Positions 1 through 64,000 of a stretch of 64,000 bases of DNA are shown here, in pieces. The notes under the pieces were generated by a model. That model had not been told where the DNA came from. It was given only the letters and a program-made list of their open reading frames with translations, and did not search any database. Positions within the stretch are counted from its first letter, which is position 1; each line of letters starts with the position of its first letter. The position numbers and the translations under genes were made by a program. Source of the DNA: Tricholomella constricta. Its lineage: Eukaryota; Basidiomycota; Agaricomycetes; Agaricales; Lyophyllaceae. Location: assembly GCA_013368375.1 (NCBI GenBank), contig JAACJP010000007.1, positions 1 to 64,000 on the forward strand. Reading direction: 5' to 3'.

Positions 1-317
1 GAGATGGCTGGGGCGCTGGATAGGTACGGTGCGAGGCCTGCGCAGGTTGGGATACAGTTTGTGCAGATTGGGGACGACAAGGGCGCCACGGCGTTTTTGC
101 AGAAGCTGGATGATGATCTTGCGAAGCTCGGTGTCCGAGTACGTACCCGACAGCAGTTATTTTCTTTTTTGGCTTACTCACGCGAGGTCGTTTGCAGGAT
201 ATAGTGGACACGACGCTGCCTGAGGGAAAGAACTTGGATTTGGTGAAGATCCTGATTGGGGCGGTTAACAGACGTGTGGATAATAAGGGCTCGCAGGCGA
301 TGATTTTGAAAGATTGA
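1..317 (+). CDS. vWA-domain protein, 3' end only
   Basis: This is the last part of a gene that starts before the window. The reading frame is open from position 1 to a GT at 139. A 59-bp intron (139-197, GTACGT...TTGCAG) joins in phase 0 to an exon that ends with TGA at 315-317. The protein has the pattern GIQFVQIGDD...FLQKLDDDL, then DIVDTT, then ILIGAVNRRVD. This is typical of the end of fungal von Willebrand factor type A proteins, which bind partners through a MIDAS metal site. The MIDAS motif itself lies upstream of the window. The ATG at 4 is internal, not the start. Family identity is from recognition of the C-terminal pattern; the role is unknown. Confidence 0.75.
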
Positions 318-1800
318 TAATTAGGCTGGCTTTTCTGGTTTTCTTTGGTGTCGGGTAGCAGTCATCTGTGTCTGTGTCCTTTTTTGTTATCCCATTGTGA
401 TCGCCTATGCCTGTAATTTAATTGTCGTTGTCGTCCCTTCGCGAGAGCCGAAGCGGTGTCATGGACGTGGGGGCGTGATACATTGCATCGCGCTACTCTT
501 GTGATTTGTCGGCATCCGCTTGGCGACTGGAGTGTTGAATTCCACAACCCTTGTAGATTCTGCAACGACGAATGTTTGAATTCTGCAGAGCGAGAACTTG
601 AGCCCTAGAGTGAAACAAGGTAAACGGCTGTACGACGCTCTCACCTCGCGCTTTGCACCATGAAACGCTCGACCATTTCAAATAGAAGACGATGACCAAG
701 CCGTTTCTAGTGACCTTGAAATAACTCTGCCCAACCTCTCAAGGAGCATCCTTTGAAAATGCTCTTGTTGGGAACATTGGCGTTGTCTGAGGGTTGAGAC
801 TTGTGACGGGCGCGTGGAAAGCAGAGGAAGTGTTCTGCCGACACGTGATGGATGGATGGATGGATGGATGTCGGAATCAACCAGCTGCATGCTATCGAGC
901 AACTTGTTCCGCATCTTGGCCTCTGTCTCCTTTTCTTTCTCCTTTTCTATTTACCTGTCACCTCAGCGATCTTCCTTGTGCGCTGGTGTTCGGCTGCGAT
1001 GAATCTAACATGAGCAACTGGTAAAGGGGCCAGACTGGTGCAAACAGCTTCGCTGTTGACGAGCTCTTGAAACTCATTCATCGCTATAGGCGTACATCCG
1101 ACGCAAAGGAGGCCTATGTCTAAATGCGAGGGACAAGGGCAAGAGGTCTCTTTTCATCCACCATTGTGAAAATGCTGTCATCATTATACCTTTCAATCCA
1201 GTTTCAATCTCGACATTTCTTTTGAAGCGAGTCGCAAGAGGGATCTCAGAAACCGTAAGTGCATCCGGTATAGCCAGGTGTGCATCAAAATTGAAATCCT
1301 CCGGGATAGGACCCTGGATACCGGCATTGGTGAGCTGAGTGGACATTTTGTTGAACAAAACTTTTCGAAGATGAGAGAAAGCGAGCGAGAGAGATGGTCT
1401 CAGAATAAACGAAAAAAAAGATGGTAGCTAAAAATAAAGAAGTAATGAATGGTGAGTTGCCGATGTAACGTAGTCGGGAATTCAATCTCATCTCATCTCG
1501 CACAAGCCTTAGTGTATCGTATTTATATCTTGCATTCGTGTGTGCTCTCGTCTTTTCATACGTCTGCACCATGTGCTTCAACGCCGCCTTTTGTTATTAT
1601 CAAACAGCTCAAGCTGATGCTTCCGTAGAACTGGAAACAGTTGCTTCGCACTCTATTCTTGGATTCTTGGTCACTCAGCCACCTTTAAAATCTGGAGCGA
1701 GGGAGATCTATCGGTATTGCCCTTCTTGCACCCTCCTTGTTTCTCGTCTCTTCTTTTCTTGTGTTCTCTATCTGTTTCTCGTCCGTCGTGCCCTGGCGCC
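318..1800. other. Intergenic, no supported gene
   Basis: No convincing gene is visible. Positions 847-870 hold a short (ATGG)n microsatellite. On the minus strand an ATG at 1346 opens about 90 codons with ordinary-looking composition, but I see no family, no clear introns and no flanking support. The stretch just before 1800 is pyrimidine-rich and probably contains the promoter and leader of the next gene. Confidence 0.5.
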
Positions 1801-3314
1801 ATGACACCCAAAGAGCGGGCCTTCTTTATTAAAGCCGGCATCGTGCTCCTCGACAACTTCGCCTCCCTCTTTACCTCCACCTTGCTCCATGGTGCGTTCA
1901 AGTCCCTTTGCCCCCTTACCCAAATCTCCGATCACCATTCTCTTTCGCTTCTAGGCATCTTCGTTCTCCTTTTTACGATTTCCACCACCATAATTATGTA
2001 TGTCTCTCCCGCCCACGTATCTCTATAATTCGCACCTCACAGCATCTCCCCTCCCCTTTCCCCATCCTCGCACAGCCGCCGCGGCTTGACTGTCAACACC
2101 AAAGCACGGCTCGCCTCCCTCCTCATCACGACCCTCACCTTTCTCCTCGCCTCAATCTGGTGGGCGTCCTTCATCGCGACGCTGGCCATCGAGATCCGCA
2201 CATGGTTCGTCGGCATCCACAGGGGCAGGTTCACCGCGGCCCAGGTCGCAGCCGTGACAAGGCGCTTGTACGCCCTGGCTCAAGTCCAGTCTGTCGTCAC
2301 TTACATCCTAGTAAGCCCACGCCCACTTCTTCCTCTCTCTTCCCTTCTGAGCTTAGGCTAAGTATGACGGTACGGCAGCCGATCATCAACGATGGAGTCG
2401 TCATCTGGCGGGCGTGGGCCCTGTTCGCTGAACGGCGCTGGGTCATGATACTCCCGCTTGCCTTGCTCCTTGGGACAACCGGTGCGCACCTCCCTCCCTC
2501 CCACCACCGCGTCGCTCCTGACATCTGCTCTGCTCTGCTGCCTGACCAGCAACCTCGTCAGCATACATCGCTCTCTATACATACCCCGCCACATTTAAAG
2601 CTGCGATGGAAGGCCGCGTCACGACCCAGATGGCCATAGCGCGCTTCTCGATCGCGTGCATGTCCCTCTCCTTCCTCACAAACGTCGTTACTACCTCCCT
2701 CGTCGCTGCCAAACTCCTGCAAGTGCTTTCACTTCCCTCTATCCCCCCTCGAAACCGTTATCTGACGCCTGACGCGCACAAAATTAAACAGCTCGCACCG
2801 CAGGTATCTCAAGAAGCTCAGCCTCCACAGGCATAAACCTTCCGCCGTCCAGCGTGTCATGCTCCTCCTTGTCGAGTCTGGCGCATTCTACTGCGTGCTC
2901 CAGGTGCGCGTGCGCCCTTCCTCCTTCACACTCACACGCACTGACGCTCACGCTCACACGTGTCACATCATCCGCCCCCCCAGATGTCATTCGGCATCAT
3001 GGAGGTCTTGCCCGCCTCCAGAGGCTCCGCCCTGCGCATCGCAGGGCGCACCGTCTTCGCCGCCTTCTTCGAGATCTCGGTGATTCTATATTCTTTATCC
3101 TACATGTTTTAATTATATATGCTGGATTCTGGATTCTGGATTCTGGAGTCGCACACGCCGCTGACGCTCCTCCACACAGGCAATGTTACCCGCCTTCGTG
3201 GTCGTGTTGGTGCACAGACAGCGCTCTTTCGTTGAGACTTATGGGTATGGGAATGGGGCTGCGGTAGACTTTGATCCTGGGGAACGGGCGTTGGCGTCGG
3301 TGAGAGAAGGCTAG
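1801..3314 (+). CDS. Multi-pass membrane protein of a basidiomycete family
   Basis: Eight exons give 319 residues: join(1801..1891, 1955..1997, 2076..2310, 2379..2481, 2562..2718, 2804..2903, 2984..3079, 3180..3314). All junction phases agree and the total is divisible by three. The product has several hydrophobic segments: residues about 9-45, a long one with SIWWASFIATL, then VVIWRAWALF (the DAIVxWRxWxLF-like signature of this family), IALYTYPATF, a Leu/Val-rich segment before YLKK, and LPAFVVVLVHRQ near the end. Agaricomycetes carry many copies of this family and its function is unknown; a receptor or transporter role is only a guess. Intron 5 (2719-2803) has a GC donor (GCAAGT), the only choice that keeps frame. 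The ATG at 1801 is the first in the frame and follows a pyrimidine-rich leader. Confidence 0.8.
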
Positions 3315-3509
3315 GGGACCCCGTCGCGCCCCGCTTGCAGGTGCGGCTGTTTGCGTGGGTGTGCGTGTGGGCCGCGTCGGTCGCTGATTGAAGAGGAGGG
3401 GTTGGAATCTTCCTCATGCTATATATACTAGCAGCAGAAGGGGTAGTGGCGGCATCCAAATACAGGTCGGTGACCCGCCTCGAGTGTAAGTTGTAGGCTA
3501 GGTGCGAGT

Positions 3510-3535
3510 ATTGTGCTAAAAAATCAAAACGCTCT
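3510..3535 (-). terminator. Pol III T-run terminator of tRNA-Tyr
   Basis: Directly downstream of the tRNA on the minus strand are a TTTT and then a TTTTTT run within 25 bases. This is the usual RNA polymerase III stop signal. Confidence 0.7.
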
Positions 3536-3628
3536 CCGACCTACCTGGCTCGAACAGGTGACATCAAGATCTCGAATGCAGAGGTATCCTGTTACAGTCT
3601 TGCGCTCTTCCAACTGAGCTAAGGTCGG
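3536..3628 (-). tRNA. tRNA-Tyr (GTA) with intron
   Basis: Read on the minus strand, a 7-bp acceptor stem CCGACCT/AGGTCGG closes the molecule. The D arm is GCTCAGTTGGAAGAGC. The anticodon stem is CAAGA/TCTTG with loop CTGTAA and anticodon GTA. The T arm is ACCTG-TTCGAGC-CAGGT. About 21 extra bases follow anticodon position 37, the standard place for a nuclear tRNA intron, and eukaryotic tRNA-Tyr genes usually have one. Two T-runs downstream (next entry) suit Pol III termination. Structure was checked by eye only. Confidence 0.92.
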
Positions 3629-3725
3629 ATGCGTTTTGCGAGTGTTTGCTTGAATACGTGCCTTCACGTGATCGCGGCTCAATTTAAAGTTGAGCGCGCT
3701 GACGAGCGTCCTCCTCTCCCCCTCC

Positions 3726-5405
3726 ATGGCCATGGCCAGTCGAGCTCTAGAGATCCCTGAAATTCTCGCCCTTATCTTCCAGTTTCTGAACAATGCCTCC
3801 AACGCGTCCGTTGCACGCGTGTGCAAGCAATGGTCGGACCTCGCGCTGGACATTCTGTGGAGGGAGGTGAATGACCTCCACCGGCTGTTGAGTCTCCTTG
3901 CACCTCTCGAGGATGCGGAAAACGGTCTATGCGTGAGTTCCTTTTCAATTCCTACATGTCTGGATCCTTACGTGCAGGACAAGGCTTTCAAACGACCACT
4001 GGAGTCAAGTGACTGGCGCAGGTTCGAGCGCTATCGTTGGCGCGTCAGACGCCTTGCCTATCCTGGGAGGTCGCGTCACCTGCACCAGAGCGCGTTCGAC
4101 GATATCGCTCGTTCTCGAACCAGTCTTGACATTTTCCCAGCTCTCCATACTCTCCAATGGAGCGCCCCACAATCTTCATGTGTGATGTTCATGCATAAGA
4201 ACATCAAGACCTTTGTAGTCATTCTTTCCCCTAATGCTCTGGACATTAGGCCCGTGTTTGACAATGCTCGGACTCGAATGCCCGACATCACGCGTCTCAG
4301 TCTTAACCTGGGCTTCTCCAACCGTTCCATCCAATCCCACACCATGAGTCTCCTGCGTAGCCTGACGAAACTTCAAAAGCTGATACTTTTCCGATTCTAC
4401 CTCACGATCAAGCTCGCTGAGTCCGTTTCCCAGCTCAACAACCTCGAGTCCATCGAATTTTATAACGTCCAGGAAGTAGGCCTCTGTGACCCCTCTGATG
4501 TCGTGCCGTTCGAGCCAACCCTCGCCCAGGACTCCTTCCCATCATTGTCGGACCTGACCATCACCGTCGCCTTTGACGACGCAGCCCGTTTCCTGAACCA
4601 AAGCTTCGCCCCGACGAACATCACCACCCTCTACCTCGAATCACCAAGACTCGAAGCCCCCGCCGACTTCCACCATCTCATCACCACCATCGCCTCAAAG
4701 TGCCAGTTCCTCAAAACACTTGTGCTTCGCTCCTACATCGACACCAGCAGGACCCCTGCCCCCGTCCCCACCTCTGGAACAACCGACACCACCCAACACA
4801 TAACCCTCCGACCGCTCCTCAAATGCCGGAACCTCACCTCTCTCCGTATCGAGCACCACCTCCCCCTTGGGCTCCAGCAAGCAGACATCGAGGAGCTCGC
4901 CAGGGCCTGGCCCGCCGCCGAGCGCCTCCTGCTGAACACCGCACCCGCGGACATCCTCTACTCCCCCCTCACGCTCCGCGCGCTCCTCCCCTTCGCGCAG
5001 CACTGCCCCGTCCTGTGGAACCTTGGCCTCTTCCTCGACGCCACTGCCACGGCCGACCTCGAACTTGAACTAGACGTCGGCATGCCAACCCCGCAGTTCA
5101 AGGCCCTGCGCGACCTCGAGATGGGCGTATCCCTTCTCGACGACGCGTCCACAGGCGCAGCTGCGCTCTTCCTGAGCCGCTTGTGGCCCCTGCACCTGCA
5201 CTGCAGCCTCGACGCTTGGGCCAACTGGGACGAGCCGCTGGAGCCGGGGATGGTGCCGGCGCTGGTGGAGGCAGCGCAGGAGCGGTTCGAGCTGTGGGAG
5301 AAGGTGGAGAACATGTTGCCTGCCCTTGTGCGGTTAAGGGGGGAGGAGGGAGAGAGGACGGGGGTGGGGGCGGGGCGGCAGGTGGAAGAATGGGGTGCTG
5401 GGTGA
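3726..5405 (+). CDS. F-box/LRR-like protein
   Basis: An F-box-like N-terminus (ALEIPEILALIFQFL, then VARVCKQWSDLALDILWREV) is followed by irregular leucine-rich repeats, as in the large agaricomycete F-box families thought to be SCF ubiquitin-ligase substrate adaptors. The start is placed at the ATG at 3726; a second ATG in frame is at 3732. Positions 3933-3977 (GTGAGT...GTGCAG, 45 bp, in frame, no stop) look like a short intron. The paralogue at 33.3 kb keeps the same 45-bp segment, so this could be an intron or coding. Without it the product is about 544 residues, with it about 559. The tail is Gly/Glu-rich. A diverged, broken copy lies at 33.3-35.1 kb. Confidence 0.8.
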   Translation: MAMASRALEIPEILALIFQFLNNASNASVARVCKQWSDLALDILWREVNDLHRLLSLLAPLEDAENGLCVSSFSIPTCLDPYVQDKAFKRPLESSDWRRFERYRWRVRRLAYPGRSRHLHQSAFDDIARSRTSLDIFPALHTLQWSAPQSSCVMFMHKNIKTFVVILSPNALDIRPVFDNARTRMPDITRLSLNLGFSNRSIQSHTMSLLRSLTKLQKLILFRFYLTIKLAESVSQLNNLESIEFYNVQEVGLCDPSDVVPFEPTLAQDSFPSLSDLTITVAFDDAARFLNQSFAPTNITTLYLESPRLEAPADFHHLITTIASKCQFLKTLVLRSYIDTSRTPAPVPTSGTTDTTQHITLRPLLKCRNLTSLRIEHHLPLGLQQADIEELARAWPAAERLLLNTAPADILYSPLTLRALLPFAQHCPVLWNLGLFLDATATADLELELDVGMPTPQFKALRDLEMGVSLLDDASTGAAALFLSRLWPLHLHCSLDAWANWDEPLEPGMVPALVEAAQERFELWEKVENMLPALVRLRGEEGERTGVGAGRQVEEWGAG

Positions 5406-5984
5406 GATGATTAAAGCGGGGCGAAGGTGGGTAGGGGGGCTGAGATGGAGTTGAGGGGGAGGGTTTGGGAGCGTGAGTGTGGTGGATAGATATGTCGTTG
5501 TGGTACGCAGCTCGTGCGTTACGGAGGCTTCTCCATCCAGCTGCGGGTACGACCCAGGACCACAGGACCTAGATCTCGGCATCGTTCTTCGAAACCCCAT
5601 TTCGACCGCGCGGGGAATGGTCGACCCTTTCTTTCTTGCTGCTGAGAAACAAAACAATAGAGCAGAGGCCCGGGCAGGGCAAAGGGGGGCGTCTATCAAA
5701 GCTCAACAAACATTAAGCTGAACTTCGAGAGGCACCCTTGACGACACTCCCGCTTGAAGCCTCTCCCAGGGGCCTGACATCCTAACGTCAGAAACGACAA
5801 AGGCCACCTCTGCACTAGCAATCCCCTCGACCGCTTTATTTGGAGCACGCAGGATGGACCCATCGCCGGATCCGGCTACGTCTTTACGAACCCACAGGAG
5901 GCGAATGCGGTCTCGCTCTACCGTGCCGGATCTACGACTCCATTGTCACCGTCACCGTTACCATTAAGGATCACTGTCCGAGCG
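5406..5984. other. Intergenic, part of an F-box segmental duplication
   Basis: There is no supported gene. The first 300 bases downstream of the F-box stop resemble the sequence after the paralogue at 35.09-35.35 kb (shared order: GGGAGCGTG..., CAGGACCT, CATCxTTCTTCGAxxCC). The ancient duplication therefore extended past the coding region. Confidence 0.4.
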
Positions 5985-6240
5985 AGGCGCGACTTGTGTT
6001 CAATATGTTCACTCAATGTATACACTTTGGAATAAATACGCCATGACCAACTCCCCCCCTTCCCCCGTGCTTCATGCATGCCTACGGTGTAGTGCGATAG
6101 AGAGTCACAATTCCAGTACCTCCACGCTACCCCAGCCAGCCATCGTTGTTCTCCGGTCTCCCCTTCATCATCGAAGTCATCCCGCGAATGAACATGCGCA
6201 CTCACCTCAACCCAGATGGTTCATATACCATACCCGTTCC
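5985..6240 (+). pseudogene. F-box/LRR gene relic
   Basis: Short pieces in shifting frames match the start of the 36-37 kb F-box-family pseudogene. The piece around 6000 (FNMFT...) parallels its MLNMFSNVHTLEYAM. The piece around 6150-6235 (FSGLPFIIEVIPRMNMRTHLN) parallels LSFELPFIMESIPQMTMLTHLN on the minus strand near 37.1 kb. Stops and frame changes lie between the pieces, so this is a decayed fragment of about 250 bp. The match was found by eye. Confidence 0.5.
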
Positions 6241-7415
6241 AACGCCCTGTGTCGAAACAACTGCGACTTAGCAAACAGAGACGGGTCACGGCGATGGCCG
6301 AGGTGTACAATTACCAGGAAAAGGTCTGTTTGAAGACTGCATGCCACGACTCTTGCAAGACGCAACCAGTTCAGAATCACAGCATGTTCGATCGAACATG
6401 GTACGTCCTCCGGAGGGCGTGAGATTGCCCATCGCCGCCGTTGCCCGTCCAGCCAATACGTGCCCGATGTTTCGTCGTACGAGAGATAGGATCCGACGTC
6501 CGTCCTGTACAGCTTTGCCTCTCCTCTCCTCGCGGTCTTGCTGGACACCGCCCGCCCTCGAGCAAGCTTGCCACACAGCGGTCCCAGTCGCTCCTCCGAG
6601 TCTATCAATAACCTGCGCTCTCTGATTGGGTGGGGGCCGGCGATTCAAAGGCGCAGTTAAAGGTACCTCGATCAAATGTATATAAATTGCTTACGTTGGG
6701 TTGGACTGCTGATGCTGGCAAAGGTTATTGGTTCGGCTCGTGTGGGAAACAACTTGAAAAGATCGCTGGACAATGATTGAGTGTGGAGACGAACCTTAGT
6801 CGAGACTGATGGGGAGCAGGGCGGCGGTCATTGTACATGTGCAATGCGGACGGACGGACCTTGCGAGTGGTCGAGGTTGCGGATTTGTCGTCTAGTTTTG
6901 AATTTCGGTCGAGGAGAGAGAAATAGCGTGAAGGAGAAAAGAAAAAGACCGAATAGCGAGTGGTGATATTTCGACTCGACCCTTGAGCTTTCGGCAGGGT
7001 CGTGCAGCGAGGATGTCGAGGCGAGAAAGCTCTGTTCCGGGTGGGGTAGCAAGGCGGGGAAGCTCCACGCACGTATTGGGCTGCAATTGGACGGTGGCCA
7101 ACCAACTTCCGATGCTTGCCATGGGCCATGCTGCAACCGAAGTAGCTTTACAGCTGTTCCGGGTACATCCTCAAGAAATAGATACATGCTCGAGGGTGAA
7201 CCGAAGAGAACCCAAAAAATGACAGGAAGGCAGCTGACCCGAATTGTCAGCGGTTCACAACATAATAGGAATAGCTCGCTCGGAGTTACCTCTCTGAATC
7301 CACAGATGCGATTGGAGAGAGAGAGTCTCGTTGACAGATGACATACTGTGAATGCGTGCGTGCCATGGACGAAGAGAGGACAAGTCTTCGAAGCGATTCG
7401 ACCACGAGCTGTCGC
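6241..7415. other. Intergenic, left flank of the KDZ insertion
   Basis: Several overlapping open frames exist on both strands, but none shows a recognisable domain or intron structure. The transposon target site (7416-7423) lies at the right end. I see no sign that a gene was interrupted. Confidence 0.4.
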
Positions 7416-7423
7416 CAAATAGC

Positions 7424-8055
7424 CACCTATAGTTCCCAACAATTCCCTCCTATTAGAGGTGGATAGTTAGTGCAAGTCCGGTTATAGTTAGAGGGCATTT
7501 GAGCACCTACCTGCGTGCTTCAATAAATATTGAATACCGCCTGGACTTTTTCAAATGCTGCGAAGGCTGACCGGTATGGCCAGAGCCGCTGCCGGTCGTG
7601 CCTAGGCCATCAATGTTCCCATCACCATCACCATCAACGCTGCCAGAACAGCCGTCGTCGCTGTCTGTCGGTCCGCCACCCGCCCATCATTCCGCCATCA
7701 GTCCGCCATCAATCCGCCATCAATGTTCCCATCAACGTCGCCATCAACGCTGCCAGAACAGCCGTCATCGCTGTCTGTCGGTCCGCCACCCGCCCATCAT
7801 TCCGCCATCATTCCGCCATCAGTCCGCCATCAATGTTCCCATCACCATCACCATCAACGCTGCCAGAACAGCCGTCGTCGCCGGTCCGCCACCTGCCCAT
7901 CATTCCGCCATCAGTCCGCCATCAGTCCGCCATCATTCCGCCATCATTCCGCCATTCCGCCCATCATTGCGCCCCCGTTCGTCGTCGTTGGCCACAACGA
8001 GCTCCCCAGCTTCCTCAAAATTCTTTGTAAAATCTTAAAAAAATCGCAGTAAATA
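7424..8055 (+). repeat. Left 632-bp terminal inverted repeat
   Basis: The reverse complement of 18422-19053, with one difference noticed by eye near 7814 and its mirror position. The outer 170 bases are unique. The inner part has about three tandem units of roughly 110 bp (each starting near ATCAATGTTCCCATCA), built from shorter TCCGCCATCA steps. Such subterminal arrays are candidate transposase-binding sites. Open frames across it (7530-8052) are by-products of the repeat, not genes. Confidence 0.93.
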
Positions 8056-8088
8056 GAATTTAAAATTGGGTGGCATTTTGGCATAAGT

Positions 8089-11000
8089 CTACACGTCAGA
8101 AGCAACCTGGAGGACATTATGAGCTAGCTCTGCAAGCAGGGTGTCCTCGTCGTCGTCATCGTCGTCGTCCTCAGCCTCGTCAGCCTCGTCAGCCTCTTCG
8201 GTGCCCGCGACGCCCGCGCCGCCCTGCACCGAAGCCGTCTCCGTGTTCCCTCCGCTGTCAATGTCCATGTCCGTGCCATCGTCAGCGTCCGCAGGCTCTA
8301 CGCTCGTTCCCGGGGTGAGTGAGCCAGTGAAGCCCCGAAGTGATGCGATCTTGCGAAGCCGCCGCATGTGTTGGGCGTTGAATCTCTCGAGGCGTTCCCT
8401 TTGCAGCGTGACCTGATGCGCAAGCGCGCTGTCCGTCTGGCCGATTACGTCCTCCATCTTCTTCAGATACGCCTCTTCATCACGGATGTACGTTACGAGG
8501 CGTGCGATTTCGATATTGAGGCGCTGGATTTCTTCATGAGCTCGCTGGATTTTGAAATACTCGTCCATGAGGATGCGGGCAGCAGGAGCTGCCCAGGGGC
8601 GTTCGCGTACGTCGTCTCGGGTGTCGGCTAGGAGGTCGAAGTCCGCAAGAAATGCGTACTCGACTACCACGTCCCAGGAGAGCTCTGGGCGAGGCGGGGA
8701 GAGGGCCTGAGCCGCGGCGTTGTACCTCTCGAGGGCTGTACGAACCGCTTGAGATCGTGCTTTCAGTGCGTTACCTATGTGCTTCCGTAGCTTGTAGCCT
8801 GCCGGGTATGTTAGCGGGGCAGTAACGAAGCTAATTGGCGCTCACCGGTCTGAGACATGTTCATCTTGGTCAATTCGAACATCCTCGAAACGATAAGCGC
8901 CTCGAGCGTGTCGAGGCAGCGTTGATAGCGGCGCTTCCCAGTCATTGCAGCCGCCTCGCCCCACTCAGGACTCGATGACGTCCACCGCTCTTTTACGCCC
9001 AGCTTCACCTCCAAGTCCTGAACGACGGCCAGGTCCTTGTCAAGATTTTCGAGGGCATGACGGCGCGCAGTTTCCTTGGAGGCAGTGAAGTCGCGACCGC
9101 CGTGTGTTTCAGGGGTATCGATGGCCCACGCTGCCGATGCAGCATCCAGCTTCTTCCTGAAATGCAGGCCATCAGCACTGCGGCAAATATGCGTGAAGGT
9201 GGCACTCACCGGCTTGCCTCGAGGTTGACGAGCTTCTGGTAATATTCCATCTGCAACGTCTCTTGAATGGGCTCCTTCGAAAGCCCCCGCAAGTACTCGC
9301 CTTCCTCCTTCAACCATTGCTCAAACACCTCCGTCGACGCCACCTTCTGGTCGGCCATTTGCTTCTCCAATGCTGCCTGGCCATTGATGAGATCGATGGC
9401 CTGCCTATAGTTGTTGGCGAGGAATTCGCCTAGGTGCGCCACTAAGACTCAAAAGAAAGAATCAATGCGCAAAACTCACTGAGATTTTGGTACGTGTCCA
9501 TCTTGTCCATGTGTTTAGCGAATTCGACAATCCTTTGCTTCCTGTGGAAAACGCTCGCGTAGCGAACAGACGAGGCCAACGCGTTGGACTTGGAAAAGAA
9601 ACGCTCGCAACCCTCCAGGTCCTCGAGGCCCATGCCCTTGACGTACTTGGCAAGAAATGAGAGCTGGCAGAGACGGTTGTGGGCATGGCCATGGAAGCTT
9701 CCCACTAGCGATTTGTAGAGACGCTCACGCGCCTCTGGCCCGAGAGGGCTGCGATCGAGAGTGGTCCCGAACTTGCAGCCAATATCATAGCCGCCACCCA
9801 GGCGGGCCCCAAATGCTTCGAGGAGCGTCTCCACAACTGCCAGCGGATATTTTGCCCTAAGGTGACAGCTTAGCATAGTAGTGGGTAGGAGGGGGGGGAG
9901 AAAACGCGCACAGCTCACCACTCTTCACCATATCCACCACAACCAGCACAAATCCATGCCGGCAGAGGGCGAGGAAGGCCCCAGTTTCATCAAAGATCCC
10001 CCACATCCGAGCAGTGATCTCATTAGCCATGTTCTTCCATCGGTCGGCGCATGGATTGGGCTCGGCCCCGTCGCCCTTCAACGAATTAGTGACGTAGGGC
10101 GTGGTGCATAGCTGGGGCCTTACCGTGTCATCTCCAGCAGGAAGCAACTCTGCTAGCACTCCCTTAGCCCACCTATCTACCCGCTCCCTGCTGAGGTAGT
10201 AATCCCCACCAATTTCTCGGTCATCTCGCAGCTCCTTCGATGCCCCGGGCTCGATCTCTCCATTTTCGTCGACAGTTTCGGGGCCTCGACGCAGCACGCG
10301 CTTGAGCGAGTCATTTCCGTCCATTGTAATAAGCATCTGGAATATCAGTTCATCCTCATCCTTCAGCTTGTACGTACAGGCGGGGCAGGCGTGTCGCAGC
10401 CTCCAGTTTGGCGTGTCACGCTTCAATGCGGCCTGAACTCTGGCATCAGCGGCGGCTCGGATGGCAAGGTACTGATCATAGGCAATGGAAAATTGTTTGC
10501 TGAGGTACGGGCGGAATGGGACCTGAAAAGTCGTCAGAGATGCTGCATAGAAGAAAGCAGTTTGTATACGCCATGGAGATCACATAGCCCCTTGACGAAG
10601 GGTTGAATGGCCAGGTGAGGGCACCTCAAGTGGTCCGTCCTGTAAAGCTCAACCACTCGGATGGTGAAGGCGACGGAAGGCGTGTAGGGCGCCGAGGGCA
10701 GGAGGCCCTGTAGCACGAGAGACGCCGCGACGCCTGGGCTTCCCGCGAGAAGAGGTACGTTTTCCTGATATGCTTCTAGGACATCCTGTTCAGCAAGACT
10801 GGAGCACTCAATATGGTGGACAAAACTCACCAAAAACATCGAAGGCTTGCACGGAGTAAGCTGACTGCACTACGGCGTCGACGGGAAGGGGTGCCGCCAC
10901 GGCCTTGCCAGACACGCCTAAGGCCTCGCTCCAGTCCAGATAGGCATCGACCATCCCGTCCAGTTGGCCCTCAAACGCCTGGGTCCGGAGGAGTACTCTG

Positions 11001-11477
11001 TCGTGGCGCGATCGACGATCGACGCGCCTGCTGCTGCGCGAAGGGGTGGGGGTTGCTCCGCTATTGCTGCAGACTTAACTCACCTTTTTGGCCGCAAATC
11101 TTCCTCTAGTAGCTCTTGGAACTCGCCACCTGCGTGACTAAATTCCACCGGAATGCTGCCGTCCAAAACGTCGTCTATGTTGATGCCTTGGCTGGCGGGC
11201 TCATCCATCGACTCATACTCGGGCATATCGCGGATGGAGTCCATTACCTTCCTGTCCCGCTCATCCATTGCTGAGGAGACGTCAGTGGCTGGGGGCTGAT
11301 AACTGAGCAAGGCCACGCACCATGGAGCCGGTCTCGTATCTCTGCTTCCGTCTGCTGGCGAAATTGCTTGAGAGCCTTGGGGTTGAGGAGCTTGCCTTCA
11401 GATTTGGACGACTTGGCCACCCCCTGCCCGTACAGCCGCAGGCTCTGGGACGCGCCCCTGCGCTTTCGGAATGACAT
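8089..11477 (-). CDS. KDZ transposase
   Basis: A multi-exon transposase predicted to cut and join DNA through an RNase H-fold DDE core. The start is the ATG at 11477 (MSFRKRRG); the stop is TAG at 8089-8091. Exons 1-3 are 11321..11477, 11084..11270 and 10831..11033. Later exons cover 10.8-8.1 kb. Recognisable blocks in order: an N-terminal region ending in DAYLDWSEALGVSG; EAYQENVPLL; CPACTYKLKDEDEL (cysteine cluster); DETGAFLALCRHGFVLVVVDMV; GGYDIGCKFGTTL; GSFHGHAHNRLCQL; GCERFFSKSNALA. The C-terminus has WDVVVEYAFLADFDLL, AHEEIQRLNIEIARLVTYIRDEEAYL, then an acidic tail. These blocks are characteristic of basidiomycete KDZ transposases. The junction after exon 3 (near 10830/10798) does not keep frame with consensus sites, so there is either an unusual splice site or a 1-2 base lesion. 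Confidence 0.9.
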
Positions 11478-11784
11478 GAACAATGAGTTGAGTTGTGATC
11501 ACATGACCGCGTTGATTCCATTCAACAATTGAAGTCCGGAATCTGCGGTTCTCCTGAACTCCTCCTTGATTCGTTTATTTTATCCTACAAGGTACAGTGG
11601 CATCTTCTCCTGAGTGGCTGCTCCCAGCCCACACTTTCGCAACGTGCTTGGCGCCTTCAGGGATCAAACCTGGGACCAAGGCGACAAACACGCTGCGGAA
11701 GGGTGGGCTGGGAGTGACTGCTCCTCAGCTTTGCTTCGTTCCTTGCTGATGAGTTTTGGCTTTCTAGCGCGCGCATTGTCAGCC
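11478..11784. promoter_or_regulatory. Divergent promoter with a 30-bp hairpin inverted repeat
   Basis: A 307-bp gap separates the divergent transposase and dioxygenase genes. In it, 11621-11650 and 11685-11714 form an imperfect inverted repeat (30 bp, about 5 mismatches; outer arms CTCCCAGCCCAC and GTGGGCTGGGAG). The loop can pair further (GCCTT/AAGGC and CAGG/CCTG). The layout suits a shared bidirectional regulatory site or a transposase-binding palindrome; its function is inferred. Confidence 0.5.
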
Positions 11785-13357
11785 ATGCGATCGGTAAGGA
11801 CCCACTCTCAAGAGCACGGGACAGACTGAAAGCTTTGCAGTAGACGCGATCAGGTGCCACCTTCTCCCCTTACGAAGTCACGCCAATCCACTGCGCCCCG
11901 GGCTTTGATTTTGCCGCCCTCCTACAGGACTCAATACGCCTGGAGTGCAGCGCTGACGACAACGCAGACAGCGCCCACGAACCCTCCGCCAACCCCACCA
12001 CCATCACCGAGCCGGTTGAGCCTGCCGGCGTTCCGGCCTGCGCTGTGGCAGCGGAGGGGGGCCTTGCTCTGCCTGGGCCACAGCACTGCTTGGGCCAGGG
12101 GCACTCGCTCCCTGGCGCAGCGGCTCCCAGCGCTACTTCACGCAACCACGCCAAACGCCGCCGAAAGCGAGAACACCAAGTTCTTCGCGATGGCCATGCT
12201 CCTCGGGTCAAAACGTTTGAGAAATACGTTCAAACGTCCGTCCCGCTCCAGACTCTGCTCGCCAGCGAAAGCCTCCCAGCCGCCAAGGGCGCTTACTCGG
12301 CCATGCGCGCCACGCAGAAGAGTGGCGACCAGAAGCGCTGGTCAGTTGCCGAGTTGGTTTCAAAGGGGCTGAGCCTAGTCAAGTGGGATGGATTGCAAGT
12401 GCTTCTCTCTGCTGCCCTATGTAACCTACTGAATGCCCCCTCCAGCGACAACCGACCCCTCCTCGACAACTCAGGCTCGATCATCGCCGTTCTCGTGGGC
12501 CAGCCCCGCGATGAAGGCTACCAGCAGGCGGTAGACGCCGCCTATGCCAGCATAGCGCGCGAGGGAGCAGCGGCCTCCTTCGCTCGGGCAGATGCGAAGC
12601 ACAAGCGGGGGAACTTCCCCGCCCTCAATGCCGGCGTTACGTACGGCAAAGGGACCACCGTGCCAGTCACCCTCAATAACCACCAGCACAAGGGCATGGT
12701 GGCTCGTCTCCTTGCCGACGCCAGTATCCAAAGACTGGCTGCATTTGGAAGCGGTGCGTACATGCCTTTGCCACGGCTTTCGCTCACTAACGCGGCACTG
12801 GTGCTGCAGCTAGCTTCCAGCTGTGGGCCCCAAACGTTTACAAGTATTACCAGGAACACCTCGATCCCCTCTGGGCAAGGATGCCCCACCTTCAACGCAA
12901 CTTCAACCGCAGCGTATTTCCCAGCGCCGCCTTCAATTTTGGGCCCAACGTCTGGACCTTTCGACACCGCGATTCACTCAACTGTCCGTTTGGGTGGTGC
13001 GCGATCCAGGCCTTAGGAAACTTTGACGCAACCCGGGGGGGCCACCTTATACTCTGGGACGTAGGGCTTGTCATCGAGTTTCCGCCCGGCGCCCTTGTGC
13101 TCATTCCCTCGGCTACGATTTCCCACTCCAACGTTCCCGTTCAGGAGGGCGACATTCGCGCGTCGTTTACTCAGTACTGCGCAGGGGGTTTGTTTCGGTA
13201 CGTCGATAATGGTTTTCGAACAGAGAACGAGCTGAAGAGGGAGGACGCTGAGGCGTACGCGAGGATGTGTGAGCTTAAGGAAACGCGGTGGAAAATGGGT
13301 CTGGGACTGTTCAGTAAATTTAATGACATTGTAAAAGTATCTAGCAAGTCCCTATGA
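11785..13357 (+). CDS. TET/JBP-family 2-oxoglutarate dioxygenase (transposon cargo)
   Basis: Four exons give 471 residues: join(11785..11793, 11844..12394, 12446..12753, 12810..13357). Family members oxidise 5-methylcytosine (TET) or thymine (JBP) in DNA using Fe(II), oxygen and 2-oxoglutarate. The catalytic half is in exon 4. Iron ligands are H342 and D344 (in FRHRDSLN), and the distal histidine is H395 (SATISHSN). R406 (DIRASFTQY) is the likely 2-oxoglutarate ligand. The stretch GWCAIQALGNFDATRGG...LWDVGLVIEFPPG is the fungal TET core. The N-terminal half has KRRKREHQ, a likely nuclear signal, and IIAVLVGQPRD. Intron 2 (12395-12445) uses a GC donor (GCAAGT). The nine-base first exon is the least certain part; the frame itself is sound from about 11870. 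Substrate base is not shown by sequence alone. Confidence 0.9.
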
Positions 13358-14686
13358 ACGTAGAAAATATTGTCAACGGTCAACGCGTACGCCTGGAGAA
13401 ATGTCGTTACCTTTTGACGCCTGGTACAAGCGTGCATGCAGAAGCCAAACAGAAGTTTATATGCGACTTGAGCCTGTTTTTAGCGCATTTTTGGGTCTTG
13501 TCAGCACTACTGGCACAAATCGGCCTCAAGCCTTGATTGAAAGTGATCAGTACTTCAGGTCAAACAGCCAGCCACGTATCCCAGCACTCAACGAGATCCG
13601 CAGAGCAGCACACGCAACATTGTTGACCGTTTGTTTTATTTATGTTCTGACTTTTGATCGCACTTCAATCATACTGTAATGACCTACCAGCGCAATTTCA
13701 TTGTGTTTTCTGTAACATACTCTATAGCTTCGTCGCTAGAAGCTGATATTTTTTTTGGAGCTACAGCCCTTCGCGATCTCAACGAAATTTAAGATCAGTA
13801 AGGGGGGGTCAGAAATTTTGAAAATTCACCTCTTCAGTTTTCGATTTTTTCTACCGGCCCATATACGTAGGTTGATTGTAGTTTAATTGGCGGCAACCGA
13901 TTACTTGCATCGTGCTATAGAGACTGGCGATCAAGGCGGGAGTACCGAAACAAATATATTTTGGACTTTTTTCACAAAGGATTGGCTTGATATCACAAGA
14001 CATCATGCCACACCCTTGATTATATACACTATCAGTACAACATATTTTTCTTGGCAAGGGGCCTTTGAGGTTAGTTCACCCGTTTCTGCTGTAACAACGT
14101 TTGAAGACATTTACTCTTGTTTCGCAACGATAAACGAATATGGGCAGACACTGTGGGCGGAAGTCATTTGAGCCTCATGTATAGCAGACTTTGCGTTAGG
14201 TGCGTGGCCTTAAAATCGCTTGTTGAAAGGTCCTGAAGACAATTATGCTGGACGTGTGGCGCGCCAGAAGTGTCTAAAATAGGAAATAGCAGCGCACATG
14301 TACTGTGCACAAGTGTAAGGCGTGACTATGCCAGATGCTACGTAGTCTTTCCTGTGGTAAGGCTTCTGTCTGTGCTTTAGCGTAACGGGAAACTACGGAG
14401 TGAACTGCGCTCATTTGCAGCAAGTAGTCCTTGGTTCAAACCCTGCCTGCTGCCATTTTTTGCAACTTCAATATGACACAATTTTTTCTTTTCGCAAGTC
14501 CGTGAAGCTGAGGCTTCTGACACACTTCTGAAGGCTTCTCTGTGCATCGCTGATTGACATCAAAAGCCGTGTTCTACGTTAGAGAGTGCGCAACGTCTAC
14601 GGACTACAAAGCAAGGTATTTAGCAGGGGAAGCAGTGACAGACAAGAATAGTATTGGGTAGGTGCAGCAAACATAATATCTCTAAG
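13358..14686. other. AT-rich gene-free interior of the KDZ element
   Basis: About 1.3 kb between the TET/JBP stop and the stop of the hybrid-binding gene. It is AT-rich with no supported reading frame. It probably holds both 3' ends and includes the Pol III-promoter-like segment listed next. Confidence 0.5.
14361..14457 (+). repeat. tRNA-derived SINE-like segment
   Basis: Positions 14378-14388 (TAGCGTAACGG) fit the Pol III A-box consensus TRGYNNARNNG. Positions 14433-14443 (GGTTCAAACCC) fit the B-box GWTCRANNC. Their spacing of about 45 bases is right for a tRNA promoter, and a T-rich stretch follows. The stems of a working tRNA do not form (acceptor and T stems mispair), so this is better read as a SINE head or decayed tRNA. 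Confidence 0.4.
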
Positions 14687-15693
14687 TCAACAAGCCCTGC
14701 CGTGCACCTCACCCGCCATGTACTTCTCCACAAAAAGGATGGCGGCGGGGCCTTCTCCTAGGGTGTTCTTGAGGAGGGCAGGCGCGCGGTGGGTGCCGGC
14801 CGCAGCGCGAGCAGCAGTCCTGCAAAGTTTGCGTCAGTTTCTTTGGAGTGACAAACAGTTCGGCCCCACTCACAGGCCGCGGTAAACGCCAGGGCGGTCG
14901 CCCGAAGTGACTAACCAATAGCACTCTTCGTTGGAGATCCTCCTGGCCGACGCTTCCGCCAAAGAGGACAGGGAGTGAGCAGGGGAGGAGGACGAGGACC
15001 CACTGCACGCAGAGAGGCGCGCAGGCGAAGCAGGCGCAGCGTGAGGGGAGGCAGATGTGGCACGAGGGGAGGCAGGCACAGCATGAGGGGGAGCAGGTGG
15101 GTTGCGTGGGGAAGCAGGTGCAGTGCGAGGGGGGGTGGGTTTCAAGGGGCCAACCAGGTCGTTTGCGCACGCATGATCCCATGCCTGGATGGCGTCCTCG
15201 AGAGTGCTAAATCCCTTGAAACGAGCGCCTTCGAACTTGCTTACTTGAGCCGAGGCAGCCAGCCTGTCAATGCAATCAAAAATAGGCTGAAAAGAACAAC
15301 AGAATGACGGGCGCACCAAGTTCGAAACACTCCCGTCCGGCGCCCGTGAAGTACAACATAGCCCTGCTTCTTCTCCTTTCTCCTTGTCGGTGAGAGTTGA
15401 CTGGCGTCGGGTTCGCCACGAAGGCATTCGTCCTCGGCTTTTGCAACGGCATCGTCGATGGCAAGGTGGTTGAGGGCAGAGAGGAAGGTAGCGTCTTCCT
15501 CTTCTGTTTTCGTGGCTGGCAGTCGAAGTGGCTTGACTGAAGAAGAGACAAAGGAGATGGGAAAACTTACACGCTGACTTGGCAGGGGCGGAGACACAGG
15601 GTCCCCGCAGATTTTCCGAAGCGACTGTGATGCAAGTTAGCCGATGTCGTCAAGCATAAATGATGCCTCGTCAACGCGTCACTTACTGTACAT
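14687..15693 (-). CDS. Protein with two RNase H1-type hybrid-binding (viroplasmin-like) domains
   Basis: Five exons give 267 residues: complement(join(14687..14819, 14874..15263, 15317..15536, 15571..15624, 15687..15693)). Phases agree and the total is divisible by three. Domain 1 (about 77-130) reads GYVVLHGRRTGVFRTW, then QVSKFEGARFKGFSTLEDAIQAW. This is the N-terminal hybrid-binding fold of eukaryotic RNase H1, also found in caulimovirus viroplasmin, which binds RNA:DNA hybrids or dsRNA. A low-complexity Pro/Ala/Ser linker with PASPR-like repeats follows. Domain 2 (about 204-260) reads CYWLVTSGDRPGVYRGL and is more diverged. No RNase H catalytic domain is present. The gene lies tail-to-tail with the TET gene and head-to-head with the next gene. 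A role in binding transposition intermediates is inference. Confidence 0.8.
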
Positions 15694-15887
15694 GTTGACG
15701 GATCTTGGCTGGCCTCTTAAGCAAGTAGAAATGAGTAGAAAGAGTAAGTATGCAAAGGGGTGAATGCGCAAAGTTCAACGCGACATCAACAAAGCCAACA
15801 CGGTCACGTTATCTAAATATTTGTTAGGCAATCAACAATGTCCCTGCATTTTTTCACTAGTCTGTTCGTTTCAATTTTTGCCGTGTC
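15694..15887. promoter_or_regulatory. Second divergent promoter of the KDZ element
   Basis: A 194-bp space separates two divergently transcribed cargo genes (ATG at 15693 minus, ATG at 15888 plus). It mirrors the arrangement of the transposase/dioxygenase pair. AT-rich; no clear TATA box. Confidence 0.4.
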
Positions 15888-17704
15888 ATGACGACATCCT
15901 GGTCTAGCCGTAATCCCACCTTCGAAGTTCAACCCCCGCGTGTTCGCCTTGCCCAGGACAAATCTGACGCAGCGCGCCATACGCGTGCGTTCAAGGCTGC
16001 GAACAAAAAATTGAACAGAGAAGTTATTGAAAAGGAGGTCGAAGCCTACCTGCTGGACCAGCAGCGTTTTATTAATGACCTTGCAGCTCGGTGCACCGTC
16101 GACGAAGATGTCATCAAGAAAAAAATCACTCACGGCTCCACCTACAAATCAACCCGAGCTCCTTCGTTATATAATGCTATTATTCACCATAAATCCGTAG
16201 AACTGAACAAGGGTATATTTCAACAGCATTTTTCAGATCAAATACTGATATGAGCTCTGTAGACCGCGCAGCCGGAGATTGCCTGCCTTTGAATGAAATC
16301 CGGCGGCTGGCCAGCATGGATGACAGCCTGCAGGGTCGAAATCTGTCCAAGGAGAAAAGACAAGAACTCCTCCAAGAACTCAAGGACGCGCGCGCTGTAC
16401 GCGCAACAGGAGCGCGTGCAAACAACCACGCTGCATGCATTGACGCAAGCAAAACAATTGATGCAATTGTTCAGGAGGTACGCAACAGCTGTCATCCCCA
16501 TTTTAGAACGTATGTCCTGAGTGATCGATCGCCAGATCAAAAACCTCCATCTAAGGACCGGCGTCCGGACAATTGCATTCTTCACACGCAGCGACAGTGA
16601 TGACACACTCGTGCCAACTGTCGCCGCCTCCGATGATGCAGCCCTCAAGTTTTTCCCGGAGGTTTTGAAGCTCGACGTGGGGCGTGTAATGACACAGTTT
16701 GAGCTCTTCTCCGTGTCTGAGAAGAAAGGTGAGTTGGCTTTCTTAAACCTCATTGTGCCGTTTTGACTTGGTTGCAGGCCACCTCGAAGCTGACACGTTG
16801 CCAGCTATGCGGGCAGATTGTGCTCGTCTTATTCTCTTAGGCTTGCGTAAGTTGTTGTTCTGACCGCTCACCCCTCTACAAAGACTGACGCCGCGTTATA
16901 GGGGAAATCACGCACGATCGCAAAGTCAACATGAACTACGTCAACTACCAAACTTCTATCGTCGAAACCCACCACGTCCGCCTCATTGGATGGCCCAAGC
17001 AGGTCCCCTTCATGAGCCCTTCCAATCTTCCAACAAGGGACGATGTCCGCACACTTCGAGTGGCCCTCCAGGAAGAGGAGTGCAAGTGGGAGGTGCTTAC
17101 GCACAGAGAGAGGAAGGAGCATTCGCTAATGCTTTCCGAAGCACAGCAAAGGGGCGAGGAGGTCGGTAAGAAGCGGAAACAGCGCAGCGACAAGGGTACC
17201 ACTCGAAAGCGGAAGAATGCCGGCGCAGAGCCCAGTAGGAAGAAGCCGCGAACTGGACGACACGCCTCCTCCAAGCTGCCCCCGACCTATCAGAGCAACG
17301 AGTTCGTCGAAGATGACGAGGACGATGAGGCCGAGGACAATGGCAGCAGCGGCAGCGGCGGCGGCGGCGGTGGTAGTGGCAGTGGCAGTGGCAGTGGCAG
17401 CGGCAGCGGCGGCGGTGGCAGCGGCAGCGGCAGCGGCAGCGGCGGCGGTGGTAGTGGCAGCGGCGGCAGTGGTAGCGGCAGCGGCAGCGGCAGCGGCGGC
17501 GGTGGTAGTGGCAGCGGCGGCAGTGGTAGCGGCAGCGGCAGCGGCAGCGGCGGCGGTGGCAGCGGCAGCGGCGGCGGTGGTAGTGGCAGCGGCGGCAGTG
17601 GTAGTGGCAGCGGCGGTGGCAGTGGCAGCGGCAGCGGCGGTGGTGGTGGCAGCGAAGACAACGACGTCGGTGATCCAGGAAGGCAGGGCGAAGATGCCGA
17701 GTAG
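15888..17704 (+). CDS. KDZ-element cargo protein with Gly/Ser repeat tail, unknown function
   Basis: Five exons give 534 residues: join(15888..16212, 16263..16477, 16536..16728, 16778..16846, 16902..17704). All phases agree. The N-terminal part is charged and helical (REVIEKEVEAYLLDQQ). The middle has ATGARANN, then LRTGVRTIAFFTRSDSDD, then a block ending in FELFSVSEKKG. Around residue 278 comes NMNYVNYQTSIVETHHVRLIGWP. I recognise this pattern from abundant, uncharacterised agaricomycete proteins, but it has no known activity. Then follow a Lys/Arg-rich region (about 345-385, likely nuclear), an acidic patch, and about 105 residues of Gly/Ser repeat. The basic plus disordered tail suggests a DNA- or chromatin-associated protein; this is inference. 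Confidence 0.78.
17338..17652 (+). repeat. GGCAGC-type trinucleotide repeat coding Gly/Ser
   Basis: About 315 bases of GGC/AGC/GGT/AGT codons in frame within the preceding gene. All six frames stay open here and give spurious Ala-, Pro- or Arg/His-rich frames. The length probably varies between copies by slippage. Confidence 0.9.
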
Positions 17705-18421
17705 GCGACTGAGGCGCCTCAATCTTCCCTCCACACCGTGCCCCCGCCTCCACATCACCTGCTGCCTATTCATGCCCATTGTGGCGGTGGACCGCTCCCC
17801 TCGCCCTACAAATGGCGCTCTTTCTTGCACCCTCCGCCATGCCCTACGCCGCTCACCTATTCATGCCACTCGCGGCGTCGCCCCCTCCCGACACGCCCCG
17901 CTCCTATGAGCTGCGTCCCTTCTTGCTGCCCGCTCTTGCGCTGGATGCTTACTCGCGCCACAACTGTGGCACCACCACCATCTTGATACGCTCCGCTCCG
18001 ACGACGCGAGCTGTGCTCCTTCTTGCCACCCCCAGTCAAGCCCACGCTGCCTCGTGCAGTCCGCGACGGCCCCCCACTGTGCCTCGCCCCCTTCTTGCAG
18101 TGTGACCCTGCGCCTCGCCCTCCTCATCATCGCACTTATCCCGGCAATATTCAGCCCTCTCACTCTGAACGGTGTTCTTGCCCCTTCGTGCCGTGTTTTA
18201 TGTCCCTGCCACTGAGCACCCATCGCTCAACAACCGCCTGCCCACTGCTCCTACTGCACACAGCAGCGGACATCTTGATACGCCCTACTATTGCTTAAAT
18301 ATTTGAAACCATGTCTTAAAATCTCAATGATCATAACATTTTCTTGTTTCTGCCCTTTTAATATGAAAGACTAAAGTATACGACACAATTCACCTTGAAA
18401 GATGGTGGCATATGTGCTCTA
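17705..18421. other. Gene-free interior, 3' flank of the cargo gene
   Basis: C-rich sequence with short repeated phrases (CTTCTTGC, GATACGC, CGCCCC) and no supported gene. It runs from the last cargo stop to the inner edge of the right inverted repeat. Confidence 0.45.
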
Positions 18422-19053
18422 TATTTACTGCGATTTTTTTAAGATTTTACAAAGAATTTTGAGGAAGCTGGGGAGCTCGTTGTGGCCAACGACGACGAAC
18501 GGGGGCGCAATGATGGGCGGAATGGCGGAATGATGGCGGAATGATGGCGGACTGATGGCGGACTGATGGCGGAATGATGGGCAGGTGGCGGACCGGCGAC
18601 GACGGCTGTTCTGGCAGCGTTGATGGTGATGGTGATGGGAACATTGATGGCGGACTGATGGCGGACTGATGGCGGAATGATGGGCGGGTGGCGGACCGAC
18701 AGACAGCGATGACGGCTGTTCTGGCAGCGTTGATGGCGACGTTGATGGGAACATTGATGGCGGATTGATGGCGGACTGATGGCGGAATGATGGGCGGGTG
18801 GCGGACCGACAGACAGCGACGACGGCTGTTCTGGCAGCGTTGATGGTGATGGTGATGGGAACATTGATGGCCTAGGCACGACCGGCAGCGGCTCTGGCCA
18901 TACCGGTCAGCCTTCGCAGCATTTGAAAAAGTCCAGGCGGTATTCAATATTTATTGAAGCACGCAGGTAGGTGCTCAAATGCCCTCTAACTATAACCGGA
19001 CTTGCACTAACTATCCACCTCTAATAGGAGGGAATTGTTGGGAACTATAGGTG
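18422..19053 (-). repeat. Right 632-bp terminal inverted repeat
   Basis: Mirror copy of 7424-8055, of the same length. It ends with GGGAACTATAGGTG immediately before the duplicated CAAATAGC (19054-19061). One base difference from the left copy was noticed by eye. Confidence 0.93.
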
Positions 19054-19317
19054 CAAATAGCGCGTTTACAATTGGACGCTTGCCACATATGGTGCGAAAC
19101 GGTCGGTCCGATCCCCGCCACCATCACAAAGTTCCTATATTTAGAAGGTGATCGGCGGGGTGATTCCGGGGATCAAGATTTAATGAATGCGCGTGATGAA
19201 AGAGGAACCCTAATGATGGCCTTGTGACTGCCGGTGTTTGACGTTGGTCTGACATACCAATCGAGTACAAAATGGTGAAGCGCACCAGCCTTACTGAACC
19301 CCTCACCGCTGCTAATC

Positions 19318-19822
19318 ATGTTCGCAGAATTGCCTTTCGAAATCTGGTGCGAGATATCCGCTTACCTCTCCCCATCCCACCTTCGGACATTATATTCTGT
19401 CAATCGCGCGCTGCTCTATATTGTAATGGAGCTCAAATACCAAGTTCTGCAATTCGACGACTCCCATGCGATTGCTCGAAACCTTGAACTCTTCTCGTAT
19501 GACCAGTCTTTCGTCTACTTATTAGCTCGTCTTCTAACCACTCAATTCCAGGAGTCGTATTAGGACTCAATACGTGCGCACCCTGCGTCTCTGGCTCACT
19601 TCCAATCAAGGTCCCTGTTGCAGAGACTTTGGAGCATCACTAGGAAGCGTCACTCGCCCCCGAACCAAGTATAGCTCCAGAACAGTCGGACAGAAAATGT
19701 CACAGATTCCCGACACATTATCAAACTTGGTTGCGCGGGCCGTTAAACGGCAGGTCCGAGTTCTAGCGGTTTCAAAGGTGGTGTATGTCTATCTACCAAA
19801 GCCAAGTTATACTTGCATATAG
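19318..19822 (+). pseudogene. F-box gene, N-terminal part, cut off by TEs
   Basis: The ATG at 19318 opens MFAELPFEIWCEISAYLSP, a clear F-box start followed by LRTLYSVNRALL. A likely intron runs from about 19498 (GTATGACC) to 19560 (TTCCAG). The joined frame then reads RIRTQYVRTLRLWL, matching the first repeat-like segment of this basidiomycete F-box family (usual form RVKTLHLRPWL). The frame ends at about 19820, where the deleted gypsy element begins. The remaining 300 or more residues are missing here. A C-terminal part of the same family on the same strand starts at 27.8 kb. Confidence 0.65.
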
Positions 19823-20429
19823 GTTCACTCGAAATAACTATGCCCGAACATACACAGCCATAATTGCATTTTTGGCACCCAAATAGTATGCAAGGCTCCA
19901 AATTTCTAAGTCGGACCCTTCATGCTCCACAGAAGCACATGTGGTCATCCCATTGTGCGAGACCCTAAAGGGGAGATCACTCGAGAAACAAAGTGGCATT
20001 CTGTTACGGTCAAGGCTTAATGGCGGGTCGAGACGATGGAGAGGACAAGTGACGCGGCCTGTACGAGTAGTAGTAGCAGGGGGAGGTACATAGGCGGAAC
20101 AAGGATTTTGTTTTTCTGTAACAGGGGATTTGGATTGTGGATGGTGTCGTAAAAACGATGAAGTGGAATTGTGTACCGAATCCTGTTCACAACCATCTAC
20201 CGAGGCTGACATGTCTCCTGACGTGACGCCAGTCGTGCTGGAGTGCGATATGTGAGACTCAGCCATAGAGAGGGGAGATTCGGCAGTTGATTTGTCTTGA
20301 TTCACCGCTTGTGTAGGTACAGTAGTGTCTGGGATAGTAGGTACAGTATCAATAGGAAGAGAAAAATGTTGTTGTAACATAACTGGGTGAGGTCTGGAGC
20401 ACAAGGATGTCGGCGATGGAAACGGTCGA

Positions 20430-21600
20430 TGATTTTATTGGCGGTGGTAGGGATGTCGGAGAGAGGAATCCAGGAGTTGTCGGTGTCGGGTAGGGAAGAC
20501 CAGTGGACAAAATACTCATAACGGTGACCTATCTTGTGAGAGTCGAGAATATGGGAAATAGATGGGGGAGAGTCGGCGAGTTGGAAGGATTGTGGAGAGG
20601 AATGTGGGTGGAATTCAGAGGGATCTTAATAAGGTTCCAATAGGGAGGTGTGAAAAACTGGATGTAGACGAGAGAGATAGAATGGTAGACGTAGCTGATA
20701 TGATTGTAAGCCAATTCATTGAAACAACTGGGAAGGGACCGTGGTGTCAACGATCCAATTTAAGTGACGGTCGAGTTGTTCGAATATTCCAGCAAAGCAA
20801 CCACACCAGTTGGTCGGGCGCATAAGTTGGAGAAGGGAGAACATGAGTGTTGAATATTTTTTCTTGACATTCTTGCAAATACTGAATTTCGGCACAAAGT
20901 TCAGCATGAATCTGATCTAAAAGTTGAGCAAGGTTTTCAGCAGCGGGGACAGTAGAAAGATTGGAACATTTTGGAGAAAAGGTAGGGTAGAAACCTAAGT
21001 TGGCGAAGAAGGGCAGAGTGGACGGTTTGTTGGGGTCAAAGAACGGGATAAGAAGTGAACGCGTGTTTGAGATGTTTGAAGGAACTGTGCGCAGACATAG
21101 ATGGGAGATCCTGTTGGATGGAAACAAAATAGCGAAACTGGAACATTCTTGGCATATTTGAGGAATCTTCTTGGAGTTGTAACCAAAATCTTGGGTTTGG
21201 GCGTAGAATTGTCGAAGATAGAGCGACCAAAGCCAGTCCAGTTGACGAAAGACTTGAGATATTGTGTTGATGTTGGAGGTGGTTGTGGTGTTGGCGATAG
21301 TGCTGGTGCTGAAGACATAGGGGTGTTGGCAAGACCGAAGCCTAAGCCAGCCATGGTAATAGGACATGCTTGAATTGAGGTTTGTGTAGTAATGGGCCGT
21401 GTAAGACCAAAGCCTTTAGCGGGGACCGTAACCAGAAAAGTGTGTTTGAGATTGCAGCAAGAAAGAGTAAGATCGGGGTTATCCCTATCAATATGTGGAT
21501 TGTGGCAGCAAAGCCAATCCAGACCTAGAATAACAGAGAAAGGGACAGAAATTATGCCTAGTGTGATGCACTCGGAGTGTTTGTCCACCGTTAGTTGTGT
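20430..21600 (-). pseudogene. Retropepsin fused to integrase C-terminus and chromodomain (deleted pol)
   Basis: The 5' part has protease-like sequence (FVSSDVITQLTVDKHSEC, GIISVPFSVILGLDWL). The 3' part has integrase C-terminal sequence (AENLAQLLDQIHAELCAEIQ, WNIRTTRPSLKLDR). Then come SRLHPVFHTSLLEP and a chromodomain segment interrupted by stops near 20.75 and 20.64 kb. The missing middle shows a recombinational deletion, not simple decay. Confidence 0.75.
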
Positions 21601-21982
21601 AATTACATCAGAGGAAACGAGTCCGGAGGCAATGGGTCAGTTGTCCACTGCTATTATTGGGATTGGTAATTCCTTTGCGCATCGTGGCAGAGAATGTCGC
21701 ATAGCGAAGACATCCCAAATGCAAGATGCCGAAGCACCGAGTCGACGAGGGCAAAAGTCTTGACGGGTTTGTGATTTGGAAAATTGAGCAAAACCAAAAT
21801 AAAGAAATGGTTGGGAGACGAGGCATTCGTATCTGTAGGAAAATTATAACGAGGTGCGTGGAGTGAGGAAACATGTGTCCATCTCCCGTTATCGAGCCGA
21901 GAATGGACGATGAGCTCCAGAGTGGTCAGATGGGTCCTTACATTGTTGTCCGGTAGCCCTTGGACCTCTGAAGGGAGACCGG

Positions 21983-22633
21983 TTAGGCTTTTCCCGATTT
22001 GGGATCAGCCTTGGGCGTAGATTTAGCTTGTCTAGCCCTCATATCACGCTTTGCGTGCTCAGACATATTGGGACAGTTATTAACTGAGTGTGTACCTTGA
22101 CCGCAATAATAACAAAGATTATTAGCTCGACGATGCTCGTGCTCAGCAGGCATAACCTTTCCACGGCGCATACTATCAACTGCCATTGGAACGATGTCGG
22201 AGGACGACAAGGAAGACGAAGTGTGTGGCACATGAGCGGTAGCCGGAGGTTGCCGAGGTTGAGAAGTAGGGTTAGGAGTCTTGATGTGGTGTTCCTTGAC
22301 CTCCGTTTGACGACAATGGATTCTATTGTCAATAGAAATAATTGTCTTCACATAGTCATTGAAGGTCTTGGGATGAGGGAGAATAACCATGGCATCCTTG
22401 ACGGTTTCTTTGAGTCCTGGGTAGAAATTGTCGATTTTGGAGCCTTCATCGAAGTTAAGGTCAGCAATGATCTCGCGATAGCGAGACACATAATTGGCAG
22501 CCGGCTTGGGTTCTTGCTTGAGCGTATGGACCTTAGCGAGGGCAGTAGCGTGTTTATCAGTATCATCAATGTGTTCCACAAATGCTTGATAGAATCCACA
22601 AAAGTCGTGGAAGTGTTCTGTAAGGGGGTGCAC
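21983..22633 (-). pseudogene. Retrotransposon gag, truncated at the N-terminus
   Basis: A gypsy-type capsid region (AFVEHIDDTDKHATALAKV, then SRYREIIADLNFDEGSK and FYPGLKETVKDAM) is followed by a basic region and one CCHC zinc knuckle (CYYCGQGTHSVNNC). The capsid N-terminus is missing. At 22.64 kb the frame shifts and runs into unrelated LTR-like sequence. Confidence 0.8.
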
Positions 22634-22680
22634 CCACTCCTATATTGCTTAGTCTCTTGTTCTCTGTCATCGGCCCCCAT

Positions 22681-23064
22681 GGTCCTGCCTTAGACATACT
22701 TGCTGACCGCCATACTGTTCTTACGCCCCTTTTGTAGCTATTACTCCCACACTGACACCACTACTTAGATCCTTATCAGTCAGCTGGACAATTGTTATTC
22801 ATCAGTAGTCAGCGCTTTTACATACCGCCTTAGTCACTGGCTCAGTGATGTAGTATATAAGCCTGGGTTGGAGATGGAATATCTCCAACCTGAACAATAA
22901 CAGTATCTTCGGGTTTATACATTGATCAACTCTTAGCTTGCTCTCTCGTCGCCCTCTTCACGTTTCGCACTGTTGATTGCTCACTTGATCACATTTAGGA
23001 CCCTCTTGGCTTGCGCCGGCTTGCAGCTCCTCGCTCGCCTTCGCCCATCCGGACGTCCTCTAAC
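22681..23064. repeat. LTR-like fragment with a TATA box
   Basis: A 380-bp stretch with no reading frame. It has TATATAAG at about 22854 and an inverted repeat shortly after (GGAGAT...ATCTCC around 22870-22890), then pyrimidine-rich sequence. This resembles the promoter part of an LTR read on the plus strand. It is bounded on the right by the solo LTR target duplication. No second copy is seen, so the call is tentative. Confidence 0.3.
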
Positions 23065-23584
23065 TGTTAGGGCAACCCTACAGTGGAGCACTATTACACT
23101 GACAAGGGGGAATCCGAAGTTATATTATGTACAGTAAGGAATGTAGTAGAGGCAGGCCTACCTGACAAGGGGGAATCCAAAGAGAATAGACTAAAGGATT
23201 CCCAGATGTCAGGGGAATGACTATATACGACGTATGTACGTGAGGGCAGGTCCTCTACGGTATACTGTACATGTAATGACAGGGAATGGTCAGCGGCGCG
23301 TGTCTGGACACGTTCCCGACGCTGTTCCCGACGCTGTCCGATCCTCGTGGCGCAAGGTACAGGCACGAGGTCGGGCAGCCGACGTCGGGATGTCGGGTTT
23401 GTCGGGATCGGTGTCGGTACATGTCGGGGAGAGAATTAAATGAGTGTAGGGGTATGTAGGAGTATGTACACAACGCTGGGGTCAGAGCGTCGGGGATGCG
23501 ATTGGGAACGGGACGAGAGTGATCGTGCACAGTCGGGGGATGACCAGTGAGCGTCGGAGAGCGCGAACGGGAGTTCTCCTGACA
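23065..23584 (-). mobile_element. Solo LTR 1 (gypsy LTR family)
   Basis: 520 bp from TGTTAGGGCAACC to CTCCTGACA, flanked by the 5-bp duplication CTAAC (23060-23064 and 23585-23589). It is related to the 3' LTR at 59.4 kb: same order of CAAGGGGGAATCC-like blocks, TATATACGA, and the GTACACGTTCCCGACGCTGTCC-like block. A full element must have recombined between its LTRs here. Confidence 0.85.
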
Positions 23585-23589
23585 CTAAC

Positions 23590-24630
23590 AAGTTCAGGGT
23601 GCGTCTTTTCGATACTCGCGTACCACAATGCTGGTGATCCGTCCTTGAGGTAAAAACTGAAGTACAAAACTTTGTCATAGTCCGTAGGAAGAGAGCGACG
23701 TTGAAGGTGTAGGGCGTTGTTGATCTCTCGAAGGAACGAACTGAGCTGATCGATGGTTCCGTCGTACATGCGCGGTTTGCAGACCTTTGGGATGCCCGAG
23801 CCTTCAGAGCTTGAGGGAGGAGCATGTGGTTGAGGAGCGGCTGAAGTGTTAGGGCAACCCTTACAGTGGAGCGCGGTCACACTGACAAGGGAGAATCCGA
23901 AATTATATTTGATGTACAGTAAACGAAGGTAAGTAAGGCTTACCCGACAAGGGGGAATCCGAAGAGAATAGTGTAAAGGATTCCCCAATGTCAGAGGGCC
24001 GACTATATACGAGTGTAGGATGTGAGGGCCGGTCCTCCAGAGTGTACTGTACATGTAATAATAACAAATGGTGTGCGGTGCGTGTATGGACACGTTCCCG
24101 ATGCTGTCTGATCCTCATGGCTCAGGGTACGGGCACGAGGTCGAGCAGCCGACGTCGGGATGTCGGGACGTCGGTGTCGGGATCAGGGCGCGCGCTGGGA
24201 GGGGGCGGTAACGACAGGAGGTAAGTAAGTATGTACACCGATGCTTGGGTCAGAGTGTCGAGGTCGGGGTCGCAATCAGGCGGCAGTGATTGCATGAGTC
24301 GGGGGACGATCGGTGAGCGTCGGAGGGCGCGAAAGGGAGTTCCCCTGACACTGAAGTGTCAGAGGAAAGTGGAAAGAAGAAGCTGGTGAATGAAGCGGGG
24401 GAGCGGCTAGTATGTTGCTGAGACTTGAGATCACAAAGTGCATCGAGAATAGCCAAATTCTCTGTCTTGCATTGCTCAGAGTCTTTGGAGATGGATTTCC
24501 TGACAGCGTGTACGATGCGCGAAAGTTCCTGTACACCAATTCCAGGGGGGGGGTGTCTCAGGGATAACAATAGAGTCAACAGAGGACGGCGGAGCCTGAG
24601 GAGCTGGGTTTTCGACTGGAATGGACATAG
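23590..24630 (-). pseudogene. Retrotransposon gag relic interrupted by a solo LTR
   Basis: Read on the minus strand, the frame starts MSIPVENPAPQAPPSSVDS near 24.63 kb. It shifts at a run of eight C/G near 24.55 kb, continues GVQELSRIVHAVRKSISKD, and is then broken by solo LTR 2. It resumes at 23846 with KVCKPRMYDGTIDQLSSFL and LYFSFYLKDGSPALWYASI, a capsid-like stretch. It ends where solo LTR 1 is inserted. Two LTR insertions and a frameshift make it dead. Confidence 0.65.
23847..24350 (-). mobile_element. Solo LTR 2 (same family)
   Basis: 504 bp from TGTTAGGGCAACC to CCCCTGACA. CTGAAG flanks both sides (23841-23846 and 24351-24356), a 5-6 bp duplication. It sits inside the gag relic. Confidence 0.8.
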
Positions 24631-24699
24631 TAACAGATTTTGTGATTGAATCAAACTGTTACAGTCAAGGGTCGAGTATCAGAACTTAGAGTAAACGTA

Positions 24700-26244
24700 C
24701 TATCGCAGAAATGGATGCGTTGATTCAACAGAGAGTAAGTAAAGCGAGAAACGACAGATAAGTAAGTAAATGAGACATATGTATATGTAAAGATTGGTGA
24801 CCGTGACACATTCACCATGGTAAATGACACCAGCAAGGCAGTAAGTAACCTGCCACTGACAATGCCTTTGTCCTGATATAAGTACCGTTAAGTCCCATGA
24901 GAGTGTCGGACTTCCCCGTGTCAAATCGAAGGCCAACAAAGGGGGAGCGTGTACAAAAGTATGTACCATTCTCAACACACTCTGACATGAGTGACACCAT
25001 GACCCCACCTGGTACTGAAAATCACGTACATAGGTTTGCAATGAGGTATCGCCATCTGTCATAGGTATAAAAAAACAACCCGTGATAGGATCAACCACGT
25101 AGTTCACATGATGGCAGTTTGGACAGGCAAGCTTGGACGACAAGACCTGGACATGGGAGTCAAAGATGTAGTCAAACATTGAGTGCACGCTTGTGTACTG
25201 GCCCCAAGCAATTGTGGAAGGAGATTTCACGAATAAAGAGTGACGCAAGGTGTCACACAGGTTCTCCAAGCGAACTGGCTGCAAGGTAGCGGCATAAGAG
25301 AATTGTGCAATGAGCAAAGCCAAAATCTCAGAATTACAGAATGTAAGGAGCTCAGTGATGGTGTCGGGTTTTTGGTGCCATGTATTGTGCAACAACACGA
25401 CAGTCGTGTCATACGCACAACTATTGTCCTGCCATGCCACCCCTACAGGAGCAACAAAGTATTTAACATCTGTTAGGGCGACCTCCGAGCAGAGCTTAGT
25501 CGTACTGGCAGAGGGGAATCCAATGTTATATTATGTACGATAGAGAGAGCGTAAGTAAACCTACCTGGCAGAGGGGAATCCAATGAGAATAGAGTAAAGG
25601 ATTCCCCCATGTCAGGAGGACGACTATATACAAGTAAGATACGTGAGGGCCGGCTCTCTGGGGTGTATGGTATGTAAATGATAATGGATGGGCAGCGGCG
25701 CGTGTATGTACACGTTCCCGACGCTGTCCAATCCTCGTGGCTCAGAGTGCGAGCACGAGGTTGGGCGACCGACGTCGAGATGTCGGGCGTCGGGATCGGG
25801 CGCGCGCTGGAAGGAGGAGTAACGACAGGAAGGTATAAGTATGTACACCAACGCTTGGGGCAGAGCGTCGGGGTCGGGATCGCAATCGGTCGGTAGCAAT
25901 CGCACAGGTCAGGGGACAGTCAGTGAGTGTCGGAGGGCGTGAAAGGGAGTTCCCCTAACAACATCAAGTGCAGATACTTTGACCGTTTTACATTGGGGAT
26001 GTAAATTCTGGTAAATCATGGCAATTCCCGGACGTCGCTTACAGACGCGTGTGGGACCCTGGCGCCATGCTGCTAAAATTTTATATTTGAGGTGCGTCCC
26101 CATTCCAAACTGTGCTGCTGAGAGGCATATATACTCAGACAACAGGTCTGAAAATTGCTGCAGCAGCAAGTCCATTGACCTCACAAATTTTAGTTTAGAC
26201 TTATGTTGATTACATTTTTGGCCTCTTTTTAAGTGTGAATCCAT
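24700..26244 (-). pseudogene. USP-like cysteine protease gene split by a solo LTR
   Basis: Reading starts on the minus strand at MDSHLKRGQKC (about 26244) and runs to KVSALDV at 25961. It continues after the 490-bp LTR (25471-25960) with KYFVAPVGVAWQDNSCAYD in the same frame once one copy of the duplicated ACATC is discounted. WQDNSCAYD resembles the cysteine box of ubiquitin-specific protease-like folds found in agaricomycete repeat proteins. CPNC and CHSC pairs could bind zinc, and LLAFDL plus GVIYHGE resemble later USP segments. A catalytic histidine is not clear because the 3' end decays. Ubiquitin-protease activity is inferred only from pattern. Confidence 0.6.
25471..25960 (-). mobile_element. 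Solo LTR 3 (same family as the 59.4-kb LTR)
   Basis: 490 bp from TGTTAGGGCGACC to CCCCTAACA, flanked by ACATC (25466-25470 and 25961-25965). It has the same length as the 3' LTR at 59414-59903 and is very similar to it, so it is a recent relative. Confidence 0.9.
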
Positions 26245-26711
26245 GGTCAGAATTGTTGCTTGTGAGAGGACAAGAGATAGCAACACGATATCAAAGTGTG
26301 TTGCTCAAATAGTTCAGTTTGCACGGCCGAGAGGCTGCGTGAGGTGAATTCAGAAACCCAAATTGATGGGCGCGCACCGAGCTGATTTACCAGGCTGTTG
26401 CCAGCTCGTGGCCTGTAAATTAGGCCTGTAAATTGGCCTGATTTACAGTAAATCAGTCAGAGCTTTGGCCTCTTTTTAAGTGTGAATCCATGGTCAGAAT
26501 TGTTGCTTGTGAGAGGACAAGAGATAGCAACACGATATCAAAGTGTGTTGCTCAAATAGTTCAGTTTGCACGGCCGAGAGGCTGCGTGAGGTGAATTCAG
26601 AAACCCAAATTGATGGGCGCGCACCGAGCTGATTTACCAGGCTGTTGCCAGCTCGTGGCCTGTAAATTAGGCCTGTAAATTGGCCTGATTTACAGTAAAT
26701 CAGTCAGAGCT
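26218..26711. repeat. Perfect-looking 247-bp tandem duplication
   Basis: Two head-to-tail copies, 26218-26464 and 26465-26711, with no difference seen by eye. The unit ends CAGTCAGAGCT and contains short internal repeats of GGCCTGTAAATT and GATTTACAG. Copy 1 overlaps the first codons of the USP-like gene. The right copy abuts the MITE. Confidence 0.9.
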
Positions 26712-26714
26712 AAG

Positions 26715-27300
26715 TAGTGTTTGAGGGTCGTGTTACACCAACTGCAAACAACTGAAATTCAACTCGACTGCAACTGGAAACAACCCAACTTCCAGTTGCA
26801 GTTGGAGACAAAAATTATCAGTTGCAGTTGCAGTTGCACAGAATTCTGAGCACTCAGCAACCGGTTGCAACCGGTTGCAACTGGTCATGACTGATTGCAA
26901 CATGACCACTGGTCATGGACCACTTGATGCAAGATCTTGCACCTCAGCTCAGTCAATCACTAAGGTACTGATACCTCAGACCTTATTTTACCTTGTAATA
27001 CTTACATACACCAGTTCCCTGCCCAACATATATCACTGTCTTTACACTGCAGAACTTGTAGTGTAAGGATTGCACTGTTTAGTACACTCTAAAGCAGTTA
27101 CGACCGGTCGTGACCGGTTACAACCGGTGTCAGGTCGTAACCAGTTGTAACCGGTTGCAACTGGTCATGCGACCGATACCAACCGGTTGCAGGCGGTCGA
27201 GTTGTCAGTTGGACCTTTGAAGAGACTTTTACGACCAGTCGAGGTCGTGTCGGGGCTGAAAATGACAAAAGACTGGACCCGACATGACCCTCAAACACTA
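26715..27300. mobile_element. hAT-like MITE, 586 bp
   Basis: Inverted ends TAGTGTTTGAGGGTC (with one later mismatch, GTGT/ATGT) are flanked by the 8-bp duplication GAGCTAAG (26707-26714 and 27301-27308). An 8-bp duplication and the short TAG-start ends fit the hAT superfamily. The interior has no gene. It is crowded with CAACTGGTTGCA- and AACCGGTT-like steps, typical of subterminal transposase-binding repeats. Confidence 0.85.
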
Positions 27301-27776
27301 GAGCTAAGTGCTTATGAGCACTTAGCCCCCTTATTTCAGAGCTTAATGACCACTTCTGGCTCATATAGCAGTCAACAGCAGGACCATAGGCTCTCAGTAC
27401 AGTATATTTGCCTCCTGGACATGCCTGTGGGAGGCATCAGGTGTGCTGGGTTGCTTTTCTGCTCATATGTACATTTAAAGGACTGTAAACTATCTTCAAT
27501 CATAGAAGAGGAGCACCCCTTGTAGAACAAAATCAATTTTAGATGCTTTTAAGCTAGGTATATCCCCCCTCAGGTATGCTCAGGGAGCTGAGGGAGGTGC
27601 CTCGCAGCGACGAATTTTTTTTCGTGAACCAAGGGAGCTTACAAGACGCGCCGCGGGCAGGAGGGAGGGAGGCGAGCGCTTTCGCGCAGACGTGCCGGGT
27701 CACGTGACCATTGATCGCCGTCGGATCACAGCAGGTGCCGGCGCCGTTTTTCCCGCCGACTGTTGGCTGAAAGTGA
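27301..27776. other. Gene-free TE flank
   Basis: Contains a perfect 10-bp-arm hairpin at 27303-27326, at the MITE target. Another inverted repeat (CCCTCAG/CTGAGGG) lies around 27570-27597. No gene is seen. The last part (27660-27776) is GC-rich. Confidence 0.4.
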
Positions 27777-28984
27777 TCCCATCATTATGATGGGAACAAA
27801 TTGATCCAATCATTAAATAACTGGCCCAAAACTCAGGTGGAAAGACCTCGTTCTATAAATAGAACTCGGAACATCACGTCATTGGAGGTGCAGCTAAATC
27901 GATCCCAAGTCCATACAGCGGCTTTTCTTCCCATTATAACGTCAACATGGGCTTCTTTCTGCACCACACTCCGGAGCCTCAAGCTCGGCATCACCATAGA
28001 AGGTCTGCGCCTCACCCCCTTGTCTACCATCGTCTTTCCCAACCTCGAGACCCTGCACATCACCCTCTCCAGGATGTATCTCACAACGGACAGCGGGGCG
28101 GTGATGACCAACCTCATCGCGCCCTTCGTCAACAGACATCATCTCACCCTCCGCGCCATCCACATCACGTCCCCGCCCAGCGACTACAAGCTCGACATAT
28201 CCCCGCTCCTCCACAACCTACGCTACTTCCCCAACCTGACCACGCTCAGCGTCGTCTACGACTTCATCAGCATCCACCAATCCCCCACCTCCGAGCTCAC
28301 ACACTTCCTAAGCATGCACGCGGACCAGCTCCAAGAATACGCCCTACACATCCGGGGGCCTGTATCTTACGACATGCACCCGGACTCCGACGACTGGGAC
28401 CGCCAGGAATTTCTGCGCACCCCGCTCCCCCACTTGAAGAAGCTCGATCTGTCCATCGAGCTGTTCCCCAGCATCCTCTGCGCCTCGAAGCATCTAGAAC
28501 AGTTCGCGGGATCCCTGACCTCACTCATACTAAGCCACAAACACTTCTCGTACCTCAACATCGAGAGCATCGTCGACGTCTTCTCGGACCGGGACCTCCT
28601 CCGACACCTCGTCGTGTCCATCGACTTTCTAAGCCCCCAGCTCCTCGCGCTGTTGGCGACGAAGCTGCCGGGTCTGGAGGCGTTCTCGTGTGAGTACAAG
28701 TATTTGAGCTCTGACCCGTCGAATTTGGTGAGCACCGTACCGTACCCTCTTCTCTTGAATCGTACGTCTGTGCTGACCCCATGTCCCATGTCCCCCTGTA
28801 GTTCCGGAGAGAGCCGTCGTTGCAGGCCTGGCGGAGATGGAAACTGCGCGAACTCGTGGCGCAGCCGAATCACACCGTGCCTGCGGAAGTCTCGGCGGCT
28901 TTTGGGAAGGCGGTAAGGGAGGCGGTGCCGGGCTTGCGGACGCTCTCCCTCACTGGCACTGGTGTGCCCCTTCTCCGAAGCTGA
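27777..28984 (+). pseudogene. F-box/LRR protein, C-terminal part without F-box
   Basis: The frame is open from 27777 with no suitable ATG until well inside the repeat region, so the N-terminus is missing. Two exons: to 28727, a 74-bp intron (GTGAGC...CTGTAG), then 28802..28984. The sequence has leucine-rich strands (SLEVQLNRSQVHTA, NLETLHITLS, NLTTLSVVYDF, LPHLKKLDLSIE) and ends GTGVPLLRS. It corresponds to the C-terminal two thirds of the F-box family seen at 19.3 kb. A perfect palindrome CCCATCATTATGATGGG sits at the broken 5' edge (27778-27794). Exon structure is preserved, so truncation may be fairly recent. Confidence 0.7.
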
Positions 28985-30198
28985 TGGACACACGTCCACG
29001 TCCACGCCCACGCTAGGAGTCCGCTTTTTTCCCGGCTTTTCGGAATCCTTGCATGTTACATTTTTTTTTTTTTCTTATCGTCTTTCATAGAAGGAATACC
29101 CCGTTATTTATTAGTATATACTCGTGTATTAACATCATCATGTGTATTCAATTCATCGCCTTTTATTTTTTTCTATGAGGTTGTAAAACAAGCCCGCTGA
29201 ACTTTGTCAGGCCTTCGAGGAAAGGAAAGTATGACTGTTACAGACATGTTCCGCATATTCCATGGACGTCAGTGACTCATTTACGACACTGGAAACATAC
29301 ATCTGAAGTTGCCTGCCTGTCTTGGCTCTTGAGTGAGGCTGTCGAACACCCGGTCGAGACAGTGAAGGTTAATTCGACTTTGATTGAAAAGGAGACGACG
29401 GAATTTTGAATAACGCAAGTCAACTGCGGATACTTGGAAGCGCTGAGCGAAGAGCGACAAGGGTGACTCGGAAATGGTCGAGACGCGTCGCGTGCCGAAT
29501 CAGGATGCAGCACGTGATGTCATATCGTGTGCAACGTGATCGCGGTTGAAATTTAAGTTGTGGGGATGGGCAATCTCTGCCAAACGAATTTTTGATTGTC
29601 TTTGTTTGCTATGGAGGCTGCTCACCGTAAATTGCACCTCTGTGCGCCGACAAAATTTTCACCTTACATCACTCGTTTCGCATGAACTTTGAGAGAGAGA
29701 GTTTCGCAAATATACTTGATCTTTCTTTTGTCCGGAGGGATTTCTGATGCCCCAGATATTTGTTTGGTTAAATTTTTCAGTTCAAGCAATTTTTCAAAAT
29801 TTAACAAAGTGTCCGGACAATTGACAGAAATGCTTAATCAAATGAATGTACCCTCGAAATCGAGATGCTCAGAGGCTTGAGTGAGGATAAAATGTTTGAA
29901 CTTCGCGGATGCACCAAATTAACGCGACGCGTGTGTGACATTGTGTGACAGGTCGCGCCTTTCCGCTCCCTGGAGTCATCGTCGACGCCGCGGGGGCTCT
30001 TCTCGGATTTACCACATAATCGGACGAGGCCTAGATGGTATAGTTACCCTGGTAATCTAGTCGACCGAGTTTCCAGATAAACTAGTGAGCCAAAACTCGT
30101 TCAATTCTTCTATCAGTCTAATATTTTTGAAACAGCTTACTGACCATATCCACTCATTGATTCACTCACACTACTCTACAAGAATATACTGCATAACT
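28985..30198. other. Intergenic, AT-rich
   Basis: No supported gene. A T-run (about 29060) and AT-rich sequence after the F-box fragment probably hold its 3' end. The last 150 bases before 30199 probably contain the promoter and leader of the next gene. I see no clear inverted repeat marking a TE edge. Confidence 0.4.
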
Positions 30199-33086
30199 AT
30201 GGCCAAATCGAAACGTTCCCCTGCCCAAATGGATCAGTTCAGGACCATGAGCAAACAAAGACATGACAAGGAAAATATACCCCCTCCTTCCCCTTGCAAC
30301 CCCACATCCTCGTTGAATGCGCACCAGAAACTGCCGCGCAAACCTTCCCAAGACTACGAGAAGCGATTTCGAAATGAACGTCGCCAGTGTCAGCGCAAGC
30401 AACGCAAGGAAGCAGCAGCACGAGCAGAAATTGCAAGTTTGCGCGCGGACCTTGCCCAGACGCGAAAAGCCACGACTGCGAAAACCAAACTAGCCGAGAG
30501 CACCTTGGACAAAGCGAATCAACGAGGGGATGCACTCACTGCTCGGGCAACAATATACAAGAGCCAGATCGAGGTCTACCAGAAGACCATTCGGGCTTTG
30601 AATGCACGATGCGCTCGCACGCCAGCAGTTCTGAAGCGCGCTGTTTTAAAGGCTCGGCTCTCCTCTCACACTGTTAAACTCACTCGACGAGGTGTGTTCA
30701 CGCCTGAGGCGCGTGCCCTGATGCGAATTGTCGTCAAGAGCGGATGCTCGCAAGGCAAGGTCGGCGGTGTCATCCAGAGCATCGGAAAGCTATTGGGCAT
30801 CAGGATCAAGACCCCCATTAGTCGGCGAAGCGTGGGCAGGGCTCTTCTTGAAGGGGGTCTCGCAGCGAAGATGCAGTTGGGCTTCGAGATAGGGCAGACA
30901 TCACGTACGTCGATGGTAGTTTTTTTGAAGGATGTAACATCTTGAATAATGTCAATGAAGACCTCACAATTAGTGGTGATAGCACCTCTCACCGCAAGGT
31001 TAACTACGAGTCACACCACATCGCAATGAGGACTCCCGATTACACCTCTCCTGGCCTTGAGGTCTCCGAGTCGTCAGTCCCCAAAGTGCGGTTCATGTCG
31101 TTGATGTCGACCGTGGATCACGCGAGCGAAAATTCAGTCGCAGGGTGGATGGGGGACATTGACAGCATCTCCGACATCTACAACAACAGCCCCATGAAGA
31201 AGCGTCACTCTGCCCACAGGCCTGATGGCTTCACACGCCGTCTGTTTGCTTCACTCCTGCGGGGAATGAACGGTGATCACGCTGCCAATGAAAAGTGTAC
31301 CGCCAAACTTCTAGAGGAGTGGAAGATGCGCCAAACTCTTCTTGGACTGGGAGAGGACAGGTTGATGGAGAAAACCGCAGCTGAGCTCGTCGCATTTTTG
31401 ATGTCCTGGAACTCGAAGAAGATCGAACGTGCAGGCGGAATCGAGGTGTGGGACCAGCTGCCGCCAGCTGAGCAGATTGCGCGTGATGCCGAAATTGTGA
31501 AAGAGTTGCAGATGAGCCTTGGAGAGGAGGAATACAAGCAGAGCAATGGTGACGAGAAGCGAATCATGAGCCTGTTCCTTTGGGCTGGATGTTGCATGCA
31601 CAAGGATCAGAATTGCTTCGAGGCTGGAAACAAAGCGGCGATGGAATGGTGGAAGGCATCTGGAAACACCCCCCCAATTCTTCTTGCGAATAAGCATAAT
31701 GCGGCGGTGCTTCGGAACATCTTGGATGCATCAAAATCCAAGGACACGATGACCGACTCAGAATCTGTGGCGTTTGCGGCATCGACTCGTGGTGGGGTCA
31801 AAACTGCTGCGATAGCAGGTGCTATTTTCAACAATAAGGACGACAAGAAAGGTCAAGGAGATATTCACCTGTATCACTTTATGGAACTCGTCGGAAAACG
31901 CTTTCCCGATACCAACAACACACGCTTTGGAAGCTGCGGGCTGGCATCGGAACATCTTATCATCTTCCGTGAGGCTACTCTGGAGTATCTTCTCCTCGTC
32001 AAATACAAGAAGAAGTCATCTGCCTGGACTAACATTGAAGTCAACCTGTATGATGCTCTTCGTGACATTCCCACTCTCACTGAACTTGCTGCCATCATCC
32101 TCTACAACCAAGCTGTCAGCCATCCATATATGCGTGTTGTACGAGGACCCGGGACGGAGCAAACCAATGTCCTAGAGCTTGGAGATTTCCACGAGACGCT
32201 GAAGGAATTCTTGAAGTCCATCATCCGATTTCCTGATCGAGTTCTTGGATCCAACATGTCCTATAGCCTTGGATCTCTTGACGCGAGCCCATGGGAATCT
32301 CCTGATGCAATTGAAGCTGTTCAGAAGCTCCAGCCAGAGTTGCCGCACCTCCGCCCCATCCTTGTTGCCTTCTTTACTGGCTCACTTGAAACCTGGACTC
32401 GATTCTCCGAAGAGTTTGCATCGGGAGGTCTCATTGATCAAGCCACCACGGAGGAGCGCAGTGCTGCATGGATGCCGTCCACTAACGACGCAAACGAAGG
32501 TGCCCTTGGTGCGTTCCGTGTCCACATGCGGAAGACTCCTCGTCTCAGTCTGCATCTATACAACGCGATGGCAATGTTCAATCGGAATGACACCCAATCA
32601 TTTATTGACGTGACATTCAAACCCGAGGATCACACCTACATCATGAAAGCAGCACGAGTCGTTGATGCTAGCGGGTTGGAGGCGGCGCGTCGCAAGGCTC
32701 AGGTGGAATTTGATGCAAGGTTGGTAGACCTCAAGCGAAGGAAAGAGGCAGCCAAATTACACAAGGCTGAGATGTATCGGGAGAAGATTGCTATGGTGGT
32801 CCTGGAGATGGACGAGCAAGAAATCTTGAAGATGACTGTTCCTCTTCTCGATGATCAGCTCGACGCCCTTCGCATCCGCGGTAATGATGCTGAGATACCG
32901 TCGAGCAAAAAAGCACGGGGTAAAAAAAAGGAAAAGCAGGATTTGCTCATCGCCGCCATACGCAGGCACATTGCGCGGACCAGTTCTGATAGTAATTTGG
33001 GTAGTCCGACAGATTTAGCGGGCCAGAGAGGTGAAGCTGTTGAAGCCGATTACTGGGATGAGGAAGATGACGAGATGGAAGAGTAA
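30199..33086 (+). CDS. Repeat-family protein, probable transposase
   Basis: The ATG at 30199 opens a basic, coiled-coil N-terminus (KRFRNERRQCQRKQRKEAAA, then long Ala/Lys helices). Near 30.9 kb the frame changes to a second frame that is open to 33086. The change needs a short intron or is a frameshift; I could not find a consensus pair. The second part has SGDSTSHRKVNYESHHIAM, LRGMNGDHAANEK, WAGCCMHKDQN, FNNKDDKKGQGD, KRFPDTNNTRFGSCG and MPSTNDANEGALGAFRV. This order is shared by a large eukaryotic repeat family common in agaricomycetes and cnidarians. I take it for a transposase with an RNase H-like fold, but did not identify catalytic residues or element ends. Total about 950 residues. 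Confidence 0.6.
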
Positions 33087-33309
33087 TTTCATGTTATTAA
33101 AATCATATATACCCTTTACATAGTGATACTTTCTAATATACAACTCATTTATACCTTTGACGGTAGCGGATGGTCTACAAACATGTTCGACGATGTGTTG
33201 GTCAAGATATTGGACGCGACTTGCTGACTAAGCGTCATGCAAACAATACCGGTGTTGCCCATCCCCATAAGTTGTGCCTCCTCCTCCTCGTCGTTCACGA
33301 TGATGGCCA

Positions 33310-35086
33310 CATTTGCCTTCAAGGACCAACCAAGCTCTGGTAATACCGGAACTTCTCGCCATGATCTTCCAGTTTCTCGACGACGCCTCCAATGCGTCCA
33401 ATGCGCACATGTGCAAGCAATGGTCTGATTTTGCGCTTGACATGTTGTGGAGGGAGGTGAAAGACCTTTACCATTTATTGAGTATCCTTGCGCCTCTCGA
33501 GGGCGCTACAAACTGTCTACACGTGAGTTTCTTATCGATTCTGACATCTACAGGTCCTTACGTGCAGGATGGGGTTTTCAAAACTGGAGTCCAGTGACTG
33601 GCGCAATTTTGAGCGCTATTGTTGGCGCGTCAGACGCCTTGCGTATTACACCCCTGGGACGTCGCATGCCCTACAGCAGAGCATGTACGACGACATTGCT
33701 CATTTTCAAACGAGCCTCGACAGACTCTCATCGCTACATACTCTCGAATGGAACACCTCACTATCTTCATGTGTGATGTTCATGCATAAGAACGTCAAGA
33801 CCTTTGCAGTCACTCTTTCCCCTGGAGCTCTGGGCATTGAGCCTCTGTTTGACGACGTCGGGGCTCGAATGCCCAATATCACACATCTTGACCTCCACCT
33901 CAGCTTTTCCATCTGTTCTATCTAATCCCATACCATCAGTCTCCTGCGTAGCCTGACAAAACTTCAGAAGCTGACACTTCCCCAATTCTGCCTCACAACC
34001 AAGCTCGCAGAGTTCGTTTCCCACGTCGACAACCTTGAGTCCATCGCATTCCAGTACTTTGAGGAACAAGGCCGCGGTAACCCCTCTGACGTCGTGCCGT
34101 TCAAGCCAATCCTCGCCCAAGAGTCTTTCCCGTCGTTGTGGGACCTGAGCATCACTGTCTCCTTTGACGACGCAGCCCGTTTCCTGGACCAAAGCTTCGC
34201 CCCGACGAATATCACCACCCTCTACCTCGATTCATCAAGACTCGAAACCCCGGCCGACTTCCTCCACCTCATCACCACCATCACCTCGAATTGCCAACTC
34301 CTCAAAACACTTGCGCTTGTCTCCTACATCGATGCCAGCAGCACCCCCGCCCCTGCAACGACCGACGACACCAGCCAACGCATAACCCTCGACACCCTCC
34401 GGCCGCTCCTCAAGTGCCCCAACCTCACCTCCCTCGAGATCGTGCACCACCACCCCCTGGGACTCCAGCACGCCGACATCGAGGAGCTCGCTCGGGCCTG
34501 GCCCGCCGCCGAGAGCCTCCTGCTCAACACCGAGCCCGCAGACCTCATCCACTCGCCCCTTACGCTCCGCGCGCTCCTCCCCTTCGCGCAGCACTGCCCC
34601 AACCTCCGCGCGCTTGGGCTCTTCCTCGACGCCACTGCCACAGCCGACCTCGAACTCGAACTAGGACCAGAAGTGCAAACCCCGCAGTTCAAGGCCCTGC
34701 GGCGGCTGGCGATGGGGGTGTCCCTCCTGGACGACGCGTCGACAGGCGCGGCGGCGCTGTTCCTGAGCCGGCTGTGCCCGGAGCGGAGCAACTTGAAGCT
34801 GGACAGTGGGATCACGTGGGATGAGATGCAGGAGCCGGGGCTGGCGCAGGGGCTGGTGGAGACGGTGCAGGGGCGGTGTGAGCGGTGGGAAAGGGTGGTG
34901 GAGATGATGCCTTTGCTTGTGAGGTTGAGGGGGGAGGAGAGGAGGAGGGCGCGGGCGCTGCAGATGGAGGTGGAGGATTTGAGGTGGAGGAATGAGGTGT
35001 TGGTTGAGATGGCGAAGGCAAAGGCGGGGAGGGGCGGTGGTGGTAGTGGTAGTGGTGGTGCGGGGGATGGATGTGTGGCTGCATGA
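33310..35086 (+). pseudogene. Broken paralogue of the 3.7-kb F-box gene
   Basis: Aligns along its length with 3726-5405. Three lesions are visible. The start region is shifted (QALVIPELL is out of frame with the nearest ATG). Five bases are lost after TTCAAA near 33585 relative to the intact copy. A CAA codon has become TAA at 33923-33925. Beyond that stop the same frame is open to 35086 (PADFLHLITTITSNCQLLKT and later leucine-rich segments). The C-terminal Gly/Ser tail differs from the intact copy. The 45-bp GTGAGT...GTGCAG segment is conserved. Confidence 0.85.
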
Positions 35087-36190
35087 GGGAGACGGCCTGT
35101 GTTGTTTGGTGGGGCTGGGGCTTGGATTGGGTTTCGGGAGCGTGGATGTGGTCGTTATGGTCATGATCATGTGCAATGAAGCTCCGTGCGTTTGGTCGGG
35201 CACGGCGCAGCGGCAGTCATTGCATCGAAATGACTCCAGGACCTGGTCTCTCAGCATCATTCTTCGACCCCGCATGGCAAATGGCGGGCCATCCTCACTG
35301 ACTGTCGAATAGAGACCGGACCTGGGCGGCAGGGGAGGAGACGTCTATTCAAAGCTCGAAAAATCTGGATTTCCGAGTCGCACGAGGGATCTCTAAAGTG
35401 GCGTATACGTATACCAGGAACAACAAAAACCATGTCTACACACCACCCCGACCCGCCCTCCGCGTTCTCTTCTCGCGCTGGAGCTGGCGCTGGAGCTGGA
35501 GCGAGATCCGAGCGCATTCCGCCGCTGGATGCGTCTTCGAACATTGGGAGATGCGGATTCGTTCTGCTTTCCTTACACTCGTGGGCTCACCGTTCCTTTT
35601 TCGCTTTTAGTTACTTTGCTATCTACCTTGTGTTTCATTTGTTATCGTTAGTTGTGCATCTAAAGTGTTGTTGATTTTAGATTGAATCGCGACTGGGGAA
35701 GTAATGGAATGAAATTGTTGAGTGGGAACTGTGAAGGAACGGAATTTGACCTCAAAAGTCCGTTCTACTAAAAGACCGAGCCCAAACGGCGCAACGAATG
35801 CTTCAATAACCCACAAATACCACAACCTACGGGCGCTGCACAATTCCAAGGCGCAGATGCAAACACCTGCCTTCACCTCTCACAGCAGCACCCGTACAGA
35901 AATTTACAAGACCGAATGGCGCTTCGAACGCTTTAAAAACCACAAATTCGCACATCACGCCAACCACAACCTATCGGCGCTGCATAATTCCAAAGGCACA
36001 GATTCCAACACCTACCTTCTTGCCTCTCTCCACAACTCCAAGACATCCATCCATTTTTCCGAAGCGTCATCATCACGTCTTAGCCACAGCCCCCGCCCTC
36101 AACCGCTCCTCGACGCTGCGTGTCGTCACAACCCGCATCTTCACCAAACCCGGCAGCAACACGCGTACATGCTTCCACGTGTCGCTCATC
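35087..36190. other. Intergenic with an imperfect tandem duplication
   Basis: The first 300 bases match the region downstream of the intact F-box gene. From about 35820 to 36010 a roughly 143-bp unit (CACAACCTA..GGCGCTGCA.AATTCCAA) is present twice with many differences. No gene is seen. Confidence 0.45.
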
Positions 36191-36193
36191 AGG

Positions 36194-37319
36194 TCAAACG
36201 TTGTCGCCTCGAGCTCGCACCCGGGGCCTGCGCCAGGAACAGCGCCACCGCGTGCGCGTCGTTTCCGATGCGCGAATTCTCCAGATCCAGCCGCTCGAGC
36301 GCGGGGACCTCGGGTGGCGGGAGGCGAAGAAGGTGTTGTCAGCGGCGTCGAGGTAAAGCCCGAGCGTCTTGAGCCGCGGATAGCGCATGGCAAGGAGGGG
36401 GAGGGCGCAGAGGGTGAGCTTGGGGGGGGGGGGGGGGGGGGTAGGAGGAGGTGTTGAGCACCAGGGACTTGATTTCAGGGACCTGGGCGGCGAGGGCGTC
36501 CAGGTCTGGTTCTGTAAAGTCCGGAGAACAGGTGTGGTGGTGGATCTCGAGGCTTGTGAGGTGCGGGCAGGATAGGATGGGTGTGAGGGCGCCCAGGGTG
36601 AATGAGGGGAGAGGAAGAGGATCCAATGGGATGGTGTTCAGCACGAACGCGCGTTTGTTGATCACGAGTTTTTGTAGGGCTTTGCAGGTCTGGGATACGG
36701 CTTTGAGGAGCGATGGTAGAGGGCCGGCATCAAAGTTGTCGAGTTCGAGGTTGAGACGGCGGATCTTTGAGATGAAGGCATAGTCGATGAGGAATTGGCG
36801 GGCGGACGAGAGGTCGGTGGATACTGTCACGGCTCGCAAGGCTGGGAACGCCCCGGGTGGCAGGATGGGCTTTAAAGGAACCGATGCTTTTGTTGTTCTT
36901 GTATATTGCTCCTGTGTGCCCAGTTCTACGAGGGGGGGAAGATGGGCGAGTTTCTCGCGAAGACCGGGGCTGTCATTGAGTAGCGCGGGGCTCATAAGAC
37001 CACAGATGGCATCCAGCATGCGGCCGAGTAGGTCAGCAAACACGTAAAGGGGAGCACCGATGTTGAGGTGAGTGAGCATGGTCATTTGCGGGATGGATTC
37101 CATGATGAAAGGGAGCTCGAATGACAACCACACGTGCTGGAATTGGAGTTGTGATTTCGATTTGCACTGCCGTAGGATGTATGAACAGGATGCATGAAGC
37201 GATGGGGGAGTCGGCCATGGCATATTCCAAAGTGTGTACATTGGAGAACATATTGAGCATGGGTCGCGCCTCGGACACTCAGCCGGACCTAAGCCGTATC
37301 GGCAGAAACGGGCGAGCAC
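36194..37319 (-). pseudogene. F-box/LRR family pseudogene with frameshifts
   Basis: Read on the minus strand, the N-terminal piece (MLNMFSNVHTLEYAMADSP) is in one frame. Near 37.13 kb the frame shifts to FELPFIMESIPQMTMLTHLN and a long leucine-rich stretch (SKIRRLNLELDNFD, CPHLTSLEIHHHTC, VPEIKSLVLNTSS). A run of 20 G (36422-36441, read as poly-Pro) then shifts the frame again, after which YPRLKTLGLYLDAADN continues. No F-box is present at the front. The G-run may be a sequencing or assembly slip; the 37.13-kb shift cannot be explained that way. Confidence 0.75.
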
Positions 37320-37513
37320 GTCATTGGAGGAGGGTGACAGAGTACTCAGTAGAACTCTTTGATGTCAGACAAATGAGGAGAAGACCCTAATGTTAACGAA
37401 GCCTCGAATACAAATTAAACTTGTTCTATCGATAATGAAGGTGGGAGAACAACAACGGACAAATAAACAGCCTATTTCAGCAACAAGAAAGAGAAAACGA
37501 GGACGGGCGGAGT

Positions 37514-38777
37514 TCATGCTTTCCTAACTGCGTCCTCGTCCCACCCTGTCATGAAGAGTTTAGACTTGTAGACAGTTGATACGGCTCCTGTACTGAGACA
37601 GAGTAAGGGACAATGGATTGAATGGGTAGATTAGTTGCAACAATACCTCTCATGGAGTAGGCGAAGACCTTCAAGGACACTTGCATCAGCGGAATCAACA
37701 TCGCCATCCTTGCGCTGAGTCTCGGCGTTCCTGAATGCCTCCAACGCATCTTCGGCGAACTTGAGTGCTTGGTCCCATCCATCGAGACTAGGTCTCTTCA
37801 CACCTTCCCGCTTGCCTGTGGATCCGGATCGGTCACGATACGCCCTCAAGGCGAAGATATAGGCACTGAGCATCGTGTCAAAGATTGTCTCGCATACACA
37901 GCGAAGTTGGAGGATGAAAGGAAGAAGAGTATCCGCATTCTTGGGGTCGGGCAATGTCAGGCCATACTGCAGGGGCTCTGGATCGCCAGGGAAACAGCCG
38001 CGGAAAAAAGAGGAAACCGATCCGGCTCTCTCAAACTTGAAGAATTCGAACGTTAACCCGTCCGACAGGATGCACAGAATGGGTAGAGAAAACATGCGCT
38101 TGGCATTGTTGAGATCACAACCTGGAATTGAGGTTAGCAGTAGAAGGTTGTTCAAGTGCATCAGGCTTACCGTCGCACTCTGCTATAACCTGGGCAATCG
38201 CATCCAAACGTTCCGACTCGTTTCCTACACTGAGCTTCATTTCGATACAAAGAATTGCAACGGCGCCAAATGCTTTGAAGAAGTATTCAATGCGACCCCT
38301 CGTACCGATTCGACCAGTGATGATAGTTTCTGGGTTGTTCCTCAACATAAAGGTGAACTGCTTCACAAGATGGTTGAAAATCTGTGGGTTACAATGAACT
38401 TTTGAGTCATAAGAGGATACCAACATCCTCACCGGCGAAAAAAATCTCGATCTTGCCTCTTCCGTCTGATGAACATAGGGAGGACCATATTGAACCATCA
38501 TGACGTCCATGTCCACTACAATGGACTTGAAAAGATCAGTTGGAATCCGAGAGCGATGAATCTCAAAAGTCGAGATGTCTTGCAACGCCAAGTCTGGTTC
38601 GAGTCCAACAAGAGGAGCAGTTTGTGCGTAATTGACTTTGGAAAAGCTGACACCGACACCATCTGCAGAGTCCGCCAGTAGTGTCGGGTACTGCGTCAAA
38701 AGCTGGCGGACAAGCGCCTGAGCTGCATCATATGCCACAGGCTCGCTTGCATCGCTTCGTTTTCTTTTGGGCGCCAT
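37514..38777 (-). CDS. Uncharacterised basidiomycete protein, possible PD-(D/E)XK fold
   Basis: Four exons give 369 residues: complement(join(37514..37592, 37647..38121, 38171..38381, 38433..38777)). All phases agree; the start is MAPKRKRSD at 38777. The centre reads GRIEYFFKAFGAVAILCIEMK, with E162 and K164 in a hydrophobic strand followed by a helix with Q and E (AQVIAECDG). This is the E-x-K signature and layout of restriction-endonuclease-like folds. Then follow LPILCILSDGLTFEFFKFER and LPFILQLRCVCETIFDTMLSAY, and the end is MTGWDEDAVRKA. Close relatives are common in agaricomycetes as unannotated proteins. Nuclease activity is inference, since no clear upstream aspartate was assigned. 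The N-terminal KRKR could be nuclear targeting. Confidence 0.75.
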
Positions 38778-41700
38778 GGTTGGTGAGAGTGAACGTGGGA
38801 ATGGAGGGAATTGCCCTGCCAAGTTTAAACTCCGACGTCGGCCCCACCGTGCGGGCCGAACATGGAAGCGGGACAAATGGGAGCTGCTGTGGACACTGAC
38901 ACTGACTTGTAGCACATCCGAGTCATAGTGTGGTATCTCTTCGCCTTCAAAGCTTCACCCATAAGCGACTCCTTTCCCTCCTTGAGGTGTATATCCGTGT
39001 CAACATACTCGAGTCTCGCGGTGCTTCGTATGATGGCTGGAAACCGACTCGGATATGGCCGAAACGCGTCGCTCACGCGCCGACCCCGTGTGATTTCAGC
39101 CGAGTTCAAGTGCCTTCATCCTTTCTCCCACATTTCTGCGCATCCATTCAACTCATCTCAGCGTTGCTCTTTCATCCCAGTCCGCAACTAGCGGGGGAGA
39201 CTACTCAAGGATGGGACCACACCTGGGCCGCGTAGATCCAGGCCGAGCGACACTGTCCTTGACTGCTATGCCGGCGCATCGACGGGGGCCGACTTGTCCT
39301 GTCAACTCGCAAGGTTGCGGGCCGGAAAGCGTTTTTTGGCGGCCAAGACTACATCCAAATTGGCTTCCTCACGTCTGGGAGCGGAGGAAGACAAGTGAAT
39401 CGGTTGCGGCGACATGCTCGACCTACGGAGCCATTCGGGAGCGTCGTGAACGCTCTCCTCATCCTCGGGCGCATGTACGCGTATCCAAATTATAAATGGA
39501 CTCTGGGGAACTAGCCTTTCGGTGGATCTGCGTCGGCTGTGTGTTCCGGGATCAAGGAGAGGCTCTCGTGGCAGGCTGGGCATCTTATTGTGTATGGCAG
39601 GGCACGGAGATTGGGCGCATACATCGTATGTCGATTTCGACCTGGTCAGAAATATAGTTGTTGCTGGACAGCAGGATTGCGGAAAGTAGCTGGCGCGCAC
39701 GCGACTCCGGAAACTCGTCTCATCCGCGGATGTGTCCCAACCATGACTGGCTGGTACTGCGCACGGTATATTCGCGAACGAGATGTGGAAAGCGCCGTGT
39801 GGAGGGTCGTAGCAGCTCAAGGATAAGGAGAGCGAGGGGTTCCATACCCGGAGGTATTTTCGGTAATGTCTTGGCTCGCCTCTCTCACAAACAACCCGCG
39901 CCGCCCAACCAAACGATGCAGGTCGCAGCCATGGTCAGGCCGGACACACGCCATCACCACCTCCTATTCAACAATATGAGAATGCTCAGCTGACCGGCAG
40001 CTCTGTGCACGTTATGTGGAGGCATCAACACTAGTTGAGAACTTGATGGCTACTGGGTTCTCGTTCCGGGACTGGGGATGGCTGGGCCTATTCATTGTCT
40101 AGTGTTATTCCGCTTCTTTACAAGCGACGCAAGTTCGAGGCTCTCGGATTATTTGTATTTCTTATCCCTTTTCCCCTTCCCGTTGTTATGCCGGAGCCGC
40201 CGAAACTCTGCTCTGTGATTGAGTAGCGTCTCCCACCAGGATTATCTATCAAGCTCAACCTTCATCGGGAAAAACCAGCTGGCAATGCAATTACGCTCCT
40301 CGGAGTTTCGGAGCGGTTGGGATCTGGAGAGACGCTTCTTGGCGCGCACCTGCCGGCGGCGAGACAGAAGGTACCATGGCAAGCCTGGGCATAGACAAGC
40401 GTTGGAGACTTCGAGGTAACTTGTGTGGTTGTATGTAGTAAGTGAACTGGTACTGCACGAAAGCGCCGTTCACTCACCAGACGGCGCTAGCACTTTCCAT
40501 CCTGCAGCATTTCCGGGAGAAAAACGTGAATGCAGTCGCCCGGATAGACAACACGATTGTCGATTGCATATTCTGCAAGGTTCGGAATCTGGGCCGGGTA
40601 CAGGGGAATTCATTGTTCGGCCCAAAGTCAGGCCATTGGTTTCCTGAAGGAAGTACGCGCTGCGAGTCCACTATGGCGAACATCTAGAGCAACGCCCGTA
40701 CAGCATGAAGCTCAATACCCATCGGAATAGCATGCGACGCCTCTTACCCTTCTCATATCTCTCCGGTACTCGTAGAAGCCTTTTTGCTGTTGCTGGAAGG
40801 TCTGCATCGATTACGTTGTAGGATGTTCGGTTGTCGGGCCTGATTCTGCGGGAAAAGGAAAGCTGGTGATACTCCTGTCGGCGAGCGTGCAACTTCCCCA
40901 ACAAGTATGTTTCGGGAAGTCTCCAGTGGAGGTGGTGTCTTGGACAGGCGTTCAGAGACAAAAGCAAAAACACATTCATGCTGCCCGCAGGGTAGGACGG
41001 CCTCCGGCGGGCCGCCGCGTCGCTCCTAGGCACTTTACCCCACGTTGAGCGCAACGCACCTTATTTACCCACCCTTCCCCGCCCTCCGTGATGGTTCTCA
41101 ATTATCACGCATATTGCCTGGGAATTTCTCAGGGCGCGTCCAGGGCGAGCATCCGCGATGGACGCATCTCCATGATAATTGTTTCTGGATATAACCGTCG
41201 CAAATGACCGGCGCTTGTGAAGCGCACGGTATCAAACTTTGGATTGCTTGTTTGGCTTGGCGCGTCTGTTACTTGCATTTCACCATGGCAAAAGAGCCGG
41301 TCTACAACCTCCTACGTGACACATATCGCGGTAATGATAGGACCAGCGCCCTAAAACCGATTTCTATTCCCCTATCCGCCTCGGTACGTCGTTGCGAGTC
41401 AAGCCCTGTTCATGATTTGACTTGGAAATTTGCAAAATAAGGGAGCAGTCTGCGGCCCGGCGGCCCCGCAACCGAACATCATGGCTCGTCCTCCCAAGCC
41501 AACCGCGTCCGCCAACTCATAAGGAGCCGTCGGTTTAATCTCGCAACCTTACGACGCTCTCTCGCTGCTAACGCGGCGTCCCCGACCCTCGGTCCTAAAG
41601 ATTTTTTTTGGCTCCGGATCCATCTTCACCACTGCAAAGCCTAGAAGCTGAAAGACGCCCGCCCCGCCCATGTCATCTGCAGCGCGGGTAGATGGTTGAT

Positions 41701-41944
41701 CGAGCGCATGGGCATTTAGGAGTTTGTCGATCAAAATTTTCGACCCAAATGCGGGGTAAGGTGCGCGCGGACCGGACGGGCCGTGGTTTATCCGCTCAGC
41801 CCCCACACGGTTATGATCGAGATTGGGATCGTGCAATATACGGACGAACTTCGATTTTCTTAAAAGGCTCTTGGATGGCTCTCCCAAATCCCTCAGGTCG
41901 TCCTCTCCTACCCCAGTTACTGACGATTTCGGACCACGCTCACT
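38778..41944. other. 3.2-kb gene-poor intergenic region
   Basis: Open frames exist on both strands but none has a recognisable domain, consistent introns or credible composition. Some phrases recur loosely around 39.5-39.8 and 40.3-40.5 kb (GGCAxGCxTGGGCAT, ACTGGTACTGC), suggesting old duplication. The 3' part is the sugar transporter promoter. GCGGGG at about 41752 fits the fungal Mig1/CreA carbon-repressor consensus SYGGRG, but a single site is weak evidence. Confidence 0.4.
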
Positions 41945-44005
41945 ATGGCTATCAACGAGGTGTTCAAGAATATCCGCGTCTATTGTACGTTCTTTTCTCT
42001 TGAGCTGGAATCCTATTCGTGTTTCGGTCCTCATCCATTTCAACTCATCGCAGATCTGGCGTTCATCGTTTACTGGGGAATTATTCTCTTCGGTTATGAC
42101 ACTGGTATCGCCGGTGGTGTTGTGTCGCAGCCATACTTCCAGCAACACTTTGGTCTGACCAATGAAGATGGAACCAAGAATGTCAAGCGTACGAACGAGG
42201 TCTCGTCCATCGTCGTGTCTGTGCTGCAGGGTGGTGCCTTCTTCGGTGCTCTCGGAAGCGCGCCCGTATCTTGTGCGTCTTCTCTCTTCTTCCTTGCACT
42301 GTTGCATCGTCTGACCCTGACCCTTCCTACACCAGCCAAGTTCGGTCGCAAATGGACTCTCGTCGCTTTTACTGCGATCTTTTCCGTCGGCGCTATCCTC
42401 ACCACCGTCGCCAAAGACAAGCATAACGGTCTTCAGCTGATCTACGCCGGACGCGTCATTTCTGGTTTCGGTATCGGTGGCATCTCTGCGGTAGCTCCCG
42501 CGTACGTATCAGAGTGCTCGCCGAAGGAAGTTCGTGGCAGGATTACTGGTCTTTTCCAGATCATGGTGCGCATCCTCATCTTCCTCCCAATTTTCCTCCC
42601 TTTGCTCATGTCCCTCTCGTCAACTCATTACAGGTCGCCATCGGTGTCATGATCTCGTACTTTATTAACTTTGGCATCAGCGAGCACTTCAAAACCGGTG
42701 CCAACATTTGGAGAATTCCTTTCGGCTTCCAGCTCGTTCCTGCTGGTATCATGCTTTTCGGCCTGCTGACTGTCAAGGTGCGTCGGTTTCTGTATCTATC
42801 TATATGGCCCGTATCTGATGCACTCGCCAGGAATCTCCTCGCTGGCTCGCATCTGTCGGCCGTAACAAGGAAGCTCTTCGCAACCTTGCCTATCTCCGCA
42901 AAGAGTCCGAGACCTCTGAAGCCGTCGCGTACGAAATGGCCGAGATCGAGACACAGATCCAGGAAGAGCGTGCGGCACGCGAAGGTCTTGGGTTTAAGGA
43001 GGCTTTCCTTGCCAAGGGCAACTTCATTCGCTTCGTCATCGCCTTCGTCATCTTCCTGCTGCAGCAATGGGGTGGCCAAAACTCCGTCGGGTAAGATCTC
43101 CTCTCTGCCTCTGTCTCTATGCACTTTCTGATCCTTACATGGTTATATGTTTGCAGCTACTACGCGCCCCAGATCTTCGCCTCCATCGGATACACCGGCA
43201 CCCAGAACTCGCTCCTGGCGTCCGGGATCTACGGCATCATCAAAGTCGTCGCCACCGCCTTCTTCATCTTCTTCTTCGTCGAGTCCCTCGGCCGCAGGAT
43301 GTCGCTCATCATCTCCTCCATCGGCATGGGCACGCTCTTCTTCATCATCGGCGCTATCCTCAAGACCCACCCGCCCGTCGCGGCCGAAGACCCGCCCCCC
43401 GCGTCCAAGGCCATGGCGGCCATGCTGTATATCTATGTGTGCTTCTACTCGATGGGATGGGGTCCCCTCCCCTGGGTGTACGTCTCCGACATCTTCCCCA
43501 CCCGCACTAGGCATTATGGGTTGGCACTCGCTTCTGCGTCCCAGTGGCTCTGGAGTAAGTCCGCGCGCGTCTTCCTGGCCCCGCGCAGATCATTGATGTT
43601 CCTTCCTTCCTCTCTAGACTTTGTGGTGTCGAAGGTAACGCCTGACATGATCACCAACCTTGGCTACAAAATCTTCCTCATGTTCGGTGCGGTTAACATC
43701 GGTGCTATGGGCTTGTTCTCTTTGTAAGTTCCTCCAGACGCGATCCTCAGTCTCGGCGGCTGACTCCTTTCATTCTATAGCTTCATCCCCGAGACCAAGG
43801 GCCGCTCTCTCGAGGATATGGACGTCATCTTCGGTGCCATCTCGGCTGAACAACGCGCCGCCAACATTGCACAGCAAGAGAGAAGTAAGCTTCATAGTCA
43901 TCCACCCTCCGTTTGTTCTGACCTCTGACCACCTTCCTTGCAGCCAACGAGAACGAAAAAAACGATACCACATCCTCTCACTCCGTCAGAGATGAGAAGG
44001 TCTAA
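41945..44005 (+). CDS. MFS sugar transporter (hexose/quinate type)
   Basis: Nine exons give 520 residues: join(41945..41984, 42054..42272, 42336..42565, 42634..42777, 42831..43090, 43157..43554, 43618..43723, 43781..43884, 43944..44005). Every phase agrees. It is a plasma-membrane proton symporter or facilitator of the 12-helix sugar porter family. Signatures: GYDTGIAGG (helix 1), KFGRKW after helix 2, GRVISGFGIGGISAVAPAYVSE, ESPRW before the central loop, QQWGGQNSVGYYAPQIF (helix 7), VESLGRR, and PETKGRSLEDMD at the end of helix 12. The closest relatives by motif are fungal hexose and quinate permeases; substrate cannot be fixed. Its tandem paralogue follows after a 6.5-kb retroelement. Confidence 0.93.
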
Positions 44006-44253
44006 CGATGCGATGATGATACCTTATGCTTCCCCTCCCCCCTCCCATCCATCTCCGCATGTGCCTTGCATACGTCCACTTATGATTTCGCAGTGCAATA
44101 CGTTACCCCACTGTACTTGATCTCCTTGGATTCTTCAACCTCTTTGTGTAATAATAGGATAATTTTATTTTGGTGCCGCTTCCGAAACCCGTGTGTGCCC
44201 GCCTCTCAAGTGTTCCATTTGCGGCTCGTCTCTCCCTCACGAACAAGGTGAGT

Positions 44254-44440
44254 CTTTGTTTGAGACTGAGGTAATGTTTGCCTGAAGGACGAGAGGTTCA
44301 CGAGTAGCATTAGATATGTAGATAGTTTATGACAAAAGACACGGTGCTGTTAAGTACGCATTTTGGGCGAAAGCGCGTAGCGCTTCCCGGTGTAAGGAAA
44401 GTCTGACCCAAGCCCCAGGCGGCCGAGGCGAGCTGCGATT
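44254..44440 (-). repeat. Split direct repeat B2
   Basis: 187 bp, matching 44729-44915 base for base as far as I compared (CTTTGTTTGAGACTGAGG... to ...GAGCTGCGATT). Outer 3' end of the retroelement. Confidence 0.9.
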
Positions 44441-44563
44441 GGGTGGGTGGGCACCCAAAACTCGCGCGCTCGGCGAGGCGCCGTGAGACGGAGGAAAACA
44501 TTTACTCACACCAGACGTTGCGTGGGGGCAAATTTTGAGTTTTTTTAGGGAGAGGAGGGTGGG

Positions 44564-44728
44564 GTAAAGAAAAGGAGCAGGGGGGGCTGCTCTGACGACG
44601 GAGGACTTGAATTTTTCTGGGAGGCGTCGAGGTAGCCGGAGGAGAAAATATTCCGGCAACTCCCGCCGTCCTCCCAAAGACTTACATCTAATCCTCCGGT
44701 CGTTCCTCGCTTTGTAATAGACAACAAT
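44564..44728 (-). repeat. Split direct repeat A2
   Basis: 165 bp, matching 50556-50720 with one difference noted (ACATCTA versus ACGTCTA). It abuts B1 directly. Confidence 0.9.
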
Positions 44729-44915
44729 CTTTGTTTGAGACTGAGGTAATGTTTGCCTGAAGGACGAGAGGTTCACGAGTAGCATTAGATATGTAGATAG
44801 TTTATGACAAAAGACACGGTGCTGTTAAGTACGCATTTTGGGCGAAAGCGCGTAGCGCTTCCCGGTGTAAGGAAAGTCTGACCCAAGCCCCAGGCGGCCG
44901 AGGCGAGCTGCGATT
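44729..44915 (-). repeat. Split direct repeat B1
   Basis: 187-bp copy of B2, immediately followed on the minus strand by A2. Together they form the internal B1-A2 junction of the split-repeat design. Confidence 0.9.
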
Positions 44916-45005
44916 CCCACTTTTAAGGAAGCTGCGACGCGTCGAGTGAGACTCGGCACCCAAATATAAGGAGAAAACCGTACTATGGTAGCGAAAGACG
45001 CATTT

Positions 45006-46481
45006 TTAGCGGACCCCGGCTGGCATGGTGATCCTCACAAAATCGTCGTAGACCTGCGGAGCCTGAGCCTGAATGTAAGGTGCAAGAATCAAGGCATGCT
45101 TCCGCAGGTAAAGAGTGAAGGCGTCGCTTTGCCAGCGACCCATTGCCTTCATTGCCTCGAAGGAGACTCCCCGCAGGAGGTATTCGAGGGTGGCGCCGAT
45201 CCGAATCCCGTGGCCTTGCAGCGGATCGAGACCAGCGCTGCGTGCCAGCGTGGCGAGGCGCTTGACGAACGCGGTCTTGGTGAGGGGCCGGTACCCGTCC
45301 TTGTGTTTGTATGCAAAAAGGTGGTGGTCCTCTGGGGGCTGATTCAAAGCCAGGTGGCGCTCCATAGCTGCCTCCGGGTCCGTGGGGCCGTTCTGAGCGC
45401 TCCAGTACACCTCCTCGCCATCGACCGACGTCTTGGTGCGCGGGATTTGCAGGATGGTGACCTGCCGGCCTTCTCGGTCTTGGTCGCGCCGCAGAGAGCG
45501 TACGGAGGGGTGGACCGCGGGGTCAAAGGCATTGAGGCGCCGTACCGTGAATTCCCCCACCCGAGACGCCGAGTAGAAAAGGCAGACCAGACAAGCGAAG
45601 ACAGCCGTGTCGAACGGGTCATCCGGCGTCATCTGCTCCCAGAGCCTGCGGATAAAGTCCACAGTGTACGGTTGACGCTTTTTTCGTTTTGAGGAAGCGG
45701 GGGTGAGTCGGTCGGCAGCTTTCAGCATGAGGTCGAGCTCATCGTTGTCAGGGCGCCACGGTATGCTATGCACCACATGCCAGGCGCGGATGCCGTACAC
45801 GTAGTTCCGAATAGTTCTACCTGCAAAGGCCCCGGTGAGCGAGGAGATGAAAGCGGAAATGAGGATTTGTGAGGACGGGGCACGGTCGCCTTCTGGAACG
45901 CCCTTCGCGTCACACCATACATGCCATGCGAGAAGGCCCGAGCCATATGACTCTTTCGTGCCGTCCGCATATCCGAGGGCTAACGTGGCAACCACCCGCT
46001 CGATGTCGATGAAGTTGGGGGCGACGGCACGCGTTGAGGGTTGCCAGAGACGAAGTCGGTCACCGGCAAAACAATGAGGTCGTAGGGGGGAGGGGCGTGG
46101 GGTGAGAGAAGGGTGATAAGCTGCTGGCGCCCCTAAACGCACCGTTCGGGGGAGCGCAACATAGCGCGAGTGAATCAGTTGCCCCCCCTTACCAGTCTGT
46201 CGCACCGGGAAGGAGGGCGTTGCCTGCGGCCTCGAGGAATTGCCCGAAGTGCTGCCGCTCTGCTCTGGTGGAGGCATCGATGGCTGGTTTTGGGAGGGGA
46301 GTCGGGACGTGACCGCGTACTCGATCACGTACCTCGCGTGCGTGGAGAGGTGCATCGAAGTCAGTGATGAAGGGGAGGAGCGGGGAGGGAATGGGTACGG
46401 CAGGGAGGAGGAGACCCCGCTCATAGTATATCCCCCTTGACGGCTTGTCTGTTGCGCACGCGTTATGAGGTTAGACAACAT
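45006..46481 (-). CDS. Tyrosine recombinase of the DIRS-order element
   Basis: A phage-integrase-like recombinase that would insert the circular DNA copy. The N-terminal half has a core-binding-like domain (SYGSGLLAWHVWCD, ISAFISSLTGAFAGRTIRNY). The catalytic half has the first arginine in YSASRVGEFTVR, the H-x-x-R box in GHGIRIGATLEYLLRG, and a late tyrosine within a 20-residue segment ending at APYIQA. GRWQSDAFTLYLR is the usual strand between them. The frame is unbroken. The true start and any intron near 46.15-46.2 kb were not settled. It overlaps the RT frame slightly (46463-46481). Confidence 0.85.
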   Translation of the reverse strand: MLSNLITRAQQTSRQGGYTMSGVSSSLPYPFPPRSSPSSLTSMHLSTHARYVIEYAVTSRLPSQNQPSMPPPEQSGSTSGNSSRPQATPSFPVRQTGKGGQLIHSRYVALPRTVRLGAPAAYHPSLTPRPSPLRPHCFAGDRLRLWQPSTRAVAPNFIDIERVVATLALGYADGTKESYGSGLLAWHVWCDAKGVPEGDRAPSSQILISAFISSLTGAFAGRTIRNYVYGIRAWHVVHSIPWRPDNDELDLMLKAADRLTPASSKRKKRQPYTVDFIRRLWEQMTPDDPFDTAVFACLVCLFYSASRVGEFTVRRLNAFDPAVHPSVRSLRRDQDREGRQVTILQIPRTKTSVDGEEVYWSAQNGPTDPEAAMERHLALNQPPEDHHLFAYKHKDGYRPLTKTAFVKRLATLARSAGLDPLQGHGIRIGATLEYLLRGVSFEAMKAMGRWQSDAFTLYLRKHALILAPYIQAQAPQVYDDFVRITMPAGVR

Positions 46482-48489
46482 TGAATACTCACGATGAGGG
46501 AAGTGGGGGAGGGGAACGGGGTGTAGCTGGGCTTACCTGCTGGGTTGAGCCTGCTGGGCACATATCGCGAGTGGATGACGCAGGCATGGTTGGCAAGGCG
46601 CGCGTGGATGCGCTTGAACACCTCATTGGTGGGGCGATTCCGACTTCGGCCCTTCCACCAGCCCTCGACAACGCCTCGGTTGTCGCCGAATACCTGTAGT
46701 TCGTCGCCCTCGCTGCTGACGGTGAGCAGTGTGCAGATGAGGAGTTCAAAACCGACGGCTTCAGCCCACCCGATGTCTCTGCCCTCGCCGCTCCATCCAG
46801 GTATGAGCCGCCACGCTCGCCATCTGTTTCCGACAGTGATTCCAATCCCGACGCCGGAGCTGGCGTCTGAGAAGGCCTGACGATCGACCAGAACAATTGG
46901 GCCTGGAATTCGTCGAGTGATGCATGGATGCTTGAGGGTGCGGGACCACCACCCGAGGTCGTCGGCGGTCCCCGTAGGTGCGTGGTGTGGAGTGAACGGA
47001 CGACCGTGGAAGGTACCGAGCATGGTTTCCAATCGGGTGAGGTAAGCGCGTCCAGCGGGGATGATGAGAGAGGCATGAAGGAGCTTGCCATAGAGCTTCT
47101 GGGTGGCTTCCTGCGTGTGCGTGCATTGGCTCTCCCATTCCTGAATGGCCCGAAGGTATTTCTCCTTCTTAGCCGAGGGGAGAGACACTGACTGTTCCTG
47201 GAGGTCCCATGCCAGTCCCAGATACTGTACGTGATGGTCGAACTCCACTGTCTTGGTTGGCTCCCAAGGAATACCCAGAGTCTCGGATACCCGATCGATG
47301 TCCGCGCTGGCATAAGAGTACGCGGCATCCAGGGTGGAACGGGGAGAACTGTTGGACAGGTCGCGAACGGGGTAACTAAGGTCTTCATCAAATTCCATAG
47401 GTAAACCGTTGGGCATAGTTTCGCCCCTGTACCAAATGCGGCTCCTGTCCTGCAGACGTCCGCCATTGTCTGTGATGACTGCATGCCATTTAGCTCTCTG
47501 CGCATTATACTGGTGAATGTGGGTGCGAAGAATGCGGAAGAAAATGTGATCGTCGACCCATTTTGAGATGGGGCCAATGCCTTCAGCCCTGAAGATGTCG
47601 GCGCCGGCGTCACTGACCAAGCCGTATACCCCGCCAGCCGACGCAAGTCCAAAATTATCATTTGTGTTGATCGCAAAGCTGTCACTGTCCCGTAACTTGA
47701 CGACCAGCCCTGGCCACTGATTCGGTTCGATGGGTATTGATCTGTATGCCTCCGCGACATCCCGGATTGACGCCTGTGATTCCGGCGGGAGGTTCCAAAT
47801 GGTGGTGCACACGGTGGGGAAGGTTCCCCAGGTGCACGGGTAAAGATCCGAATTGATATGATAATTAATTGAGTGAAAGGTGGCGGAGGCGGCGCGAGGA
47901 AAAGAAAAATTATGTACTGCGCGAAATTTGTTCGGTTTTCCTGGCTTTGGAACAAGGGATAGTGGCGAGGACTGAAAGGGTCCGATGAGGGCCTCCACTT
48001 CAGTCCTGGATAACGGTCCGATGTAGCGCTCGGATCTGAATTCCTTCTCAATAATGTCAAGATAGGCCTGCGGGTATATTTTGATCGAGGGCCCGTTGTC
48101 AGGGGTGTGGGTGACCGCAATCGGGGGAATGCCGGCGTCAAAACCTGTGCGAAGGCTTTGGGGAAGGAGTGGATACTTGCCAAGAAGATTATGTACATGG
48201 AGCAGGTGCTCCCAAGCGTCCGGGTCATATGGACAAAGGGCACTACATTTTCTGCGTGCGAGGACACGCCTGAGCTCCATGAGTCTTTCGCCCGCACCCG
48301 GAGCACTCGTGGACGTGACTCGCGCTGGTGCTGGTGCAGCCCTGAGGTCGCTGCCAATCGGAGCACAAGATGATGCCTTCCGGACTGACAAGACGTCCCC
48401 GCTCGTTTCGCCTGCATCGCGCGGGTGCTCCATCCCAAAGGGCCTCGGATGTACACTTGCTGATCTCGTGACGATGGCGCCCAAGGCAT
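46463..48489 (-). CDS. Reverse transcriptase-RNase H of the DIRS-order element
   Basis: Pol without integrase or protease. RT blocks: PLSLVPKPGKPNKFRAVHNF, DVAEAYRSIPIEPNQWPGLV, FGLASAGGVYG, and the catalytic KWVDDHIFFR (WVDD in place of YXDD). The DIRS-type thumb reads LGLAWDLQEQSVSLP. The RNase H domain has FSDASSGVGIG, WAEAVGFEL and FGDNRGVVEG, supplying the acidic residues, and ends RYVPSRLNPAG. The frame is open throughout, so the element could be active. An upstream frame (48243-48758) carries the zinc knuckles and overlaps its start. Confidence 0.88.
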
Positions 48490-48758
48490 ATCGCACAGGC
48501 GGATAGGCTGTCCGAGCCTGTGCTGGCGCCAAAAACCTGGCCCGGGTTGCGCGCAGAAGACGAGACATGCCTGGGGGGCGACCGAGAACGTCTGCGCCCT
48601 TTGGGTTCACGTTCACGACCCCGAGACGGTGAGTGCGAGGGGGAGCGCGGACGCCTGTGGTACGGTGCCGCTCCATCTCGCGCCGCTCTGTTTTTCTTCG
48701 GGGTGCGTTCGGCTGCAGTCGTATGAAGAGACTTAAACGATATGATTGCCTCCGACAT
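48243..48758 (-). CDS. Zinc-knuckle frame of the retroelement
   Basis: Arg/Ser-rich N-terminus, then two cysteine-histidine clusters (CAICLGRHRHEISKC and CSGCGRKTHGAQAC) separated by GRLVSPEGIILCSDWQRPQ. Nucleocapsid-like zinc knuckles before RT are usual in DIRS-order elements. How it is joined to the RT frame (intron or frameshift) is not resolved. Confidence 0.6.
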   Translation of the reverse strand: MSEAIISFKSLHTTAAERTPKKNRAARDGAAPYHRRPRSPSHSPSRGREREPKGRRRSRSPPRHVSSSARNPGQVFGASTGSDSLSACAICLGRHRHEISKCTSEALWDGAPARCRRNERGRLVSPEGIILCSDWQRPQGCTSTSASHVHECSGCGRKTHGAQACPRTQKM

Positions 48759-48899
48759 CTGTTAGTTATTTGTTGTCCGAACGAAGTACGATGTGACCGA
48801 AAGAAAACAGTGGAGGGAGACAGTCGCACGTGGGAGCCCAATAAGTCAGAGGATATATTTATGCGGCATAAATACATGAGGCGGGAGGGGTGGCATATA

Positions 48900-49490
48900 A
48901 TGAGTTAGCGCGACAGAATGGAAAATAAACGGGAAGAATCGGGGCACGATGAGTACGCCAGTGCCAGGGCGAGGGCGCGGAGCATACCGTAGCCGGCGCG
49001 TATGGTGTGGCGTGAAGAAGCATGCGGCAGGGTGCAGAATGCGTGTGGCGATAGGGTGACATGGGCGATGAGCCAGTGCCGTGTGGCGAAGGCGGCAGGT
49101 GTAGCGAGGCATGTAGCGGTAAGGGGGAGAGGGTGTGGCAGGTCGAGGTGCACAGCGCAACGCGATAAGCATCGGCACGGTGTTTGTGGCGGGAGAAGCA
49201 TGCAGCGGTGGTGAAGCAGGTGATGGGGTGTGGCGAGAGAGGGGAGGAGGGGATGGGGGGCGAGCAGCGTGTTATGCGATGTGAAGGATGCGGCAGTTGA
49301 TGTGGGGTCGAAGAGGCACGAATGGTGTAGCAGTTGGTCGAGGTTCGATCGGTGTAGGGTAGCGGTAGTTGGTTGAGGATCGGGATGGAATTGGGGTGCG
49401 ATTGTAGCATACGGAGTGAACGGAGAGAGGGGGGGGAGGGGGGGGGAAAGGGGAGGAAAAACAGACAGACAGAGTGATTAGCGCTAAGCT
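48900..49490. other. GC-rich spacer inside the retroelement
   Basis: G-rich on the plus strand with short recurring GTGTGGCG, GCATGCGGC and GATGGGG steps, and runs of G near 49430-49450. Both strands stay open by composition, but nothing coding is recognisable. Confidence 0.5.
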
Positions 49491-50457
49491 TCAATAAAGC
49501 GAAATTGAAAAACTACTGACCTGGCGATGCAGGTCCGCCGTCGCAACACTCTGTAAGTCCCGCGCTATAGCCTCCATGAGGTCGTCGTTGATGAGGGCGA
49601 TGTTGAACACCGCCCCCTCGCTCTGTTTCATCACATCCATCCAGTTGCGCCGCACCCTCGCCTGATAGGTGAGCAAGATCCTCCTCCCGTTCTCGCGATT
49701 GATGTACGGGCTATTTTCGAGGTGTACGAAGAAGCGTACCAAAGATTGTGCATGATCTTCCGGCCAGCCAGCCTTCAGCACGTACTCGACGAAGGAGCGT
49801 TGGGCGTAATGGAATTGTTCCCATGTGAGGTCGGCGTCCTGGACCACGCGTTTTGAGGCTTGAACGGCGGCGACGGGTCGGAGCATGACCATTTCGCCCA
49901 TCCGAGCCATGCCAAAGGCATCGTCGGCCTCAGAGCGCTGGGAGCGCTGCGCATCTTCACAGCCTTCCTGTGTAAAATACCAGAGCTCGCAGTATTCGAA
50001 GTTAGCCAGTTTGTTTATCGCGTATGACGAGGGGCGCGGGACAATTACGCTCGCGACCGAAAGGTTGGGGTCGAAGGACCTCAGTTTCAACTTGGTCCGC
50101 CTTTGCTCCTCTCCCGCTGTTCCTAGCCGCCCTTCGTCCACCTGCTGGTCGTCCGGCCTTTGCTCCTGCTCCTGCTGCTGCTGCATCTCCATCTGCTCTC
50201 GTCGTAGTCGCTCCTCTTCCTCCTGCTGTTGCTGCTGCGCTGCGGCCTCCGCTTCGGCCGCCCTCGCCTCCGCCTCCTGCACCCATCGATCACGCAATTG
50301 GTTGTTGCGCGTGACCCAGGCTTCGCGCAAAGCCTCGACGGCCTGTTCGTCAGTGAGTCCCGTGTTTCGCATGAGAGCGCGCATGGGTTCAAAGGGTTCA
50401 GACTCGAAGTCGGGACAGACTTCCAGGTGAGGGTCCCGCACTAGTAGAGCCGCCATG
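49491..50457 (-). CDS. gag-like protein of the DIRS-order element
   Basis: The ATG at 50457 (MAALLVRDPHLEVCPDF) opens about 320 codons. An acidic N-terminus is followed by a Gln/Glu/Arg-rich coiled coil (EAEARAAEAEAAAQQQQQEE), then a globular part (VIVPRPSSYAINKLANFEYC, WEQFHYAQRSFVEYVLKAGWP, HLENSPYINRENGRRILLTY). The position as first gene after repeat A1 fits a capsid gene; sequence similarity to gag is only suggestive. An intron may start at the GTCAGTAG near 49523. Confidence 0.6.
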
Positions 50458-50720
50458 AGTTCTGTGGAGATATGGTTTGAGAAAAAACTTTGGGATTGAA
50501 AGGAGAACGGGCAAAAAATGCAGAGAATTGAGGAGTTTTGATAGCCGTTCTGCAAGTAAAGAAAAGGAGCAGGGGGGGCTGCTCTGACGACGGAGGACTT
50601 GAATTTTTCTGGGAGGCGTCGAGGTAGCCGGAGGAGAAAATATTCCGGCAACTCCCGCCGTCCTCCCAAAGACTTACGTCTAATCCTCCGGTCGTTCCTC
50701 GCTTTGTAATAGACAACAAT

Positions 50721-51035
50721 GTTGCTTTCTTCAGAGATTGCAATGTAACTGACTCTTCACATTCAGTTTCTGTAGCTGAACTATTGTCCTGCCCGAGCGG
50801 TCCCCAACGGGCCGTACTCCCGGATGAGGCGTCGTTCCTGACCGTGACACACATCATATGGAGCTTCTTAACTTGCCGTCTTGCTCAGCTTCGGTATTCG
50901 CGCGCGAGTCCGGACCCCCCTCCTTACACGCTATATAAACCCGGTCCAATGCCTCCGGCTGGGGCTTTGCCTTTTCCTTCCAATCCCTTCCCGTCGCGCT
51001 GCGATATCATCTAGCCGCACAAGCCAAGCTGCAGC
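50721..51035 (+). promoter_or_regulatory. Promoter of the second sugar transporter, TATA box at 50932
   Basis: TATATAAA at 50932-50939 lies 97 bases before the ATG, in a pyrimidine-rich leader. The retroelement ends only about 210 bases upstream of the TATA box, so part of the original promoter may have been moved away. Confidence 0.6.
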
Positions 51036-53737
51036 ATGGGCGCGGTCACGGACTCGATCTTTAAGAACATCAGGGTATATTGTGCGTCTGTTCCAAATCC
51101 CCTCTGATCTTGCATTCCTTGGTGCTTCGATGCTGAACTGAGGCTTGGGCTTGGGCTGCGTCTTGGGTAAACAGGGCTGGCGTTCATCGTGTACTGGGGG
51201 ATCGTCTTGTTCGGATATGACACGTACGAACGCTTCCTTCGCATCATTTTATCCAAGCGTTAGACTGACCTTGACATTTGATGGTCTCCCCCCTACTTAG
51301 CGGTATCGCGTACGTTGGCTTGTCTACAAACGCTTTCGCACGACCCGCTCTTCTCAAGGTTTTCTCTCTCTCTTTTTCATTTTTTTTGGGTTTTTGCGTT
51401 GCAGCGGAGGAGTGGTCAATTCGCCCTATTTCCAAGGACACTTTGGTCTCCTCGATGCCTCGGGGAAGAAAACGCACCGCGTAAATGAGGTGTCTTCAAA
51501 CGTGGTGTCGGTCCTCCAAGCCGGCGCTTTCTTCGGCGCATTGGGAAGCGCTCCACTGTCAGGTGCGGATCCGTCGGCTTCTGCACGTGTCCCTACCCTC
51601 GGCATCAGTGATGTGCAGGTCATCTGCGCCCCCGGCCGCCTGCGCCTTGTGCTGGTGGAAGTTATGCGGGACGAGGGCGCGTTAACCTTATCTACACCCA
51701 GAATCTCACGTTTCTCTTCTTTTTTTTTTTTTTTCTACACAGCCAAGATCGGACGTATCTATACGTTATGGGCTTTCACCGTGATTTTCGTTGCAGGCGC
51801 GGTAAGCCGCTGATCTATCGGGTACGACGTCTTCTGATGACTTTCCTTTCTTTTTAGATCCTCACGACGGTCGCTGAAGGATCGAACGGTCTCGCTTGTA
51901 TTTATGCAGGACGGGTCATCTCCGGTCTCGGTATCGGTGCTATCTCCGCCGTTTCGCCTGCCTACGTTTCCGAATGTGCGCCCAAGCAGGTGCGTGGACG
52001 GATAACAGGCTGCTTCCAGATCATGGTACGTTAAAACCGTTTTGGGGCTTCACGTCACACGCCGGTGAACTGATCTGGGGCGTTTGCAAGGTCGCTATCG
52101 GGGTGATGATATCGTATTTTATTAACTGTAGGGTCGATTGATGGTTATGGATGGAACAAGCGATGGAAAAAGCTAATCTTGCACTATCTAGATGGCGTTG
52201 GTCTTCACATCCGCACGGGTGTCAATGTTTGGAGGGTCCCTTTCGGTTTTCAATTGGTACCCGCTGGCATCATGGCAATTGGTCTCCTGACGATCAAGGT
52301 CCGTCCATGAACCCCAGCTCTTACACAAAAGAGAGTTTGACCCAACCCGCGATTCAGGAATCTCCTCGATGGCTTGCTTCGGTTGGCCGTAACGAACAAG
52401 CCATTAAGAACCTCGCGTATCTGCGTAAGGAGCCCATCGACTCTGAAAGCATCCTCAGCGAGATGGTCGAAATCGAAGCTGCGATCGAAGAAGAGCGCCA
52501 GGCTCGCAGGGGCCTCGGGATCAAGGAGGCCTTCTTCGGGAAAGGCAACTTCATCCGTTTCGTCATCGCCTTCGTCATCTTCCTCCTCCAACAATGGGCT
52601 GGCCAAAATTCGGTGAAGTAAGCGTGGTTTGAATGATTTTTCAAAGGACAAGGCGGGGCTGACGTCGGTGTGTATATATGAAGCTACTATGCGCCTCAGA
52701 TATTCGCATCCGTAGGATCGCTTCGATTTGCTACCTCCTGAACCAATTTCTTACACGATCTGACGACATCTAGATCGGATACTCGAGCCAGGAGAGTTCC
52801 CTCCTCGCCAGTGGCATCTACGGTACGTCGTCGCCTTCAATTCCATCCCTCTTTCGCACATCCTAATGGGAACGAACGTGCAGGTGTCGTCAAAGTCGTC
52901 GCGACCGCCATCTTCATCTCCTTCGGCGTCGAAACTCTCGGGCGCAAGCTCTCGCTTTTCATTTCTGCCATGGGCATGGGCACGCTATTCTACATCATCG
53001 GCGCAATCCTCAAGACCCATCCGCCACCCCCTGTGATTGACGGCGTGGCTCCGGACCCGCCCCCTGCGTCGAGGGCGATGGCGGGGCTGTTGTACATCTA
53101 CGTATGCTTTTATTCGATGGGATGGGGTGAGTTCGCTTGCTACCGAGCACCTCGATATGATCATAACTTTCGTTAGGTCCTCTTCCTTGGGTCTACGTCT
53201 CTGACATCTTCCCCACGAGAACGAGGCATTACGGGCTTGCACTCGCTAGCTCTTCCCAATGGCTCTGGAGTACGTGCTTCCTTTCAGTAACCGAAACGGG
53301 TTCACTGATGCTATGAACCACTTAAGACTTTGTCGTCTCGAAAGTCACGCCCGACATGATTTCTGACCTGGGTTACAAGATCTTCATTATGTTCGCCACC
53401 GTCAACATCGGTGCCATGGGTCTATTCTCATTGTCAGTCCCTCGTTTCAAATAATTTCAATTCGACAACGAACTCATCATCCGCCCGGTGCTAGACTCGT
53501 ACCAGAGACCAAAGGACGCAGTTTGGAAGAGATGGACGTCATTTTTGGCTCTATATCTGCAGAACAACGTCAAGCACATATCGATGAACGGACGCGTGGT
53601 GCGTTTTTTCTTTTCTTCTGGTTTCCGTGTTATGTATGCACTGAAGCTAACGTGTTTTCTCATAAGCCGATGCGCACGCGCACGCGAAGGAGAAAGGATC
53701 CTCCGACCTCTCCAACTCGGTCGATAACAAGGTTTAA
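51036..53737 (+). CDS. MFS sugar transporter, tandem paralogue with 16 exons
   Basis: 528 residues: join(51036..51081, 51175..51223, 51301..51309, 51405..51562, 51743..51801, 51858..52025, 52091..52127, 52192..52298, 52358..52617, 52684..52711, 52774..52822, 52884..53126, 53177..53269, 53327..53432, 53495..53598, 53667..53737). All phases agree. The same signatures as the upstream gene are present (GYDTGIAGGVV, GRVISGLGIGAISAVSPAYVSE, ESPRW, QQWAGQNSV, PETKGRSLEEMD). It has 15 introns against 8 upstream, including a nine-base exon (51301-51309), and four introns end in AAG rather than CAG/TAG. A longer loop (HPPPPVIDGVAPDPPP) is the main length difference. Substrate unknown; presumably a sugar or quinate-like compound. 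Confidence 0.93.
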
Positions 53738-54587
53738 CCTCGTCTTACCCGCCTGACACCATCCATGTCTTTCTTCCGACGTGGACATGGATGTGGGATG
53801 TGGTTCAGGCGCAGTTGTATGATTACGCTGTCGTTACGATTTATACATGCTCGTCTTCCTTTTCCTTTCTGCTCATGACGGTATCCTTCGCCCGACGTGA
53901 GCAAAATTCGCGTTAAAGTGTATGGTGTATGGTGTATGCTGTGGTGGCGACCCTACTTATGCTTCCTTGGGCGATGCAGTGGCCTCGAGGCCGGTGTACT
54001 GACGTATCCGCAGCTTCGAGGGCGGTGCCTGGATTCCATTGACGCGGCGGCGAGGGAAACCGGCACCAAACAAAGTTAACGATTTTGAGTTTGTTTCCTT
54101 GCACACCTGTCTTGGGGTCTATGGATTCAAGATACAGTACTACTTACAGTAACGCACTGACACGTCTGGACAGTTGACAGGCAACGAACAGCCAAGCCCT
54201 GGCTGACGTCGAACCTCTCGGCTAATAATGTGCCCATCCGCAGCCGCAACGCATCGCTTGCGGCTTCAAGGCTCCAGGCTCCACTGGCAGCACGTCGAGT
54301 TCGTTTCCTTGTCCAGTCCAATATCAGGTTGATCAGTGATTGGATTGGAGCATGAAATTCAAGTATAAAGGGCATCGTTATCCTTCATCGGCTTTGTAGT
54401 GTCCACGCTCCTCCGTGACGGTCGCTAGGCTTCTGAATCCGCTTCCTTGTATTTCTCTTCCCTCATCTAATCTTTGCGTGTGCGAGGGTCTGAATCCACT
54501 CTCATTCCCCTTGCATCTCCGATACTATAGACCATGCATAATCTCGCAATACCACCAATCCAAGCGCAGCCTGGCAGCCTTCAAATC
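53738..54587. other. Intergenic, includes the next promoter
   Basis: No gene recognised. TATAAAG at about 54363 is roughly 225 bases before the next ATG, followed by a pyrimidine-rich leader. Confidence 0.45.
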
Positions 54588-55295
54588 ATGGACGCCTACC
54601 GATCTCTCGACTCGGAGAAACACAGCAGCAGCAGACGCCATGGCCCGGAAGGACACCAATGCCAAGATGAAGGGTGCAGCAGCCCCGTTCACCAAAGCCG
54701 CTGCCACAGCTCCCGTCTGCGCCGCATGCTGCTTCCGGCGCTCGTTACCCTCCTGACGCTTTCCGCGCTCATGGCATTATCGTGTGTATACGAGACTGGG
54801 GATTGGCTGGGGCTGAGTGTCAGTGGTCTGGCAAGGCGTGCGGCTGTAGGAGAGCCTACGACCGATAGCGGGCCGTTCGTTAATAATAAATGTACTTCTC
54901 CTTTCTTTTTTTTTTCTTTTCTTTTTTTTCTTTTCTTCTCCTTTCGCGAGATCATCTAATTCCATTTACAGTGTACCTCATCGTCATATTCGTTGGACTG
55001 CTGGTGGTTATTATCCTTGCTGTCATGCTGAGCGCCTGGTGCTGCAAGGGTTAGTCCAATCATGCGCTCATATCAAGAACCCTTCCTTGACCGATTGATC
55101 TCTCAAGGCGCCTTCCAAAACCCTCTATGCTGCCCATGTTACCTATGTGCTTGCTGCGGTGGCCTCGGTGCGTTTCCCTTTCCTTTCATCCATTCGAATT
55201 TTCAGTCTCAAGGCACACTCTTTTCGTCAAATTTGATAGCGTGCCTCGAGTGCATAGGATGTGGCTTGTGTGCGGAGGGGATAGATCAGTTGTAG
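54588..55295 (+). CDS. Small two-TM protein with cysteine-rich tail
   Basis: Four exons give 165 residues: join(54588..54891, 54972..55049, 55108..55167, 55240..55295), phases consistent. Segment 1 (48-67, LLPALVTLLTLSALMAL) and segment 2 (about 102-123, LIVIFVGLLVVIILAVM) are membrane-spanning. The stretch between them ends in NNK. The tail is PLCCPCYLCACCGGLACLEC, then IGCGLCAEGIDQL, with 11 cysteines in about 30 residues after AWCCKG. The form recalls fungal Cys-rich transmembrane modules that are palmitoylated or bind metal, but I know no assigned function. The N-terminus (about 45 residues, polar, with three more Cys) is probably cytosolic. Confidence 0.8.
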
Positions 55296-56409
55296 CACAT
55301 TGACATTGGCATTTGCGAGATACAGGTATCTTGCGTCGAGAGTCTACGGCTTTTGGACTTGGACATGGGGCATCTTGGGGGATTTTGTTTTTTGTTTTTC
55401 TCATCTTGGACCTTTTACCACCTCCTTGGACTACGCATGCTCTGACACCCTGCTTTTTTATCGTAATTCACGTTCCCTTTAGTTATGACCACTACAGGAC
55501 GCTCTGTATACCAATCAACAAGGAAATGATACATCAATCTTCTGACCAGTCGATCGCAGCTTTCCCAGTCATGGTGCATAGGTAAAGATTATTCTCTGGA
55601 AGGCTATCTATCATAAAGAGTAATCAAGAACTCATTGGCCTCCTGCTGCCTGGGTGTAGTATTTCCGGCCGTCTACAGAGTTAATTGTGCCGATTGTTTG
55701 AAAGATCGCCATTGTTGAGTTACCGAGTATCCGATTTCACCATTCGGTGAACAATTGTATCGTCTGGCGACTCGTCGTTCGTTCCTTTACGCGTCGACAG
55801 GCTGCCACTGAACACGTTGAATTCAACGACGAGCAAAAACTTTCTGTAGCTAACAATGATCTGTTCTTTTCTTCTGGAATTTAACATTTTTACGGCGATA
55901 CTTTGTAGCTCGGCGGTTGGATGCGACATCAACTTGGCCTCTCCCGCTCAATTCGGTCAAGCGAAAATCAACGTGGAAGCTCGCCACGCCTTGCCCACAT
56001 GGTCGGAAAGTCTCGTACCATGGAGAGGGCCTCGGCTGCGCGCACACTCTTGGCCCAGGACGCGTCCGATTGGGGCATCGTGAGCAGGTCCGGGGTGGTC
56101 AAGGAAGGCAACGGTGATTCAGAGGTTGTGAAGGAGGCCATCGCCGTGGGGCCAAAGAAATCGCGAGCAAAATCCAGATCTCTAATTCGAGAATAACGAG
56201 GCGTGTATGGAACTAGACGCAACTGAGAGAAGAGAAGCACCGATCATGTTTATGGCGCGTAAGCAAAAGCTGTGAACTATATACCAGCGTCAAGACTGAG
56301 CTCAGTCAGCGTAGAAAGAAGACGAGATGAAGGCAAAATTTGTTGGATCGTACCAAAATCCTGATGGAACACAAATCGTAATATGTACATGTGGAAGTTC
56401 CGCCCTTGC
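55296..56409. other. Intergenic, convergent 3' flanks
   Basis: The neighbouring genes point toward each other here. A minus-strand open frame of 90 codons (55968-56240) has no recognised domain. Otherwise AT-rich with nothing supported. Confidence 0.4.
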
Positions 56410-57700
56410 TTAATCAAAGAAACGCCCGCCGTTAACCGATACCTGTTTAGAATGTCAGCCCATCATTTCATTGTCTAGAATTAACTGCGTGGAACATACA
56501 CTTTGCCCTGGGCACGTCGGTCCTCAGCTTCCGAAGGACGCGACATGGAGATAGAGGACTTACCTGTGATGAAATGAGCTTCCTTTGACACAAGGTACGA
56601 AACCAAGCTGGCGACTTCCGCGGGTGTGCCAATGTGTCCTACAGCAGCCCGCTTCGACTCCTGTATCGAGATGTATAAGCGAAATTATCAGATACGAACG
56701 CCAATTGGTCCGACCTCATCGTAAAACAGAGTTCTATTCCCCGATAAATTTTGCACTGCAAATAGGCAATGAGCTCTGGTAAGGACGATAGGATTGACAA
56801 GCACGAACGGAGAGGAGTGTCGATGGCCCCTTGATAGTTTCTGTCAATAAGATGCGGATATTTACATGGCAGGATGAACCGACCTGGCGCGTATGCGTTC
56901 ACTGTGATGCCGTGATGCCCAAGCTCTCGGGCTAAAGACGGCTTGCGCTGAGTCTCGAAAGGAGATAACCGCATTAAAAGGGCGCACCGGCGACCTGGGT
57001 CAACCCTCGCACTGCGAATTTGCTTGCACTGTACGCAGACATATTCGGTTCACCTATGAGGCAATGGTCAAGCTTGTACTTCACGTAACGGAAACAAGTT
57101 GGACCCCACCTTGCTTCCCGACAACGGATGACGCGCCTATTATCCGTCCGCCCGTTCCTTGAGCCATCATTTGCAGACCCGCATACTTGTAGCATAGGAA
57201 AGTGCCGCGGACATTGACAGAAAACAAACGTTCCCAATCCTCGAGGGTCGCTGGGCCCTAGACATTACGATCAAGCGGTCAGAAAACGAGGGCCCGAAGA
57301 CTCACTTTCTACCATAGGCTTCACGAGTATCACGCCCGCATTCGCGACCATCTATTATGCAGATAGATGTTTTCATTTCAGCCGATGAGCGAACTGATTC
57401 ATAACATTTCCGCCGAAAAATAAAACTCACAACATCCAATCTTCCCAAATCCTCCACGACACAGGCAATCATCGCTTCCACCTCACCCTCGTCCGAAACG
57501 TCCCCAATAACACTACACACCTTCCTCTTGTGAAATCTATCGAGGATCTCATGGCTCAATTGATCCAGACTCTCTCGCGAGCGGGGCAGATCGTTGATGG
57601 CCATATCGTAGCCATCATCAGCGAGTCGGAGAGCGATGGCCCTGCCTATTCCTTGAGCTGCACCGGTAACAAATGCGACGCCTTTGGATTCAGAGGCCAT
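56410..57700 (-). CDS. Short-chain dehydrogenase/reductase (SDR)
   Basis: Multi-exon gene; the ATG is at 57700 and TAA at 56410-56412 (end VNGGRFFD). Exons 1-4 are 57431..57700, 57313..57351, 57110..57257 and about 56988..57053; the later small exons toward 56.4 kb were not fully fixed. A cytosolic NAD(P)-dependent oxidoreductase of the classical SDR fold: the TGAAQGIG nucleotide loop is at residues 12-19, and the cofactor-specificity region (INDLPRS) carries Asp after strand 2, favouring NAD(H). MVANAG is the NAG motif, GASSVVG holds the catalytic serine, and YSASK the catalytic Tyr/Lys. GITVNAYAPG follows. The family resembles fungal diacetyl reductase/butanediol dehydrogenase-like SDRs; the substrate is open. 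Confidence 0.85.
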
Positions 57701-57737
57701 GGGTAAAAAGGTGATGTCATCCGTGTAAACCGCTTGT

Positions 57738-57747
57738 CCTTATAAAT
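57738..57747 (-). promoter_or_regulatory. Possible TATA box of the SDR gene
   Basis: TTTATAAG on the minus strand, about 40 bases before the SDR start codon. Confidence 0.4.
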
Positions 57748-58914
57748 TGAAGAGTCTCGGAACCGCCGGCCGAGACCTTGACATAACGGGAACCGTTGCG
57801 CCACTTTCAAGGAGACGATATACTCCAGATGGAAATACGCCCCGGAATCAAGTCGCGACGAAATCTGAAAGCCCAGACCAGACCGGGAGGCTGAAGTCAG
57901 GGTCTGGGTCAGTACGCTTGAGACAGCTACTATATTTTCAGCAAATACGAGGAATGACCTGTGCTACCTGAATTACTGTGGGGAGAATGGCACGTTGTTG
58001 AGAGGTCAAGACGCCCGGGACCAGGTTGCTGCTGAACCTCTCACGGCGCTTGAGTCTGCCATTATTACCAACCGGAATTTGCCGTATTTTGGAATCAGCG
58101 GTCATCCGTCGGAGTTCTAGTATCGCACCTCCCGACTACATACAAAGAGTTCTGGACATGGGACAATCGCCAGGTTCCCAGGTTTCGAATATCGGCCGCC
58201 TTTCCCGTCCTGTGGCACATTTTGCCACAATCTCTGCCTTATGTTGGACAGAAATTGGTATGCTGGACAGTGTTATCAAATTCTATCCATGATTGACAGC
58301 TCGGGTTTCCATTCTCATCATAGACGAAGTGTGCGAGGAACTCCCACGTGAGCGAAAACACCTCACAACGAGTGTTTTCATTTGCCTCCAGCCCATCAAA
58401 CGATTCGAGTCTGCTCACAGTCGGCTTGTAGGTGATTACAGGTTTGGATCATCTGTATAGCTCAAATCTCCCCATGTAAATTTCCGACTGAGTATTGCTT
58501 TTCACTTGACATGTATGTCCAGCTTACGTCCACCCGCAGGTACCACAATTGATGGAGTCTTTTTTGAACCAAAAAGACTGAGGTAAGTCGAGAGTCAGCC
58601 GGCAGGGATTCTCTCCATTCTAACATTATCTAACACACCTTGACATCGATAATGCCTTTATTTCGCACTCTTTAATCTCTGTCGCCCCTGCAACTTGAGT
58701 TCACGTCTAGTTCGCCCTCGCGCTCTTCTTCCGGGAGAGGGAGCTTCTTCGTCCTCCCCTCTATTTTCAATTGAATTGTCAAAGCACATGTCGCTCTTTT
58801 CCCTGGGTCATATGTCTGGATACTGTAAGTTCCTTCTGAGTCTTCATTCTACAATTTGTCACCCTGTCGGCGAGCCACTATACCCCAGGTCACGCGCGCA
58901 GACCACCTTTTGCC
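57748..58914. other. Intergenic between SDR and hydrophobin genes
   Basis: About 1.2 kb with no supported gene. The last 250 bases, with a pyrimidine-rich stretch, are likely hydrophobin promoter. Confidence 0.45.
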
Positions 58915-58921
58915 TATAAAA
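58915..58921 (+). promoter_or_regulatory. TATA box of the hydrophobin gene
   Basis: TATAAAA about 72 bases before the hydrophobin ATG, followed by a C/T-rich leader with ACAACA just before the start. This is typical of strongly expressed hydrophobin genes. Confidence 0.7.
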
Positions 58922-58986
58922 ACCTCCTAGTTCTTCTCTGTTTCTTCATTTGAACATCCTCCAGCTGTACGATCTTCTAAACAACA

Positions 58987-59413
58987 ATGTTCTCTCGCAT
59001 CTCAACAGCCATTGTTCTCTTCATGGTCCGTGTTGCTGCCACCAACACGGTCACCGTTACAAAGGCAAGTCATCACCGATTCCCTGCAGTCAATGATGCC
59101 TTACCTTACTATTTCGCTGTCTAGACGTTGCCTCCTGCCTCAACCACCACCCCTGCCCCTGCGAGCTCCTGCAACACTGCTGATCTCCAGTGCTGCGCAA
59201 TAGCATTGAGGCGGTACGTGTCGTGCCTCCTCTCTGCATTTCATTTTTCCTTTGCTAATATCTCATTCTCATCACCGCCAGGTGAATTCCGGACCCTTGA
59301 GCCTCGTCTTCGCCCTCCTTAACACCCTTGATCTGGTTGTTTCCCCCGTCGACGCCTTTGTTGGCATCACCTTCTCCCGCATTGACATCCTCGGGATTGG
59401 CTCCGGAGGCATG
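58987..59413 (+). pseudogene. Class I hydrophobin interrupted by a Ty3/gypsy insertion
   Basis: Hydrophobins are secreted and coat hyphal and spore surfaces. Exon 1 (58987..59064) is a signal peptide (MFSRISTAIVLFMVRVAA). Intron 1 (59065-59124) uses a GC donor (GCAAGT). Exon 2 starts at 59125 and has SSCNTADLQCC, giving cysteines 1-3 with class I spacing C-x6-CC. A second intron ends at 59281. The strong donor GTACGT at 59214 would shift the frame into a stop, and a GT at 59218 keeps frame. The last piece reads VNSGPLSLVFALLNTLDLVV...VGITFSRIDILGIGSGG. Cysteine 4 is expected at VGITC but is Phe. At 59414 the retrotransposon LTR begins, so cysteines 5-8 are not in the window. Both lesions point to a non-functional gene. 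Confidence 0.85.
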
Positions 59414-59903
59414 TGTTAGGGCGACCTCCTAGCAGAGCTTAGTCGTACTGGCAGAGCGGAATCCAATGTTATATTATGTACGGTAGAGAGAGCGTAAGTA
59501 GACCTACCTGGCAGAGGGGAATCCAATGAGAATAGAGTAAAGGATTCCCCCATGTCAGGAGGATGACTATATACGAGTAAGATACGTGAGGGCCGGCTCT
59601 CTGGGGTGTATGGTACGTAAATGATAACGGATGGGCAGCGGCGCGTGTATGTACACGTTCCCGACGCTGTCCAATCCTCGTGGCTCAGGGTGCGGGCACG
59701 AGGTCGGGCGACCGACGTCGGGATGTCGGACGTCGGGATCGGGCGCGCGCTGGAAGGGGAGGTAGCGACAGGGATGTATAAGTATGTACACCGACGCTTG
59801 GGTCGGAGCGTCGGGGTCGGGGGCGCGATCGGTCGGGAGCGATCGCACGTGTCAGGGGACAGTCGGTGAGCGTCGGAGGGCATGAACGGGCGTTCCCCTA
59901 ACA
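59414..59903 (-). repeat. 3' LTR of the gypsy element
   Basis: 490 bp, TGTTAGGGCGACC...CCCCTAACA, with TG/CA-type inverted ends. Inserted after GCATG in the hydrophobin gene; the matching duplication would be at the other end, outside the window. Confidence 0.93.
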
Positions 59904-62372
59904 TCACCCCCCCTTTTGAATCGCAACGGCTCGGTGCAGGGTGACAGTGGCGAAGACGGCGGGGGACAGAGTGAAGATGCCGCGGATGTGGCGGGCAGCG
60001 TCAGGGTTGTCGCGGTGGAACTTTCGTACCAGATCGGGGGCGGCGACATTTTCGCGAGGTTCCCAAGAAGCTTCTTCGTAACCATAGCCCTTCCACAGGA
60101 CCTTGTACTGTAGTTTTTTGCGGAAGGTTCGGCTATCGAGGATCTTTTCAACTTCGTAATGGGGTTCATCGTCGATTATGTCAGGGGGCGGAGGGGGATC
60201 AGACCGACGTCCTTCAATCGGATCAGCGACGGCAGGGATGAGCTTTACGACGTGGAAGACTGGGTGGATGCGCTTCATGGACTGAGGCAGCAGGAGGCGG
60301 TATGCAAGCGGGCCGACTCGCCTTTGCACGACGAAGGGGCCAAGGTAGCGATGCGACAACTTCTTAGACGGTCGGGTCGTAGAAATGTCGGTCGCGTCCA
60401 AGTATACCTTGTCGCCAGGCTGGTAGTCGGGCGTTGGGGCGTGCCGCTGGTTGTAATACCGCTCCATGTCGTCTTTGGCCTTTGAAAGCGCCGCCTTGGC
60501 TTCCTCCTGTGCTTCCTTCATGCGCTCCACGAACTCGTCGGCCGACTCGTTCTTGGAAGCGCCCCGACGCGGCTGAAAGCCCATGCGAGGATGCCGACCA
60601 GTGTCGAGCAGGAAGGGGGTCTGCTGCGTCGCCGAATGTACATGGTTGTTGTAACTGAATTCGGCGTCGGGCAGGAGGTCCTCCCAATCGTTCTGGCGTT
60701 CATTGCAGAAGACTCGCAAGAACTGTTCCAATTCCTGGTTGACACGCTCAGTCTGTCCGTCGGTCTGTGGGTGGTATGCCGTCGAGGCCGACAGCTTGAT
60801 ACCCAGGAGTCTGTACAGTTCGCGCGTGAACTTGGCGACGAACTGTGGACCTCGATCGGAGACGAATGCGTCGGGGAGACCGTGCAGCTTCCAGACGTGG
60901 CGACGGTAGAGGTTCACAGCTCCCAGGGCCGAACAAGTCGTGTGCGACGCGATGAAGTGCGCGCGCTTTCCGACCGAATCCACGACATTCATGATCGCAT
61001 CGTGGCCGTTGGACTCTGGAAGTTCGGTGATGAAGTCGACCGATACGACATTCCATCGGCCTTCAGGGATGGGAAGCGGCTGCAGCTGTCCGACGGGGAG
61101 TTGGCGGCGAGGTTTCGTGCGCAGACACATGTCACAGGTGCTGGTGTACGAACCGATGAAGCGCGACATCTGGGGCCACCAGTAGTTGCGCGACACCAGT
61201 TCGAGCGTCTTCCAGCGACCGGGGTGACCAGCGACCTTGGAGTCGTGATGCTGCTCCACAATGCGTCGGCGAAGGTCAGGAACGTTCGGGACATAGATCC
61301 GTCCCCGGAACGTGAGCAGACCGCCTTCCTCCCCCCACTCGCCGAAGCGTAGGGAGCGGCCGGCGACCTTGGAAGCCTTGACCAGTTGAGCCGCCTTAGC
61401 GACTGCATCTTCTTGTGCACCATCACGATTGCCCTTGCGAATCGCTTTTACCACATCATCCTCCTCTCCGACCAGTACAAGACCCTCGGTTGCGCGAATC
61501 GCGAAGAATTCGGGTTTGAGCAGCACGATGTCGGCGTTGTCGGCACTTCCGTCGCCATGGTCGGAGCGACGCGATAACGCATCGGGTTTACCCATGCTAC
61601 GGCCAGGACGGTGGTGGAGGGCGAAGTCGAAGTTAGCGAGGTAGAGCGACCATCGGGCTTGACGCCGATTGAGTTTCTTCGCGGTGAGGAAGTACTCAAG
61701 GTTCTTGTGGTCGGTCCAGATCTCCACCTTGTGCTTTGCGCCTTCTACGAAGTGTCGCCATTCCTCCAGAGACCGGATGATCGCCAGCATCTCTTTGTCA
61801 TGTATCTCATAGTTCCGCTCGACGGCGTTCAAGCTCTTCGAGTAGAACACGACTGGGTGCCATTTGCCGTCAGACGGCGACTCTTGCGACAGGACCGCGC
61901 CTGTTGCGAAGTCAGACGAATCGGCTTCGATGCGGTACGGTCGGTCGTCATCGGGGAACATGAGCACCGGTCGCGACGTGATCGCAGACTTCAAGAGGTC
62001 AAAGGCTGACTGCTCCGACTCTCCCCACCGCCAGGCAACGTCCTTGCCCGTCAGATCAAACAGGGGTCGGGCGTGGTGCGAGAAGTCCTGGATGAACCGT
62101 CGGTAGAAATTGGTGAAGCCTAGGAACGCTTGCACCTCCTTCTTGTTCTTCGGCGCCGGCCATTCCAACACTCCAGCGACCTTAACCGGATCCATTTCCA
62201 CTTGCCCTTGCGAAATGATCAGCCCAAGATACTCGATCTTAGTCTGTTCGAATTCTTCTCGGGCTTTAAGAACAGCTGATGTTCGCGGAGTCAGTCCAGT
62301 ACCAGTCGCGCGACCCAACGGTGTTCCTCTAGAGTCTTGGTATAAATCAAGATGTCGTCGAGGTACACGCAA
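59904..62372 (-). pseudogene. pol, 3' portion: RT thumb, RNase H, integrase, chromodomain
   Basis: Open frame. RT connection and RNase H: KIEYLGLIISQGQVEMDP, FLGFTNFYRRFIQDFS, IEADSSDFATGAVLSQ, YEIHDKEMLAI, DALSRR. Integrase: H-H...C-C zinc region (HHDSKVAGHPG, CDMCLRTKP), then VDFITELPES, VSDRGPQFVAKF and HPQTDGQTERVNQ for the DDE triad. C-terminal: PGDKVYLDATDISTTRPSKK and HPVFHVVKLIP, then the chromodomain YEVEKILDSR...YKVLWKGYGYEEASWEP, which targets integration to modified chromatin. It is separated from the 5' half by the lesions described next, so it is called inactive. Confidence 0.88.
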
Positions 62373-64000
62373 ACAACACCTTCGGCGATCAGATCGCGGA
62401 AGATATCATTCATCATGGTCTGAAATGTGGCGGGGCTGTTTGTGAGGCCGAAGAACATGACGAGCGGCTCGAAGAGGCCGCGGTTCGTGCGAAACGCTGC
62501 CTTCCACTCGTCGCCTTCCTTGATCCGGACGTTGTTGTACCCCCATCGGACGTCCAACTTGGTGAAGTACCGCGCGCCGCGAAGGTTGTTCACCAATTCG
62601 CTAATGAGGGGCGACGGGTATCGGTTCTTCACCGTGAGCGCATTGAGCGTCCGATAGTCCTGAACCAGTCGGAGCGACCCGTCCTTCTTCTTGATGAAGA
62701 AGACCGGCGATGCCATGGGCGACTTGGACGGTCGGATGCGACCTGTCTCGAGGTTCTCCTTGAGGAACGCGTCGAGTTCGACCTGTTCTGCCGGTGAGAG
62801 CGGGTAGACCTTCGTGCCCGTCGGCGACGCGCCCGGCTCCAGTTCGATGGCATGGTCCCATTGCTTGCGCTCTGGGAGCTCATCGAACGCGACTTTGGAG
62901 AAGACATCTTCAAAGTCGTGGAGGTGGGCCGGTACGGCGTCGCGGAATGTTTTGGGCACGGAGTTAGCAGCATGCGCTTCCGCAAGTTGCTGCGATGTCG
63001 TTTGGCTGGCCCGGATATGTTCGGCGGTCGGGGTCGGGTGGATCGCGGTCGCGAAAATGCGATCGCCATTCAGGAAGGTTTCTACCAGGAAGTCATCGGA
63101 CTCTGGGTTGGGTTCCTCCAGGATCGGAGTGTAGGGGAGGAACTCGTCATCATCAGAGTCGTCCTCGACATACGGGTTGGTCGGGGCTCGCAGATCGGGC
63201 TCAGTCATCGGGATACCATCAGCTCGACAGGCGCGGATCGCTGCGCGCACTTTGGTGTGTGCGCGCTGATCGGCTTTGACCTCGTCCTTGCAAGTGTCGC
63301 ACTGCATCGGACAGTGACTCATTTTCACCTCTTTGGTCGCCCAATCGATCTCAGGGTTGTGGTTTTTAAGCCAGTTGAACCTGAGGATCATGTCGTGCTT
63401 GCCTAACTGGGTGACTCCGAAGACGGCTCGTTCGGTATGACCATTGTATCGTAAGACAGCTTCTACGATGCAAGAGACCGAACCGCCTTCATTGAGGGTG
63501 CCATCTACGTTGTAGACCGGGGATGGCCGACTGAGCACCTTGGTCATGAGCTTGTGTTTCTCGACGAAGGCGGCATTGAGAAAGCTGCCGGTCGCTCCGC
63601 TGTCCACTAGCGCAGTGACGGCGTGCGACTCCTGGGTGTCGGTGGTCTCCAGTTCAACGTTGAGCCACAGGGACCTGGGGCAGGGGGAGGCAGCGGCGAT
63701 GAAGCGACTAGGGAGTCGCTTTTCCCAGCGGGGTAGGCCACGACGCAACAGAGCGATCGGTTTCGCGACTGCGATCAGTGTTGTTGGGTCGGAGGGGTTT
63801 TGTACGTCTTTGTCGGTCGGTTCACTCGTAGGAATAGCAGCAATATTAGGTGTATTGGCGTATTCTATGGATAAAGGAGCGAACCGATTACGACTAGACA
63901 ACGGGGGCGTACGTTCCACCCGTTGTGCGATTAAAAACCCTCCTCCGCGTCGGAGGGGCCTGCGTCGGCCGACAATGGAGTCTGGTTGGCGGGAACTGCG
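62291..64000 (-). pseudogene. pol, 5' portion: retropepsin and RT fingers/palm
   Basis: The frame is open to the window edge, so the start is unknown. Retropepsin: TALVDSGATGSFLN and DMILRFNWLKNHNPEIDW. RT: PASPVFFIKKKDGSLRLVQD, YFTKLDVRWGYNNVRIKEGD, PLVMFFGLTNSPATFQTMMN, and the catalytic VYLDDILIYTKTLEEHRW. After LVLD the frame meets TGA (62291-62293) where arginine is usual, a CGA-to-TGA change. About 30 codons later roughly four bases are missing, moving to the other frame. Two independent lesions argue against a sequencing slip. Confidence 0.88.

What the first reader, a model, noticed from the sequence alone, without database searches (positions are those of the whole stretch)
7416..19061. 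Complete four-gene KDZ transposon carrying base oxidation and hybrid-binding cargo
The boundaries are exact: an 8-bp duplication CAAATAGC, 632-bp inverted repeats and no visible decay of the cargo genes. KDZ transposase plus TET/JBP is a known association. The addition of a protein with two RNase H1-type hybrid-binding domains and a conserved unknown protein, in two divergent gene pairs, suggests a self-contained module that acts on DNA methylation and possibly R-loops at its own ends. I do not know of a description of this full gene set as a unit.
Basis: partly seen in the sequence, partly recalled or inferred. Interest (0 to 1): 0.9.

Follow-up and report, generated by a model that had tools for sequence, protein, structure and literature searches.

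The report
Four-gene mushroom transposon with DNA-base oxidase
A complete jumping gene in a mushroom genome carries its own movement enzyme plus a DNA-base oxidase, an RNA/DNA-hybrid-binding protein and a likely DNA-bending protein, and relatives suggest that these genes travel together, so a transposon may carry its own kit for escaping genome silencing.

Summary
Confirmed and extended. Window 7424-19053 is a complete DNA transposon in Tricholomella constricta: terminal inverted repeats 631/632 identical, 8-bp duplication CAAATAGC, four open genes: KDZ transposase, TET-fold dioxygenase, RNase H1-type hybrid-binding (HBD) protein, and an HMG-like protein (HMG box only hinted at). The genome holds three more copies with the four genes in the same order; two have their own matching 8-bp duplications. 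Window copy against these: dN/dS 0.08-0.38 for all four genes. In Hypsizygus marmoreus TET, HBD and HMG-like homologues bear consecutive locus tags (KDZ there untested). KDZ+TET is published, KDZ+TET+HMG I recall (Iyer 2014); I found no description of HBD as a regular member. The TET keeps a conventional His-Arg-Asp-x-x-Asn site, unlike the published AG and PE transposon types. Unexpected: a ~110-nt hairpin with compensatory changes lies upstream of TET; of 19 other places where I found it in the genome, 18 lie just upstream of a TET match, one set in an unrelated Crypton-type unit. Likely mechanism: a cut-and-paste element that oxidises 5-methylcytosine to escape silencing; the HBD role (R-loops or RNA silencing) is inferred only. 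New variant of a known kind.

The parts
7416..7423 (.). left 8-bp target-site duplication CAAATAGC
7424..8055 (+). left terminal inverted repeat, 632 bp (631/632 to the right one)
7606..7935 (+). about three 110-bp tandem repeats with 11-bp sub-repeats inside the TIR; candidate transposase-binding array
   Evidence: function inferred
8089..11477 (-). KDZ transposase gene, 979 aa, 10 exons
   Evidence: Pfam PF18758 E 7.5e-77 over 1-217/217; model
11612..11723 (+). conserved hairpin in the divergent KDZ/TET promoter region, directly upstream of TET
   Evidence: (I16); places in the genome: held against TET matches
11749..13357 (+). TET/JBP-fold dioxygenase gene, 479 aa, 4 exons (first exon uncertain)
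14687..15693 (-). RNase H1-type hybrid-binding (HBD) protein, 267 aa, 5 exons
   Evidence: PF01693 E 7.5e-16; human RNase H1 HBD 3bsu E 4.5e-7; equals D9615_004774
15888..17704 (+). HMG-like protein, 534 aa, 5 exons, Gly/Ser-rich tail
   Evidence: HMG box only hinted at (E 0.076 in a Mycena relative)
18422..19053 (-). right terminal inverted repeat, 632 bp
19054..19061 (.). right 8-bp target-site duplication CAAATAGC

Best explanation
A complete KDZ DNA transposon, probably autonomous, that moves by cut and paste: the KDZ transposase recognises the long TIRs and makes 8-bp target duplications. It carries three accessory genes as lasting parts. Shown: anatomy, four-gene linkage over four copies, purifying selection, and three of the genes side by side in a second genus. 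Inferred: TET oxidises 5-methylcytosine on the element so that silenced copies can be expressed or cut; the HMG-like protein bends DNA to help assemble the ends; the HBD protein binds RNA/DNA hybrids or double-stranded RNA made by the element and counters RNA- or R-loop-based silencing; the hairpin upstream of TET controls TET expression.
Against: No transposition or enzyme activity tested. No empty allele in the assembly. The KDZ frames of copies B, E and F each have a stop in the aligned codons. In the closest pairs dN/dS is high or uninformative (E-F: KDZ 0.49, HBD 0.57, HMG-like 0.76; B-C KDZ 1.2 with 5 changes), and HBD B-E and B-F are 0.55 and 0.47. Copy B has no TSD and is a mosaic. HBD dS exceeds 1 in A-B, A-E and A-F, so its ratio is rough. 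Sequence search with the TET found no TET structure and Pfam Tet_JBP is below cut-off (E 0.14). The HMG-like model failed (pLDDT 36).
Confidence: 0.75

Rival explanations
1. The HBD and HMG-like genes are passengers that one ancestral element picked up; they hitch-hike and do nothing for the element.
For: HBD is the least constrained gene (0.28-0.38 for A against B, E, F; 0.55 and 0.47 for B-E and B-F). A distant KDZ element at C30 has an HMG-like gene but no TET or HBD match in the 10 kb read, so HBD is dispensable for KDZ elements in general. A Cauli_VI gene also sits in a TIR-flanked insertion in a Pleurotus Helitron (PMC4289320, passages read).
Against: Purifying selection on all four genes between diverged copies; TET, HBD and HMG-like with consecutive tags in Hypsizygus at 48-61% identity.
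Confidence: 0.2
2. TET acts mainly for host gene control (domesticated transposon genes), not for the element.
For: Many TET copies in the genome (96 exon matches); Kojima cites reports that oxidised 5mC lies also on retrotransposons and other transposons (passage).
Against: TET sits within mobile elements of two unrelated kinds in this genome (KDZ, and a Crypton-type unit); Kojima argues that the fitness of the element is served.
Confidence: 0.1
3. The TET-upstream hairpin is not an RNA element but a DNA palindrome whose arms are kept alike by gene conversion, or a binding site.
For: Arms could be homogenised by conversion; no transcript data. The number of further pair types does not exceed shuffles (470 of 500 as high) and the number of pairs changed on both sides is reached by 9 of 500. 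The structure was predicted on the same alignment, and the sequences come from few lineages.
Against: The stem sequence differs between lineages while pairing is kept (15 of 46 pairs changed on both sides; 43 such cells against 18.2 in shuffles, 0 of 500 as high), 11 pairs vary on one side only, and the apical part is nearly invariant rather than merely symmetric.
Confidence: 0.4

Closest known systems
TET+ Kyakuja and Zisupton transposons (Kojima 2025, PMC12730594; parts 1-4 of 7 of the main text, figure legends and passages read)
   Same: KDZ transposase and TET gene within defined ends in Agaricomycetes; Zisupton has 8-bp TSDs and TIRs
   Different: The Laccaria TET+ Kyakuja families: 7-bp TSD, no TIRs. 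Here 8-bp TSD, 632-bp TIRs, an HBD gene, and a TET that fits neither the AG nor the PE residues. 'RNase', 'ribonuclease' and 'HMG' have 0 occurrences in that text; its figures and supplements were not seen.
KDZ-TET/JBP elements of Iyer et al. 2014 (recalled; paper not held)
   Same: KDZ transposase, TET/JBP and, as I recall its abstract, a divergent HMG-domain protein
   Different: The HBD gene as a regular fourth member, exact ends with TSD, and the hairpin are not in what I recall.
CcTet of Coprinopsis cinerea (7vpn, 7w5p, 8jkk; PMC11040006 passages read)
   Different: 13% identity; Asn at the place of Gly331 (as Asn1387 of TET2), Cys at the place of Asp337
helpo1.3 long copy of Pleurotus ostreatus (Castanera 2014, PMC4289320, passages read)
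   Same: 10.7-kb longer copy with TIRs flanking a Cauli_VI gene (capE) and an RNase-H-fold gene (capF)
   Different: Read there as Helitron gene capture; capF is assigned to COG4328, not KDZ; no TET mentioned in the passages. A lead only.
Human RNase H1 hybrid-binding domain (3bsu)
   Same: Tyr, Trp and the Ala-Arg-Phe-Lys stretch kept
   Different: No RNase H catalytic domain found in the element's protein by Pfam

Membership tests
KDZ DNA transposon | KDZ transposase domain | tested here: met
   PF18758 E 7.5e-77, profile 1-217 of 217
KDZ DNA transposon | defined ends with target-site duplication | tested here: met
   8 bp in A, E and F; none in B; one end only seen in C and D
TET+ Kyakuja as published | 7-bp TSD, no TIRs | tested here: not met
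   8-bp TSD and 632-bp TIRs; definition
Zisupton | 8-bp TSD and TIRs | tested here: met
   definition
Zisupton | position in the transposase tree | not tested
   no reference Kyakuja, Dileera or Zisupton sequences at hand
TET/JBP dioxygenase | TET fold | tested here: met
   P0008 model pLDDT 86.4; the 25 best Foldseek matches are TET enzymes or CMD1 (Z)
TET/JBP dioxygenase | HxD...H iron site | tested here: met
   present in the window protein; D345 and H396 invariant, H343 at least 90% conserved in 46 homologues
TET/JBP dioxygenase | 5mC oxidation | not testable with these tools
   -
AG-type transposon TET (Kojima) | Gly or Ser at CcTet 331 and Asp at 337 | tested here: not met
   Asn348 and Cys354, both invariant in the 46-sequence alignment and present in the window; CcTet letters seen; offset counted from HxD, no residue-level superposition
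PE-type transposon TET (Kojima) | HxE in place of HxD | tested here: not met
   HRD
RNase H1 N-terminal HBD (PF01693) | domain match | tested here: met
   residues 80-120 of 267, E 7.5e-16
RNase H1 N-terminal HBD (PF01693) | second copy in the C-terminal part | tested here: inconclusive
   no second Pfam stretch; hhalign to domain 1 probability 9%, E 0.0036
KDZ-linked HMG protein | HMG box | tested here: inconclusive
   no Pfam HMG match in the window protein; Mycena relative E 0.076, below cut-off; model failed

The most novel reading that the evidence does not exclude
The element carries a two-armed escape from silencing: TET against DNA methylation, and an HBD protein (its Pfam domain is named after the caulimovirus protein TAV/P6, a silencing suppressor by the abstracts) against RNA- or R-loop-based silencing, with a TET-specific structured RNA hairpin that has moved together with TET between KDZ and Crypton-type transposons and controls or protects TET expression, perhaps as a ligand of the HBD protein.
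Probability: 0.2. Interest if true: 0.88.

Novelty: new variant of a known kind. Interest (0 to 1): 0.62.

Why it matters
It gives an intact TET-carrying transposon with near-identical ends and exact boundaries, which makes the proposed anti-silencing role of transposon TET enzymes testable. It adds a hybrid-binding protein and a conserved hairpin to the kit and points to an RNA side of the conflict. TET with the same hairpin also lies in a Crypton-type unit, a carrier not among the 11 lineages of Kojima 2025.

Tried and rejected
Rejected: that the halves on C51, 81 kb apart, are two elements (their outer flanks carry the same 8-bp GACCCAGA); that the hairpin is a tRNA or known RNA (ARAGORN with the bacterial code 0; Rfam 0 up to E 0.5); that it is a widely dispersed repeat. 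Led nowhere: empty-site search (only the flanks themselves); structure of the HMG-like protein; PDB sequence search with TET alone and as a profile (no TET); hairpin apex in other collections (3 bacterial hits, about 1 expected by my estimate for 257 Gb; 0 in viral contigs). Literature listings looked at for Cauli_VI/HBD together with KDZ or transposons: 20 of 170 papers, 15 of 654, 20 of 83,452, 10 of 35, 12 of 127; for Crypton with TET: 10 of 350. Apart from the Pleurotus case (PMC4289320), no listed title or abstract joined them. The R-loop-at-ends idea is not supported beyond a modest skew.
Full report
WHAT IS THERE. The ends are as stated: TIRs 7424-8055 and 18422-19053, 631 of 632 positions identical, flanked by CAAATAGC at 7416-7423 and 19054-19061. 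The window is the start of contig C7 of a 44.09-Mb, 118-contig assembly. The HBD gene model equals D9615_004774 of Tricholomella constricta over 267 of 267 residues, which names the host (Agaricales, Lyophyllaceae). Gene models of mine: KDZ 979 aa (minus strand, 10 exons), TET 479 aa (plus), HBD 267 aa (minus), HMG-like 534 aa (plus). The flanks joined without the element match only themselves, so no empty allele was found in the assembly.

FAMILY IN THE SAME GENOME. TIR searches and BLAST of the whole element give: copy B (C18:661908-673574), C (C18, next to B; no HBD or HMG-like half found, a 6.3-kb insert), D (C45, same match as C up to element position 5322, not followed further), E (C18:471980-487639), F (C51:63940-156284, split by 81 kb). 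B, E and F have all four genes in the order of the window. TSDs: E CATCAGAG, F GACCCAGA on both outer sides; B none; C and D were seen at one end only. Copy B is a mosaic: its first 2 kb are 96-98% identical to A and its HBD/HMG half 60-80%, while that half is 85-96% identical to E (500-base bins), which may explain the missing TSD. Four more places (C15, C71, C75, C82) have TET and HBD matches; the C15 and C71 blocks, 99.8% identical, hold TET-HBD and an inverted half, and no KDZ match is listed there.

SELECTION. Nei-Gojobori counts in my own script, codons aligned exon by exon. Pairs A-B, A-E, A-F, B-E, B-F: KDZ 0.118, 0.091, 0.083, 0.113, 0.105; TET 0.139, 0.132, 0.135, 0.139, 0.138; HBD 0.376, 0.277, 0.275, 0.549, 0.466; HMG-like 0.148, 0.111, 0.107, 0.266, 0.214. 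Close pairs: E-F 0.49 (KDZ), 0.13 (TET), 0.57 (HBD), 0.76 (HMG-like); B-C KDZ 1.2 with 5 changes, TET no change. HBD covers 183-221 of 267 codons, with dS above 1 for A against the others. One stop lies in the aligned KDZ codons of B, E and F each; none in the aligned codons of TET, HBD or HMG-like. So all four genes were kept by selection while the lineages diverged, HBD least strictly; the recent copies look relaxed. Of A, B, E and F only the window copy was seen with all four frames open.

OTHER GENOMES. Three protein searches. HBD: 4 hits, two from T. constricta and two from Hypsizygus marmoreus (only the 7997 candidates sharing most words were scored). HMG-like (first 409 residues as query): 3 hits, two from Hypsizygus, one from Mycena citricolor. 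TET: 287 hits, 120 listed, the named ones mushrooms such as Mycena, Hypsizygus, Lyophyllum, Termitomyces and Armillaria (taxonomy not looked up one by one; some are unnamed). Hypma_012874 (TET 61%), 012875 (HBD 48%) and 012876 (HMG-like 58%) have consecutive tags, each on a contig of 1,026,882 bases, which I take as the same contig; Hypma_005472 (HMG-like) and 005476 (HBD) are each on a 10,921-base contig. Identities of A to B, E and F exceed those to Hypsizygus for TET, HBD and HMG-like (slightly different measures), in line with joint descent; no trees were built.

THE HAIRPIN. Between the divergent KDZ and TET starts lies an inverted repeat (I16). As RNA it folds to -71.9 kcal/mol, z -8.4. 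The genome search lists 19 matches, of which one is the window and one its own inverse, leaving 17 other places; a pattern for its apex, up to 3 mismatches, gives 17 matches, the window included, with 0 in the reversed control, and adds C6:649394 and C66:80883. Of these 19 places besides the window, 18 lie about 45-650 bases upstream of a TET match on the same strand (held); the nineteenth is copy F, whose TET lies behind the 81-kb insertion. At C11 (two places) and C115 the TET match is only an N-terminal piece. Both searches may miss diverged copies. Nine sequences (window, B, E, F, C15, C2, C66, C64, C11): 46 pairs, 93.8% of cells paired, 15 pairs changed on both sides (9 of 500 shuffles as high), 43 such cells against 18.2 in shuffles (0 of 500), covariation score 0.339 against 0.190 (0 of 500), further pair types 31 against 33.3 (470 of 500); slid structures drop to 33-48% paired. 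The structure was predicted on this alignment and the sequences come from few lineages, so these are not independent events. The C2 hairpin belongs to a unit of 8,682 bases in perfect direct repeat with NDC10_II (E 7e-10) and GCR1_C (E 1e-10) domains near the TET, which I read as a Crypton-type element (the link of these domains to Cryptons, and the tyrosine-recombinase motifs read by eye, are recalled). C66 has two such TETs 8,690 bases apart and C64 and C6 have similar TETs, but their carriers were not read. So TET and its hairpin appear to have passed together between unrelated transposons.

MECHANISM. Shown: an element with mobile-element anatomy and four conserved genes. Inferred: KDZ cuts at the TIRs, whose 110-bp and 11-bp repeats may be binding sites; TET removes methyl marks; HMG-like helps the synaptic complex; HBD binds hybrids or dsRNA. 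The outward strand of both TIRs is G-rich (skew 0.32-0.33 in A, 0.16-0.34 in the other copies), which would favour R-loops when KDZ and HMG-like transcripts read out, but 8.6% of 1021 background windows have as large a skew, so this is weak.

KNOWN AND NEW. KDZ-TET elements are published (Kojima, PMC12730594); KDZ-TET-HMG I recall from Iyer 2014. A Cauli_VI gene in a TIR-flanked insertion was seen in Pleurotus but read as Helitron capture (PMC4289320, passages). New here as far as I could see: HBD as a regular member, long TIRs with 8-bp TSD in such an element, the TET active-site type, the TET-linked hairpin, and the Crypton-type carrier. Absence in print rests on the listings in one open-access library, and on the text (not figures or supplements) of Kojima 2025.

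Noticed in passing
L028 (G000:C2:1342001-1352000); similar TETs at C66, C64, C6: TET gene (76% identical in the catalytic exon) in an 8,682-base unit in perfect direct repeat, near NDC10_II and GCR1_C domain ORFs: a TET-carrying Crypton-type element, a carrier not named in Kojima's text.
   Followed up: partly
G000:C51:63940-156284: Family copy with matching 8-bp TSD on its outer ends but 81 kb inserted between hairpin and TET; the insert holds other KDZ and TET matches.
   Followed up: partly
G000:C15:870259-886000, C71, C75, C82: Duplicated blocks, 99.8% identical between C15 and C71 (the other two not read), close to the end of C15, with TET-HBD and an inverted HBD/HMG-side half but no listed KDZ match.
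   Followed up: partly
L029 (G000:C30:128001-138000): Distant KDZ element with an HMG-like gene, another unknown gene and inverted repeats near 2013 and 9945-10000; no TET or HBD match.
   Followed up: partly
PMC4289320 (Pleurotus ostreatus helpo1.3): The 10.7-kb 'captured genes' stretch flanked by TIRs and with a Cauli_VI gene may be a TIR transposon inserted in a Helitron rather than gene capture.
   Followed up: no
window 20750-24000 and 3672-5402: LTR-retrotransposon-like ORFs just right of the element; an F-box-like ORF on the left (by eye).
   Followed up: no
L030 (G000:C6:995101-996300): A second TET class in this genome that does match CcTet by sequence (E 1.6e-8) and passes the Pfam cut-off.
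   Followed up: no
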